Positions 1 through 64,000 of a stretch of 64,000 nucleotides of DNA are shown here, one piece after another; position 1 is the stretch's first letter, and each line of letters begins with the position of its first letter. The translations under genes and the position numbers were made by a program. The DNA lies in NCBI GenBank assembly GCA_938040995.1, contig CALHZT010000015.1, positions 1 to 64,000 on the forward strand. The letters are read 5' to 3'. This stretch comes from an uncultured Pirellulaceae bacterium. GTDB lineage: Bacteria > Planctomycetota > Planctomycetia > Pirellulales > Pirellulaceae. The notes below the pieces were generated by a model, which saw only the letters and a program-made list of their open reading frames with translations, searched no databases and was not told the origin of the DNA.

Positions 1-49
1 GAGAGTAGCGGCGTCCAAGAAAGCATCCGTCATCAAATCTAATCACGGT

Positions 50-1015
50 TCAAATTTGATAACTGGTCGCGGGCTCCAGGCCATCGGGACGGTCATCTCG
101 CATGCGTAGTTCCGGTTTTTTGAGAATCACGGTCGTATGCGGTTCGATGCTCTTCGTTAGCCAGACGTTCGAACCGACGACTGAATGTTTTCCAACAATG
201 GTTCGACCACCAAGGACTGTTGCATTGGCATAAACGACAACGTTGTCTTCAATCGTCGGATGCCGCTTGGCTCCACGAACAAGATTGCCATCCGTATCGG
301 TATCAAAACTGAGTGCGCCCAGCGTGACGCCCTGGTACAGCTTGACGTGGTTACCGATCTCGCACGTCTGACCAATCACGACACCTGTACCGTGGTCGAT
401 AAAGAAGTGGTTGCCGATCGTGCATCCGGGATGGATATCGATGCCCGTTTGAACGTGCGCTATTTCCGTCATCATTCGCGGAATGAAAGGAACCTTCATT
501 TTGTAAAGTTCGTGAGCCAGCCGGTAGATCGTGATCGCCTCAAGACCCGGATAGCAAAAAATGACTTCGTCGAGATTCTTGCATGCCGGATCGCCATCGT
601 AGGCGGCTTGAACGTCCGTCGCGAGGACTTTTCTCAAGTCGGGAATTCGGTTGAGGAACGCAATGGCGACCTTCTGACCTTCGGCTTCGTAGTCGATCTC
701 TTTTTCGCACTTCACGCCCGACTCGACCATATGTTCGTGACGCAATGCGCGGGCAATCTGTTCGGTCAGCCGGTCATGCAACTCTTCGATCAGGCCGCCC
801 ACATGATACGTGATGTTTCCCATGTGCAATTTTTCGCGACGGCGATAGCCGGGAAAGATCACGTCCTGGAGGGCTTCGACCGCAGCAATCACTTCGCACT
901 GCTTCGGCAGTGGGCAATGCCCGAGGTGATTGATCGTACCGATCTCGTTGTACGTTTCGACGATCCGGTCGGTTAGCTCTGGCAGCTCTTCTTTGCGGCG
1001 AAAATCCGAAGCCAT
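50..1015 (-). CDS. cysE: Serine O-acetyltransferase (hexapeptide-repeat, CysE/EpsC-like); start probably ATG at 1015 (MASDFRRK), ORF open to 1090
   Basis: Protein contains [41 protein letters not shown], the hallmark of serine acetyltransferases with left-handed beta-helix. Confidence 0.93.
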
Positions 1016-1212
1016 GGTGTCTTCCTGAGAGAATTCAGCGAACGCGAGGTTTGTGTCAGATGGTTCGCTGGCGTGTGGGCGAGTCAACAAATTTGACGAC
1101 GTGAGTCCGGCGCTACACCGGACGCGTACAGACGCACAAATAATTTTTCAGAACGGTCACGTCACGGCCCTTTCGAGACTGCCGGCTGATCCTGTCTAGA
1201 ACCACCGTCTTT

Positions 1213-1375
1213 CGATGCATCGTAGGCGTTCACGGATATATTTACGTTTCCCCAGGTTCGAAAGGGGCAGGCACAAGTTTTCGGCGTCCGCAGAGCGAAA
1301 TAAGTCAGTTTGCCGCCGAAAAATTGAGCCAGACCCTTGCCGGCGTGAACGGTTACGATGCATCGTAGGCGTTCA
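1213..1375 (+). repeat. Dispersed intergenic repeat family A, copy 1, flanked by a 20-bp direct repeat (cgatgcatcgtaggcgttca at 1213-1232 and 1356-1375)
   Basis: gttcacggatat..acgtttccccaggttcga.agggg.caggcacaa.ttttcggcg..gcgaaataagtcagtttgccgccgaaaaattgagcc recurs near 46.7, 51.0 and 59.9 kb; partial copies at 60.5 and 61.8-62.2 kb. Confidence 0.85.
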
Positions 1376-1401
1376 AATACGGCAGATCAAGTTTCTGCCT
1401 G

Positions 1402-1510
1402 GAAGCTATTTCAAACCTGAATCCGGAAGTTCGTAGTACCGCCTTTAGGTGGAAATTCCATACTCAATTCCGGCTAAAGCCGGTACTACAAACAGTTTTG
1501 AAATAGCTTC
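1402..1510. repeat. Nested palindromic repeat (REP-like)
   Basis: Outer arms gaagctatttcaaa (1402-1415) / tttgaaatagcttc (1497-1510), inner arms gtagtaccg (1433-1441) / cggtactac (1481-1489); related fragments at ~10964-11000 and ~12600-12630. Confidence 0.75.
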
Positions 1511-1732
1511 TAACCTCATGGTTATTTTCGGCCAATACGGTGTCGACTGTTTAGCAGTCCACATGGGATGGGCAAACGCTTCCTTCGGGTCAGGCGAGAT
1601 GTACCAACATCGCTAGCGGACGGTTGCAAGAGCTCGCAGATGGAGGCTCGACTGTTGCGGCGTCAGGAAGGCCCTTCGTGGTTGAAATTGCGCAAAATCA
1701 AAACTTGCGCTGCGGGCTGGTATTTCGGATTT

Positions 1733-3841
1733 CTATTTCCGAAGACTTCGGAGCAACCAATCCATATCCAATTGCCCGGACTGTGGCAATCTCGCTATCA
1801 AGTTGCCGCCCAGTCGGTCGTAATGAATTGCTGACTGGCCGCCGGCATCCTGAAAACGGTTGGATCCAATGGTTGACTTGAGTTGCCGGATCAACTCCGA
1901 CGCATGTTCCGGCGACTGGACAAGATCCTTGACGGAATGGAACCCAACTTCGAACCGCTGCTCTTCGGCAGCCGGCGTGGTAATCTCCAGATAGCCGCCT
2001 CCCGCATAGCGGTAAGTCAGTTGTAGCTGCGAGAGCCACTCACGGAGCGCGACATCCAGTTCGCCCTGTTGAATCGTTGGCGGAGCCGGTGAATCTGGCC
2101 CCCAACCGGCTTTGGCCAATGCGTGCCAGTCGGGAAGAATGCGAATCGACTTGCCAGCGATTCGGTCAAACTCCTGAATCATGTCTCCCAACGTTCCGGC
2201 TCGACGACGCTTGGGTGGAATCTTCTGCGACAGGTTTCGCTGCTCTCGCCAAAGGTCCGAATCGTCGGCGATCTTTCGCTGCGGCGCCAATCCATGATCG
2301 TTCCGCAAACGCTCCAGCAGATGCATCACGCGAAAGTGTACCGCTTCGGTACCCCTGGTCTCGAGCATCGTTTTCGTTGGATTAATCGTGCCCTGCCCTC
2401 CGGCCGCTTGCCACGATTCCGGAACGACCATCGTCTGGACAAGCTTGCCAAGCGATTCTTCCGTCCATCCAACCTGGAGAAGGTCACCAATAAAGTGTGA
2501 GTATTCGACTTGCTTGCCAGAAATCGCAGCCGCACGTTCAACGATGATATGCCCGGCGTCCGTCCGGTACCCGAGCTTTACCCGCTTCAGGGCCTGCTCC
2601 AGTGCCTGCGCGTGTGAAATATCTTCACCGATGACTCGTACGCGACGATCAAATTTCATTCGCGACCATGCCAGCGCTTCGGGCCGAATCGTCACGGGAA
2701 CCGTGCTTGCGTTCGAGATAAACTTCAACATCGACTCGAGCCCGAGGGTCAAGTTCGTCGCCGAAAAGGTATCGTTCAGTCGCAGGTCGGCGTCAATCTC
2801 AGGCAACGGGCGACGCCCGGGGACTTCGTGGCTGGACGAGTCTGGCAAAGCCGGCAATTGTGACAAAGCCGGCCGGGAGCTTTCCGTGGCGACAGGCTGA
2901 ATGTCCTCGGCGCCGATGTCGCCAAAGTTATCAATCGGTGTCGAGGTCGCTGGCCGCTCTTTTTCAAACGAAGCCGGCTCGACAGGCTGCGCCACGCTTG
3001 CAGCATTTTGAACTGGCGATGATTCGGGGATCATGTCCACCAAATCCATTTTGGCTTTGCTTTCAGCGCTCAGCTCAACCGCAGCATCATCGTTGGCTTT
3101 TTCGGGTAACGGTGACGCATCTGCCACGTCCGATGGTTGGAGTTTCGGTGGAACTTCCGGTTTTGTTCCTGGCTGCGTTCCAGGTTTCGATTCTGGCTGA
3201 GCCGCCGGGGCAACATTTTCACCGACATCGACGGTCGCAACGTTTTGAATAGTCGTGGCTGGTGCGGGAACGTTCGGTCTCGTCATCCGGTTCGACGCAA
3301 GATACGCGACTCCTGTCGCAAGTCCAACGCCGACACTAGCCGCCAACAGATAGAACGTGTACGTTCGCGATTTTGACGTAGCTTCTGCGGACCAGTTCTG
3401 ATTGGGTCCAATCGGAGCGACTACGGGCGCATCCTGATCAGGCGCCGAACCGAAGGCGAATTCCTGCGTGGCTGGTTCCACACTCTTGGATGCCGCCGGT
3501 TGAGAATCGTCTGATGGATCGCCGAGCAAACTGTCGACTTGATCGTAAGAGGCTCCACTCGCGACCGTCGCCAGCTTTGCGAGGTCGGCATCGTTGGAGT
3601 GCCGACGCTTTCGTACCGTCGGTCGTGAGGCAGGCGCTTCGCCATTCATGCCAGTCTCAGGCGCTGCTGAATCGTTGGATTCAGCCGAATGATCTTCGTT
3701 CGACTCTGGCACCGGCACCGGACGTTCGATGAGGACCATTCCGCCACAGCTTGGGCATGCATAGATCTGCCCGATCGCTTCGGGTTTACGAACCTTCAGC
3801 GCGGCATGGCATGTTGTGCAGTTTATGGAAAACGGCTCCAC
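1733..3841 (-). CDS. Hypothetical protein: N-terminal CxxC..CxxC zinc-ribbon-like segment, single TM segment, large C-terminal region
   Basis: 702-aa ORF; CTTCHAALKVRKPEAIGQIYACPSCGG at N-terminus; TM TFYLLAASVGVGLATGVAYLAS. Confidence 0.85.
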   Translation of the reverse strand: MEPFSINCTTCHAALKVRKPEAIGQIYACPSCGGMVLIERPVPVPESNEDHSAESNDSAAPETGMNGEAPASRPTVRKRRHSNDADLAKLATVASGASYDQVDSLLGDPSDDSQPAASKSVEPATQEFAFGSAPDQDAPVVAPIGPNQNWSAEATSKSRTYTFYLLAASVGVGLATGVAYLASNRMTRPNVPAPATTIQNVATVDVGENVAPAAQPESKPGTQPGTKPEVPPKLQPSDVADASPLPEKANDDAAVELSAESKAKMDLVDMIPESSPVQNAASVAQPVEPASFEKERPATSTPIDNFGDIGAEDIQPVATESSRPALSQLPALPDSSSHEVPGRRPLPEIDADLRLNDTFSATNLTLGLESMLKFISNASTVPVTIRPEALAWSRMKFDRRVRVIGEDISHAQALEQALKRVKLGYRTDAGHIIVERAAAISGKQVEYSHFIGDLLQVGWTEESLGKLVQTMVVPESWQAAGGQGTINPTKTMLETRGTEAVHFRVMHLLERLRNDHGLAPQRKIADDSDLWREQRNLSQKIPPKRRRAGTLGDMIQEFDRIAGKSIRILPDWHALAKAGWGPDSPAPPTIQQGELDVALREWLSQLQLTYRYAGGGYLEITTPAAEEQRFEVGFHSVKDLVQSPEHASELIRQLKSTIGSNRFQDAGGQSAIHYDRLGGNLIARLPQSGQLDMDWLLRSLRK

Positions 3842-3916
3842 TTCGAATCCTGTCGACGTGTGCGTATTTGGTCTGGAAAGCAGAAGCTCTAAGTATAGCC
3901 CGATCTCAAATTTCGA

Positions 3917-6787
3917 TCATTCAGATCGGAATACCGTGGGCAATTCGAGGGCTTTTGCCGCGGCGGCTTTGCGGGTCGTCAGCAAAACGGCGCGGTTATT
4001 CGGGTTATTCGGGTCTTCGCCCACCACCCATACGAGCTTCTGGTCAGGTTGGTTCAGAGCAGCCGCCGTGACGGGATTCGCCCGGCGACAAAGCTCGGAC
4101 AGAAGTTCCGCCACCGTTTTGTCAGATTCGTTAAAATTGCGTATCTGCTGGTTGCGCGTGATCCCGTCCAGTTGCAGGTCCGCGCCAATAATTCTGACAA
4201 CGAATTTCCCACCGGCTCCTTCGATCGAATCGTTAACCAACGTCGAAAAATCGCGAATCGCGAACTCCAGCGACTGCTGCTGAATCGCCAAGCTCATCTT
4301 CTTTGTGAGTATCTCGTCGAGCGACAGCTCAGCCGTGCGTGCATTGCTGCCGGCCGCGCCTCTGACCAACCGGGACGCGAGTGCCAACTCCGTTCCCAGC
4401 ACAAGATTATGAGCCGCCATTTTCGGCAAGCTCACGTTGGCCACGACTTGGGTGCCTTCACTGGCCACACGCGTATTGTCGGCAACAAACCCGGCCATGC
4501 CGGACATCTTCTCCGCCAGCGACTGCCAGAATGTACCGCCGGTGTTCGATAACGATTCGCCGAGTGACGCGGACAAACCGGCCAGTCGGCTCGAAAATTG
4601 AGCCGGCAAGTTCTTTCTCGATTCAGCGGTCGCAGCCATTCGCAACTCGAAGAACGTGGAATCGTCGGCAAGGTGGCTGGTTACAAGCATGGCTCTCACG
4701 CCGGATCCAAGAAATGCGTCGACGTCATCCGGAAACTTCTGATAAGTCGCTGGTAAAATCGTCTGGCCATCACTCAGCAAAAAACTCGGCGCAAGTAGCA
4801 GCGAAAATTGAGATTCCGAATCGGATGATCTGGCGAGCTCCTGAAATTCGCGCCGCAAGATGGGAGTCGTCTCTTCCGCCATTGCGATTTGATCGATGAT
4901 TTCTTCTGGCCCGAGCAGCAAACGAACGACGTCGGAGTTTTGCTCAGCCTTAGCGCCGCAGATCAGACCCGCGACATCACCAGAGACGAAAAATCGCCCG
5001 TTCTTCATTTCCTGGCCTGCGGATTCTGGCTGGGCAAATTTGGACGCTTCAAAGACATCGCGAGAAATGGTGACTCGAGTCACAACTTGCGGATCGTTAT
5101 TGATGTCCGGTACGACAGCCAACAAAAGCTCGTCGACCGCAGCCAACCGCAAACCCGTGGACGATTCCCAATCCCCAACGGCCGTCGCAAACTCAGGACC
5201 GAGGGATTTGATGACTCGCTGCCCTTCCGCCTCGGCGAAGATTTCAACCGGCCTCACGTTCAGGATGGCCTGAGAACCCTGCGGCACAAACTCAAAGTCC
5301 AGCGGAGCTCCACTTGTTGGCGAAGCCCACAAGGATCGTCCATCGTCGGGGAAGCTGGTGGCAATACCGGTTTGGGCGCTGTTTGTATTGTTCGCCTTGT
5401 TCGCGCCACCCGCTTCGGAGGTGCGTGGCGAATCACCGTTGGCTTCCTCTCCCATTTCACCAACCGAATTCACCTCGCCGTTCACCTCACCATTCAAACT
5501 GGTATTCAAATCGGAAGCGACCGGACCGGGAGCCGGCGTCGTCATCAATGACGCCAAGGCGATTCCGATGAGAACCAGTGGAGTCGCAATTAACGCGACG
5601 TTCAAAATTCGATTGTCCTTAGGACGCCGGATCACCGTAGACTCGGGAGCCGCGATCGAAGGAGTCTCGGCGACTTGTGGTGACACGTCGCCAATTTCAG
5701 ACAGTTTCGAAGCTGCCACTGCCGACGACTCATTCTCCTGATGACGTAGCGCCGCAAGGTAGCGACTGGTTGTCTTATGCGACTGGTACACCGGCGGCTC
5801 GGCCTCAGGCAATATCCGATTGATGGCAGCGCGGACATCTTCGACAGAAGAAAACTGGTCCGGCGGCTCCGCAAGCATCCGAGTAATCAGTTGCACCGCC
5901 GACTGGTTCATCCCACGCACACTTTGCAGACGGCCGGTCAGAACTTCTTCCGATGCGAACAGCCCGGATTCGCCGTCGTGAACTTCGCCCAACAGGAGAC
6001 TCGCGGCGACACATCCCAAATCATGAACGTCTTTTGATTGCAGATCATCCAGTCCCAGTTCTCGAGCCGCCAGAAAATGCTCCACCGGCCGCAGGCTCAG
6101 TCGTGCCGCGCCTCGAACCGTGATCGTATCCGTTGAGACATTGCCGTGCGCAAGCCCGATCTTGTGAAGCTCGCCAAGACCGTCGGCAACGGACGAAATC
6201 ATCCGCAGCGCTTTCGCCGGCGGGAACTGCGGTCCGCTTTCCCCTGCCCCTTTCGCGTTCGCCCCTGTATTGTTCGCCACTTTCGCCCTCACCAACTCCT
6301 TCGCCAGCGCGGGCCCTGTCGGCGATTCGTGCACGATGAACTTGTAATCTTCCAACTTGATCAACTCAAAACATCGCGACAACGCTGGATGCTTCAGTTG
6401 CTGGCAACCGCTGATCGTCGCGGACAACTGCTCCAGCCCGGCAGACATCGAGTCGTCCGGCAAAGCTTCGTCCAGGAACTCAAGAAGAACCGGATGCCCA
6501 GTCGGTCGATGCCGGGCACTAAACAGATTGCGGGCCTCGGAGTTTGCAGTGTTTCCAGTCACTGCATAGTCGCCAAAGACAAAAGGCCCCGGTCGCCCAG
6601 CCAACAAAATCGTGGCATGGTAACGCGTGATCGCGGACTTTTCGATCAGCCACTTCGCGACGGCAGATGCCGTCGTCAATTCCTTCGCATGCGGCCTGGC
6701 TTGTTCGGCAAGTTTGCGCACGCGATCAAGCGAGTACAACTTGCTGTGCGCGAGTAGCTTCCAGAATTGCTGAACGTCCGTTCCCAT
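3917..6787 (-). CDS. Large membrane protein with N-terminal protein-kinase-like (probable pseudokinase) domain
   Basis: 956-aa ORF; kinase-like LRMISSVADGLGELHKIGLAHGNVSTDTITVRG; TM ILNVALIATPLVLIGIALASLM. Confidence 0.85.
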   Translation of the reverse strand: MGTDVQQFWKLLAHSKLYSLDRVRKLAEQARPHAKELTTASAVAKWLIEKSAITRYHATILLAGRPGPFVFGDYAVTGNTANSEARNLFSARHRPTGHPVLLEFLDEALPDDSMSAGLEQLSATISGCQQLKHPALSRCFELIKLEDYKFIVHESPTGPALAKELVRAKVANNTGANAKGAGESGPQFPPAKALRMISSVADGLGELHKIGLAHGNVSTDTITVRGAARLSLRPVEHFLAARELGLDDLQSKDVHDLGCVAASLLLGEVHDGESGLFASEEVLTGRLQSVRGMNQSAVQLITRMLAEPPDQFSSVEDVRAAINRILPEAEPPVYQSHKTTSRYLAALRHQENESSAVAASKLSEIGDVSPQVAETPSIAAPESTVIRRPKDNRILNVALIATPLVLIGIALASLMTTPAPGPVASDLNTSLNGEVNGEVNSVGEMGEEANGDSPRTSEAGGANKANNTNSAQTGIATSFPDDGRSLWASPTSGAPLDFEFVPQGSQAILNVRPVEIFAEAEGQRVIKSLGPEFATAVGDWESSTGLRLAAVDELLLAVVPDINNDPQVVTRVTISRDVFEASKFAQPESAGQEMKNGRFFVSGDVAGLICGAKAEQNSDVVRLLLGPEEIIDQIAMAEETTPILRREFQELARSSDSESQFSLLLAPSFLLSDGQTILPATYQKFPDDVDAFLGSGVRAMLVTSHLADDSTFFELRMAATAESRKNLPAQFSSRLAGLSASLGESLSNTGGTFWQSLAEKMSGMAGFVADNTRVASEGTQVVANVSLPKMAAHNLVLGTELALASRLVRGAAGSNARTAELSLDEILTKKMSLAIQQQSLEFAIRDFSTLVNDSIEGAGGKFVVRIIGADLQLDGITRNQQIRNFNESDKTVAELLSELCRRANPVTAAALNQPDQKLVWVVGEDPNNPNNRAVLLTTRKAAAAKALELPTVFRSE

Positions 6788-6843
6788 GCCACATTTATAA
6801 CGGATTCACCCGTCCGCGTGTTGCGAAGCGTCCGGGCCGGCAG

Positions 6844-7953
6844 TTACACCGAAACCGACTGGCCCGATCCGCTACGCTCAACGAACTCACCGGCGACTTG
6901 CCGGATAATTTCTCCCGCGTTGATGACTTGATCCATCGAAACATTGAGATGCGTGACGGCGCGAACACAGTCCGCATTCATTGGCAACATTCGCACGCCA
7001 CGCTTCCCGAGCTGCTCAACAAATTCAGGTGCGGCTCCCCGCGTTCCGTCGATTCGGAACGCAACGATATTCGTATCGATATCCGGCGAGTTGAGAGAGA
7101 TGCCTTCCGTATCGGTGATGACTTCGCCCAGCAGCCGGGCTTTGGCATGATCTTCGACAAGTCGCGGGATATTGTTCTCGAGCGCGTACAGGGCACCAGC
7201 CGCGATGATCCCCGATTGCCGCATGCCGCCTCCGAACAACTTGCGATGTCGCCGAGCCACCTTGATCAAGTCGCCGGGGCCCGCCAATGCCGACCCGACC
7301 GGAGCCCCGAGTCCCTTGCTAAAGCAGACACTGATCGTGTCAAAGTTCGACGCCCATTGTTTTCCATCAATTCCTGACGCCATGATCGCGTTAAAAAGTC
7401 GCGCGCCGTCAAGATGACGACTGAGCCCATGGTCCGCTGCCCAACCGCACAGGTCGCTGACGATTTGATACGGCTGGACGACTCCGCCGGCCCGGTTGTG
7501 TGTATTTTCGAGGCAAAGCAAACGTGTTTGAACCACGTGCTCATTGTCCGCGCGAATTTTTCCTTCGACATCTTCCAACCGCAAGATGCCAGCCGTGCCT
7601 TCTATGGTCTTTGCCACCAGACCGCTGAGCTGCGCGAACGCGCCCTGCTCGTAGTTGTAGATGTGGCAACCTTCTTCGCAGATGAACTCGTCACCCGGTC
7701 GGCAGTGAATGCGTACGGCGACCTGATTCGTCATCGTCCCGGACGGCATGAACATCGCCGACTCAGTCCCCAAAATCTCGGCCGTCAACTCTTCCAGCCG
7801 CCGGACGGTCGGGTCGATATCGATCACGTCATCACCGACAGGTGCCTGTGCCATGGCGGATCTCATCGCATCGCAGGGAACCGTAACGGTGTCACTTCGC
7901 AAGTCGATGGATGGCTGGTTTCGTTGCTGTTCTTCGGCCACAGAAAGCTCCAC
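6844..7953 (-). CDS. ltaE: Low-specificity L-threonine aldolase / beta-eliminating lyase family
   Basis: IDLRSDTVTVPCDAMRSAM...VGDDVIDIDPTVRRLEELTAEILGTESAMFMPSGTMTNQVA...HLDGARLFNA...SVCFSKGLGAPVGSAL. Confidence 0.93.
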   Translation of the reverse strand: MELSVAEEQQRNQPSIDLRSDTVTVPCDAMRSAMAQAPVGDDVIDIDPTVRRLEELTAEILGTESAMFMPSGTMTNQVAVRIHCRPGDEFICEEGCHIYNYEQGAFAQLSGLVAKTIEGTAGILRLEDVEGKIRADNEHVVQTRLLCLENTHNRAGGVVQPYQIVSDLCGWAADHGLSRHLDGARLFNAIMASGIDGKQWASNFDTISVCFSKGLGAPVGSALAGPGDLIKVARRHRKLFGGGMRQSGIIAAGALYALENNIPRLVEDHAKARLLGEVITDTEGISLNSPDIDTNIVAFRIDGTRGAAPEFVEQLGKRGVRMLPMNADCVRAVTHLNVSMDQVINAGEIIRQVAGEFVERSGSGQSVSV

Positions 7954-8141
7954 GAGGGATAATCAGGAATCCTCAAACCCACAGATTAGTGGTCGCCCCG
8001 GATTGTTTCCATGCCAGCCGCCAGATTACGCTAAATTGGGACAGCCAATCACGAAGACTGGACTGTTTCGAAACAACGCTGCCGTACGATGGACGCTACG
8101 TCCGTCGCAACACAGATCGACGCAAACTCGGATTTCGACCG

Positions 8142-10790
8142 ATGAAAAATCTTTCACGCTTCCTGTTGAATGTCGCACTCTTGCTGGTCGTCATCGGCTC
8201 GCCATCGTCGCACGGCGAACAAACGCCGGAATCCGTCCCTCAACCGGTTCGCATCTACGGGATCAGGGACGTTATTGAAAGCACGGACGGAAACGTACAG
8301 TTCCTCAGCACCAGAGGCCCGTGCGATATTTCGTCATCGGCTCAGCAAAAGCAGCTCTTTCAACAAACCGGCAACACCAGAAAGAGCTTTCTTCGGTTAT
8401 TCAAAGACCCTGAAGATCCGAAAGCGTTTCTTTCGGTCGCATGGATGAACAGTGGCCGAAATAACGGACTTGGAATTTATCGGTTCAAAGGAAAAGAACA
8501 GTCGTTCGTGACCCACATCGACCGGCGACTGCGCGCACCGAAGTGTTTCCAGTCGCCGAACGGACACATTTTCATCACATCCAGAAACGGATATGTCTTC
8601 TGGTGGGACGGCGAACATCTCGCTACCTACGACCTTCGCCCAAAAGGCGTTGAACCAAATCCCAGCCAGTCGTATCGCGAAGTCCAATTTGTCACAACGC
8701 CGGGTGGTCCGACTTGCTGCTATTCAATCGCCGATCCGAGATATCACAAGCGTGCGCTTTTTGACTTGCTCGTATTTGACGACGAGGGAATGCGACGCAT
8801 TTCCCTCAAGACCGATGATGGAAAGAACAGGCAGACCGGCCCCGCCTGCATGCCGGATGCCAACATCGTTCGCATGCTCTTTTACAACCGATGGTTGAAC
8901 ATCGATCTTGCTGGCGGCAAAGTCACCGAGCAACCGTTCGACCGACCCGGCAAAGACAAGGTTAAACCAGTCGACGTCGTCGCCTTGCCGGACGGCACTT
9001 TGTTGTCTCTCTGGCGAAAACTTTACCGCTCACCACTACCTCACGATATCGATGCGTTCGAAAATGGACGGTACTTTCGCATCGCAGAATGGAAAAATGG
9101 AGCGTGGGAGTTCCAGTCAACAGGTCTCGACCGGAATGTCGCCAAATCACACCCGCACACGATCGACGACGACGGCGGGTGGTGGGTTTTGACGGGAGAC
9201 AGCACGCTAGTTTATCGCTCGCCGGAAGGAAAATGGAGAGAATTCGACAACCGATATGGACTGTCGAGATTTCCTGCGAAGGCAATTTGGCGCACAGGCA
9301 AATGGCTCTGGCTGACGAGCTACAACAATCTGGCGAGATACGACATGGATCGCCTGATCAAGGACAAACCGCAGGACGATTCGCCCGGAAAGTCATTTGG
9401 CGACTGGCTGGTTTACGAATCGCAAACTCGGATGGCCCGATTCGCCAACAGGCCTTTTCGGGTCCAGCCGCTATTGGGGCTTTCTGGATATCTGGTCCAT
9501 CCACTTCAAAGAAACCAAAAACAGATTCCACTCCCGCGAGTCACCCCATCCCTGAACATCCGGACGTACAGCTCCTTCCTGGATTCACGCGACCACCTAT
9601 GGATGGTTTCTTCCGATATCACTGACGACGTCTTTCGCTACAAAGACGGTGAGTGGGAACAGTTCTCAACCTCAAAGGACGACAAGGGCAACGAATTGAC
9701 GCCACTGGAGACCGCGTCACGAAAGCTGATTACCGAATCCTGGGGACCAGGCGATCATGCCCCACGAATCGCATTCGGCAAAGAAAAGACCGCAGTCCTG
9801 CTTCATGGAAAAATTGCGTTGTTGATCGAGAAGGAATGGAAGTCCATTTCTGCGCCGATGGCAAAAACAGGTAGCATTGAATTCGAGAACGGCGATCTCA
9901 TCTTGCGCCAGAATTCAACAATTGAGTTCAGGCTGGGCGCATCCGATCTGGTTCGCAACACGGACGATCCGCCATGGGAAAAACGAACCATCTCTTCGTT
10001 CGATCTTCAGCAAGACATGAAGATACCAGACGGTGATCCGATATCAGCGCCCGCGTTTTCGAGGACGACCAGATTTGGACAAAAGCTGTCGGTTGGAGGC
10101 GATCAAATTGCCGTATTCCACAAGAACCACTGGACAATATTTCCGAAAGGAGAAACACCATTCGCGCTCGAAGCCGGACAAGGGAAACACTACCTTCGCC
10201 CAAACAGATTTCGGTTCCAGATCAGTGATCATGGCGACTTGGTGATTGAGTCGAATTCTCGATCCATGTTGACCTACGCCGTATTGCCAGGAACGCGTGT
10301 GGAGTGCACCTGCAAGGAAGAAGAAATCACCGTCAAGAGTCGAAACGATGCGATTTCTCCCCAATGGGATTCGCCGATCCCGCAGGAAAACGAAATTCGA
10401 CGGTATCGAATCGACAAAGGTCCATGGTCAAACTGGGAGAACTCGCATTTGCCAATCCAGACAGGGCTGCTCATCGGCAAAGATCACGAGCTCGAAATTC
10501 AAGTCGACAGTCGGACTGCGATTGTCGATTCCAAAAACTTAAAATTCCGCCTGAATGTTGAATATGATGCGCAAGACGTTTTGGAAAAACTAATCGCCCA
10601 GCTTGGTGCCTCAAGTTTTGCAGAGCGGGAAAAAGCAGACCGTGAAATTCGCGAAATGGTTGGGCCTGGTTTGTGGTCGTTCCTCAAGCAGTCAACAAAG
10701 AGCGCCGAAGATCCAGAAATCCGGTTGCGGCTGTTGAAAATCGTTCAGTCGCTGGAACAGTCTCTTCAGCCTGCTGCAGATCCGAAGTGA
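8142..10790 (+). CDS. Secreted hypothetical protein, possible beta-propeller-like body; start probably ATG 8142 (MKNLSRFLLNVALLLVVIGSPSSHG), ORF open from 7911
   Basis: Signal peptide after the internal ATG; C-terminal LIAQLGASSFAEREKADREIREMVGPGLWSFLKQSTKSAEDPEIRLRLLKIVQ module. Confidence 0.82.
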   Translation: MKNLSRFLLNVALLLVVIGSPSSHGEQTPESVPQPVRIYGIRDVIESTDGNVQFLSTRGPCDISSSAQQKQLFQQTGNTRKSFLRLFKDPEDPKAFLSVAWMNSGRNNGLGIYRFKGKEQSFVTHIDRRLRAPKCFQSPNGHIFITSRNGYVFWWDGEHLATYDLRPKGVEPNPSQSYREVQFVTTPGGPTCCYSIADPRYHKRALFDLLVFDDEGMRRISLKTDDGKNRQTGPACMPDANIVRMLFYNRWLNIDLAGGKVTEQPFDRPGKDKVKPVDVVALPDGTLLSLWRKLYRSPLPHDIDAFENGRYFRIAEWKNGAWEFQSTGLDRNVAKSHPHTIDDDGGWWVLTGDSTLVYRSPEGKWREFDNRYGLSRFPAKAIWRTGKWLWLTSYNNLARYDMDRLIKDKPQDDSPGKSFGDWLVYESQTRMARFANRPFRVQPLLGLSGYLVHPLQRNQKQIPLPRVTPSLNIRTYSSFLDSRDHLWMVSSDITDDVFRYKDGEWEQFSTSKDDKGNELTPLETASRKLITESWGPGDHAPRIAFGKEKTAVLLHGKIALLIEKEWKSISAPMAKTGSIEFENGDLILRQNSTIEFRLGASDLVRNTDDPPWEKRTISSFDLQQDMKIPDGDPISAPAFSRTTRFGQKLSVGGDQIAVFHKNHWTIFPKGETPFALEAGQGKHYLRPNRFRFQISDHGDLVIESNSRSMLTYAVLPGTRVECTCKEEEITVKSRNDAISPQWDSPIPQENEIRRYRIDKGPWSNWENSHLPIQTGLLIGKDHELEIQVDSRTAIVDSKNLKFRLNVEYDAQDVLEKLIAQLGASSFAEREKADREIREMVGPGLWSFLKQSTKSAEDPEIRLRLLKIVQSLEQSLQPAADPK

Positions 10791-10852
10791 ATTCAGAACC
10801 GGTTCTGAAAGTTGGGCAGTTCAAAGACTTACGGGATGGCACCGGACAGTAC

Positions 10853-10930
10853 GTAGTGGATCTTGTTAAAGATCCTTACAGCAATCGCGTTTTTGCGGAC
10901 AGCTGAGGGATCTTTAACAAGATCCACTAC
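10853..10930. repeat. Long inverted repeat (hairpin), copy 1
   Basis: Perfect 23-bp arms gtagtggatcttgttaaagatcc (10853-10875) and ggatctttaacaagatccactac (10908-10930); near-identical copy at 12688-12766. Confidence 0.9.
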
Positions 10931-11142
10931 CTGTGAATTCAAATCGCTTGAGAAGGATTGAGCTCTAGCCGGTACTACGACCACCAGTTTTGAAATGCCC
11001 ACTCGGCTCTGCCATTCACGGATACAGTGCAGTTTTTCATTTGATCCAAAGAGAATGAAGTTCGATGTTGAATCGGATTGCCGCTGGCTCACGCTGCGCG
11101 CCATAATGCGGCGAGTTGACCGCCACGCCCGGGAGAATCGTT

Positions 11143-12591
11143 ATGAAACGTCGCGACTTTCTGAAAACATCCGCAGCCGCCTCCGTCGCCGGAACGATGG
11201 GAGCGAAATTGTTCGCTGACGAATCGAAAACGGAGGAAAGCTCCACCGCATGCTGCGAACGTACTTACGCGACTCCCGCCGACGCGATGAAGGCAGCGCC
11301 CGAAACGGTCCTCTACTGCCCTGCCATTTACGCCGGCACGGATGTCAAGAAACCCGATTACCTCGCCACCGTCGATGTTGATCCATCATCAAAGACGTTC
11401 GGATCAGTCGTTAATCGACTGAACATGCCGAACGTGGGCGACGAACTTCATCACTTTGGCTGGAATGCGTGCAGCAGCTGCCACGGATCCGGCCAAGGAC
11501 GCCGCTACATGGTGTTGCCCGGCATTTCGTCCGGGCGAATTCATATCGTGGACACAGAGGATGCAACCAACCCGAAAATCCACAAGATTATCGAGCCGAA
11601 AACGATTGCCGACGCCGTCAATCTGTCGGCTCCGCATACCGTTCACTGCCTTGCCGACGGGAACATCATGATCTCAATGCTGGGGGACGCCAAAGGCGAT
11701 GGCCCTGGTGGATTTATGTTGATGGATGAGGAGTTCAATGTCACCGGGCGTTGGGAGCGCGACGCGACCGGGATGCAGTTTAATTATGACTTTTGGTATC
11801 AGCCTCGTCATAACGTTATGGTGAGCAGTGAATGGGGCTCGCCGAATACTGTGTCGCAAGGATTCAATCTGGATGATGTGAAGGCCGGCAAGTACGGACA
11901 GCGGCTGCACTTTTGGGACTGGAAGGAACGCAAGATCGACCAGACGATTGAGCTGGGCGAAACGGGCATGATCCCGCTCGAAGTTCGCTTCCATCACGAT
12001 CCGCAAAGCGTTCACGGTTTTGTTGGCGCAGCACTCAGCAGCACGATGTGGCACTGGCACCGCGATGAAGCCGCCGGCAAGTGGCAAGCCGACAAGGTGA
12101 TCTCCGTCGATCCCGTGGAGACCGAAGGCTGGCCGTTCCCTGTTCCCGGCCTGATTACGGACCTCGTCCTTTCGATGGACGACAAGTACCTTTACTTCTC
12201 GAACTGGCTGCATGGCGACCTTCGCCAATACGATGTTAGCGACCCGGCGAATCCGAAACTGACAGGTCAGGTCTGGTTGGGCGGAGTCATCGGGCATGCA
12301 ACCGACACCGACCGGCAGATTACCGGCGGCCCGCAGATGTTGCAGCTAAGTCTCGATGGCAAACGACTGTATGTAACGAACAGTCTCTACAGCCCGTGGG
12401 ACAACCAGTTTTATCCAAAGATGGCCGAGCAAGGCTCGTGGATGATGCAGCTGGACTGCGACACCGAAAATGGCGGCATGAAAATCAACGAGAAGTTCTT
12501 CGTTGATTTTGGCAAGGAGCCGGGCGGTGCCGCGAGAGCGCACGAAATGCGATTCCCCGGTGGCGACTGCACTTCAGACATCTGGATTTAG
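11143..12591 (+). CDS. Selenium-binding protein (SBP56 / methanethiol oxidase family) with Tat-type signal
   Basis: MKRRDFLKTSAAASVAGTMG twin-arginine leader; GWNACSSCHG, HTVHCLADGNIMISMLGD, YLYFSNWLHGDLRQYDVSDPANPKLTGQVWLGG, AHEMRFPGGDCTSDIWI typical of SBP56. Confidence 0.92.
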   Translation: MKRRDFLKTSAAASVAGTMGAKLFADESKTEESSTACCERTYATPADAMKAAPETVLYCPAIYAGTDVKKPDYLATVDVDPSSKTFGSVVNRLNMPNVGDELHHFGWNACSSCHGSGQGRRYMVLPGISSGRIHIVDTEDATNPKIHKIIEPKTIADAVNLSAPHTVHCLADGNIMISMLGDAKGDGPGGFMLMDEEFNVTGRWERDATGMQFNYDFWYQPRHNVMVSSEWGSPNTVSQGFNLDDVKAGKYGQRLHFWDWKERKIDQTIELGETGMIPLEVRFHHDPQSVHGFVGAALSSTMWHWHRDEAAGKWQADKVISVDPVETEGWPFPVPGLITDLVLSMDDKYLYFSNWLHGDLRQYDVSDPANPKLTGQVWLGGVIGHATDTDRQITGGPQMLQLSLDGKRLYVTNSLYSPWDNQFYPKMAEQGSWMMQLDCDTENGGMKINEKFFVDFGKEPGGAARAHEMRFPGGDCTSDIWI

Positions 12592-12687
12592 TGCAATTAG
12601 TTCGTAGTCCCGCCTACAGGCCAATACTGCTCTATTGAGAGTCGGACCACATTAAACTTACGGGATGGCGGCCAGTTCAAAGTGACC

Positions 12688-12766
12688 GTAGTGGATCTTG
12701 TTAAAGATCCTTGCAGCAATAGCGTTTGTCGCGGACGACTGAGGGATCTTTAACAAGATCCACTAC
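12688..12766. repeat. Long inverted repeat (hairpin), copy 2
   Basis: Same 23-bp arms at 12688-12710 and 12744-12766, spacer related to copy 1. Confidence 0.9.
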
Positions 12767-12849
12767 CTGCAAATTCAAATCGTTTTTGCAGTATTGGCCT
12801 TCGGCGGAATTGCAGATCAAAGTCGCACACCAAAGTTGAGGCGGGCATT

Positions 12850-14055
12850 TTGAAAATTCTCATTGCGGACAAGCTCTCTCCACTTGCCGAAGAACTCCTC
12901 AAAGCAGATGGTAATGAAGTTCGTACCGACCCTTCGCTGACGACGGACGATCTCGTAACGAAAATAGGTGACGCAACCAACGTCCTTGTTGTTCGGTCCA
13001 CCAGAGTCACGAAGGATATCGTCGATGCGGCCGGCAAGCTCGGCTTGATCGTTCGAGCCGGAGCCGGATTTAACACGATCGACGTCGATCATGCGAGCGA
13101 GCGTGGAATTTACGTCGCGAACTGCCCGGGCAAGAACGCGGACGCCGTTGCCGAACTTGCGATTGGCCTGCTTATTGCCGCCGACCGACAAATCGTCAAC
13201 GCGAGTGTGGATTTGCGAGCCGGCAATTGGGAAAAGTCGAAATATGGCAAGGCATACGGCCTGAAAGGGCGCACGCTGGGGCTTCTGGGTTTTGGTGCGA
13301 TTGGAAAGGCCGTTGCCAAGCGTGCACTTGGAATGGAGATGAAAGTGCTCGCGTGGTCGAGAAGCCTTACCGATGAGATCGCGGACCAGTTTGGTGTTGA
13401 ACGAGCCGGCTCGGCTGCCGAGGTCGCCGAACGATCTGACGCGGTCAGCGTGCACCTGCCGCTCAATGATGCAACGCAGCATTTTGTGGACGCTGCTTTT
13501 CTGGGAAAGATGCGACCGTCGAGCATTCTGATCAACACGTCGCGAGGCGAACTTGTGGACTCGGCGGCTTTGGCGAAGGCCGTCGAAGAGAAATCATTAC
13601 GAGTCGGAATCGATGTTTTTGAGAACGAGCCATCGGGCGGCCAGGCAGCTTTTGACCAGGTGGATCTTGCGAACATCGTGACTTGCACGCCGCACATTGG
13701 GGCTTCGACTGATCAAACTGCCGAAGCCATCGCCACCGAGGTCGTCAGAATTATCCGGCAATATCGCGAGAATGGATTTCCACCCAGTCCGGTGAACATG
13801 CAACGGACCAGCCCGGCGGCTTGTCGATTGACCGTTCAGCACCTGAACAAGGTCGGCGTGCTGGCGACCATTCTTGATGGTATTCGAGCCGAGAATATCA
13901 ACGTGCTGGAAATGCAGAATGCCATCTTTGACGGCGCGAAAACCGCTTCTTGCACATTGCGACTGGACGCAGTGCCCGCGAGCGAATGGCTGGAGCGTCT
14001 GGTGAAGAATGAGGCGATCCTGAATGTGACCATTCAGGTGACCCCGACGACTTGA
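12850..14055 (+). CDS. serA: D-3-phosphoglycerate dehydrogenase-like (2-hydroxyacid dehydrogenase with C-terminal ACT-like region); TTG start
   Basis: VRSTRVTKDIVDAAGKLGLIVRAGAGFNTIDVDHASERGIYVANCPGKNADAVAELAIGL; GRTLGLLGFGAIGKAVAKRA; C-terminal VGVLATILDGIRAENINVLEMQN. Confidence 0.9.
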   Translation: MKILIADKLSPLAEELLKADGNEVRTDPSLTTDDLVTKIGDATNVLVVRSTRVTKDIVDAAGKLGLIVRAGAGFNTIDVDHASERGIYVANCPGKNADAVAELAIGLLIAADRQIVNASVDLRAGNWEKSKYGKAYGLKGRTLGLLGFGAIGKAVAKRALGMEMKVLAWSRSLTDEIADQFGVERAGSAAEVAERSDAVSVHLPLNDATQHFVDAAFLGKMRPSSILINTSRGELVDSAALAKAVEEKSLRVGIDVFENEPSGGQAAFDQVDLANIVTCTPHIGASTDQTAEAIATEVVRIIRQYRENGFPPSPVNMQRTSPAACRLTVQHLNKVGVLATILDGIRAENINVLEMQNAIFDGAKTASCTLRLDAVPASEWLERLVKNEAILNVTIQVTPTT

Positions 14056-14077
14056 GAAGCGTCCGGTCTGCACGCAT

Positions 14078-14113
14078 AAAAAAAGCTGCCTGCACAGTAA
14101 GACGCAGGCAGCT
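14078..14113 (-). terminator. Intrinsic terminator for the minus-strand gene at 14140-15414 (may act bidirectionally with serA)
   Basis: agctgcctgc (14084-14093) / gcaggcagct (14104-14113) perfect stem followed on the minus strand by a T-tract. Confidence 0.8.
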
Positions 14114-14139
14114 CAAGTGGACCAGCAAGCTTCAATTCT

Positions 14140-15414
14140 CTATCGCGAACGACGCCGATTGCGACTGGCAGCCAAAACGAAAACGCCCATCAAGCCCGGC
14201 AGCATAATCGCTGACGGTTCTGGAACCGCGTGCGTATCGGACGACTGAAACTTGTTGCCGTTCCAGAGGTTAAAGTCTGACACGTCAGCAACGCCATCCG
14301 CGTTGAAGTCACCATCACACCAGTTGGAATTGGTGGTAAATTTGATTCCGTTCCACAGGTTGAAATCGGATACATCAACGGAACCATCAAGGTTGGCATC
14401 GCCCACCAGGTAAGCTCCACCATTGGCGTTGTTCACAGCACCTGCCTCAGCCAGCCATGAAGACAGATCATCACCGTCTACCACTCCGTCACTTGTCAAA
14501 TCGAACGACGCACCATTTCCGTTTTGGGAAATTTCTGTCGTAAGAGCATTGACGTCATCACAGTCGTAAACGCCATTCATGTCAAAATCGCCAGAAACGC
14601 CTGACGTACCCACGTACTTGATCTCACCCGCAAATCCAGCAGCGGCACCTGAGATGAGAAATTCAAACGAAAGGTCTTCGACTCCGCCGATTGAGAACGC
14701 GCTTCCGAGGTCGAAAGTGGCTCCGCTCGAAACGAGCAAATCACCAAGAGGATTGGTCTCGCCCAGCTGAAATCCACTGGTCGTACCAATTTCATTCCAA
14801 CCGCTCTCCGTATCCCGCAACCCGTTGTAGCCACCACTATCGAGTGAGCCAGCGGTCGAAAAGATACCGTAAGCTGAGATAGAAACAGAATTTGGCGATT
14901 CGTTCTCGAGAGTAATATTGCCCGTCGCACTGTTCACGTTAAGAACGAGGTTATTAAATTCTGGTTCTCCAACGTAAACGACCCGACCCGGAGTAAGGGC
15001 ACCAGACGACGAGTCAAACGTCTGGACGGAAAGATCCAGAACGTCCACGCCGAATGGAACGGACGCAAGTGCAGGCCCCGTATTCAGAGGATTACCCAAC
15101 CCAATCGCCACACCATTCTGGAGATTTTCAAGCCCATCGCGACGAGTTTCCGCGATCGACATTGAATTGTTGATGCCGACTTCGTTCCAGCCCGCGATGA
15201 ACTGGTCTTCGAGACTCAGCCAGTTCGCGGGATCAATAATCCCTTGCGCCGACTGAATTCGGTATCCATCAAAGATTGCCGAATTGACGAGATCTTCGTT
15301 TGACAGAGAAAAACTGTTGGAATCCAGGTCGACGGTCAGCACTACATCCTGTGCGAACAGCGAAGCTGACATTCCAAGCAGCAGAATCAGGGTTTTTTGT
15401 ATGGTCTTTTTCAT
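14140..15414 (-). CDS. Secreted protein with dockerin-type-like EF-hand repeats and C-terminal PEP-CTERM sorting signal
   Basis: GDANLDGSVDVSDFNLWNGIKF / GDFNADGVADVSDFNLWNGNKF; C-terminus VPEPSAIMLPGLMGVFVLAASRNRRRSR. Confidence 0.88.
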   Translation of the reverse strand: MKKTIQKTLILLLGMSASLFAQDVVLTVDLDSNSFSLSNEDLVNSAIFDGYRIQSAQGIIDPANWLSLEDQFIAGWNEVGINNSMSIAETRRDGLENLQNGVAIGLGNPLNTGPALASVPFGVDVLDLSVQTFDSSSGALTPGRVVYVGEPEFNNLVLNVNSATGNITLENESPNSVSISAYGIFSTAGSLDSGGYNGLRDTESGWNEIGTTSGFQLGETNPLGDLLVSSGATFDLGSAFSIGGVEDLSFEFLISGAAAGFAGEIKYVGTSGVSGDFDMNGVYDCDDVNALTTEISQNGNGASFDLTSDGVVDGDDLSSWLAEAGAVNNANGGAYLVGDANLDGSVDVSDFNLWNGIKFTTNSNWCDGDFNADGVADVSDFNLWNGNKFQSSDTHAVPEPSAIMLPGLMGVFVLAASRNRRRSR

Positions 15415-15464
15415 TGTTGGTTGCTCAGCGTATTTGTTTCGAATTCCACGGATCTTCCCGACTG

Positions 15465-16586
15465 TTAGCGACGTCGTCGAGTAAGACCGATCAGCAATAC
15501 ACCAGCAATCGCAAGTGGCATCATCGTTCCCGGTTCGGGAATGGCTTGAGCGTTAAACGCGTTTTTCCATTGGGCGAAATCTTCAAAGTCGACGAAGTTG
15601 TCGGCAGTCAGATCTCCATCGGTACGGATACCCGTTGAGAACATGTTCGCATTGATAATGTCGTAGTCTGCGATGTCGATATCGCCATCCAGATCAACAT
15701 CACCAGGCTGGAACACAGGGCCAGTCTCGCCAGCAGCGTCAATGTTGTTGAGACCGTTGTTGTAAATCGAAGAGATTTCGGCAGCCGTCAAAGCCACGTC
15801 GAACACTGCAAGGTCATCGACCAGACCACGGAAGTCGCGATTGTTACAACAGTAGTCCTGCCCCAATCGCCATCCAGCATCATCAAAGATTTCCAGTGGG
15901 ATACCCATGGTGTCGGATCCAACAGAAACGCCGTCTATGTAAAGCTCCCGGAATGGAGCAACATTGCCATTCGCATCGTCACTATCCCAGACCAACGCGA
16001 CGTGATACCATTCGCCCGCCGCCAGAGATGCTGAATCCAGTGGGGCTCCGCTGACTCGTGCGTCGAAGTGGCCATTGCCGCCGCCTTCGTTTTCCCAGGC
16101 GATTCCAAAGTTCTGGTTGGCATCGAAGGATGTATCATCTTCAACAAGGCGAGTCATGAAGACACCGGTGTAGCCAGATTCCTGGCCAGCGTCGGGCCGA
16201 ATCCACGCGGTCCACGTAGCCGAGAATGCGCCGGTAAGTCCAGTCGTGCCAATGTCGAAATAGTCGTCAGACAAATCGCCACCGCTGATTCCGTTGAGGG
16301 CCAGGGCGCCACCGACAACACCATCCGACGACCATTCGAATCCGTCGTTGTTCGCTGCGTTCGCCCACGGACTGGCAAAATTGTTGACACTGTTCGTTAC
16401 CGTGACGGTCGAACTATCGATCGCACCGTCGTCAAACCGCCAATGCGAGACGGGGGTCTGTGCCATCAAAGCAGCAAGTGGTAGGGCCGAAAAGGCGAGT
16501 AAAGCAATGCAAAATCTCATCATTGGTCCATCCTTCAGAATGCAAAATGGAAAACGTTTTTTTACCCAAAAACTCGGCGACGCCAC
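15465..16586 (-). CDS. LamG/concanavalin-like secreted protein with dockerin-type motif and PEP-CTERM
   Basis: GLTGAFSATWTAWIRPDAG...GEWYHVALVWDSDD...FRELYIDGVSVGS...GLVDDLAVFDVALTAAEISSIYNNG; C-terminus IPEPGTMMPLAIAGVLLIGLTRRRR. Confidence 0.9.
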   Translation of the reverse strand: MASPSFWVKKRFPFCILKDGPMMRFCIALLAFSALPLAALMAQTPVSHWRFDDGAIDSSTVTVTNSVNNFASPWANAANNDGFEWSSDGVVGGALALNGISGGDLSDDYFDIGTTGLTGAFSATWTAWIRPDAGQESGYTGVFMTRLVEDDTSFDANQNFGIAWENEGGGNGHFDARVSGAPLDSASLAAGEWYHVALVWDSDDANGNVAPFRELYIDGVSVGSDTMGIPLEIFDDAGWRLGQDYCCNNRDFRGLVDDLAVFDVALTAAEISSIYNNGLNNIDAAGETGPVFQPGDVDLDGDIDIADYDIINANMFSTGIRTDGDLTADNFVDFEDFAQWKNAFNAQAIPEPGTMMPLAIAGVLLIGLTRRRR

Positions 16587-16871
16587 GTCGGGCTACCTTG
16601 CCGTTTGAATTCTTCTTCTACCTTAAGGAGCTGAGGTGTCGAGGCTTGGGAGCGGGTTCTCGTTGGGGATTCTGACGATTGGGCTAATTTGACCCAGCAA
16701 TTTGAGCGGCAATATCGTGGGCAAGCATTGTCTGCCAATTGCTGACGAGCATGTACTGCGCCTGCTGACATGAACGTGTGTTGGAGGCGGAAAGCGTGTA
16801 AGATCTGTTGACCTTGGGAAGGCACTAGATCAACTTCCGCTCAGCGGCCCTCAGTACATCGGGATGGCATT

Positions 16872-17885
16872 ATGAAATCACAAAGCAAGTCTGCTTTCAC
16901 TCTGGTGGAACTCCTCGTTGTCATCGCTATCATCGGGATTCTCGTTGCGCTGCTACTGCCAGCAGTGCAGACGGCGCGTGCGGCTGCCCGTCGAATGCAA
17001 TGCAAGAACAATCTTCGGCAGATCAGCCTCGCCTGCCTCAATTATGAAAGCGCCGTTGGCTCGCTCCCTTCCGGCGCCCTGGTCAAAAACCCGGAATTCT
17101 GTAGCGGCAATGGATTGTGTCGCGGCATCCCAATGTACATGCTCATCATGCCTTACATGGAAGAGGGCACCCTGCCAGAAGTTCTTACGAACCTGATCAA
17201 TGAAGACCCGGATGACGGTTGGGCGTGGACAAGAATCATCGGGACTCCGTTTGAAAACGCTCAGGTCACACCGTTTCAATGCCCGAGCGTTACCAAATGG
17301 GATCAGATCGCAGCTCGACGCGATTACTATGGCGTGGTTGGCGGCAAACGTATTAGTGGATCTCAAGCCAACGCTCTTGGAATTGACCGCCAGCCTGTCT
17401 CACGTCTCGCTGCCCGCGGTCTTGTTTTTTCTGACGGCATGTTTCAGCTCGGCAGAAAAATCAGAATACGGAATATCAAAGATGGCACATCGAAGACACT
17501 TGCCGTGGGAGAAAGCGTTACTCCGACTCTTTACGGCTGCGACCCGGACGGTTACGCAGTAGAAGGGGTTGGTGGCCCCGGCTGCTGGTGGCATGGCGGA
17601 AGCATGACAGCAAATTTCGATCCCATGGATTCACGCTCGTATAGCGGCCATTCCTATGGCCGAATGCTGGCGAGCACCGTCTGGCCAATCAACTCGCAAG
17701 ACGTCAATCCATCCAATATTGAACCGGACACCACGAACACGATCCCTTTCAGCAGTGACCACGAAGGAGGCGTCCACTTCGTATTTGGAGACAACCACGT
17801 CGAGTTCATCACTGACGGCGTGGACCACGAGGGCGTTCTCTGGCCGCTCACAACGTATCGTGGCCGCGATATCGCCGATCGCTAG
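16872..17885 (+). CDS. DUF1559 domain protein with type IV pilin-like prepilin N-terminus
   Basis: MKSQSKSAFTLVELLVVIAIIGILVALLLPAVQTARAAARRMQCKNNLRQISLACLNYE. Confidence 0.95.
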   Translation: MKSQSKSAFTLVELLVVIAIIGILVALLLPAVQTARAAARRMQCKNNLRQISLACLNYESAVGSLPSGALVKNPEFCSGNGLCRGIPMYMLIMPYMEEGTLPEVLTNLINEDPDDGWAWTRIIGTPFENAQVTPFQCPSVTKWDQIAARRDYYGVVGGKRISGSQANALGIDRQPVSRLAARGLVFSDGMFQLGRKIRIRNIKDGTSKTLAVGESVTPTLYGCDPDGYAVEGVGGPGCWWHGGSMTANFDPMDSRSYSGHSYGRMLASTVWPINSQDVNPSNIEPDTTNTIPFSSDHEGGVHFVFGDNHVEFITDGVDHEGVLWPLTTYRGRDIADR

Positions 17886-18060
17886 AACACCAGAACGCTT
17901 ATCGACGTTAAGGCGAAAGGCGAAAGGCGAGTGAGAATTCACCAACAAGACGTCGGTGGCCGTGGCGGCTCAAGAACGCAAGTTGATAATTTTGCCCGCC
18001 GCTCGCCTGTCAACCGGACATCGCAACCGGGCAAATTCGTCGCGATGCCGATTTTCTTTC

Positions 18061-18558
18061 TCAGGATGAACTCTTCGGCAAATCAAAGTCGAGGGGCTTT
18101 TTCGATGAGCTACTGTCAATCGTAACGCTCAAGCCGGAAGTATCGGAATCGGAATACTCCTCCGGGACGAACCACGTTTCCTTTATCCTTGCACGACTCA
18201 CCGGCGCCTTGTTTTCCATTTCGATTTCATCCTGAATTGACTTCAGGGTTTGTTCTTGCTGTCTCGCCGTCGTTTCATAGCTTTCGATGGCGACGAAGTA
18301 TTCCCCGGCAAGTAAGCCATCTCCAGGCTTGTAAGAAGTGACCGTATAGGTTCCGTCTTTACCAATACGTCCGCCGCCGGGACGCCCACCAGCTTTGGGG
18401 ACAAACCTGATCTTGCCCTTGGGAACTGGTTGACCTTCCCAGCGAACCGTCCCGCTTACCGGATAGGACCTGGGGCCTTTATTGCAGCCAGACGCAGCCG
18501 CAAGAACGAAAAACGCCAGCAGCAGCCACACTCCGATGCTAGTAGTGCTTCGAGCCAT
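18061..18558 (-). CDS. Lipoprotein, carboxypeptidase-regulatory-like beta-sandwich; start probably MARSTTS (18558), ORF open to 18603
   Basis: Lipobox LAAASGC, then SYPVSGTVRWEGQPVPKGKIRFVP; adjacent to a DUF1559 gene. Confidence 0.82.
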   Translation of the reverse strand: MARSTTSIGVWLLLAFFVLAAASGCNKGPRSYPVSGTVRWEGQPVPKGKIRFVPKAGGRPGGGRIGKDGTYTVTSYKPGDGLLAGEYFVAIESYETTARQQEQTLKSIQDEIEMENKAPVSRARIKETWFVPEEYSDSDTSGLSVTIDSSSSKKPLDFDLPKSSS

Positions 18559-18768
18559 GCTTTTCGACACTCCCAATATTCGAATTCTTTTGAGTTGCGT
18601 CATTCATCGCGACCGCCCGGTAGCCATCGAAACCCGCCTGGCACCAAATCGACGATCGAGCCAGAAAACGCTGCTGCGTTCAGGGCTTTTGACATAACAC
18701 CGCCATCATCGAAGCGAGCGGGGATTGCCAGTATACGGCCGTGGATGCTATTCTACTCGATTGGTTTT

Positions 18769-18842
18769 GCCAGCGTAGCTTCAATCGGCAGAGCACCACA
18801 TTCGTAATGTGGGGGTTGCGGGTTCGACTCCCGCCGCTGGCT
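18769..18842 (+). tRNA. tRNA-Thr (anticodon CGT)
   Basis: Acceptor GCCAGCG/CGCTGGC, anticodon arm CCACA-TTCGTAA-TGTGG, T arm GCGGG-TTCGACT-CCCGC; cloverleaf folds by hand; CCA not encoded. Confidence 0.93.
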
Positions 18843-18904
18843 CTCCTAGCAAGACAATCCCCAAATATCGGCTCCTACAGCCAAGATCAACGCCGGAGAC
18901 TTGA

Positions 18905-20230
18905 ATGTCGCAAATCATCGAAGTCAACGTCCGGGACATTATCGTCTCGAACGGATCCTTTGGTCCTCGTGAAATCAGAACGTTGTCCAATGCAATCGCT
19001 GATGACTATCGTCAATTTAAAGTCCTCAAAGACGCCGTCAACGAACTCGAAGCCAGCGAAGGCAGAACGCCAGCCAGCTCCGTGCGACTTGGTGTCGGCC
19101 TTTACTTCCTTGGCCGTTACCAGGACGCGGCTCAGGTCCTGCGAAGTGCCGATGGCGGAGCACTTGCGTATTTCTATCTGGGACGCTCCCAGTATGAGAT
19201 GCAGCAGTACGCGGATGCGGTAAACAGCTACAACTCGGCAAAGATGGGCGGGTACAACCCGGACGAATGTGCACTTGCCGTTTGCGAAGCTCAACGACGA
19301 AGTGGCGACGTTCCAACTTCGATGTCTACGCTGGACGCGCTGCAAGGTGCTGTCGAACAGACAGCGGAATATCTTTATCAGCGAGCCTGCACCGTTTCTT
19401 CATTGAATGGTGACACCGGCGAAGTCATCGCGCTACTCGAGCGAGCCGTTCAGTCAGACGATCTCCACCCTGGTGCCCTGTTTGGCCTGGCACTCGCCAA
19501 CGACCGACACGGCAACGATGAGCTGGCACTTGAGTACTACCGAAAAGCTGCCAGCCGCTTTCCGGCTCATGTTGGTTCCCTGCTCAACCTGGGAATCCTT
19601 TACGAAGACGTCGGCGAATACGAAAAAGCACAGAAGTGCTACCAGCGAATTCTCGATGTGTATCCGAACAACGAGCGAGCCCGACTATTCCTGGTAGATG
19701 CCCAGGCAGCCAGCGATCAGTTTTACGATGAAGAAGCCGCCAAGCAACGCGAGCGACTTCAGCAGGTTCTCAGCATTCCGGTTACCGATTTTGAATTGTC
19801 GGTACGCTCCCGAAACTGCCTGCAAAAGATGGGCATTTTCACGCTCGGCGACCTGGCTCGCTGCTCCGAGCAGGAACTACTCAGCAGTAAGAACTTCGGT
19901 GAAACTTCGCTCGACGAAATTCGCGACATGCTCCAATCGAAAGGCCTGTCGCTTGGCCAGTTTGCCCACGAGAAGGACGAACCGGAGCCCGAGCTGGACG
20001 TTTCCAACATGTCGCCGGACGAGCAGGCATTCCTGGAACGGCCGATCGCCGACCTCAACCTTTCGGTTCGTGCCCGCAAATGCATGGTCCGACTTGGACT
20101 CAACACGATTGGCGAACTGGTTCGTCGCACCGGTGACGACTTGCTCGAATGCAAGAACTTTGGTGTGACCAGCCTGACAGAGGTTCGTGAAAAGCTGGAT
20201 CCACTTGGATTGCGTTTGCGTGGCGATTGA
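18905..20230 (+). CDS. Tetratricopeptide repeat protein with two C-terminal RNA polymerase alpha-CTD-like (HhH) domains
   Basis: TPR region ~[15 protein letters not shown]... to [27 protein letters not shown]-terminal [42 protein letters not shown] and [42 protein letters not shown]. Confidence 0.92.
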
Positions 20231-21380
20231 TCCGGAGCATTCCGCCAAATTGCCTGACTCAACATTCCAGCTTCACAAGACCGACGCGAGTACCGCAGCG
20301 CGTCGGGGCACGCTGAACACCGCGCACGGCGCGGTGCAGACGCCAACGTTCATGCCAGTCGGCACGCTGGGCACGGTCAAGGGGCTTGAAATAGAACAGG
20401 TCCGCGCGACCGGTGCGGAAGTCATCCTTGGCAACACGTACCACCTCGCGCTGCGTCCGGGCGAAGAGATTGTAAGGGACCTCGGCGGGCTTCACGCGTT
20501 TAGCGGATGGGACGGGCCGATTCTGACGGACAGCGGCGGCTTTCAGATCTTTAGCCTCGCAAAGATGACAAAGATCACGGAAGAAGGCGCCGTGTTCCAG
20601 TCGCATATTGATGGCCGACGACTGAACATGACGCCCGAGCGTTCGATGGAGATCCAGTCGGCTCTCGGTAGCGATATCGCCATGGTCCTCGATCATGTGA
20701 TTGCGCTTCCAAACGAACCGGCTGCTATCGAAGCTGCCAACGAACGCTCCGTTCGCTGGGCCGGTCGCAGCCGCGATGCACACGAGAAACTTTCAACAGC
20801 ATCCGGACATTCCCAGCTGCTGTTCGCGATCGTCCAGGGCGGACTCGATGAGCGAATGAGAATTCACTGTGCGGAGAAACTCGTCGAACTCGACTTTCCC
20901 GGATACGCAGTTGGCGGCCTAAGTGTCGGCGAGCCACCACCGGAAATGTATCGAGTCCTGGAATTTACCTGCCCTGCCCTGCCCGCGGATCGGCCGCGAT
21001 ATCTCATGGGCGTCGGCCGGCCGGAGGACCTGCTCGAATGCGTTCGTCGCGGCATCGACATGTTCGACTGCGTCATGCCAACGCGGAATGGGCGAAATGC
21101 GTTGGCATTCACGGACGGCGGACCGCTTCGAATGCGGAACGCCATTCATCAACGGGACGAACGACCGATCGATGAGAACTGCCCTTGCCCGGCTTGCCGT
21201 CGCAGCCGCGGGTATATCCGTCACCTGTTTATGGCCGGTGAAATGCTGGGGCCGATCCTCGTTTCGGCTCATAATCTCACCTATTACCAGCGTTTGATGG
21301 CGGGAGCCCGAAATGCCATCGAACGTGATGAATTCGACGCATACCACCAGTCGAAAGTCGCTGGCTGGCAGAAATCGTGA
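20220..21380 (+). CDS. tgt: Queuine tRNA-ribosyltransferase (tRNA-guanine transglycosylase); likely GTG start at 20220
   Basis: [21 protein letters not shown]...[11 protein letters not shown]...[17 protein letters not shown]...[17 protein letters not shown]...[12 protein letters not shown]. Confidence 0.97.
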
Positions 21381-21588
21381 CTTCCTGAAGCATCAAGTCG
21401 CAAGCGTGGCTCTATTGCCCGTAATTGGCCGGAACTTTATCATTGGTAGCTTCGTTTGAGGAGGTTTTCGCCTGTGTCGGGTACGATGTTCGCATCGCAA
21501 CCAGCGTCAGGTGGAGGCCGCAACGCAATCCCCAATTACCAGGCGGCGGTCTCCGACCATTGCCGTACGGAAAATCGGCATTTCATCC

Positions 21589-21942
21589 ATGTTCGCGGAC
21601 TTTGAGATAGTAATACCGACGTTGCTCGCCCAAGCCGAAGGTGGTCCCCAGGGGCTTCCGATTTGGGTGCCGTTTCTGATCGTGGGCTTGCTCTACTACT
21701 TTATGCTTTTTCGACCCGAAAAGGCCCAACGTGAAACCCATCAGGGCTTGCTCAACAACCTGAAGAAGAACGATCAGGTTGTGACGGCGGGCGGAATTCG
21801 AGGCGTGGTTGTGAACCCGCAACCAGGCGAAAGCGAAGTCGTCCTTCGTATTGATGAAGGTTCCAATACAAGAATACACATTCAACGAAGTTCCATCAGT
21901 CGCGTGATTACAGCAGAAGACAAAGCTACCGCTGACGCCTAG
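21589..21942 (+). CDS. yajC: Preprotein translocase subunit YajC
   Basis: VPFLIVGLLYYFMLFRPEKAQRETHQGLLNNLKKNDQVVTAGGIRGVV; immediately upstream of secDF. Confidence 0.93.
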   Translation: MFADFEIVIPTLLAQAEGGPQGLPIWVPFLIVGLLYYFMLFRPEKAQRETHQGLLNNLKKNDQVVTAGGIRGVVVNPQPGESEVVLRIDEGSNTRIHIQRSSISRVITAEDKATADA

Positions 21943-22025
21943 TGTCGCAATATTCAAATATTCGCACCGGGTAGTGCTGCACACGCACAAACGGGGAACT
22001 CAATTTAGCCACTGGCAATCGCATT

Positions 22026-25000
22026 ATGACTCCATCAACAGTTCAGACCCTTATTATTCTCGGCTCCCTGTTTGGCGGCTTTTTGATTGGCCCATTCATT
22101 GGACGGGCCCTCAAGATGCCCGAGCACGGATGGAAGCTGGGTGTCATCCTCGCAACCATTGGACTGGGCGTGAGCCTTGTCTCGCTGCGACCTGTGAAGC
22201 AGGGTATCGACCTGCGTGGCGGTGTGATCCTGATCTACGAGGTTGATACCGAAAAGACCAAGGAAGTCGCGATCGCCAATGCGGAAGGTGAGGAGATCGC
22301 AGAGGAAGAGCAAGAGGTCAACATGCAAGACCTGATTTCGGCTCTTTCACGTCGTATCAATCCAGGTGGTGTTCGCGAAGTCGTCATTCGCGCGTACGGT
22401 GATCGACAAGTCGAAATCATCATTCCGGATGTTTCCGATTCGGAGATCGAAGTCATCAAGGAATCGATCGTGAATGCGGGCTTCCTCAAGTTTCGCATTG
22501 TGGCTGATCGTTCGCGGAACCCGTACAAATGGGAACTGGCCGAAGCCGCGTTGAGTTCCGAAGACAAAGAAGTCCGAACGTCACAGTTTGTGAAGAACGA
22601 AGCCGGCGACACGATCGGTGAATGGGTCCTGCTCGGCCGTGAAGACCGCGAAGATTCCGATGTCGCGGATGATGAACTGACTCCATTGCGTTTCGCTCCA
22701 CAGGTTGTCGCGAGAATGCTGACCAGGGAGCTGCTGCCGGGCCAAATCGAAGCATTCACGCTCATCGATCCCGACTTTAACGTCGAAGGTCGACACCTGC
22801 GAAATGTTCGCCAGGATATTGACCAGACCATGCGACCAAGCGTCGGTTTCAACATGAGCGGCGAAGGCGCAATCCTGATGGGAGGCCTGACAAGTACGAA
22901 CCTTCCGGATCAGTCTGGCGTCAAAGCCCCGCTCGGTATCGTCATGGACGGGAAGATGCTTTCCGCTCCCGTCATCAATAGCCAAATTTCAAACAGCGGC
23001 GTCATCGAAGGAAACTTCACCGAACCGGAAGTTGACTTCCTCGTTCGTGTGTTGCGAGCCGGTAAGTTGCCTGCTGTGCTCAAGAAAGTGCCAATCAGTG
23101 AGAACCAGATCGATCCGCTGCTGGGTGCTGACACGATCAAGAAGGGCAAGTGGGCAATCGGGGCTTCGCTTCTCGCCGTCCTGATCTTCATGCTCATCTA
23201 TTACATGTTCGCAGGCTTCGTGGCATGCCTCGCACTGATCCTGAACCTCGTTCTGATTGTTGCCCTGATGATTCTCATCAAAGGCGCGTTTACGCTACCG
23301 GGACTTGCCGGTCTCGTGCTGACGGTCGGTATGTCGGTCGATGCGAACGTACTGATCTTTGAACGCATCCGCGAGGAATTGAAACGCGGCGCCGGACTTC
23401 GCATGGCCATCCGAAACGGATTTGGTCGTGCAACCTCGACGGTTGTCGATGCAAACCTGACGACTCTGATTGCGGCGATCGTTCTTTATGTGGTCGGTAC
23501 CGAAGTCATCAAGGGATTTGCTATTACGCTGATTCTCGGAATCCTGGTCAGTCTCTATACCGCCATCTTCTGTTCGCGAGTCGTGTTTGATATCGCCGAA
23601 CGAAAGAAGTGGATCACCAAGCTTGGCATGATGCAGGCACTTGGCGAAACGAAATTCGATTTCCTGGGCAAGCGTGGTCTCGCAGCCGCACTTTCCATCG
23701 CAGCAATCGTGCTCGGCCTTTCAGCCGTAGCCATTCGAGGCAGCAAGTTGCTGGATATTGACTTTACGGGCGGCACGTCGGTCCAGATTGCCCTGAATGA
23801 GGGAATCCCCATCGAGGAGATGCGCGAGAAACTGACCGAAGCCGGTATTCCGGACTTCGCGCTCGCCCAGCTCCGACCTGAGAACTTCGCCCCCGATACG
23901 GTCTACAAAATCGACTCGTCGATCGTCGACGAAGACAAACTGAGAAAGTCGATTGAGGAGATGCTCAAATCCTCAAGCGGCGAAAACATGATGAAAACGC
24001 ATGAGATGGAGTTTACGGCTCCGACGAGTATCAACTCGACCAGCCAGACTCCGGCAGTGCGCAGCAAGAGCAACAAGCATTCCCTCGACGGCATGATGTT
24101 GGCTTATGGCGGCCAATCTCAAGAGCTTCCGATTCTGTTGGCTCAGGCCGAAACAGCACAGGAGGCTGTCGGCGAAGCTGCCGAAGGCGTTTTGGAACAG
24201 GAACCAGTCGCGACTGAAGAAACGGGCGCGTCCGAAGAAACAGCCGAAACAGAAACGGCCGAAACAGAAAGTTCGACGGAGACACCGGGCGAAGTCACCG
24301 ATTCTGCATCGTTTCCGGCGGCTCCGGAAACCGACAGCAAACCGATGGGGCTTGAGTTCCTGTCACAGTCGTCGGTGAAGTTTGATGAAAAAATGAGTAA
24401 GTCGGCTGTCCAAAAACTGATTTCGGCAGCCGCCACGAAACTCAACATCACGAATCCTCGCGTCATACTCGCGAACGAAGAATGGAACGAAATTTCCGAT
24501 GTTGGTTTCACCGACTGGGACATCCAGTTCACTTCTACGCCCGAAGAGACGGCAAAAATTCTTGCAAAAGTGGAAGAAGGTTTCGACGGCTCCACCGCCT
24601 GGCTTTCCTCCAACAAATTTGGAAGTAAAGTCGCCGGTGACATGAAGACATCGGCTTTGACCGCGATCTTCGTAGCACTGGCAGGCATCGTTGGTTATAT
24701 CTGGCTGAGGTTTCAAAACCTCGGCTTTGGCCTCGCAGCCGTCGTGGCGTTGCTTCACGACGTGGCAATCACTCTCGGTGCGGTGGCGGCCAGCTTCTGG
24801 CTTGCCAAGACATTCGGATTTTTGATGATCGAAGAATTCAAAATCAGTTTGCCGATTGTGGCCGCGTTCCTGACGATCATCGGTTACTCGCTGAATGATA
24901 CGATCGTTGTGTTCGACCGAATTCGCGAGGTCAAAGGGAAGAGCCCGCACATCACGAAGGACATGATCAACAAGAGTATCAACCAGACCCTCAGCCGAAC

Positions 25001-25229
25001 GTTGCTGACTTCGGTCACCACACTGATCGTGGTCGCGATTCTCTACGCATTCGGTGGGCAGGGAATCCACGGATTCGCCTTTGCATTGTTGATTGGTGTT
25101 CTCGTCGGTACCTACAGCTCGATCTTTGTCGCGAGCCCGGCTTTGCTATGGCTGACGGGCGAAAAGGCACAAAAAAAAACTAAAAAGCAGCTGGCCAAAG
25201 AAGCCCGCGAAAAGGCGTCTGTTTCCTGA
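22026..25229 (+). CDS. secDF: SecD-SecF fusion protein (protein translocase subunit SecDF)
   Basis: SecD: VKQGIDLRGGVILIYEV, GLAGLVLTVGMSVDANVLIFERIREE; SecF: DIDFTGGTSVQI, TIIGYSLNDTIVVFDRIREV. Confidence 0.96.
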   Translation: MTPSTVQTLIILGSLFGGFLIGPFIGRALKMPEHGWKLGVILATIGLGVSLVSLRPVKQGIDLRGGVILIYEVDTEKTKEVAIANAEGEEIAEEEQEVNMQDLISALSRRINPGGVREVVIRAYGDRQVEIIIPDVSDSEIEVIKESIVNAGFLKFRIVADRSRNPYKWELAEAALSSEDKEVRTSQFVKNEAGDTIGEWVLLGREDREDSDVADDELTPLRFAPQVVARMLTRELLPGQIEAFTLIDPDFNVEGRHLRNVRQDIDQTMRPSVGFNMSGEGAILMGGLTSTNLPDQSGVKAPLGIVMDGKMLSAPVINSQISNSGVIEGNFTEPEVDFLVRVLRAGKLPAVLKKVPISENQIDPLLGADTIKKGKWAIGASLLAVLIFMLIYYMFAGFVACLALILNLVLIVALMILIKGAFTLPGLAGLVLTVGMSVDANVLIFERIREELKRGAGLRMAIRNGFGRATSTVVDANLTTLIAAIVLYVVGTEVIKGFAITLILGILVSLYTAIFCSRVVFDIAERKKWITKLGMMQALGETKFDFLGKRGLAAALSIAAIVLGLSAVAIRGSKLLDIDFTGGTSVQIALNEGIPIEEMREKLTEAGIPDFALAQLRPENFAPDTVYKIDSSIVDEDKLRKSIEEMLKSSSGENMMKTHEMEFTAPTSINSTSQTPAVRSKSNKHSLDGMMLAYGGQSQELPILLAQAETAQEAVGEAAEGVLEQEPVATEETGASEETAETETAETESSTETPGEVTDSASFPAAPETDSKPMGLEFLSQSSVKFDEKMSKSAVQKLISAAATKLNITNPRVILANEEWNEISDVGFTDWDIQFTSTPEETAKILAKVEEGFDGSTAWLSSNKFGSKVAGDMKTSALTAIFVALAGIVGYIWLRFQNLGFGLAAVVALLHDVAITLGAVAASFWLAKTFGFLMIEEFKISLPIVAAFLTIIGYSLNDTIVVFDRIREVKGKSPHITKDMINKSINQTLSRTLLTSVTTLIVVAILYAFGGQGIHGFAFALLIGVLVGTYSSIFVASPALLWLTGEKAQKKTKKQLAKEAREKASVS

Positions 25230-25692
25230 TTGCGCGACGGCAATTTGCAGGATGAGCGAGATCCATCAGCCGCCGAAACGCGGCTTTGACGTTCAATCGT
25301 TGACGAACGTCGTACGTCCCTCTCGTGCCGGAGCGGAAGCAAGGTTGGCATCGCAATCCGATTGGATTGCGATCGCATCAACGGCACCTGGAATTTACCC
25401 AACCCGCGAAATCAGCGCCGCCCACCCTTCTTACCACGTGAATTCCAATTTCTTTGCCCGCATTTCGCCGGCCAAGACGTGAAAGTGCTGCCTTTCAGGC
25501 ACAAAGAAGGCTAACCCCTCTGTTGAGCAAAACGTCGCAATAGTTGATGCAATCAGCGCCTGCGCGACGACTGTAACGAATGTATGGAATTTTCTGGATC
25601 TTCGCAGTCTACGGATTGTCCGAATTCTCCGGTCAGCAGCATTCTCGCTGGCACAGTTGATTTAGCGTCAGTCATCATTTTCAGGATGTGTT

Positions 25693-28600
25693 ATGGCAAA
25701 GAAAAAACGAGTTGGCTCGAAAAAGAGGCGCCGCAACACGAACAGAAAAAGCGGCGCGAAGACAAAGCTGCACATAGAAAACCTGGATCCACGCGTCATG
25801 CTTGACGCTTCCGGGCTTCTTTCGGAGGCAGCCGAATTCGCATCGGACGGATCCGTCGATCCTCCGGTTGACCTCACGCAAATCAGTCAATTTCAGGCGT
25901 CGACAGACCAGCTCGGTCGTCACTTCACTACCAACTCAGCAGCCCGACATGAACTGGTTTTCATTGACGCGGGCGTCGAGGGCCAGGACGAGCTGCTCGC
26001 TGACCTTCAGACTTCACGTCCGGGCGTGCTGCGCGAAGTCGTGCAGATCAATGCGAACAGTGATGGTTTACAACAAATTGCCGATGCTCTGGACGGTCGT
26101 ACAGGTATCGACGCAATTCACATTGTTTCCCATGGTGAAAGTGCCCAGCTGAATCTGGGTGACGCCGAGATTACCGGCGACGAACTCTCCACCGATTACG
26201 CCTCGCAGTTGGCCGCAATTGGTCAGTCGCTGGACGCTGACGCAGACATTCTGATTTACGGTTGCGATCTTGCCAGTGGCGAATCGGGTGTCGACTTCGC
26301 AAAAACACTCAGCGAATTGACCGGTGCAGATGTTGCCGCGTCGAATGATGTGACCGGTGCCGAATCTCTCGGTGGTGACTGGAGTTTTGAAGTCAACGTC
26401 GGCAAGATCGAAACGAAAATCGCCTTCAGCCCACGTTTGCAGCAGACTTATACTCACACGCTCGACTTGCTGGGATTCAGCGCGGTTATTGGTGCGGATG
26501 GCTCAGCCGTTTTTGATGGAAACGATAGCCCGGGGAATGACAGTGGACCGAACAACGGGATTGTACGTTCACACGACCTCGTTACCTTCAATGTAAACTT
26601 TTCGACGGACTCTGGTGGTGCCACCAACCCCACCGCCAAGGCAACATTGCCCCCCGGTCTGGTCTGGGATTCGGTACCCGGATCCGCGCTCGGCCCCAAC
26701 ACGGGAATCTTCGACTCGGTGACGGGGCTACCAGGTGGTGACATGCGAACCATCGTGGCTCATTTTCCCGACATCGGCGGGGCGCTATCAACGAGCATCC
26801 CATTTGAGGCCCGCGCACTGGGGGTACAGAATGGCACCCTTGTTGATGGTATCCAATTCGAAATGTGCGCTGATGAAGCAGCGACTCCGCTGGTATCGGA
26901 CGCGTTAGAGGTGACGATTTCGTCCGCGCCATTTATGGATATCAGACTGGATGCGCCCATTTTTCGCGGTATTCATAACAACCCCGTGACGGGCAAAGAC
27001 GGTGCAGTCTACTCGTACTCCCTCGGCATCCTTGGGCAACACCCAACGCGCACGGGGTCCAGCGGCTTCTTCGGATCTGCACCGATCGAAGATCCGTTCA
27101 CCTTCGACGTCGACCTTTCTGCGGTAAGCACAGGCTCCGAATTGTTCACGTGGGGACCGTCCATTGGCGTCACCCAGTCTGATGACGGAATTACACGCAA
27201 CTATGAGCGCGTCAACGGAGGCGCGACAACATCCTGGTCACGATCAAATCGGCCAGCCGGCCAGACGGATGAGCACACGACTGTTGTCTGGAGTGCAGAG
27301 CGTTCCACCCCAGACAGTGGAGACGCGGCGCCAGGCGCAGGAACACCAGGCGGAGCCTATCCAATCACGGTGACTGGAGCGGATACCGATGGCCCTTTGC
27401 CAACCAACTGGGCCGCTGGCGGTGTGATTCCGGCCGACGAAGCGTGGTTTGGTTCCTACCAGGTCCACGTCTGGATACCGCTTTGCGACATTGAACCAGG
27501 TGCCGACGGAATTGTTGGCACCGAGGACGATGGAGCCCTGCAGGTCGCGCCGCAAGTCACCAATTTTGACCCCGATGATTTCTGGAATGACCAGAACAAC
27601 TACGGCGCTGGTGTCGAAGATCCTGACAACAACGACCACACGCACACGATTGTCTCCAATCGCATCGGCGGACCTACCAAGCGCCTGTTTCGGTACGGGG
27701 TATGGGCACCGGTGGAAACGAGTACGCAGTTTCATTCCGGAGACGGTGTAACTTCGGTAGGTCATCAGTATGACGCGAGCGTTGCCTCGGGACAGAATCA
27801 GGGCGTGGTTGCCCAGCCTGGCCTCATTTGGGGTGACAAATTCGACAACACCTCCACCAAGATTGTGCCCATCTCCGACTTTCCTGCCGGATCCGGGACG
27901 AACCAGTCCAACCATATGTGGTCGCGTTTACGTGTGTTGGGTGGACCGAATTCTGGTGGATACCTCCAATACGGAACCGAATACGTTATCGAATTTGGAA
28001 CAGGCGGTGTCGCTGGTGATCCTGCCGGATGGACCGACTGGAATTCGATGGGCGACGCAACACTCGAGGATGGAGAAACCTCGACAGTATGGTCACTGGA
28101 TCCCACCGATCCCACGCTTGGAGGTACACCGGATCCCGTCACGGGTGTCAGTGACGCGATCACCAAATGGCGCGTCAGGTTGCTTAGAGACATAGAACCT
28201 GGTGAAACGATCCACGCGTTTGTCTCGATGGAGACGACCGGCCACTCAACACTTGATCTCGCGGCGGATCCAACGGGAGACACCATTGGAAACATGCTGG
28301 CCTTTACGGCTGATTTCCTTCAGGCGAACGCTGATCCCGATGACGACTGGCGGACGTCCGAGTACGACCCAATTGATAACGGCTGGTTCGACGGAGAGGG
28401 TTCTGCCACAGATATTTTTCGGGGAGATCGGCTGCGGATCGTCGAAGCTCAAGCCCGACTCGACAAACAAGTCGTGGACAACGGCACGGGCTCCAACATC
28501 CTCGGCGGAAATACCGCGACTTTTCTGATCGAAGGTTCGATCACCATTCCCGGACCGGACAGCGGCGATCCCGCTGAAGACGTCTACGTCACCGATATCC

Positions 28601-31600
28601 TGCCGGCTGGATCTGGACTGACCATTGTGGCTGGCACAGTGTCGCCGACATCGACGAACGGCAACCCAGTCGAGTATTGCATTCTTTGCGACGCTAGCGA
28701 CTGGACTACGTCCTACCCAACCAGTGGTTTGGCGACCGGCGTACGCTGGCTCTATGGCGACGTGCCACTTAACACGGCCCTGCCGGACATGCAATTCGAT
28801 GTGCTCGTTCCATTCGATGCGCAGAACAATGAACAGTTTGAGAATACAGCCGTCATCTCGACACCGAGCGATCCTTCCGAAGAAGAATGGCGCAGCAGTA
28901 GCGCCGGAATCACGGCGATTCAGGTCGGGGCCATGTCGATTGGCAAAACTGCCATCACTCCACTCGTTCCCGAAGATACGCTCCTTGTCTGGGAGATGGG
29001 AGTGGGAAATGTATCTGAAGATAAAGACCTCCCATTCATTGACGTCGTTGATCTCCTTCCATGGAACGGCGACGAAGATGGCTCGATGTTCAGCGGCAAC
29101 TTTACGAATGTGGCCATCACGGGACTGGGACCTGGCCTTGATGTCTACGTCTCCAATGTTCCCGCCTCGACACTTGATTCCCAGGATGGGATGACTGACG
29201 GTTTCGCGGACCCCGGCGTCTCGGGCGTTCACGGATGGTATTCGGCTCCCGGCGCTCCCGGCGGTCAATACGAGTACACCCTTGCTGAAGTAGCCGCCGG
29301 AACAGCCCCGTTCGGCATGAGTGACATTACATCGTTCCGTGTTGTAAGTGACGGCAGCGTGAATCCCCAATTGCCAGCGGGCATTTCGACCACATGGCGA
29401 CTGGAACTGACACCCATCGACAATATCGGTATCCCGTCGGATATGTACGTCAACGACGCAGCCGTGCGAACCGATCCGGCTGTTCTGGCCGAGCCGACGC
29501 GTTCCGCGCCGTCGAAGATCAGTGTCGTCATGCCCGACATCGAGGTCATGAAGGAAGTCTGCGTCAATGAGTTTGGGCCTTGCGATCCGACAGATGACAC
29601 GCACTGGATCTCGAATGCGGTCTACAACGACGATCCCGATCCAACGTGGCGAATCAAAGTCGAGAACACCGGAACCAGCGACTTGACTAGTGTCACGGTC
29701 ACCGATCCTTCGTTGCCGACCGGCATGAGCCTGGTGGCTGGCTCGGTGGTTGCAGCGTCGGGCGACGTTTCCAGTTTCCTGCCAACATGGGAACTGTCGC
29801 TAAGTGCAGGTGCGACGAGCTATCTCACGTTCGACACGATGCTGGATGTTGTGCCAGACACTGCCGCGTTCCCAAATAGCGTATCCGTGGCAGCCGAAGA
29901 TGCGTTTGGCAACACTGCAAGCGACAGCGACGACGCGTCCGTTGAGTACGCCCGCGAAATCGGGGTGTCGAAAGAGCAAGTCGCGTTTGCCCAGAATGCA
30001 GCCAATCCAGACACTTACGACGTGACTTATCGAGTCGTCGTGGAGAACACCGGCCTTGTCGTGCTCGATGATATTCAGGTGACCGAAGACATCAACGCCG
30101 CATTCGGGCCTGGTTTCGTGGGCGTCGTTTCGCCTCCGTCCATCATCGCGTCCAGCATTTCTGCCGGCGGTTCGGTGCCGCTGACCAATGCCGCGTGGGA
30201 CGGTAACGATTCTGGCACCGGTGATGCCGAGATGTTTGACGGTAGCAGCGGAGTGCTGGGCGGCGGTGACAACTTTACGATTGAGTACGTCATCACGATC
30301 GATACCACGCTGCTTCCGGATGGTGGAAACGAAACCAATCAGGTTACCACCAGCTCGAATGACGGTGAAGCAACCGATCTGTCCGATGATGGAAGTGACC
30401 CGGATGGTGAAAACCCGGATGCCGACGGCGACATGGGTACCTCAGACGACCCGACTCCATTGCAAATTCCTGATATTCGAGTCGCCAAGCAAGTCGACGG
30501 GCCTTACGTCGACAACAACGACGGCACGTGGACGATTCCCTATCAGTTGGTGCTCGAGAACACGGGAACTGTTGTTCTTGATAACGTGACACTTACGGAC
30601 AACATCCAGTCGCAACTTGGTGCGGCTGTATTCAACAGTATTTCCAATGTTGCACTCGACGTTTCGGGAGTCACCGGGACCGCGCCGGGCCTTGCGGGTA
30701 CATGGAACGGCACGGACGGCAGCAACATTCTTGACGGTACGGGAATGCTGGAAGCCGGCGATGTGGTGGTCGTAACCTTTGATTTGCTTGTGAACGGATC
30801 GGCACTCGCAGCAAACTCGCCGCTGACCAACCAGGCCGAGGCGACCGGGGAAGATCCGTACGACAACCCGGTTGATGACCTTTCCGACGATGGATCTGAT
30901 CCGACCTCGGACAATTCTGGCTCGCCCGGCGACGATGGCATGGGCGGTACCAATGATCCCACGCCGATTCTTATTCCGGACATTGCATTGGCCAAGGAAG
31001 TCGTTGGAGCACCCGTTCAACTGGCGAATGGAAACTGGGAAGTCGAATATCAGTTCGTGCTACAGAATGTCGGTACCGTCGATCTGATGAACTTGCAGGT
31101 CACCGAAGATTTGCACATGGAATTTGGTACGGGCGTCTACGTTTCACTGATAACACCACCAACCATTGTCTCCGGACCATCGTTGACCGGTTCCGCCGCA
31201 CCGATCCTGGATGCCAGTTGGGATGCCGGGCTTGCGGGATCAGGCAATACCGATCTCTTCAACGGCACGTCGGGTACTCTCGCGCCGAACGACCAGATCA
31301 GCGTTCGCTTTACCGTCGAGATTGACCCGGATGCAAGTGGAACCGCCACCACTTTGGACAACCAGGCGGATGCGACTGCCGAAGACGAAAACGGCATGGC
31401 AGTGATGGATATGTCGGACAGCGGATCCGATCCGAACAGCGACAATCCTGGCCAGCCGGGTGATACGGGCGGGCCGAACGATCCAACGCCGCTGGCATTG
31501 CCGGACGTTGATCTCGCCAAACAAGTCAACGGGCCATACGTCAACAATGGCGATGGTACGTTCACGATTCCGTACCAGTTGGTTCTGGAGAATACTGGAT

Positions 31601-34600
31601 CCGTCGACCTCGTAAACCCGTCCATCACCGATGACATTCAGACACAGCTCGGTGCTGCTGTCTACAACAGCGTGACCAACCTTATGCTCGACACCTCGGG
31701 CGTAACGGGAGGAACGGCCCCAGGACTCGACGGCACGTGGGACGGTACGAATACCAACAACATTCTCGACGGAACCGGAAACCTCGTTCCCGGCGACTCG
31801 GTCGTTGTCACCTTTGACCTCGTTGTAAACGCTTCGGCTCTTGCAGCAGCCTCACCGCTGACGAATCAGGCCACGGGGACGGGCGACGCTCCAACCGGGC
31901 CAGTTAGCGACTTGTCCGATGATGGCGACGATCCAAACGGAGACAATCCCGGTGCCCCCGGAGACATGGGAACCGCCGACGATCCAACGCCGATCCTCAT
32001 TCCGGATATTGGGTTATCGAAACAAGTCGTCGGTGCACCTTCACAACTTGCCAATGGCAACTACTCAGTCGTCTACGAACTCGTGATGATGAACACGGGA
32101 ACCGTTGATCTCATGAATGTGCAGATCAGCGAAGATCTTGAAATGGAATTTGGCACGGGAGTCTTCGTTGGCATCCTGGCGGCTCCAACGGTTACGGCAG
32201 GGCCGACCGATGCAGGCTCGACGGCTCCGACCCTCGACGCGAACTGGGATGGTGGGCTCGCGGGAAGCCCAAACAGTGACATCTTCAACGGCACAACCGG
32301 CACCCTCGTCCCCGGCGACGCAGTGACTGTACGATTCGTGGTCGAAGTCGACCCGGACGCGACCGGTGCAGCTACGAGCCTCGAAAATACTGCGGAAGCC
32401 AGCGGCGTCGACGAAAACGGCACGACGGTGATGGACGATTCGGATGACGGAGCCGACCCAAATAATGGGGAAGACGATCCGACTCCATTGGACATTCCAG
32501 AGATCAGCCTGGTAAAGCAGGTGAACGGTCCTTACACCGACAACATGGACGGTACGTTTACGATCCCGTACCAGTTGATCCTCGAGAACACGGGAACCGT
32601 TGATCTTGCCAATCCAACGATATCGGATGATATCTCAGCGCAGTTGGGATCGGCGTTCAATATGGTCGATTCGGGCAGCCTCCTGCTGGATGGCAGCGGA
32701 GTCGTTGGTGGAATCGCTCCGGGTGTGGATCCGGCGTGGACCGGAGCCGACTCGGCGAATCTGCTCGACGGAAGTGGGACGCTGGCACCTGGCGATTATG
32801 TCACGGTGACTTTCGATCTCGTCGTCAACGCGGCTGAGTTGGCGGCTAACTCACCGTTGACGAACCAGGCATCGGCAACCGGTGAAGGGCCATCCGGGAC
32901 GATTGCTGATCTTTCTGATGATGGCGACGATCCCAACAGCGACAACCCGGATGCACCGGGTGACATGGGCACCACGGACGATCCAACGCCGATTTTGTTG
33001 CCAAACATCGGTCTCTCCAAGCAAGTCGTTGGAAGTCCGACGCAGCTTGCCAATGGCAATTATGAAGTCGACTATCAGATGGTGTTAATGAACACCGGCA
33101 CGGTCGATCTCATGAATTTGCAGATCACCGAAGATCTCGAACTGGAATTTGGGGCAGGCATCTTCGTATCAGTCGCCACATCGCCCACCATTACGGCAGG
33201 GCCTGGCGATCCGGGTTCGACAGCGCCAATCATTGATGCGAGCTGGGATGGTGGACTCGGCGGCTCGGGCAATGACGGCATATTCAACGGCACGAGTGGA
33301 ACCCTGGTTCCCGGGGACTCGATCACTGTAACGTTCACTGTTGAAGTCGATCCGGATGCGACCGGCGATTCGACTCCGCTGGAAAATACGGCGGTGGCGA
33401 CGGCCGAAGACGAAAGCGGTACGGGCGTCATGGACGACTCGGACGACGGCGCCGACCCGAACAACGGCGAAGACGATTCAACGCCACTCGATATCCCCGA
33501 GATCAGTCTCGCGAAGCAGGTGAACGGTCCGTACGTTGATAATGGCGACGGCACCTGGACCATTCCGTATCAGTTGGTGCTGGAGAATATCGGTACCGTC
33601 GACCTCGCGAATCCGAGCATCATGGATAACATTCAGATGCAGCTGGGAGCCGCTGTCTACGACAGCGTGACGAGTCTGGCGGTGGATGTTACTGGTGTAA
33701 CAGGCGGTACCGCACCCGGTTTCGATGCAACGTGGAACGGAACCGATGCTTCGAACATTCTGGACGGCACCGGGAACCTCGCCCCCGGAGATACCGTCGT
33801 TGTCACGTTTGATCTGCTTGTAAACGGTTCCGCGCTGGCAGCGGCATCGCCGCTAACCAACCAGGCGGAAGCAACGGGCGATGGACCCGGCGGAACTATC
33901 AACGACTTGTCTGATGATGGTGACGATCCACACAGCGACAATCCCGACGCGCCGGGCGATATGGGCACAACTGACGATCCGACTCCGATTCTGATTCCGG
34001 ATATTGGACTGGCCAAACAGGTCGTGGGATCACCAACGCAGTTGGCGAACGAGAACTGGGAAGTCACCTACCGGTTGGTCCTGCAAAACACGGGAACGGT
34101 CAATCTAAACAACCTTCAGATTACTGAGAACTTGCAGATTGAATTTGGCGCCGGCGTCTTTGTGGGCGTGAGTGCAGCACCAAGCGTTCTTTCAGGTCCT
34201 TCGTTGCCTGGATCGATCGCACCGATTCTTGACGCCAGCTGGGATGGTGGGCTTGGCGGAAGTAGCAATACCGGAATCTTCAATGGGACATCCGGCACGC
34301 TGGTTCCCGGCGACATCACCGTACTCAACCTGACGGTCGAGATTGATCCGGACGCTACGGGGGCTTCCGACACGCTGGACAACCAGGCAGACGCATCAGC
34401 CACCGATGACAATGGCACGGAAGTCAACGATCCCTCCGACGACGGAGCCGATCCAAATAATGGTGAAGACGACCCGACACCGTTGGTGATCCCGGAGATT
34501 GGCGTTGCCAAACAGTTGAACAACGTTGTCGAACTCGCGACCGGCATGTACGAAGCCGAATACGTGGTGGTCGTTGGGAATGTTGGATCGGTCGACCTGT

Positions 34601-37600
34601 TCAATCTGCAAATTACCGAAGATCTTGCCGCCGAATTCGGTGCTGGATATTCCAGCTTGTTGACTCCACTGGCCATCACGTCGAGTACCGCGACGTTGGA
34701 TCCAACACTCAGCGCCGGTCCATGGGACGGATCTGGAAACAACGACTTCTTCGATGGCATGTCGGGGCAACTTCAGCCTGGAGAAAACGTCACGCTGACG
34801 TTCACCATCCTGCTCGATACGCTGGCCGGTGATACCACCGACCCAATGGACTATACGAACCAGGTCGAAGCTTACGGCGAATCGAGTGGTGGAACGCCAA
34901 CAACGGACCTGTCGGACGATGGAACAAATCCAAACACGGACAATGGTGCGGGAACGACGGACGATCCGACTCCGTTCTACACGCCTCAAGTGCGTTCGGC
35001 CAAGGACCACGGCCCCGCCGTGCCCAATGCAGACGGCACCTACACCGTCCCGGTGACGATCACCATTACGAACACCGGTACTTCACCGTTGATGAATCTG
35101 TCACTGACGGAAGACATTGCTGCCTCGTTCGGCAACGCGTTTCTGGGCGTATCGAACATGGCGATCGCACCCGTTGGTCCATACACCGGCGTCTTGCCAA
35201 CAGTGAATCCTGCCTGGGGCACGGCCGACACATCCGTCGATGTGATTAATCCTGCACAGTCGAACGAGACCTTGCTCACCGGCGAGAGCTTCGAGTTCAC
35301 TTTTGATGTGGTCGTCGATCCCGATGCGATGGATGACATGTCGCAATACCTGATGAACCAGTCAACGATCACTGGTGACGGGATAAACCACGACGGAGAA
35401 GTCGTCACCGTTATGGACCAGTCGGGTCATCCTGACGCGACGGACCCCGATGGCATTGACCAGGATAATCCTTCACCTCTAGATATCCCGGAGGTCCGCA
35501 CGACGAAAGAATTCACCGGTGCCGTCGCCAATCCGACGACTGATGGATACTGGGACGTGACGTTTGACATGGTTGTCGAGAATACGGGTTCGACTGACCT
35601 CACCGGGATTGATCTCTACGACGACCTCGTCACGCAATGGGGCGGAGTCTTCATTGGAGTCGTCAACGCCACGATCGACGACACGACAGGCGTTGGTAGT
35701 GGCATGCCACCGACGTTGAACTACGGAGCGACTGCCGGAGCCGTACCATTCGATGGTGGAAACTCCGGTGCAGGAAGTGACAATCTGCTAAATAACGATG
35801 GCCTCCTGGAACCGGGTGAGTACGTCACGATCACCCTGACAGTGACGGTCGATCCCGATGCAACCGGCATGTCAGGTGAGCTGGAGAATCAGTCGACGGC
35901 AGCGGGTGATGGACCCGGCGGTGAAGTCACCGACATGAGCGATGACGGAACGAACCCGAACAGCGACAATCCCGGTGGCGACGGTGACATGGGGACTTCG
36001 GACGATCCCACACCGGTCGTGCTCCCGGATATCAGCGTCACGAAAGAGGTTTCGGGGACTCCCACCGAGCTCGCCAACGGGAACTTCCTTGTGCCGTACA
36101 GCCTCGTGCTGGAAAACATCGGCACCGTTGAACTGGACAATCTGCAGATCATCGAAGATCTGGAATCTTCCTTCGGAGCCGGCACCTTTGTCGGAATCGA
36201 CACGGCACCGTCGATCGCAAGCGGCCCATCTGTTGCGGGTTCGACGGCTCCAGTCTTCGGAACGTGGGACGGCGGACTGAGCGGTAGCGGCAACATCAAC
36301 ATCTTCGATGGCATGAGTGGCGTCCTTGCTGCTGGCGATTCAATTGTCGTCGAGTTCGTGGTTGAGGTCGATCCTGATGCGACGGGAAGCAGCCAGCCGC
36401 TAGTGAACCAGGTCATGGCGACTGGAGACGATCCACTTGGAAATCCGGTGATGGACGACTCGGATGATGGCAACGATCCGAACGGTGACAATCCGGGATC
36501 ACCGGGTGACATGGGCACCACCGACGATCCGACTCCGTTGGACCTACCTCAAGTCAGCGTCACCAAAGACGTTTCGGATGTCACTCCAAACGGAAGCAAT
36601 TTTGACGTAACGTTCGATCTCGTCCTCGAAAACACCGGGACCGTGGATCTGACAGACGTTGACCTGCTTGATGACCTCGCGACTCAGATGGGGAATTCGT
36701 TCGTAGGCATCGTGAATGTCACGATGGACGATTCGAACGTAACATCGGGAACCCCGCCGACACTCAACTTCGGTGGTACAGCCGGCGCGACGCCGTTCGA
36801 TGGCGGAATGTCAGGTGCCGGCAGTCAGAATCTATTGAACGATGATGGCTTGCTCGAACCCGGCGAGTACCTCACCTTCACCCTGACGATTACCGTCGAC
36901 CCGGATGCGACGGGCATGTCGATGGCTCTTGAGAACCAGGCCACGGCGGCTGGCGACGGGCCGGGTGGAATCGAAGTCATGGACGAGTCGGATGATGGTA
37001 CGGATCCGAACGGTGACAATCCCGGTGCCGACGGCGACATGGGGACCAATGACGATCCAACTCCGATCGCCCTCCCTGACATTAGCGTTACCAAGGAAGT
37101 CGCCGGTGCCCCCACCGAGTTGGCAAATGGTAACTTCCTCGTTCCGTACAGCCTTGTACTCGAGAATACCGGAACCGTAGACCTCGACAACCTACAAATC
37201 GTTGAAGATCTCGCAACTCACTTTGGTGCCGGTGTATTCATCGGAGTCACCACGGCGCCGTCCATTACCAATGGCCCTTCGTTAGCCGGTTCAATCGCAC
37301 CGACGTTTGGAGCTTGGGACGGCGGACTGGCTGGCAGCGGCAACACCACCATCTTCAACGGCACCAGTGGACTGCTCGTGCCTGGCGATTCGATCGACGT
37401 GGAGTTTGTCGTCGAGGTTGATCCGGATGCAACGGGAACCAGTCAGCCACTTGTCAATCAGGTGGCGGCGAGTGGCTCGGATCCGGATGGTGGATTCGTT
37501 AGCGACTTGTCCGACGACGGCGACGACCCGAACGGTGACAATCCCGGTTCGCCTGGCGACATGGGGACAACTGATGATCCGACACCACTCGAACTGCCTC

Positions 37601-40600
37601 AGGTCCGAGTCACCAAGGACGTGACGGATGTTGTTGCCAACGGCGAGAATTTCGATGTGACATTCGACATGGTGCTTGAAAACACCGGCACCGTGGATCT
37701 GACGGGTATCGACTTGATCGATAACCTCAACACACAAATGGGAGCCATGTTCGTCGGTGTCGTGAATGCGACGATTGATGGCTCGGGCGTTGCTTCCGGG
37801 ACGCCACCGACACTCAACTATGGAGCAACCGCCGGTGCGACTCCATTCGATGGTGGTCTGTCCGGAGCCGGCAGTGACAATCTGCTAAATGATGATGGCC
37901 TGATGGAGCCGGGTGAGTCGGTGACGGTGACGATCACGATTACAATTGATCCGGATGCGACCGGTGTCTCGATGCCGATCGAGAATCAGGCCACGGTTAT
38001 CGGTGACGGGCCCGGAGGCGTCGAAGTCGACGACCTTTCGGACGACGGCACGGACCCGAACTCCGACAATCCTGGCGAAGACGGCGACATGGGCACCAAC
38101 GATGATCCCACGCCGGTGGCTTTGCCGGACATCAGTGTGACCAAGGAAGTCTTCGGTACCCCGGTCGAGTTGGCGAATGGCAATTTTGAAGTCGCCTACC
38201 GGTTGGTGCTTGAGAATACCGGATCAGTCGATTTACAGAATCTTCAAATCGCGGAAGATCTTCAAACCCACCTCGGAGCCAATGTGTACGTCGGCATCAC
38301 ATCGGCACCGACAATCTCGGTGGGTCCAGCCGACCCCGCATCCATCGCGCCTTCGCTAGGCACGTTTGACGGAGGACTCGGCGGATCAACAAATACCAAC
38401 ATCTTTAACGGCACCAGCGGATTGCTCGTGCCCGGTGACTTCCTCGAAGTCCTGTTCTCGATCGAAGTCGATCCGAACGCAAATGGCTCTGGCGGAACGC
38501 TGGAGAATCAGGTTACGGCGACGGGGCAGGACGAAAACGGTATCGACGTTTTGGATGAGTCGGATGATGGCAACGATCCGAACGGAGACAATGCCGGCTC
38601 CCCAGGCGACATGGGAACAACCGACGATCCGACTCCGCTGTCGCTCCCTCAAATCAACTCGGCCAAAGAAGTCATCGGTGCGCCGCAACAAGTCAGCGGG
38701 ATGCCGACGCATTACGACGTCACGTACCAAGTCGTACTTGAGAACACAGGTAACGTGACTCTCGACGGCCTCGACCTTTATGACGATGTGGCGACAGAAT
38801 TCGGAGCCGCGTTTGTGGCGATATCAGGTTCGCCAGTCATCACGACAAACTCGCTGGGTAATCCTGCCAACTTGCCGACGTTGAACGCTGGCTTCGTACC
38901 CGACACGTCGATGAGCATGTTCAACGACGATGGGATGTTGGCACCGGGCGAGACCATCACGCTGCAATTCGTTGTCACGGTAGACAGTATCGCCGCGGAT
39001 GGAATGACGCTACTGAACCAGGCCGAAGTGATCGCAGATGATCCGGCGACGGGCGCTGAAGATGGCCCCAGCGACTTGTCCGATGACGGAAGTGATCCAG
39101 ATGATGTGAATACTGGTTCACCGGGAGACATGGGGACAACGGATGACCCAACGCCCGTGGTACTGCCAGATGCGACAATCGGTTTGGCCAAAGCGGTCGT
39201 GGATGTCAACGACCTCACAGCGACGATCGAATTCAACATCGAGAACTTCGGCAACGTTCTCGCGCATGATGTTCAGATCGCCGACGATCTCGACAGCGTT
39301 TTCGGCGCGGGCAACTACACCGTCGACAGCATCTCGTTGACCATGCCACCAACGGACCCGTCGAGCAGCATCAATGTTGAAACAGGATTTGATGGTTCGG
39401 GTGTTTCCAACTTGCTTGATGTCACCGCGACGAACACACTCGCGGTCGGTGATGAAGCCACTGTCACGATTGAGGTGACAGTCATTAACGTCATCGACCC
39501 GGACGGGCCCGGACCTGCCGAAGTCGGCGAGTACGAAAACACCGCGATCGTGATGTCGACGGACGGAAACGGAAACGAGTACATGGACGACTCGACGGAC
39601 GGCACCGATCCGGATCCGGACGGTGACGGAGGACCGGAAGAGAACGATCCGACTCCGATTGAAGTGGGTGCAGAAGCACCTGTCGAGATTTCCAAGTCGG
39701 CAACGGTTGTCGGTGACATGATTACCTACACCATGCGAATCGAGAATGTCGGGAACACAACGGCTCTCGACGTCAGCATCGTGGACAATCTCGACATCGT
39801 ATTTGGCGCCGGCAACTACACCGTTACAGGAACATCCATCCTGACGCTTCCGACACTGGCGGGAAGTTCGCTGTCACTCAATACAAACTACAGCGGCACG
39901 AATGGTTCAATCGCCGGCGTACCGAACAATGAAATCTTCGACACGTCCAACAGCAACACACTGGAAGATGGCGACTTTGCCGAAATCCAGGTCACGATCG
40001 ACGTCAACAAACTGGTCGATCAGGACGGCAGTGGACCGCTTGTGTTCGGCGAGTACGAAAACACCGCGATGGTCTCGAACGTAGATCCGACCGGCAACAT
40101 GTACGATGGTGAAGACAACACGATCACCGATCCGCTCGTGGCTGACGGTACGATTGATCTCGAAAAGACCGCAGAAGTCATCGACGATACGACGGTCAGG
40201 TTCACCTTGACCATGACGAACACCGGCAACTCACTCGCGAGCAATATCGAGTTGACGGAAGACCTCGCCGCTGTTTTTGGAGTCGGCAATTACACGATCG
40301 ACGCGATCACGATGCCCGTGCTTCCAGCCGATGCGGACAGTTCCCTTGCATTGAATCTCGGGTACACCGGCGGCACCGGTATCACTTCTGGCGTACCGGA
40401 CACGCAAGTGTTCAACTCGCTCGTGAACAACACACTCGATGTGGGCGACACGGCAACGGTTGAGATCTACATCACGGCCAACGAAATCGTCGATCAGGAT
40501 GGGGCTGGCGGCATGGCCCTTGGCACTTACCTGAACACTGCCACAGTTGCCAGTGAAGATCCAAACGGCGGAGACTATGACGACGTTGCCGAAGATGGAT

Positions 40601-43560
40601 TCGAGCTTCAGGACGACTACACCGTCGGCGTCGCGAAAGATTCCAACTGGGACGACGCGACAGACACGGGCACGTTCACGTTCCACCTCGAGCACTTCGG
40701 AAATACGGAAGCGCTAAACCTGTCCATGACCGAAAATCTGGATGCGGTCTTCGGTGCTGGCAACTACACATTGACGAGTGGCCCAACCCTCGTGAGTGGA
40801 CCGGGCACGATCTCAACCAACTCGGACTTCGATGGAAGTGGCAATACCGAGTTGATCAGTGCGGGCAGCTCGCTGTCACCGGGCGAAACGGCCGAGATCG
40901 AAATCGGCATCGCTGTCACGTGGATCGCCGATACGCAAGGCAACGGCCTTGGCAACTATGAAAATCAGGTTGAGCTGACGACAGAAAACTCCGACGGCGA
41001 CATGAATTCAGATCTGTCAGTCGACGGTACGGACCCCGATCCGGATGGTGACGGCAATCCTGACGAAAACAGCCCATCGACTGGCTTCCTGACTCCTCAA
41101 GCATGGGTCGGCGGAGCAAAAACGGCAGTCGTCGCTGAAGACAACGATTCCGTCACCTTCGATTTTTATCTGGAACACCTCGGCAACACACCCGCGAACA
41201 ACATTACGCTGACCGAGAACCTTGATGATGTCTTTGGCGCCGGCAACTACGTTGTCACGAATATTGACTTGATCTCCGGCCCATCGGGACTGGCGGCCAA
41301 CGGCGGATTCAACGGAAACTCCGATGACGGCGTGGTCCTCGTCGGCAGCACGATGAATCCTGGCGAAACGGCTACGATTCGCATCGAAGTCGGACTCACC
41401 GGTGCCTTTGGTCCGTACGAGAACCAGGGCATCATCACGACTGAGGACGGAGATGGCGGTACTTACGATGACGCAACCCACGACGGTACGGACCCGGATC
41501 CGGACGGCGATGGCGATCCACGCAACAATGACGACCCGACGGAATTTGAAATCGCGAGCGGCGAACTGAGTGGCAACGTCTACGTTGACAGTGATGGCGA
41601 CGGCTTCTTTGACCCTGACGAAACACCGATTCCTGGTGTCATCATTACGCTGACCGGAACGGACATCAACGGGAACCCAGTCACATTAACCACCACGACG
41701 GCAGCGGACGGTAGCTACTTCTTCGACGACCTGCTGCCCGGCGACTATACGGTCACACAAACCCAGCCGACGGGGTTCATTGATGGAATTGACACGCTCG
41801 GCGACTCAGGCGGATTCGTCACCAACGACACATTCACAGTGAGCCTCGGTACCGACGGAGAACCGTTCGAGGCGACCGAATACAACTTTGGTGAAGCTGG
41901 CATCGATCCTCTTCACGTTGGAAAGGATCCGTTCCTTGCTTCTGCCGACAACGGTGTCAGTGAACCTCTTGCGGCTCGAACCGAACCGGTATCGTTTGAA
42001 CAAACGGATGCAATCGAGGAAGAGGGAAGTGTCCTTCGTGTCGTCGGAACGAACCAGTCAGACAAAATCACGGTTCGTGCAGGAATCGACGAACATGTCA
42101 TTGTTGTCAATGGCGTCGGCTTTGAATACGACGCGGCGGACTATGACCGAATTGATGTGCGTGGCCTGGGCGGAAACGACAGCATCGAAATCTTCGGATC
42201 AGAGCTTGATGATCAGGCTGACCTGCTCGCCAATCGCGGCAAAGTTGTCAGTCAGAGTTATCACATCGGATATGCCAGTTTTGAGAACGTGAGCGTACAC
42301 GGCGGTAAAGGCGGAATGGACCGGGCGATCATGGCTGATTCCGTCGGCAACGACGTGTTCGTCGGATCGGCAACGTTCGCCTCGATGCGTGATATCAACA
42401 ACGCCTATCGAAACGAGTCGCGTGGATTCGAAATCGTCACCGGCAATTCCGTGCTGGGTGGTTTTGACCGGGCAGTCGTCTATGGAACTTCGCAGGCAGA
42501 CCATCTGCGGGTCATGCCAGAGTTTGCCCAATTGACTCGTGGCAACAGTCAAACCGAGTTCCGGGCCAACCAGTTTGATCGCTTCGAAGCCAAAGGCCTC
42601 GGAGGAAACGACGTGGCCGAGTTTACTGATAGCGTTGGAAACGACCAGATTACGCTCGAGCAAAACAGAACGGTGATGATTGGAAACGGATTCCATAATA
42701 CCGCAACCGACTTTGCCACCGTTCACGCCCGGGCAACACGAGGCGGAAATGACCAGGCAACCTTCTTTGATTCAGCTGGCGATGACATCTACATCGTACG
42801 CCCTGACGATTCGATCTCGATGACAGGACAAGGTTACCAGCATCGCGTCTGGGGATTCGATGGCTCGACCGCCTACGCCACCAACGGTGGACGGGACCAT
42901 TCCTTCCTCTACGACACGGATGGCGACGATGTGTTTATTGCTCGCCCAACCAGCTCTTCGATTACCGGTCGTATTGATGGCCAAAGTTACCAGCATACGA
43001 CTCATCACTTTGAGGTGATGACTGGAAATGCCGTGAACGACGGGTTCGATGCGGCGTTCGCCTACGACAGTGCCGGTGATGATCAGCTGACTATCCGTCC
43101 GGACTACGCGGAGGTACGTGGCGCCAATGGCGATTTCACGCACCGCATGCTGAACTTCCAGACGGTGCTGGCCCACGGCAACGCGGGCGGAAACGATACT
43201 GCGACATTCCTCGACAGCAGCGTCTTCTCGCCAGACCAGGATACCAACGACAGATTTTTCTCGGCGGGAAATCGGGCTTCGTTGAATCAGATGGGCACCG
43301 AATTCCGCAAAACGGCAGAAGGGTATGAGACGATCAACGCCTTCTCAACGGGTGGCGACGATGTTGCTGTGTTCGAAGACGTTCAGGTCTTCGAACGACT
43401 GGAGGGGCGAGGCTCCGACGCATCGATCGCAAGACGAGGCACACGAGTAAATGGCTTTGAAACGGTACAAGCTTCGAGCAAAGCCAACCACAATCCAACG
43501 GCTGATCTTGAAATTGTGAATTATGTCTTTGAGCAGTTCGGTGACTGGTTCAACCTTTAG
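25693..43560 (+). CDS. Giant (~5955 aa) surface/secreted multidomain protein: LEPR-type N-terminal motif, DUF4347, >20 DUF11-like repeats, SdrD_B/Cna_B-like domain, C-terminal GGND repeat region
   Basis: Single uninterrupted 17.87-kb ORF; domain motifs listed separately. Confidence 0.95.
25951..26460 (+). other. DUF4347-like domain within the giant protein
   Basis: [19 protein letters not shown]...[36 protein letters not shown]...[44 protein letters not shown]. Confidence 0.85.
29527..41558 (+). repeat. Tandem protein-coding repeat array (DUF11-like units, ~490-540 bp each, >20 units) in three main types
   Basis: Unit boundaries marked by SDDG(S/D/N)DPNxDNPGxxGDMGTxDDPTPxxLP; types LANGNxxVxYxLVLxNTGTVDL, [26 protein letters not shown], and VTKDVxDVxxNGxxFDVTFDxVLENTG. 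Confidence 0.93.
41557..41901 (+). other. SdrD_B / Cna_B-like domain within the giant protein
   Basis: [81 protein letters not shown]. Confidence 0.85.
42031..43400 (+). repeat. C-terminal degenerate GGNDxATFxDSxGDD repeat region within the giant protein
   Basis: [92 protein letters not shown]. Confidence 0.8.
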
Positions 43561-43630
43561 AACCGACCGGCTGGTTACTTTTACATTCGCGTTGCGAGAA
43601 TCGCATAGAATATAAATACAGGGTTTCATT

Positions 43631-45088
43631 ATGCGCACAAGGATGTTGCGGCTATGTGGCTGGTTCGTGCTTGCCGGACTCATGCTGACGATTTGTCAGG
43701 CGCCATGCTTCGGACAGGCCCAATCCCTGCTTACAACTCCAGCCATCGAATGGAGTGATGGAACCGTAGTCGTATCTCCGGTCTTCGAGTCCGAACCGGC
43801 GATGTCCGTACTAAGAGCAAACTACACTCCCTTCGTCGACGTGCCATCGTATCCGACGGACGAAACGCAATACGTAGCAAACTACGAAGTAAGCGGTGAA
43901 ACAAGCTGCGATACAAGCTGCGATACAAGTTGCGGAATGACCTGCGATACTGGCTGCTGCAAAACAGGCTGCGGAGATTGCGGTAGTCTTTGTGGGCCCA
44001 AGTGCTGCTGCATCTGGGCACGATTCGACGTATTGGGATGGGCAGTCCAGGGGTACTCGACACCGGCACTGCTCACCAGCAGCCCCGCCGGCACGGCTCA
44101 AGGTAGTGCCGGGATCCTTGGCAATCCACAAACAACGACACTATTCGGAAACCGAAGGTTTGGAAATGACCTGCGACTGGGCGCCAGACTGCAAGCAGGC
44201 TACTGGTTCGACCCGTGCCGTCGCGTTGGTGTTCAAGGCGACTTTTTCTCGCTAGGCTCGGCCAGCAACTCAGGCGAATTTCGATCCGATCGTTCCAACA
44301 TACTGGCTCGCCCGTTCTTTAATACCGATCCAGACGTCAACGCGCAAGACGCTCAGATCTTTGCGATGCCCGGACTTGCGGAAGGCTTCGTTCGGTTCGA
44401 CACCTCCAGCCGCATCGTATCTGCGGGACCGGCACTTCGCTTTAACTTGTGCTGCTGTCAGGATCAATGCTCGAACCGTTCACGACGAACTGATTTTCTA
44501 CTTGGATATCGCTACCTCGGATTTCAGGAAGAGTTTGCAGCCCGGGAAGTCCTTCGCCCAACCGACGGACTGTTTGTTGCAGGCACCCGCTACGAACTTA
44601 ACGACCGGATTCGAACCGAGAACGATTTCCATGGCGTCGAATTTGGACTCAATCACATGTTCCATAGCGGCAGATGGTACTGGGACGTTGGTACCGTGCT
44701 CGCGGTAGGGCAAGTTCGTCGAGTCGCGGAGCTGGCCGGATCGACGCGAGTGACCGTCCCGTCCATCATGGACACAACGGTTCCCGGCGGCTTTTTTGTG
44801 GGAGCCAACGATATTGGCAGGGTCGTGGACAACGATATCACGGCCATTCCACAAGTTCGCGCAAACATTGGCTACTGCATTGCCAATAACTGGCGACTGG
44901 GTGTGGGATACAACTTCCTGTACGTCGGTTCGTTGTTCCGGCCAAATTCGTTCCTGAACACAAGCATCGACGGTTCACAGTTAGCGCGAGAACCAGTCAT
45001 TGGTACCGTTGTTGATCATCCGACAACACCACCCAAACAGAGTGCTTACATTCACGGCCTGAATGTCTTTCTGACGTACAACTTCTAG
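43631..45088 (+). CDS. BBP7-family outer-membrane beta-barrel protein with Cys-rich N-terminal segment
   Basis: IWARFDVLGWAVQGYSTPALLTSSPAGTAQGSAGILGNPQTTTLFGN...GARLQAGYWFDPCRRVGVQGDFFSLG; C-terminal NWRLGVGYNFLYVGSLFRP, ends in F. Confidence 0.87.
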   Translation: MRTRMLRLCGWFVLAGLMLTICQAPCFGQAQSLLTTPAIEWSDGTVVVSPVFESEPAMSVLRANYTPFVDVPSYPTDETQYVANYEVSGETSCDTSCDTSCGMTCDTGCCKTGCGDCGSLCGPKCCCIWARFDVLGWAVQGYSTPALLTSSPAGTAQGSAGILGNPQTTTLFGNRRFGNDLRLGARLQAGYWFDPCRRVGVQGDFFSLGSASNSGEFRSDRSNILARPFFNTDPDVNAQDAQIFAMPGLAEGFVRFDTSSRIVSAGPALRFNLCCCQDQCSNRSRRTDFLLGYRYLGFQEEFAAREVLRPTDGLFVAGTRYELNDRIRTENDFHGVEFGLNHMFHSGRWYWDVGTVLAVGQVRRVAELAGSTRVTVPSIMDTTVPGGFFVGANDIGRVVDNDITAIPQVRANIGYCIANNWRLGVGYNFLYVGSLFRPNSFLNTSIDGSQLAREPVIGTVVDHPTTPPKQSAYIHGLNVFLTYNF

Positions 45089-45358
45089 TCGGCAACGAAT
45101 GCATCGCGTCGCAGCGCGGTATGCGTGAGCGGACAAAACGAATAATCCGATGACCGAGCCGTAGTGAACGCTGTGTTCCGAATGTCCCTCCGGGGAGCGG
45201 CTGTGATCATCAGACTCGCTACGACCGTATCCAGCGGCCCGCTCGCGATGCCGATTAAACGTTCCAAAGGTCACCCTTGCCACGATGCAGGGCTTTCGAC
45301 CGGGAATCGCCGATAAGCTCGTTGGTGCATTGTCCCCAATGAGATTGGAGTCGGTTCG

Positions 45359-46366
45359 GTGAAGGCCAGCAAGACAGGCTTGGCAATTCTGGTGTTTGTC
45401 CTGATGGCGATCATTCTCATGGTCGCGTTCGGCGGCAGACCCTACGGGCAGTCCTCCCAGCCACAAGATGCTGGGACTGGGCAGGCGGTAACTCTGCGCA
45501 AACCAGGAAGCGACAAACCACTTTCTCCCGCGTCTTCAGCGATCGTTTCCAACAAATCCAATTTGCCAACCGCGGACTCGGTTCAGCTGCCCCGGAAGCC
45601 GGTTGGATTCGCCTCTGACCCAGCGACAGAATTGCCAAAATTTGCAGACGCTCCGCCGTTGAAACAAAGGCTGACGGATCCGTTTGCGAGCGACACTGCC
45701 CCGAGCGACACTGCCCCAGGGCCCGTGCGTGACCAAGTCGGTTTTGCAGAAGCCGACTCGCCGACGATTCAGATCGCGCCTTCCAGTGTGGCTCGCAATC
45801 CAGATCCGCGCCGCATTCCTCCGCCAGCCGGTTCGGCGCCCGCGTTTCGCCGGGGCAGCCGCGAATCACTGAGTCAAACTCGGCCTCAAACTCAGGCGCG
45901 GCAGATCAGAACGGCAACACCACCCGCGCGAACCCCGAACCTTGTTGATCGCCCCGGCGTTCCCCGACAGACGCCTCAGCCGCCACATGAACCGCCGAAA
46001 CAGATGCGAAGATTTCATCGCATCATCGACGGTGACTCGTTGCCAGCGATTGCTGGCCGATACCTTGGCGATCCCCAGCGTTACCTGGAAATATTCGAAG
46101 CCAACCGGAAGTTGTTGCTGCAACCAGACCTGCTACCCCTTGGAGTTCGTCTGGAAATTCCGCCTCGCAACCGTGCGGCTTCCGGCGCCAACGACATTCG
46201 GCCCATCACGCCAGAAGAAGAATCGCCTGCATTTGGTTCGCTGCCGCCGATTGGCATCGGACGTCAGCAACCCCAATCGACGACTTCTCCAACGCCGACC
46301 CATTCACCGATCCCCAAAACGCCTGTTCAGGACAGTGGTTGGCGACACGTTGGTGACCCGAAGTAG
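45359..46366 (+). CDS. LysM-like domain protein with N-terminal TM segment and Pro-rich linker; GTG start
   Basis: TM LAILVFVLMAIILMVAFGG; HRIIDGDSLPAIAGRYLGDPQRYLEIFEANRKLLLQPDLLPLGVRLEIPP. Confidence 0.85.
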   Translation: MKASKTGLAILVFVLMAIILMVAFGGRPYGQSSQPQDAGTGQAVTLRKPGSDKPLSPASSAIVSNKSNLPTADSVQLPRKPVGFASDPATELPKFADAPPLKQRLTDPFASDTAPSDTAPGPVRDQVGFAEADSPTIQIAPSSVARNPDPRRIPPPAGSAPAFRRGSRESLSQTRPQTQARQIRTATPPARTPNLVDRPGVPRQTPQPPHEPPKQMRRFHRIIDGDSLPAIAGRYLGDPQRYLEIFEANRKLLLQPDLLPLGVRLEIPPRNRAASGANDIRPITPEEESPAFGSLPPIGIGRQQPQSTTSPTPTHSPIPKTPVQDSGWRHVGDPK

Positions 46367-46453
46367 CCGCGAACAGAATTCCTTTTGCTGATCGTTCGGC
46401 AAAAAAATAGAATGACGTCCCAGTCAGTCAGTAACGTACCGGGTTCGACTGTA

Positions 46454-46679
46454 CATTCGCACTCACGCCAGATTTATTGCAGCCGTTTGCCTGACCTCGG
46501 CCGTTCGCGCCAAGCAACCCTCCTCCGACGCAGTGGTGGCTTGCGAAGAATGAGCAGGGCATACCACGTGTCGCGAGAGAAGGGTCGGAGCCTAAGCGAC
46601 GGGGAGGAGCGTCCATACGCGTCGATATATCTGCAACAGTTCGTGTCCGTTCTGGAGCAACGTAACATCCGCTGCAAGG
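46454..46679 (+). repeat. Dispersed repeat family B, copy 1
   Basis: Near-identical to reverse complement of 61879-62085 (e.g. cgaagaatgagcagggcataccacgtgtcgcg, gggtcggagcctaagcgacggggaggagcg). Confidence 0.9.
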
Positions 46680-46682
46680 TAG

Positions 46683-46802
46683 CCGTTCACGGATATTGAC
46701 GTTTCCCCAGGTTCGAGAGGGTCAGGCACAAATTTTCGGCGTTTGTCCGCAAAGCGAAACAAGTCAGTTTCCCGCCGAAAAATTGAGCCAGACCCTGGGG
46801 GC
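46683..46802 (+). repeat. Dispersed repeat family A, copy 2
   Basis: gttcacggatattgacgtttccccaggttcgagagggtcaggcacaaattttcggcgtttgtccgcaaagcgaaacaagtcagtttcccgccgaaaaattgagccagaccctg. Confidence 0.88.
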
Positions 46803-46985
46803 CGCGGGGGTGTTGTTAAGTTGGCGTTTCCGATTTCTGCGAAAGTGATCGGTATCACGCTGATTCCGAACGGTGCGATTCCCGTTTATGCAGGTCAAAG
46901 TCGCCCGGGGCTTACAGCGAAAATGAGGCTTTGCTGGCGACTTTTGGTACAATAGAGTTATCATTCTGGCGTAGCGAAGAAACCT

Positions 46986-48944
46986 ATGATTGCTCGACTA
47001 AGAACCTGGTGGCAGCTGAGAACCGGTGAATATGACACACCGTTCGATGGTGATATGCCCGCCTGGTTCCTGAGTATCATCCTTCATCTGGTTCTGCTCA
47101 TTCTCGTTGCAGCCCTGACCATTCCCAATCGCGACGAGCCAGCTACGCTGACGTTGACCAGCACGATTGCGGAGCCGGTCGATCAGGTGGAACCCAACGA
47201 GTTCGACTTCACCGAGATCCCGGTCGACGACATTGGCGCTGATAGTACTTCCGACGCCGAGATGGCAATTTCGGAGGCACCGGAGATTGCCGAAATTCCC
47301 GAAGTCGCCATGACTGAGTTGCCGATGCTCGATTCGGCACCCGTCGAGTTCGATCCCGTCGCGGACATGGAATCAGGCCTTCAATTGAACGAAGACATCG
47401 CGGTCAAAGGAGCCACCGGTGTTGGCACGACGGGCGCGGCAGGCGCTGTGGACAGGATTACCCACGAGATTCTTCTGTCGATCGAGTCGCGACCAACGAC
47501 GGTGATCTGGATGTTTGACCAGTCAGCGAGTTTGGCGACTCAGCGTGCGTCGATCCGCGACCGGTTCCTGCGCATCCATGAGGAGCTTAATCATGTCGCG
47601 AGTGCCGACCCTTCGTCCAGCGTTCCGTCGCTGCTCTCGTCCGTTGTCGCTTTTGGCGAGAACATGACGCTCATGACGACTGAATCAACCAACGAAATTG
47701 ACAAGTTACGCGATGCGATCAACAAAATTGAACGTGACGATTCCGGCAAGGAATATGTGTTCAGCGCGATCAAGGCGCAGGCGTTGCGGCACAAGTCGAC
47801 TCGTAAGTCGCGAAATGTCATGATCATCGTGTTCACTGACGAAGCCGGCGATGATCATCAGGTGCTGGACGACTGCGTCAACGTTTGCCGCCGATCGGAG
47901 ATTCCGGTTTATGTCGTCGGCATTCCGGCTCCGTTTGGCCGTGTGAAGGCCGCCGTGAAGTGGGTGGACCCGGATCCGGAATATGACCAGACGCCCACGG
48001 TTGCGTACGTCAATCAGGGCCCGGAGACTTTGTATCCAGAACGTATCAAGCTTCGATTCCCCGGACAGAGTGATGAGGATCCAGTCATCGATTCCGGCTT
48101 TGGGCCATTTTCGCTGACTCGGCTCTGTTACGAGAGTGGTGGAATTTATTTCGCTGTGCACCCGAATCGTCGAGTCGGCAAGGATGTGCGTTTTCGGAGA
48201 ACGCAACCTTACACGGCACATATCAAGCGGTTCTTCGAGCCCGAGGTCATGCGACGCTATCGACCGGAGTATATTTCGATCGACAACTATGAGAAGCACG
48301 TATCACGTCTGCAAAATCGCGCGTCGTTGGTTGTGGCGGCTCAGCAATCCTGGGCGAACAGCCTGATGGCTCCGCGAACGAGGTTCGTCAAGCGGTCCGA
48401 CGCCGGCTTTGTCCGCAGTCTGACGTCGGCTCAAAAAGCCGCCGCAGTTCTCGAACCACAAATCGAGAGTTTGCACCAGACTTTAAAAGCGGGCGAAGAC
48501 GATCGCAGTCGCGAACGTTCCGCGCGTTGGCAAGTTGGCTATGACCTTGCCATGGGGCGCACCCTCGCGGCCAAAGTCCGGACGGAAGGCTACAACCTGA
48601 TGCTCGCGAAAGCGAAACAGGGCATGAAATTCACGAAAGAGACGAATAATACGTGGATCATGAAGCCGTCGGACAAGATCGAACTCGGCAGCCAGATGAC
48701 TCGAAGCGCCGAGAAAGCGATCAGCTATCTCGAACGAGTCGTCAAGGAACACCCTTCGACTCCATGGGCTTATCTTGCCGAACTGGAATTGAAGCATCCG
48801 ATTGGTTGGGAATGGGAAGAGTCGTTTACAAAGATGGACCCGCCCAGAGAGCGTAACGCGAACCCGAATCCTCCGATGCCGCGCGATGAGCAAAAACGCA
48901 TGCTCAAAAAGAAGAAACCCAAACGGGCGCCGCCAAGTCTGTAG
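46986..48944 (+). CDS. von Willebrand factor A (VWA) domain membrane protein
   Basis: VIWMFDQSASLATQRASIRDRF (MIDAS-like DxSxS), NVMIIVFTDEAGDDHQVLDDCVNVCRRSEIPVYVVGIPAPFG; N-terminal TM FLSIILHLVLLILVAALTI. Confidence 0.9.
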   Translation: MIARLRTWWQLRTGEYDTPFDGDMPAWFLSIILHLVLLILVAALTIPNRDEPATLTLTSTIAEPVDQVEPNEFDFTEIPVDDIGADSTSDAEMAISEAPEIAEIPEVAMTELPMLDSAPVEFDPVADMESGLQLNEDIAVKGATGVGTTGAAGAVDRITHEILLSIESRPTTVIWMFDQSASLATQRASIRDRFLRIHEELNHVASADPSSSVPSLLSSVVAFGENMTLMTTESTNEIDKLRDAINKIERDDSGKEYVFSAIKAQALRHKSTRKSRNVMIIVFTDEAGDDHQVLDDCVNVCRRSEIPVYVVGIPAPFGRVKAAVKWVDPDPEYDQTPTVAYVNQGPETLYPERIKLRFPGQSDEDPVIDSGFGPFSLTRLCYESGGIYFAVHPNRRVGKDVRFRRTQPYTAHIKRFFEPEVMRRYRPEYISIDNYEKHVSRLQNRASLVVAAQQSWANSLMAPRTRFVKRSDAGFVRSLTSAQKAAAVLEPQIESLHQTLKAGEDDRSRERSARWQVGYDLAMGRTLAAKVRTEGYNLMLAKAKQGMKFTKETNNTWIMKPSDKIELGSQMTRSAEKAISYLERVVKEHPSTPWAYLAELELKHPIGWEWEESFTKMDPPRERNANPNPPMPRDEQKRMLKKKKPKRAPPSL

Positions 48945-48999
48945 TGCGGTGTAACGAACCACTCGGTTGCGTTTCTTGTTATTGCGCCATTTTCAGCTA

Positions 49000-49180
49000 C
49001 GAAGTGGTGGCATATCCCCTGCCGGTGGCCTTGGCCACCGGAATAACTTCGAGAATTACTCAAAGCCCCGAAGGCGGCGCCACAGTTGGTGAATCTATGT
49101 CGCCGCCTTCGGGGCTCTTCGTCAAAACTTTCAACCGGTGGCCAAGGCCACCGGCAGGGGTTTTGAAGGCCCTTCGGGCC
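49000..49180. repeat. Palindromic dispersed repeat family C, copy 1 (full length)
   Basis: Outer 26-bp perfect arms cccctgccggtggccttggccaccgg (49016-49041)/ccggtggccaaggccaccggcagggg (49135-49160); inner 16-bp arms agccccgaaggcggcg/cgccgccttcggggct. Confidence 0.92.
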
Positions 49181-49246
49181 AATAAATCAAATATCGAAGC
49201 TTGCGTTTCGGGCTGGCAACTGAATCGCAAAGCCGGGTGAGCGTCG

Positions 49247-50608
49247 TCAGCTTTCGCTTTTCGACAAATCGAAACACGCGAGCTCCTTGTCGTTTCTTGC
49301 GTACACTCGACGGTTGGCGAACGCCGGATGAGACCAGACGACATCTCGCCCACGTGCGAAGGACGTTGCGTCCAGTAATTTCACTCTGGCGACTTCTTCA
49401 TATCCATCCGGCGACAAATTCGCGATGATCAGTTCGCCCTGATCGGTGTAAAGAAAGTACCGATTGCCGCTTTCGCCGACAGGCACGATAAAGATCGTCG
49501 CGAAAAGAGCCGGTTTTTCGCCCACAGCCTTCAGGTTCCGCCAAACGACTTCGCCAGTTTCCACCTTGAGGCACCGCATCTCACCCGTGCCGGCAAAACC
49601 ATAAAGATGACCATCGCGAATGACTGCAGCGCCCATCAACGTGTTGATCGTGTCTTTATGACCGCCGATGTCTTTGGGGGATGACCAAAGCTCCTCTGCG
49701 TCGGCTTTGTCTTCAGCCAGTTCAAGCATCAAGCTGCCATTGTAAAAGTCGCTAACGAACAACCGGTTGCCGGCGAGCGTTGGATTCGCAATCGTGACGG
49801 CGGGTCGCTGAATACCGTCATAAGCCGGAAAGGGAATGTTCCAGAGTTTCTTTCCAGTCGCCGGATCAAGACCACGAACGGCGACATCGTGCCAGACGAT
49901 TAGCTGACGCTTGCCATTCGATTCGTATAGCACGGGAGGCGCGTAGCCGATCTCTTCCGCATCCACGCTTCGCCAGATTTCAGCACCGGTTTTCTTGTCG
50001 AACGCGACGACGCCGGCGTCTTTTCCGCCAACGAGGCAAATGAGTTTGTTGCCGTCGATCATGGGATGCGCCGACCAGCCCCAAACGAGTGGTCGCTCCA
50101 TCCCGAACTCTTTCATGAAGTCCTTCTTCCACACGGTCGTGCCGTCAGCAACGTTGAGGCAATGCAGGTGCCCCATGGCTCCAAGGCAATAGACCACGTC
50201 TTCATCGACGAGCGGTGTCGCACGCGGACCAGCGGGGTAGCTAATCTTGTAGAGAACTTCAAATTTGCGTTCCCAAAGCGATTCGCCAGTTTCGGCATCA
50301 AGGCACAGGATCCGCTCCTCACCAGGAACGCCTTCGACCATCGCCTTTCGCGCATCTTTCGGCTGTTCAGCAACACGATCCATGACAAAGACCCGACCGT
50401 TGGCAACAGCTGGACCGGTATAGCCTGCGTTAACGGGAGCGGACCAAAGTTTCTTTGGACCATTCGGGGGGAAGTTCGATACGATGCCTGATTCCCGCCA
50501 AACACCGTCCCGTTTCGGCCCCATCCACTGCGGCCAATCATCAGCAACCGCTGGAGAAATCAGCAGCATACAACCGAAAAGAAGCGTAATACGACGTGCA
50601 TTATTCAT
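49247..50608 (-). CDS. PQQ-binding-like beta-propeller repeat protein (secreted)
   Basis: Signal peptide; DWPQWMGPKRDGVWRESGIV; RILCLDAETGESLWERKFE; VVAFDKKTGAEIWRSVDAEE; RGLDPATGKKLWNIPF. Confidence 0.92.
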   Translation of the reverse strand: MNNARRITLLFGCMLLISPAVADDWPQWMGPKRDGVWRESGIVSNFPPNGPKKLWSAPVNAGYTGPAVANGRVFVMDRVAEQPKDARKAMVEGVPGEERILCLDAETGESLWERKFEVLYKISYPAGPRATPLVDEDVVYCLGAMGHLHCLNVADGTTVWKKDFMKEFGMERPLVWGWSAHPMIDGNKLICLVGGKDAGVVAFDKKTGAEIWRSVDAEEIGYAPPVLYESNGKRQLIVWHDVAVRGLDPATGKKLWNIPFPAYDGIQRPAVTIANPTLAGNRLFVSDFYNGSLMLELAEDKADAEELWSSPKDIGGHKDTINTLMGAAVIRDGHLYGFAGTGEMRCLKVETGEVVWRNLKAVGEKPALFATIFIVPVGESGNRYFLYTDQGELIIANLSPDGYEEVARVKLLDATSFARGRDVVWSHPAFANRRVYARNDKELACFDLSKSES

Positions 50609-50700
50609 GGGGATTCCATCCTTTCAATGGTCTTTTGATATCGATCTAGCGACAAAACCCGCCGTCGCACGCCAAGTTTGAGGCCTGCAGATAAACGACA

Positions 50701-50997
50701 TCGCAAGATGTTCGTAATCTCGGCTTTAGTCCGCTCAGTTAAGACCAACGCGTCTCTGCCCGGAACGGGCCCAGCAAGCCAGTTTGGGGGCAAACGCAGC
50801 GAGCCCCAAGATCAGTACCAGGACGACGCGCTTGGACGGTATTGTTGCGCTTTTTCAGCCACGAAGTGGTGACACATCCCCTGCCGGTGGCCTTGGCCAC
50901 CGGGATGACTTCGAGAACTGCTCGAAGCCCCGAAGGCGGCGACACAGTTGGTGAATCTGCTTCGCCGCCTTCGGGGCTCTTCGTCAGAACTTTGTGA
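50701..50997. repeat. Composite repeat D+C, copy 1 (C part lacks its right arm)
   Basis: tcgcaagatgttcgtaatctcggctttagt..cgctcagttaagaccaacgcgtctctgcccgga... then C-family gaagtggtgacacatcccctgccggtgg; matches 53583-53926. Confidence 0.88.
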
Positions 50998-50998
50998 T

Positions 50999-51104
50999 CG
51001 TGCACGGATATTGACGTTTCGTCAGGTTCGAGAGGGTCAGGCACAAATTTTCGGCGTTCGTCCGCAAAGCGAAATAAGTCAGTTTGCCGCCGAAAAATTG
51101 AGCC
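50999..51104 (+). repeat. Dispersed repeat family A, copy 3 (abuts and enters a coding region)
   Basis: tgcacggatattgacgtttcgtcaggttcgagagggtcaggcacaaattttcggcgttcgtccgcaaagcgaaataagtcagtttgccgccgaaaaattgagcc. Confidence 0.88.
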
Positions 51105-51553
51105 TGCTTATTGGGTGTGGACAAAGCAACGACCCCAATAGTCTTGTCGCGAGAGCCAACAAGGACAACGTCCAGCGTCTTGCCAACCTCTATGGTAGCT
51201 ACCAGTCTCGCAACGGCTGGATGGGGCCCAAGGACAAGGAAACGTTTCTCGAGTTCATCCAGTCTTTTCACGAAACCAAACTCGAAAGGATGGGCATCGA
51301 CCCGTCCGATATCGACGGACTTTTTGTGTCACCGCGTGACAATGAAGAGTTCAAGATCCGCTATAGCGTCAAGGGCGGGATGGGAGCATCCGCGCCTGTG
51401 GTTTTCGAAGCTACCGGTGTCGATGGCATACGAAAGGTCGCCTTCACTGCGATGCGTAGCGAAGAAGCGCACGCTGAGCGCTATGAAGTGCTCTGGTCCG
51501 GAAAAGCGGACAACACGGCGCCGGTACGGAATGCCCAACCGGCCGCACAGTAG
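51101..51553 (+). pseudogene. Probable lipoprotein gene with 5' end replaced by repeat sequence (ORF 50948-51553 is open, but its N-terminal ~50 codons are repeat-derived)
   Basis: In-frame LLIGCGQSNDP lipobox directly follows the repeat A junction; no native start or charged n-region remains. Confidence 0.6.
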
Positions 51554-51613
51554 TTTTCAGTAGCGACGGCATCTTGCCGTGTGCAAACAGAGATTCGGGT
51601 CAACTTTCCGTTC

Positions 51614-52906
51614 TCAACTGCCCGCTCCCAATTTCCTCATGGCCCGCCAGCTTCGCAGCCAACGAAGTAAGAAAAAGGCGACGATCAGGCAAATGACGAT
51701 TGGGATCAATCGCTCGATGAACCAGATCGCCAGGTTCATGAAGAAGTTTCCGGTTCGCGCGAACCCGTTACTCCACGCGTTGCCAAGTCGACTGCCGACA
51801 GTGGGCACTGTCGGCGGTACGTAGTCACGTTCTTCGCGAACGTGAAGAGTGATCGTGGCAAGTGAAGTCTGATTCAGCATCACTTGTCGCTGCCCTTCCA
51901 ACCCTTCGACTTCGCTACGAATACGCGCAAGTTCGCGTTCGACTTCGATCACGTGCTTTAACTCATCGTCCGGACGCTCCAGCAGTTTGATGATACGTTC
52001 TTCCAGCTTTTTCTTGTTTTCGATGCGACGTTCGAGATCGGTGAACTGTACGGTGACATCTTGTGCCGATTCGTGACGAGCATCGAGAATGCCGATTTCA
52101 TCGACCTCCTGCAGGAATGCCTGGTAGTTTCCGACCGGGATGCGGATCGTCCAGCTGCCCGACCGTTGTTCGCCGCGCATCTGGCCAAGGTTTGTTTGGC
52201 CGACATACCCATCGTGTCTGGCGACCACCGAGTTTACGCGGTCGATCACCCCGTCGAACTGATCGACGACGAGATTCAATGTCGAGTTGTAGCGAATCTT
52301 TCTTGCGATTTCGCCGTCAACAGGCGTTCCATGCAATCCAGTATTTGCTCCCTGCGGAGATGAGAACCTGCCTTCGCGCGGTACAGTGTACTGCTCGCTT
52401 CGCTGCCTGTTCTCCGGAACCATCACTGTGTAGCTCTGAGTTCGCTGCCTTGGCTCCGCAGACATCACTGTGTAGCTCTCTTCTCGTGATCTTTGTTCCG
52501 GAACCATCACCGTGTAGTCGCGCATCCCCGCTTCTGAGCTTCCCTTCCTTGCCGGCGTAAAATTTTTCGTAGCCAGTTTGTTTTGCCGAAAGTCTGGAAC
52601 CGCTGCGACTCGCTCGCTCGCTTTCGCGAATTCTTGCAGGTGATCTTCGGCGAAACGTAGCAGCAGCAGCAGGCAAGCTGCCGCAGCGAGGAACGCACTT
52701 ACCTGTGCCGCTCGACGAACGGCGGTATCACGATGGAGCGGTTGCGGTCTAATGGCTGTTTCGTCCAGTCGCTTGAGCAACGCTTGCGTGTAATCCGGCG
52801 GCAAATCTCCTGAGAGAATTTCGCTGAGACCAACTTCCACAAGTCGCTCTTTCAGCTCACCGTTGTCTCTTGGCAGCGGTTGCCCAGACAGGGATGAGTT
52901 ATTCAT
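51614..52906 (-). CDS. DUF4349 domain membrane protein, putative anti-sigma factor, with YTV-type repeat segment
   Basis: IRYNSTLNLVVDQFDGVIDRVNSVVARHDGYVGQ...GSWTIRIPVGNYQAFLQEVDEIG...DLERRIENKKKLEERIIKLLERPDDELKHVIEVERELARIRSEVEGLEGQRQVM; C-terminal TM; start overlaps the sigma factor stop. Confidence 0.9.
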   Translation of the reverse strand: MNNSSLSGQPLPRDNGELKERLVEVGLSEILSGDLPPDYTQALLKRLDETAIRPQPLHRDTAVRRAAQVSAFLAAAACLLLLLRFAEDHLQEFAKASERVAAVPDFRQNKLATKNFTPARKGSSEAGMRDYTVMVPEQRSREESYTVMSAEPRQRTQSYTVMVPENRQRSEQYTVPREGRFSSPQGANTGLHGTPVDGEIARKIRYNSTLNLVVDQFDGVIDRVNSVVARHDGYVGQTNLGQMRGEQRSGSWTIRIPVGNYQAFLQEVDEIGILDARHESAQDVTVQFTDLERRIENKKKLEERIIKLLERPDDELKHVIEVERELARIRSEVEGLEGQRQVMLNQTSLATITLHVREERDYVPPTVPTVGSRLGNAWSNGFARTGNFFMNLAIWFIERLIPIVICLIVAFFLLRWLRSWRAMRKLGAGS

Positions 52907-53472
52907 GACGTGACCTTTCGCTCAATACAATCCCGTAGTGACTCGCGCGTTCGTCGCAGCAGCGTTTTGACGCCGGCGGGTTTCATGCCCAGTTCGTCCG
53001 CGACTTCGACCCGGGATCGCCTGTCGCTATAGAACAACCGCAATGCTGACGCAGCTCTTTCGGAAACGGACCTGAGGCAATCCTGCAGAGCTTCCAGATA
53101 ATTTTCGAGCCCATAGTCGCGTGCGACATCCGCCCAGACGGACTCGGCGGCTTCAATCGCCACGGTGTCCGGTTCGCGGCCTGCTTTTCGATGTCGCGAA
53201 ATGAACTGATTACGAGCCGTCGCACGGAGGTATGCTGCCGTTTGCTTGTGCGATTGCTGCTTGAAGGTTCCATCTGCATCTTTTCGCAAGACCGCCAGTA
53301 GCGTTTCTTGCAGCAGGTCGTCCACGACATCTTCGTCTGCACCCAGAAACCGCAAATACCGCCAGATGCCGGTTTGGTGACGGCGTATCAACAGCTCGGG
53401 CGTGTCGGGGGTGAAGTCTGCCAACGGTTGGCCTGGTTTGGACGGCGACTTTTGGTTACTTGTCGTTGCCAT
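52903..53472 (-). CDS. ECF-type RNA polymerase sigma factor
   Basis: IWRYLRFLGADEDVVDDLLQETLLAVLRK (region 2); CLRSVSERAASALRLFYSDRRSRVEVADELGMKPAGVKTLLRRTRESLRDCI (region 4). Confidence 0.93.
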   Translation of the reverse strand: MATTSNQKSPSKPGQPLADFTPDTPELLIRRHQTGIWRYLRFLGADEDVVDDLLQETLLAVLRKDADGTFKQQSHKQTAAYLRATARNQFISRHRKAGREPDTVAIEAAESVWADVARDYGLENYLEALQDCLRSVSERAASALRLFYSDRRSRVEVADELGMKPAGVKTLLRRTRESLRDCIERKVTS

Positions 53473-53582
53473 GTCATCCTAAACGGAGGCGTTACCAGAA
53501 AGGGTTCAAAAGAACGAAGATTTATTTTGCAAATATTTTGAGTCCGCATTTCAGTTCATTCGACCGGTCACGCGACAGGAAA

Positions 53583-53926
53583 TCGCAAGATGTTCGTAAT
53601 CTCGGCTTTAGTTCACTCAGTTAAGACCAACGCGTCTCTGCCCGGAAAGAGGCCTAACAAGCCAGGATTGGGCAAGCGCAGCGAGCCCAAAGATCAATGC
53701 CAGCTCGACTCGCTTGCACGTTTTAAAGTTGCTATTTCAACCACGAAGTGGTGACACATCCCCTGCCGGTGGCCTTAGCCACCGGAATGACTTCGAGAAT
53801 TGCTCGAAGCCCCGAAGGCGGCGACACAGTTGGTGAATCTGTATCGCCGCCTTCGGGGCTCTTCGTCAGAACTTTAACACCGGTGGCCAAGGCCACCGGC
53901 AGGGGTTTTGAAGGCCCTTCGGGCCA
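53583..53926. repeat. Composite repeat D+C, copy 2 (full length)
   Basis: Direct-orientation match to 50701-50997 plus intact right C arm ccggtggccaaggccaccggcagggg. Confidence 0.9.
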
Positions 53927-54050
53927 AAGAACGCAACATCGGAACGCGCGCGTCAGGTTGACAGGTCGGCTTGTCTTGCCACTGCGTAGCGAAGACTTAT
54001 CTACCAGGGAAAATGAATGGACGCGGCGTGACGTTAACTGACACCCGGTC

Positions 54051-54713
54051 CTAGTTCGTCACGAAGGTTGGATCTCGGGCGAAATCTTCCTTTGCATCGT
54101 ACGAATAGAATTGGCGAGCCACATAAGCCGCCAGTACCTCGAGATATCGGTCTCGAAAGTCGGCCTCGCGTGTGTCGGCGGTATGCTGCCCGCTGTTGTG
54201 CGGGAACTCGATCAACGTCGGATCCAGTTTGAATACGACTTCGCCTTTGGCGGTTTCGAATACGTTAATGCCGATGTCCGAACGCCCCTTGTACAGTGTC
54301 TGCCCTTCGTACAATGAAAAATTGTCGAAGTCGACAGCGATCAAGAAGTCACAACCAATTCCGTTCGCCAACTCGCTATAGTCGAGTTCATCCCAGTCGT
54401 TTCGGTCCATCCAGTCTTCGATCTCCTGCTGCTCAATTAACGTGAGCTCAGGGACTCGCACTTTGAGTTTTCTTTCGACTCGTTCAGCGATTTCCGCAGC
54501 TGCTGTACTGTTTCCGAACGAGCTGGAACTTGACATGCACAGCACCGCGACTTTGCGGCCAGCGAGTTGGTCAAAGCTGGCCGGCACCAGATTTCCCCAA
54601 CCTGCATGAATGAGGTTTGCCATCGTCCCCAAACATCCGCAGTTAAAGACAACTAGCAGACAAAGGACTGGCAAGAAGAGTACGGCGCGAAACGCCTGAG
54701 GAGTTGAACGCAT
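54051..54713 (-). CDS. Hypothetical lipoprotein; start probably MRSTPQAFRA (54713)
   Basis: Hydrophobic signal with lipobox LVVFNCGC; VAVLCMSSSSSFGNSTAAAEIAERVERKLKVRVPELTLIEQQEIEDWMD. Confidence 0.85.
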   Translation of the reverse strand: MRSTPQAFRAVLFLPVLCLLVVFNCGCLGTMANLIHAGWGNLVPASFDQLAGRKVAVLCMSSSSSFGNSTAAAEIAERVERKLKVRVPELTLIEQQEIEDWMDRNDWDELDYSELANGIGCDFLIAVDFDNFSLYEGQTLYKGRSDIGINVFETAKGEVVFKLDPTLIEFPHNSGQHTADTREADFRDRYLEVLAAYVARQFYSYDAKEDFARDPTFVTN

Positions 54714-55008
54714 TCGAATAGGCACCCGTTTTTGGCATGGAGTAGAGCGGCGAAAGATAACGGGACGGCCAATTCGGATCAAGTTCGGAGCCAAATGATA
54801 GCAGTGCCGCCCCTTCCCCTAACCCGTGCAACCGTTCATCTCGCGCCCATGATTCCGGCAGCAGTTACCCGTTGAAGCGGGATAATCACTGTGTTGACAC
54901 CACATTCTGAGGGAAATGGGCTGCGGTCGGGGACGAACGCTGTTCCGGATTCGCCAGTTTGGACGACTCAGCAGATAGACCGAATCGCTGTCGACTGGAG
55001 AAATTCCC

Positions 55009-55605
55009 ATGTTACGTTCACTCTCAATTGCTATCACGGGCATGCTACTTGTTGTTGGAAGTGCACACGCAACGTGGCTGGACTTCAGCAACTGGGACGG
55101 AAACCAGATCAACACAACCGGCCAACGGTTCGTGAACATTTACCAGGATGTCGACTTGTTTGTCCGATCGACTGGCGATGTCGAACCGAGTGCAGCTGTC
55201 GATGAACATATCCTTCTCCAGGGAAACAGCAACGAACAGGTCTTCGCTTTCAATTTCTCCCGCCCACTCGACCTCAAAGTCGAGCTTCACACTCTCGATC
55301 CGGATGAGCTTCTGACTTTGAACGCGATCAGTGATTTGGCCTACGAGCATATCAAAGGTAATCAGCCAGTCATCGAAGGTGAGACATTTCAGGGCGCTGG
55401 ATATGGGCTGACAATAGACGGCGTTGCAAATGGCGTGGTGAAGCTCGGCGAGACTGCTTCTTTTCTGCTCAGCTATGAGGCGGCAGCGAATCTAAAATTT
55501 GAGCAACTAAGCGTGGGCGTGGTCTCCGTCGCGGAGCCGAGCTCGGTTGGCCTGACGATGCTGGGTATGCTTGGACTGCTTCTATTCCGTCGAGTCCGGT
55601 CGTAG
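55009..55605 (+). CDS. Small secreted protein with PEP-CTERM-like C-terminus
   Basis: Signal peptide LSIAITGMLLVVGSAHAT; C-terminus VAEPSSVGLTMLGMLGLLLFRRVRS. Confidence 0.87.
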   Translation: MLRSLSIAITGMLLVVGSAHATWLDFSNWDGNQINTTGQRFVNIYQDVDLFVRSTGDVEPSAAVDEHILLQGNSNEQVFAFNFSRPLDLKVELHTLDPDELLTLNAISDLAYEHIKGNQPVIEGETFQGAGYGLTIDGVANGVVKLGETASFLLSYEAAANLKFEQLSVGVVSVAEPSSVGLTMLGMLGLLLFRRVRS

Positions 55606-55610
55606 GATCG

Positions 55611-56411
55611 CTACGCCAACTCGGCGATGTCGGATTCACGTAGACACAGTCGCTCAATCCCGGTCGCGCGACCGGTTTCCGAGTTAATTTCCACGATCGT
55701 CCCGACCAGCCGCCGGTCTCCTTCTGCCACGTCGAACTGACACGGATAAAAGTTCAGCGTGGTACTGGTGACTCGATCAATCCGTCGGCCGATGATACTC
55801 TCGTGCGGGCCAGTCATTCCAATGTCGCACTGAAACGCAGTGCCGGCTGGTAAAATCTGTTCGTCGGCGGTCGTCACGTGCGTGTGGGTGCCGAGCACAG
55901 AACTTACGCGACCATCGAGGTAGCGTCCCATGAGCTGCTTGTCGCTGGTAGCTTCCGCGTGAAAGTCGACAAGGATTACCTTGACGTCGTCCGGCATTTC
56001 CGCGAGCACCCGATCTGCCGCCTTGAATGGACAGTCCACGGGCTTCATGAACACGCGCCCGATCAGGCTTACCACGCCAACTTTGACACCATTCACGGCC
56101 TCGACAACCGTCCATGGTTTCCCGGGGGCTTCTTCCGGATAGTTGGCCGGCTTTACCAGTCGGTCATCACGAAGCATGACTTCAGATATTGCCTTGCGGC
56201 GATAAATGTGATCACCGAGCGAAATACAGTCGACTTTGGCTTTCGTAAGTTCTCTGAAATTTTCCGGAGTCAGCCCGGATCCGCCAGCGGCGTTTTCACC
56301 GTTAGCCAGAACAAAGTCCAGTTGCTCCTTTTCACGAAGCGCAGGTACTGCTTCCCGAACGGCGCGGCGACCAGGTTTCCCGACAATGTCACCGATGTGC
56401 AGAATTCGCAT
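55611..56411 (-). CDS. ymdB: YmdB-family metallophosphoesterase (TIGR00282-like); start probably 56411
   Basis: MRILHIGDIVGKPGRRAVREAVPALREKEQLDFVLANGENAAGGSGLTPENF...VDFHAEATSDKQLMGRYLDGRVSSVLGTHTHVTTADEQILPAGTAFQCDIGMTGPHESIIG. Confidence 0.95.
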   Translation of the reverse strand: MRILHIGDIVGKPGRRAVREAVPALREKEQLDFVLANGENAAGGSGLTPENFRELTKAKVDCISLGDHIYRRKAISEVMLRDDRLVKPANYPEEAPGKPWTVVEAVNGVKVGVVSLIGRVFMKPVDCPFKAADRVLAEMPDDVKVILVDFHAEATSDKQLMGRYLDGRVSSVLGTHTHVTTADEQILPAGTAFQCDIGMTGPHESIIGRRIDRVTSTTLNFYPCQFDVAEGDRRLVGTIVEINSETGRATGIERLCLRESDIAELA

Positions 56412-56445
56412 GGTGGCGTAGATCTTTCTTGCCCGCAGATGTTTT

Positions 56446-58059
56446 CTAGCGCGCCAATTCCGAGAATCGCGACTCACGAACGAGGGTGACTTTGATTTCA
56501 CCCGGATAAGTCAGCTGCTCCTCGAAGGCTTTGGCAATATCCCGGCAAATCTTCGCCGCCGATGCATCGTCCGTTTCCTTGGAATTCACGATCACCCGCA
56601 ACTCGCGACCGGCTTGAATCGCATAGGCATGAGAGACTCCCTTGAATCCACTGGCGATGGATTCGAGTTCCTCCATCCGCTTGATGTAACGCTCGAGCGT
56701 TTCGCGGCGAGCCCCCGGTCGGGAGGCGCTACACGCATCCGCCGTCGCAACAATCATCGTGTACGGATACTCGGTGATGATTTCATCGTGGTGTCCGAAC
56801 GCAGCATGGACGACTTCGGGGCATTCACCATGCCGCTTGAGAATGTCGGCACCGATCTTGGGATGTCCGCCTTCCTGATCATGATCAGCCGCTTTGCCGA
56901 TGTCGTGCAACAGGCCACATCGACGCGCGAGAGCTCCATTGAGGCCCATCATCTCCGCCATCATGCCACTGAGAAATGCGACTTCGACAGAATGGCGCAA
57001 TACGTTTTGGCTGTAGCTGGTGCGAAAATGCAGTCGACCAAGCAGATAGATAATTCGTTCGTGCAGGCCGGGAACGTCGACCTCATGCGTGACTTCTTCA
57101 CCATGCCGCCGGATGGAATCTTCGACTTGCTCGTTTGTTTCCTTGACGACTTCTTCGATACGCGACGGGTGAATCCGACCATCCGCGATCAGATTGTTTA
57201 GCGACTGGCGAGCGACTTCGCGACGAACCGGATCGAATCCGCTGACAACGACCACGCCAGGCGTGTCGTCGATAATCACGTCGACCCCGGTCTCCTTCTC
57301 AAAAGACCGGATGTTCCTGCCTTCACGGCCGATAATCCGGCCCTTCATCTCGTCGTTGGGAATGCCAACCGTGCTCGTCGTCGATTCCGCCGTATGAGCC
57401 GCCGAGTAGCGTTGCAGCGCCGTCAGCAGCATCTCCCGGCCCTGCTCTTTGCAGGTTTCTTCAAGCTGCTTTTGATGCTTGATGATGATCCCGCCCATCT
57501 CTTTGCTGAGATCTTCCTCAAGCAGGGACAGCAGCCGGCTAACGGCATCATCGTGGCTGAGCCCGGTGACTTCGTGAAGCGCCTGTCGTTGCACGTCCAG
57601 CAACTTGGCCAGTTCTTCATCTCGCCGTTCGGTCTCTGCAAGTTTTTCGGTAAGCCGCCGTTGGGTTCCTTCAACCGCCTTTTCCTGCTTCGTCAGATGC
57701 TCCTGCCGTTGATCGTTCGTATCCTGTCGCTTGTCGAGGTTCCGTTCGCGTTCCCGAAGCTCGTCGCGCACACGCGCCATTTCATCTTCGAGTTCGCCTT
57801 TCTTGACGATCATCATCTCTTTGTTGGCAAGTTCGGCTTCCTTTCGCATGTTCGCGATGTCGACTTCGGCGCGGCTCAAGATACTCTTGGCCTCGGATTC
57901 AGCTTCGCGACGCCGCAGACGGTCCAGAAATTTCACCGCGAAAGCGCCCAGAAGAACGCCGCCAGAAACGAAAAGAAGGGTAAAGACGTCAGGTTGGCCA
58001 GGCACGTTCTGGTCCTCGCATATTCTGCGAGCGATACGACACCCTGTCAGTGCCGGCAC
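56446..58059 (-). CDS. rny: Ribonuclease Y (KH + HD domains); exact start uncertain
   Basis: N-terminal coiled coil; [44 protein letters not shown] (KH); [36 protein letters not shown] (HD). Confidence 0.96.
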
Positions 58060-58699
58060 ATTTCACCGAGCGCCCAAACCAGCTATTGAATGTTTCAAAT
58101 TCCGATGACGATCCCGCGTGACCGTCGGTACTCGTCGCCAACCGTTTAAGCCTGCCAGGCAACTTGATATCGCTGGTGGCAAAAACGATCAGGACGATCG
58201 ACGTGATTCCAGCATCGCGACATCAAGCGTAATCGCAAGAAACGCACCACGCTGGGTAAAAAACGGTCAAACCAGCAAGCCAGTGTGAAGCAGGCAGGCG
58301 AAAAACGAAACAAGCCACACCACACCTCCTTCCAACGGTTCTTGCCAACCAACAGTTTGGTACGGCAAGTCGATCCACCAGAGCTGCTGTTCGCCGTCGA
58401 CTTTATCACGTCAGTCGAGGAAAAATTCCAGGACTCTTCGGAAACGTCCAATCCATGACCCGCAAACATTGACACCATCCACAATCCGGCGTCGACGCAT
58501 CCCCAAAGGAATCGCCACGCCAGAAGGAGCATCGCAACAAGGCGACGGTCAACGTGATTTACCAGGTCTGAACGAAACATCTTCAATTCGCTGTTTGAGC
58601 CCTTACGCAAAACGCGCAGATCGCTCTGTTAAATTTCTTTTTACTGCCGAACGCAGGTCGGACAAATCCGGCCTCATCGACGACTAATATGTTATCAAA

Positions 58700-59797
58700 G
58701 TGGTAATCTTCTGCCAACGTCCCCGCAGTTGCGGATTCAACGGCTTGCACCATAAGAACAGTCAAACATTGCCTACTCTGCAAGAACAAGTCGAACAGTT
58801 GTGGCCAGCCGATCGCTGGAAGGACCTGACTTGTATCGTGGGTGTGTCCGGTGGAGCCGACAGTGTTGCTCTCCTCCAAATCGTTGCCGAGCTTAAGCGG
58901 AAGAGCGGTGGTGAAGGGAAAATCATTGCGGCTCATTTCAATCACGGCTGGCGAGGCCGGGATTCGGACGAAGACGCAAAGTTCGTCGAGGCGCTCGCCG
59001 GTAACCTGGGCATTCCCTTTCGCATGGGCAAAGTCGCCGGTCCGAATTTGACATCGCCAGATCAGTCACCCCAGTCCGAAGAATCGGCAAGAAACCAGCG
59101 TTACGATTTTCTGATCGCGACGGCCCATGAAGAAGGGGCACGCTACCTCGCGACGGCCCATACCGCAAACGACCAGGTCGAGACGATATTGCACCGCATT
59201 CTGCGAGGCACCGGATTGAAGGGGCTCGGCGGAATCCCGACCACACGGCAGCTGAGCGAGTCGGTTTCGGCGATCCGCCCGATGCTGAAGATTCAGCGCG
59301 AAGAAGTTGTTGCGTATCTTGCAAGCATCGGTCAGACCTATCGTACGGATAGCAGCAATCAGGATTGCAAGTTCACACGGAATCGAATCCGGCATCAACT
59401 GCTACCTTTGCTGACTGACAACTACAACCCGGAGGTCGCTACCGCCCTGCTCCGACTTGGCTTGTTGGCTCAACAGTCGCAAAACGAAATCGACCGCATC
59501 GTTGACGAGTTCACCTCTTGCGAAGTGACAGTCCGCCAAAATCAAGCGGCGGGCATCGTAGTGATTTTGCGCCAGCCGGCACTTCAGCGGCTGTCCCGCT
59601 TTTTGCGCTGCGAAGTCTTCAAATCTGTCTGGACTTCGCAATCATGGCCGATGCGGTCGATGGGACTGGAGCAATGGAACAAGCTGGCTGATTTGGCAGA
59701 CGCCGGCGATGCGACTCAGCTGATGTTGCCGGGTACCATTGTTGTGTCGGCCAACAAGTCAGAGATAACGATAAGAAGTTCGCGTCAGGCTCCATGA
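58700..59797 (+). CDS. tilS: tRNA(Ile)-lysidine synthase
   Basis: CIVGVSGGADSVALLQIV (SGGxDS PP-loop), FNHGWRGRDSDEDAKFVEALA, ATAHTANDQVETILHRILRGTGLKGLGGI, NRIRHQLLPLL. Confidence 0.95.
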   Translation: MVIFCQRPRSCGFNGLHHKNSQTLPTLQEQVEQLWPADRWKDLTCIVGVSGGADSVALLQIVAELKRKSGGEGKIIAAHFNHGWRGRDSDEDAKFVEALAGNLGIPFRMGKVAGPNLTSPDQSPQSEESARNQRYDFLIATAHEEGARYLATAHTANDQVETILHRILRGTGLKGLGGIPTTRQLSESVSAIRPMLKIQREEVVAYLASIGQTYRTDSSNQDCKFTRNRIRHQLLPLLTDNYNPEVATALLRLGLLAQQSQNEIDRIVDEFTSCEVTVRQNQAAGIVVILRQPALQRLSRFLRCEVFKSVWTSQSWPMRSMGLEQWNKLADLADAGDATQLMLPGTIVVSANKSEITIRSSRQAP

Positions 59798-59861
59798 AAA
59801 TGGTGAGCGGTTCGGCGCCAGCCGCCGGTGGGTTCGCTGGCTTCGCAGTTTTTTTGTACAC

Positions 59862-59960
59862 GCGGGCAAGGGTCTGGTCCAATTTTTCGGCGGCAAACTG
59901 ACTTATTTCGTTTTGCGGACAACCGCCGAAAATTTGTGCCTGACCTCTCGAACCTGTTCA
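59862..59960 (-). repeat. Dispersed repeat family A, copy 4
   Basis: cgcgggcaagggtctggtccaatttttcggcggcaaactgacttatttcgttttgcggacaaccgccgaaaatttgtgcctgacctctcgaacctg = reverse complement of the A consensus. Confidence 0.87.
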
Positions 59961-60015
59961 AAGTTTGGAAACGAAAAACTGGATCGCATATCGCGGTTGC
60001 GGCGCCCACTAACGG

Positions 60016-60447
60016 CTATCGACGTCGAAAGCGGCTCCACGGCGTCTCCTTCGGTCGTGGAAAACCCCAGTGAGCTCCAAGAGCATTCGCAGCATCTTCG
60101 GGATCAGCAATCTCTCCCCACGCACCATTGCGCAAAAAAGCGTGCGCAAACTCATGAGCAATGACATACCAGGCAAAATCTTTATTGCAATCAGCCAACA
60201 AAGGTTTCAGGACGATACTCCGACTGGAGTCTCCCGTCGGACCGGGCATCGCCATGAAGACAGTCGAACCTTGTCCCGGAACATAGTTATCAAGCGCAAT
60301 CGTAAAACCAGGGTCGTGCAGAAAATCTTCCCGCACTTCCGTTGGCAGCAAATTCAGGACATGTTCGACTCGCGCACGAAGATCCGGACAAACTTCCAAC
60401 CCCTTCAGCAAGTCGTCAATTTCGGTCATGAATTCCTGCGGATGCAA
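60016..60447 (-). CDS. Small protein with zincin-type HExxH motif
   Basis: DFAWYVIAHEFAHAFLRNGAWGEIADPEDAANALGAHWGFP: HEFAH plus downstream acidic/AN..A..WGF segment. Confidence 0.75.
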   Translation of the reverse strand: MHPQEFMTEIDDLLKGLEVCPDLRARVEHVLNLLPTEVREDFLHDPGFTIALDNYVPGQGSTVFMAMPGPTGDSSRSIVLKPLLADCNKDFAWYVIAHEFAHAFLRNGAWGEIADPEDAANALGAHWGFPRPKETPWSRFRRR

Positions 60448-60463
60448 TCGGGACTGATTTGGT

Positions 60464-60536
60464 GTAACCGTTCACGCGGGCAAGGAGCTGTGACCCTCTC
60501 GAACCTGAGGAAAAATCAATATCCGTGAACGGTTAC
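60464..60536 (-). repeat. Dispersed repeat family A, copy 5 (internally deleted, intact terminal inverted repeats)
   Basis: gtaaccgttcacg (60464-60476) and cgtgaacggttac (60524-60536) perfect 13-bp TIRs around A-family ends. Confidence 0.87.
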
Positions 60537-60710
60537 GATTCGATAGTGCACTTCGCATCTGTTGCACCTGACAAACAAGATTGTAGCCGGGATCTAATGA
60601 TGCGTGTTCTTCAAGCCGGCATTTGCAGAACCTGCCATTGCCTGCCCAAACGCGATTCCATCCATTAAATTGAGTCCTTGTTGACTCTTCGAATGAACAA
60701 GGAATGCAAA

Positions 60711-61556
60711 ATGGAACCATGGCCAATTGGTGTATTTGCAAGTGTCGACGCCGGACTGGGCGTCAATCTTGATGTCGCTCGCGACCTTGGCGTGCCAACC
60801 ATCCAACTGCACGCCCCTGCCGCAGAGACGCGAACGCAAGCGAACGCCGACAAGTTCCTTGCGACCCTGGAAGAGTACGGCCTGACGCTGACCGCAGTGT
60901 TCGGCGGCTTTGAGGGAGAGAGCTACGCAGATATTCCGACGACCGTGCGAACAGTCGGCCTTGTTCCGCAAGAAACGCGCGTAGCTCGGACGGAGGAAAT
61001 GAAAGAGATCGCCGACTTTGCCCGCATGCTGAATTGCGACGTTGCCGCCCTGCACCTTGGTTTTATCCCGGAACCCGAACTCGCCGCCGACGAATACAGG
61101 GCGATCCTTGATATCACGCGCGACGTCTGCGATCACTGTGCCGGTATCGGTCAAGCATTACATCTGGAGACTGGCCAGGAATCTGCGGACGGACTGCTTC
61201 GTTTCCTCACGGATGTTGAACGAGACAACCTGTTTGTCAACTTTGATCCAGCCAACATGATCCTGTACGGTACAGGCGAACCGATTGAAGCGCTCAGAAA
61301 GATTGGCAAGTATGTTCGCAGCGTCCACTGCAAAGATGCGACTTGGTCCGATGCACCTGGCCAGTCGTGGGGATCGGAGGTTCCGTTGGGCGAGGGTTCC
61401 GTCGGCATGGAAGCTTATCTGAGTACCTTGAAGGAGCTCGGCTACACCGGCCCATTGACGATCGAGCGGGAGATTCCGCAGGAACCAGCCCGTCAGAAAT
61501 CCGAGATCGGCCACGCTGTCGAGCTCTTGACGTCGCTCAAGTCAAAATTGCTTTAG
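60711..61556 (+). CDS. Sugar phosphate isomerase/epimerase-like TIM-barrel protein; start probably 60711
   Basis: ARDLGVPTIQLHAPA...LHLETGQESADGLLRFLTDVERDNLFVNFDPANMILYGTGEPIEALRKIGKYVRSVHCKDATWS...GEGSVGMEAYLSTLKELGYTGPLTIERE. Confidence 0.93.
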   Translation: MEPWPIGVFASVDAGLGVNLDVARDLGVPTIQLHAPAAETRTQANADKFLATLEEYGLTLTAVFGGFEGESYADIPTTVRTVGLVPQETRVARTEEMKEIADFARMLNCDVAALHLGFIPEPELAADEYRAILDITRDVCDHCAGIGQALHLETGQESADGLLRFLTDVERDNLFVNFDPANMILYGTGEPIEALRKIGKYVRSVHCKDATWSDAPGQSWGSEVPLGEGSVGMEAYLSTLKELGYTGPLTIEREIPQEPARQKSEIGHAVELLTSLKSKLL

Positions 61557-61595
61557 GGCGTGTTTTTGCTGGTGGCTCCACAACAGTACCGGACG

Positions 61596-61658
61596 CTAAC
61601 GCGTGGCGGCTGATGCGAATACGAAGATTTCTAACGGCAATCAGCCGCCACGCGTTAG
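61596..61658. repeat. Palindromic repeat
   Basis: Perfect 19-bp arms ctaacgcgtggcggctgat (61596-61614) / atcagccgccacgcgttag (61640-61658). Confidence 0.88.
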
Positions 61659-61699
61659 GTTAGGATCGTTCGAGAAATCACTGCCTGATCTTCCTCCGT

Positions 61700-61803
61700 C
61701 TTTCCCGCGCAGGCGGGAATCCATTGAATCGGAGTGGCTTTTTAATGCAGGGAAAGACATTGAGCGTTAATACGCTTCGAGTGGGTCCCCGCGTTCGCGG
61801 GGA
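61700..61803. repeat. Pair of GC-rich hairpins resembling widespread intergenic palindromes
   Basis: ttcccgcgcaggcgggaa and gtccccgcgttcgcggggac. Confidence 0.65.
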
Positions 61804-61834
61804 CGACGGCCATAGGCCGTCAATTGAGTCGTCA

Positions 61835-62162
61835 TGAGCGGAGGACAAACGCCGAAAATTTGCACCTGACCCAGGGGGCCTTGCAACGGATTTTACGTTG
61901 CCCCGAACGGACCCGAACTGTTGCAGATACATCGACGCGTATGGCCGCTCCTCCCCGTCGCTTAGGCTCCGACCCTCCTCACGCGACACGTGGTATGCCC
62001 TGCTCATTCTTCGCATGCCACCACTGTGTCGGAGGAGGGTTGCTTGGGGCAAGCGGCTGCAATCAATCTGGCGTGAGCACAAATGCCACGCAATATCGAA
62101 TTTACAACACCCCAGCCTGCCCCTCTCGAACCTGGGGAAACGTAAATATCCGTAACGGTTAC
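61835..62162 (-). repeat. Dispersed repeat family A, copy 6, interrupted by family B
   Basis: Minus strand: cgtaaccgttacggatatttacgtttccccaggttcgagaggggcaggc | B | gggtcaggtgcaaattttcggcgtttgtcc. Confidence 0.82.
61879..62085 (-). repeat. Dispersed repeat family B, copy 2
   Basis: Reverse-complement match to 46454-46679. Confidence 0.9.
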
Positions 62163-62250
62163 GCGAATAGAGCACCGACAAGCTGCCAGTAATTTGCCGA
62201 TAGCTTGCCAGTAGCTTGTTCCGAACAGCGAACTCCAACAGATAAATCAC

Positions 62251-62287
62251 AAGTCCCTTCCGGTACGAACCGGAAGGGACTTTTTTT
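62251..62287 (+). terminator. Strong intrinsic terminator-like hairpin
   Basis: aagtcccttccggt-acga-accggaagggactt (14-bp stem) followed by T tract. Confidence 0.8.
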
Positions 62288-62387
62288 GCGCGCATGACGC
62301 CATGCCATAACGTCGCCATACCATAACGAACGGCGACTTCTCGACGTTTTCGCAAAATCCGACGTCGTAGATCGCGTTTTTTTTAAA

Positions 62388-64000
62388 ATGAAGGAGTCAC
62401 ACGGAAGCAAAAACACCCGCCAGCCAGGTAAGCATGTCAACGGAGAGATCGCTGTGAATCGAAAATTCCACGAGTCCAGACTCAGGACGTTCTTCATTGA
62501 GCATGTCGAAAAGCTGCTCTTCGGCCTCGCCGCCACCATTGCGATCGTCCTCTGCTGGACCGGCATCCACACGAGCAGGACAGCTCGCATTAGCTCTCCC
62601 GAGACACCGGCAATGTTGCTCGAACAAGCCAGAGAGGCCGAGCAACACGTCGACGGTTTTACGTGGGACGACTTTAAAGACCTGCCCGAACGTGACGCTC
62701 GTGCAGAATACCAATCGCGAATCGATGAAGCGCGGCAGGAGATCAATCCCTCCAGATACCGGTCACCCAATGTCCTAAGCCCGCCTTACATGCCGCCTCG
62801 GCAGAAACGGCAGGACCCCAAACTATTCCCGGTGACTCATTTGCAGGCACGGGGAGGTTTTTCGACAGCTCAGAGGAGAATCGCCCGCACCGAGGCTGCC
62901 GACAACGTACTGGAAGATACGACAATACCGAAGGAAACTCAGACCGATCGGCCCATTCCCGGCGTCAACCGTAACGGCGACACCCGGCGGGTGAGCCGCA
63001 CCAGTGCAGGCGGTAAGCCGCGAGGAGTATTTTTCGTTTCGGTGACAGGACTGATTCCATTCCGCCAACAGGTAGAAGAATACAACCGTTGCTTTCAACG
63101 CCCCGTCGGATACAACCCCAAACGCGACACCCCAAAATATCTTGACTTTCGGCTGTACCGCGCCGAAGCCCAATCCGGCAAGGAACCGGAATTCAAATTT
63201 ATTGCATCGCGGCGAACCGTCTCGAAGGTGCTCAAGAAATGGATTGCGAAACAATCCGGTACGCGTTTCGAAAGCCAGCCATTGATTGCTGCAGACGCCA
63301 TGAGCACCATGACCATGCCTCTCCTGTCTTTCGATCTCCAACGAGATCGGCTCGATCATCTGATGCGGCATCCAACGATCGGAAAATTCGCCTTGCCCGA
63401 ACGGTCAGCGTCCCAGACGGTCCCCGAAGAAAACGAACAGATTGACAACGACGATCCATTCTTCGATAGCAACGACCGAAGGCCTCGATCTGAATACGTG
63501 CGTGAGGACCAGTACAACCGTGAACAGATCTCCACGACGGTAGAACCGCCAGAGTTCAAGATGTTCCGCTACATCGACCTGGACGTAACGCCCGGAAAGA
63601 CTTACCTGTACAAAGTCGTTTTCAGAATGGAAGATCCAAACGACCCGGACCTCCGCGAGTCAGTTGCTCCAGATGTCAGTACACTTGAACTGGAGGTCAA
63701 AAAACGCGTCGTGGCCAAGAACGAAGAGAATTTTGAAAAGTTCAGGCTTCGAGTCCCTTCCGCCAAAAACTACTTTCTCCGTGAGTCGCCATTCTCTGCT
63801 ACAAGCGTTCCAGTCAAAGTCACGGACGGTCGCCGCATCATTCTGGGCAGTGTACGCACGCCTCGCCTGAAGAAAGGTCGATTGCCGAAACCTGGCGACG
63901 AACCTCGCGCTGAGATGATGGCGCTGGAGTTTGACAGGGAAAACGCAACGGATGTACCCGCAACGTTTCGGGCTTATCGCGGAACGATTGGTAACTTTAG
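62388..64000 (+). CDS. Membrane-anchored hypothetical protein, 3' partial (runs off the window; absent from the ORF track)
   Basis: Frame open from ATG 62388 (MKESHGSKNTRQPGKHVNGEIAVNRKFHESRLRTFFIEHVEKLLFGLAATIAIVLCWTGI...) to 64000 without stop; GTG 62454 is an alternative start. Confidence 0.85.
   Translation, partial: MKESHGSKNTRQPGKHVNGEIAVNRKFHESRLRTFFIEHVEKLLFGLAATIAIVLCWTGIHTSRTARISSPETPAMLLEQAREAEQHVDGFTWDDFKDLPERDARAEYQSRIDEARQEINPSRYRSPNVLSPPYMPPRQKRQDPKLFPVTHLQARGGFSTAQRRIARTEAADNVLEDTTIPKETQTDRPIPGVNRNGDTRRVSRTSAGGKPRGVFFVSVTGLIPFRQQVEEYNRCFQRPVGYNPKRDTPKYLDFRLYRAEAQSGKEPEFKFIASRRTVSKVLKKWIAKQSGTRFESQPLIAADAMSTMTMPLLSFDLQRDRLDHLMRHPTIGKFALPERSASQTVPEENEQIDNDDPFFDSNDRRPRSEYVREDQYNREQISTTVEPPEFKMFRYIDLDVTPGKTYLYKVVFRMEDPNDPDLRESVAPDVSTLELEVKKRVVAKNEENFEKFRLRVPSAKNYFLRESPFSATSVPVKVTDGRRIILGSVRTPRLKKGRLPKPGDEPRAEMMALEFDRENATDVPATFRAYRGTIGNF

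Follow-up and report, generated by a model that had tools for sequence, protein, structure and literature searches.

A 73-bp internally deleted MITE copy in an uncultured Pirellulaceae genome and the IS66-family transposase that likely mobilised its family

The window, the whole 64,000-nucleotide stretch of DNA analysed here, contains a short element for which an earlier note, made from the letters alone, had described a length of 73 bp and perfect 13-bp terminal inverted repeats, GTAACCGTTCACG and CGTGAACGGTTAC. The letters at 60464-60536 agree exactly with this description. The element and its flanks are as follows.

60464..60536: family A MITE copy of 73 bp with an internal deletion, on the minus strand with respect to the consensus (the left end of the consensus is GTAACCGTTCACGGATATTG)
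60464..60476, plus strand: 13-bp terminal inverted repeat GTAACCGTTCACG
60524..60536, minus strand: 13-bp terminal inverted repeat, for which the plus strand reads CGTGAACGGTTAC
60456..60463: left flank GATTTGGT, candidate decayed target-site duplication, identical to the right flank at 6 of 8 positions
60537..60544: right flank GATTCGAT, putative partner of the left flank in a decayed target-site duplication

The 73-bp copy is located just upstream of a small reading frame on the minus strand (about 60016-60430, start inferred by eye), the translation of which includes HEFAH, as in zinc peptidases. Related copies had been reported at 1.2, 46.7, 51.0 and 59.9 kb, and all four were found, with both ends present only in the 1.2-kb copy.

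1222..1356, plus strand: nearly full-length family A copy, 135 bp, with both ends
1214..1221: 8-bp target-site duplication GATGCATC, left of the 1222-1356 copy
1357..1364: 8-bp target-site duplication GATGCATC, right of the 1222-1356 copy
46679..about 46796, plus strand: family A copy surrounded by pieces of repeat family B; its left end is GTAGCCGTTCACG, its right end is lost
50994..about 51104, plus strand: diverged family A copy with left end GTGATCGTGCACG, right end lost
about 59850..59958 (boundaries approximate), minus strand: family A copy that starts near consensus position 30, at CAGGTTCGAG, left IS66-type end lost

The right terminal repeat that the earlier note assigned to the first of these copies is indeed present, at 1344-1356 rather than at 1345-1358. 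The copy at about 59850-59958 has counterparts elsewhere in L155, L161, L162 and L164, which likewise start at consensus position 30 (CAGGTTCGAG) and have no left end.

When the 73-bp copy is compared with a 137-bp relative (e.g. C288:10371-10507), it can be observed that its positions 1-22 and 28-73 align, while in the middle 69 bp of the relative are swapped for the 5 bp AGCTG, a net loss of 64 bp. The interior is therefore a shortened version of the longer repeat, as had been proposed. Judging from this alignment, the 73-bp copy is derived from the 137-bp element with both ends kept, and this form may either have transposed itself or have shrunk in place.

The draft assembly of the genome comprises 5.66 Mb in 425 contigs and is 86.5% complete. 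It holds 170 exact 13-mer ends (83 + 87), compared with 0 + 0 for a reversed control pattern and hence far above chance, and about 140 copies of the family A core, counted by an 18-base piece with at most one mismatch; the several copies seen in the window thus belong to a multicopy family that extends genome-wide. The consensus of 137 bp was derived from 47 distinct copies of 130-140 bp, which are 91-99% identical to it. Candidate elements were taken as paired ends within retrieved stretches of the genome, a non-exhaustive sampling that gave 66 pairs, some of them chance or double-counted pairings, and 37 of the 66 have a length of 137 bp. Family A is a MITE of 137 bp that has no gene of its own and numbers well over a hundred copies in this genome. 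It was absent from 59 relatives, a sample with no other genome of the genus, except for one weak match of 32 bp.

Target-site duplications, for which the earlier note had recommended a search, are 8 bp long: among the 66 candidate pairs the flanks are exact over 8 bp in 25 and match at 7 or more of 8 positions in 37, which understates the true rate, since the pairs include chance and double-counted pairings. In the shift control, moving one flank by 1 base left 2 such pairs, and moving it by 2 or 3 bases left none. Most family A insertions appear to be intergenic, and joined flanks gave no clear case of an interrupted gene, so that other repeats of the genome were used for evidence of empty sites. 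For this purpose the flanks were joined, one copy of the duplication was removed, and a continuous match to an uninterrupted repeat was sought. Three family A copies are nested in other repeats, uninterrupted copies of which represent the empty sites; occupied and uninterrupted copies of repeat families C and D thus coexist in the same genome, which provides the empty sites that had been named as a check. The insertion at G000:C108:29875, with the duplication AAAACGCC, sits within repeat family C, while those at C258 and C28:14129 occupy about the same family D target in opposite orientations. Family D is also uninterrupted elsewhere, besides the window copy listed here.

10848..10943, minus strand: family C copy without interruption, 92% match, representing the empty site of the G000:C108:29875 insertion
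12687..12779, minus strand: second family C copy without interruption, 90% match, likewise an empty site
17934..18008, plus strand: family D copy without interruption, representing the empty site of the C258 and C28:14129 insertions

Furthermore, five family A copies of 415-429 bp hold repeat B at one identical position, and four of these five composites have perfect 8-bp duplications of their own at the A ends, indicating that the composites moved as units. Family A was formerly mobile.

Other repeats were encountered along the way. Repeat family B has the ends TGGGGTGTTGTAAAGTTGGCC and occurs in the window at 46500-46655 and at 61902-62114 (minus strand). It is nested at the same position of family A in L011, L018, L055, L057 and L058 and at another position in L160; the flanking letters suggest that its duplications are 9 bp long, namely GCCAGACCC for the composites and GGGGCAGGC for L160. 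Repeat family C (10848-10943 and 12687-12779) has inverted ends GTAGTGGATCTTGTTAAAGATCC and is possibly another miniature element. Family D (AGAATTTACCAAC...GCGGCTCAAGAACGC) occurs in the window at 17934-18008, in L056 at 2985-3065 and in L059 at 2963-3040. A repeat of about 206 bp with the palindrome AGCCCCGAAGGCGGCG...CGCCGCCTTCGGGGCT is found in the window at 48926-49131, 50788-50993 and 53670-53875, and 30361-41255 is occupied by long coding repeats in a tandem-like arrangement, each unit being about 500-1050 bp long.

Regarding the mobiliser, no intact IS66 gene was detected in this genome, with no PF03050 match over the whole of the incomplete and fragmented assembly; the remark of the earlier note that the window holds no transposase is thereby extended genome-wide for IS66, the family tested. 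A single IS66 remnant was detected by tblastn of the genome with the L211 transposase as the query (C112:5093-5275, 55-63 aa, with an in-frame stop), and it lies no more than about 80 bp from a GTAACCGTTCACG end. This end resembles the left end of the MITE over about 31 bp (p ~0.005 beyond the 13-mer), a likeness that suggests local descent. Consensus position 30, the start point of the copies without a left end, is located about where this likeness stops. In relatives of the same order, IS66 elements bounded by these 13-bp ends and 1466-1558 bp in length were found in L124, L125, L205, L210 and L211, one of the two ends of L205 being off by one base, so that a transposase gene with the same ends, suggested as a further check, does exist in related genomes. 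Facing ends 1.47-1.56 kb apart enclose an IS66 transposase in all five, and likewise, with variant ends, in L224; the longest ORF of L216, which has similar ends, gave no Pfam match. The same-end IS66 elements of the order code for one transposase of 470-501 aa (NF033517; DUF6444 + DDE_Tnp_IS66). Their flanking repeats measure 9 bp in L210 and 7 bp in L211, and no flanking duplications were found at L124 and L125. Between the MITE and the intact IS66 elements examined there is no similarity past the terminal 13-14 bp.

The exact 13-mer was found in 145 of the 397 genomes of the order, with up to 688 copies. IS66 is present in 49 of the 65 genomes with at least six exact 13-mers, a set listed by hand, versus 132 of the 332 others (Fisher p = 1.3e-7, only indicative because the genomes are related to each other and the test is uncorrected for relatedness). 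No IS66 gene was detected in two of the most end-loaded genomes, G198 (601 exact ends) and G377 (688). A MITE need not have a resident partner transposase today. Same-end elements of different sizes, with flanks matching at 7-8 of 8 positions, were also seen in further genomes of the order, and a 134-bp same-end element with a perfect 8-bp duplication was found in L109, on a contig labelled Desulfobacterales. Published IS66/ISBst12 ends start with GTAA or GTGA (PMC12898284, PMC12888890). ISDge4, from the ISBst12 group of IS66, for which the ends are GTGACTACTCAGCA and GTAACTGCTCAGCA, carries a single transposase gene and generates an 8-bp repeat when it inserts (PMC12898284), while other IS66 elements have the ends GTAAGCGTCCGGCG... 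and GTAACCGTCCGGGCA (PMC12888890). The likely mobiliser, a role that we infer, is a transposase of the IS66 family (ISBst12-type, single-ORF).

The reading as a non-autonomous mobile element agrees well with the multiple copies, the conserved ends, the 8-bp duplications, the empty sites and the same-end transposase genes of relatives. Very probably, the family A MITE owed its movement to an IS66-family (ISBst12-type) transposase acting in trans, and the 73-bp copy is an internally deleted member of the family. Under the proposed mechanism, a 137-bp gene-less element with 13-bp terminal inverted repeats would be recognised at its ends by a single-ORF DDE transposase of this type, which would make the 8-bp target-site duplications; the 73-bp copy would have retained both ends while losing 64 bp net of the middle. 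Activity would by now have ceased, or nearly so, in this genome. That the same MITE was moved by a different DDE transposase family using the same GTAACCGTTCACG ends is improbable. Such a family would fit an assembly with no intact IS66 gene, as well as the element-rich genomes in which that gene is likewise missing, but the five IS66 elements of relatives, 1.47-1.56 kb long, bear these ends, the genome's own remnant adjoins such an end, and the GTAA start together with 8-bp duplications are features of IS66.

The core of family A is an imperfect palindrome, GGGTCAGGCACAAATTTTCGGCG...CGCCGAAAAATTGAGCCAGACCC, a hairpin which could be taken as a REP unit, with a Y1 (RAYT-like) transposase moving a palindrome of the REP/BIME type; a few copies do lack the left IS66-type end and start at position 30, and the genome has 11 Y1_Tnp matches. 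However, the core is near only one of the 11 Y1 loci, where it lies within a whole family A element, and 8-bp target duplications are pervasive in family A, whereas Y1 transposition is not known to leave any. This account is very unlikely, and with 10 of 11 loci having no core, the Y1 genes are unlinked to it and a REP/RAYT origin of the whole element was rejected. An ancient REP-like origin, mostly refuted for the whole element, may still apply to the core alone. The spread by duplication of a structured RNA gene, or of a family of cis-regulatory RNAs, would be in keeping with the strong hairpin of the 137-mer, -58 kcal/mol with RNA parameters, but compensatory double changes number 0 compared with 2.4 in shuffles (49 pairs, 47 copies), so that the RNA covariation which the earlier note had set against its own reading was not found. 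Rfam matched nothing but a tRNA in the window, and the target-site duplications and empty sites also oppose an RNA family. With neither covariation nor an Rfam match for the element, this reading was rejected, its probability being close to nil.

Taken jointly, the results allow a broader reading that is offered tentatively, as a possibility that falls short of an even chance: a near-invariant 13-bp end may be used across the order (145 of 397 genomes) by elements differing in size and interior, as the IS66 transposase would need little else; family A may have arisen as a hybrid, through capture of an older palindromic repeat by IS66 ends; and MITEs of this kind, originating from transient IS66 elements, may go on expanding once the source gene has decayed. 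The results link a large class of repeats in planctomycetes, so far unannotated, to a named transposase family, and the 13 bases serve as a diagnostic for locating such repeats. IS66 transposition is insufficiently characterised (PMC12898284), and a minimal substrate of 73 or 137 bp whose ends are defined would help in establishing the requirements of its transposase. The open-access literature searched yielded no account of an IS66-related MITE from planctomycetes, which is weak evidence of novelty.

In comparison with known systems, family A is ordinary in kind, an IS66-type MITE family with a well supported mechanism and a mobiliser that we infer but regard as likely. It resembles the ISBst12 group of IS66 (e.g. 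ISDge4, PMC12898284) in its GTAA ends and 8-bp duplications, but it is only 137 or 73 bp long, is gene-less and shares only the terminal 13-14 bp, or about 31 bp with the local remnant. With REP/RAYT elements it shares the many copies of an imperfect palindromic core, whereas its terminal inverted repeats and 8-bp duplications, and the lack of association with Y1 genes, set it apart. Bacterial MITEs, which are non-autonomous insertion-sequence derivatives, are similar in being short and multicopy, with terminal inverted repeats, target-site duplications, internal deletions and a mostly intergenic location.
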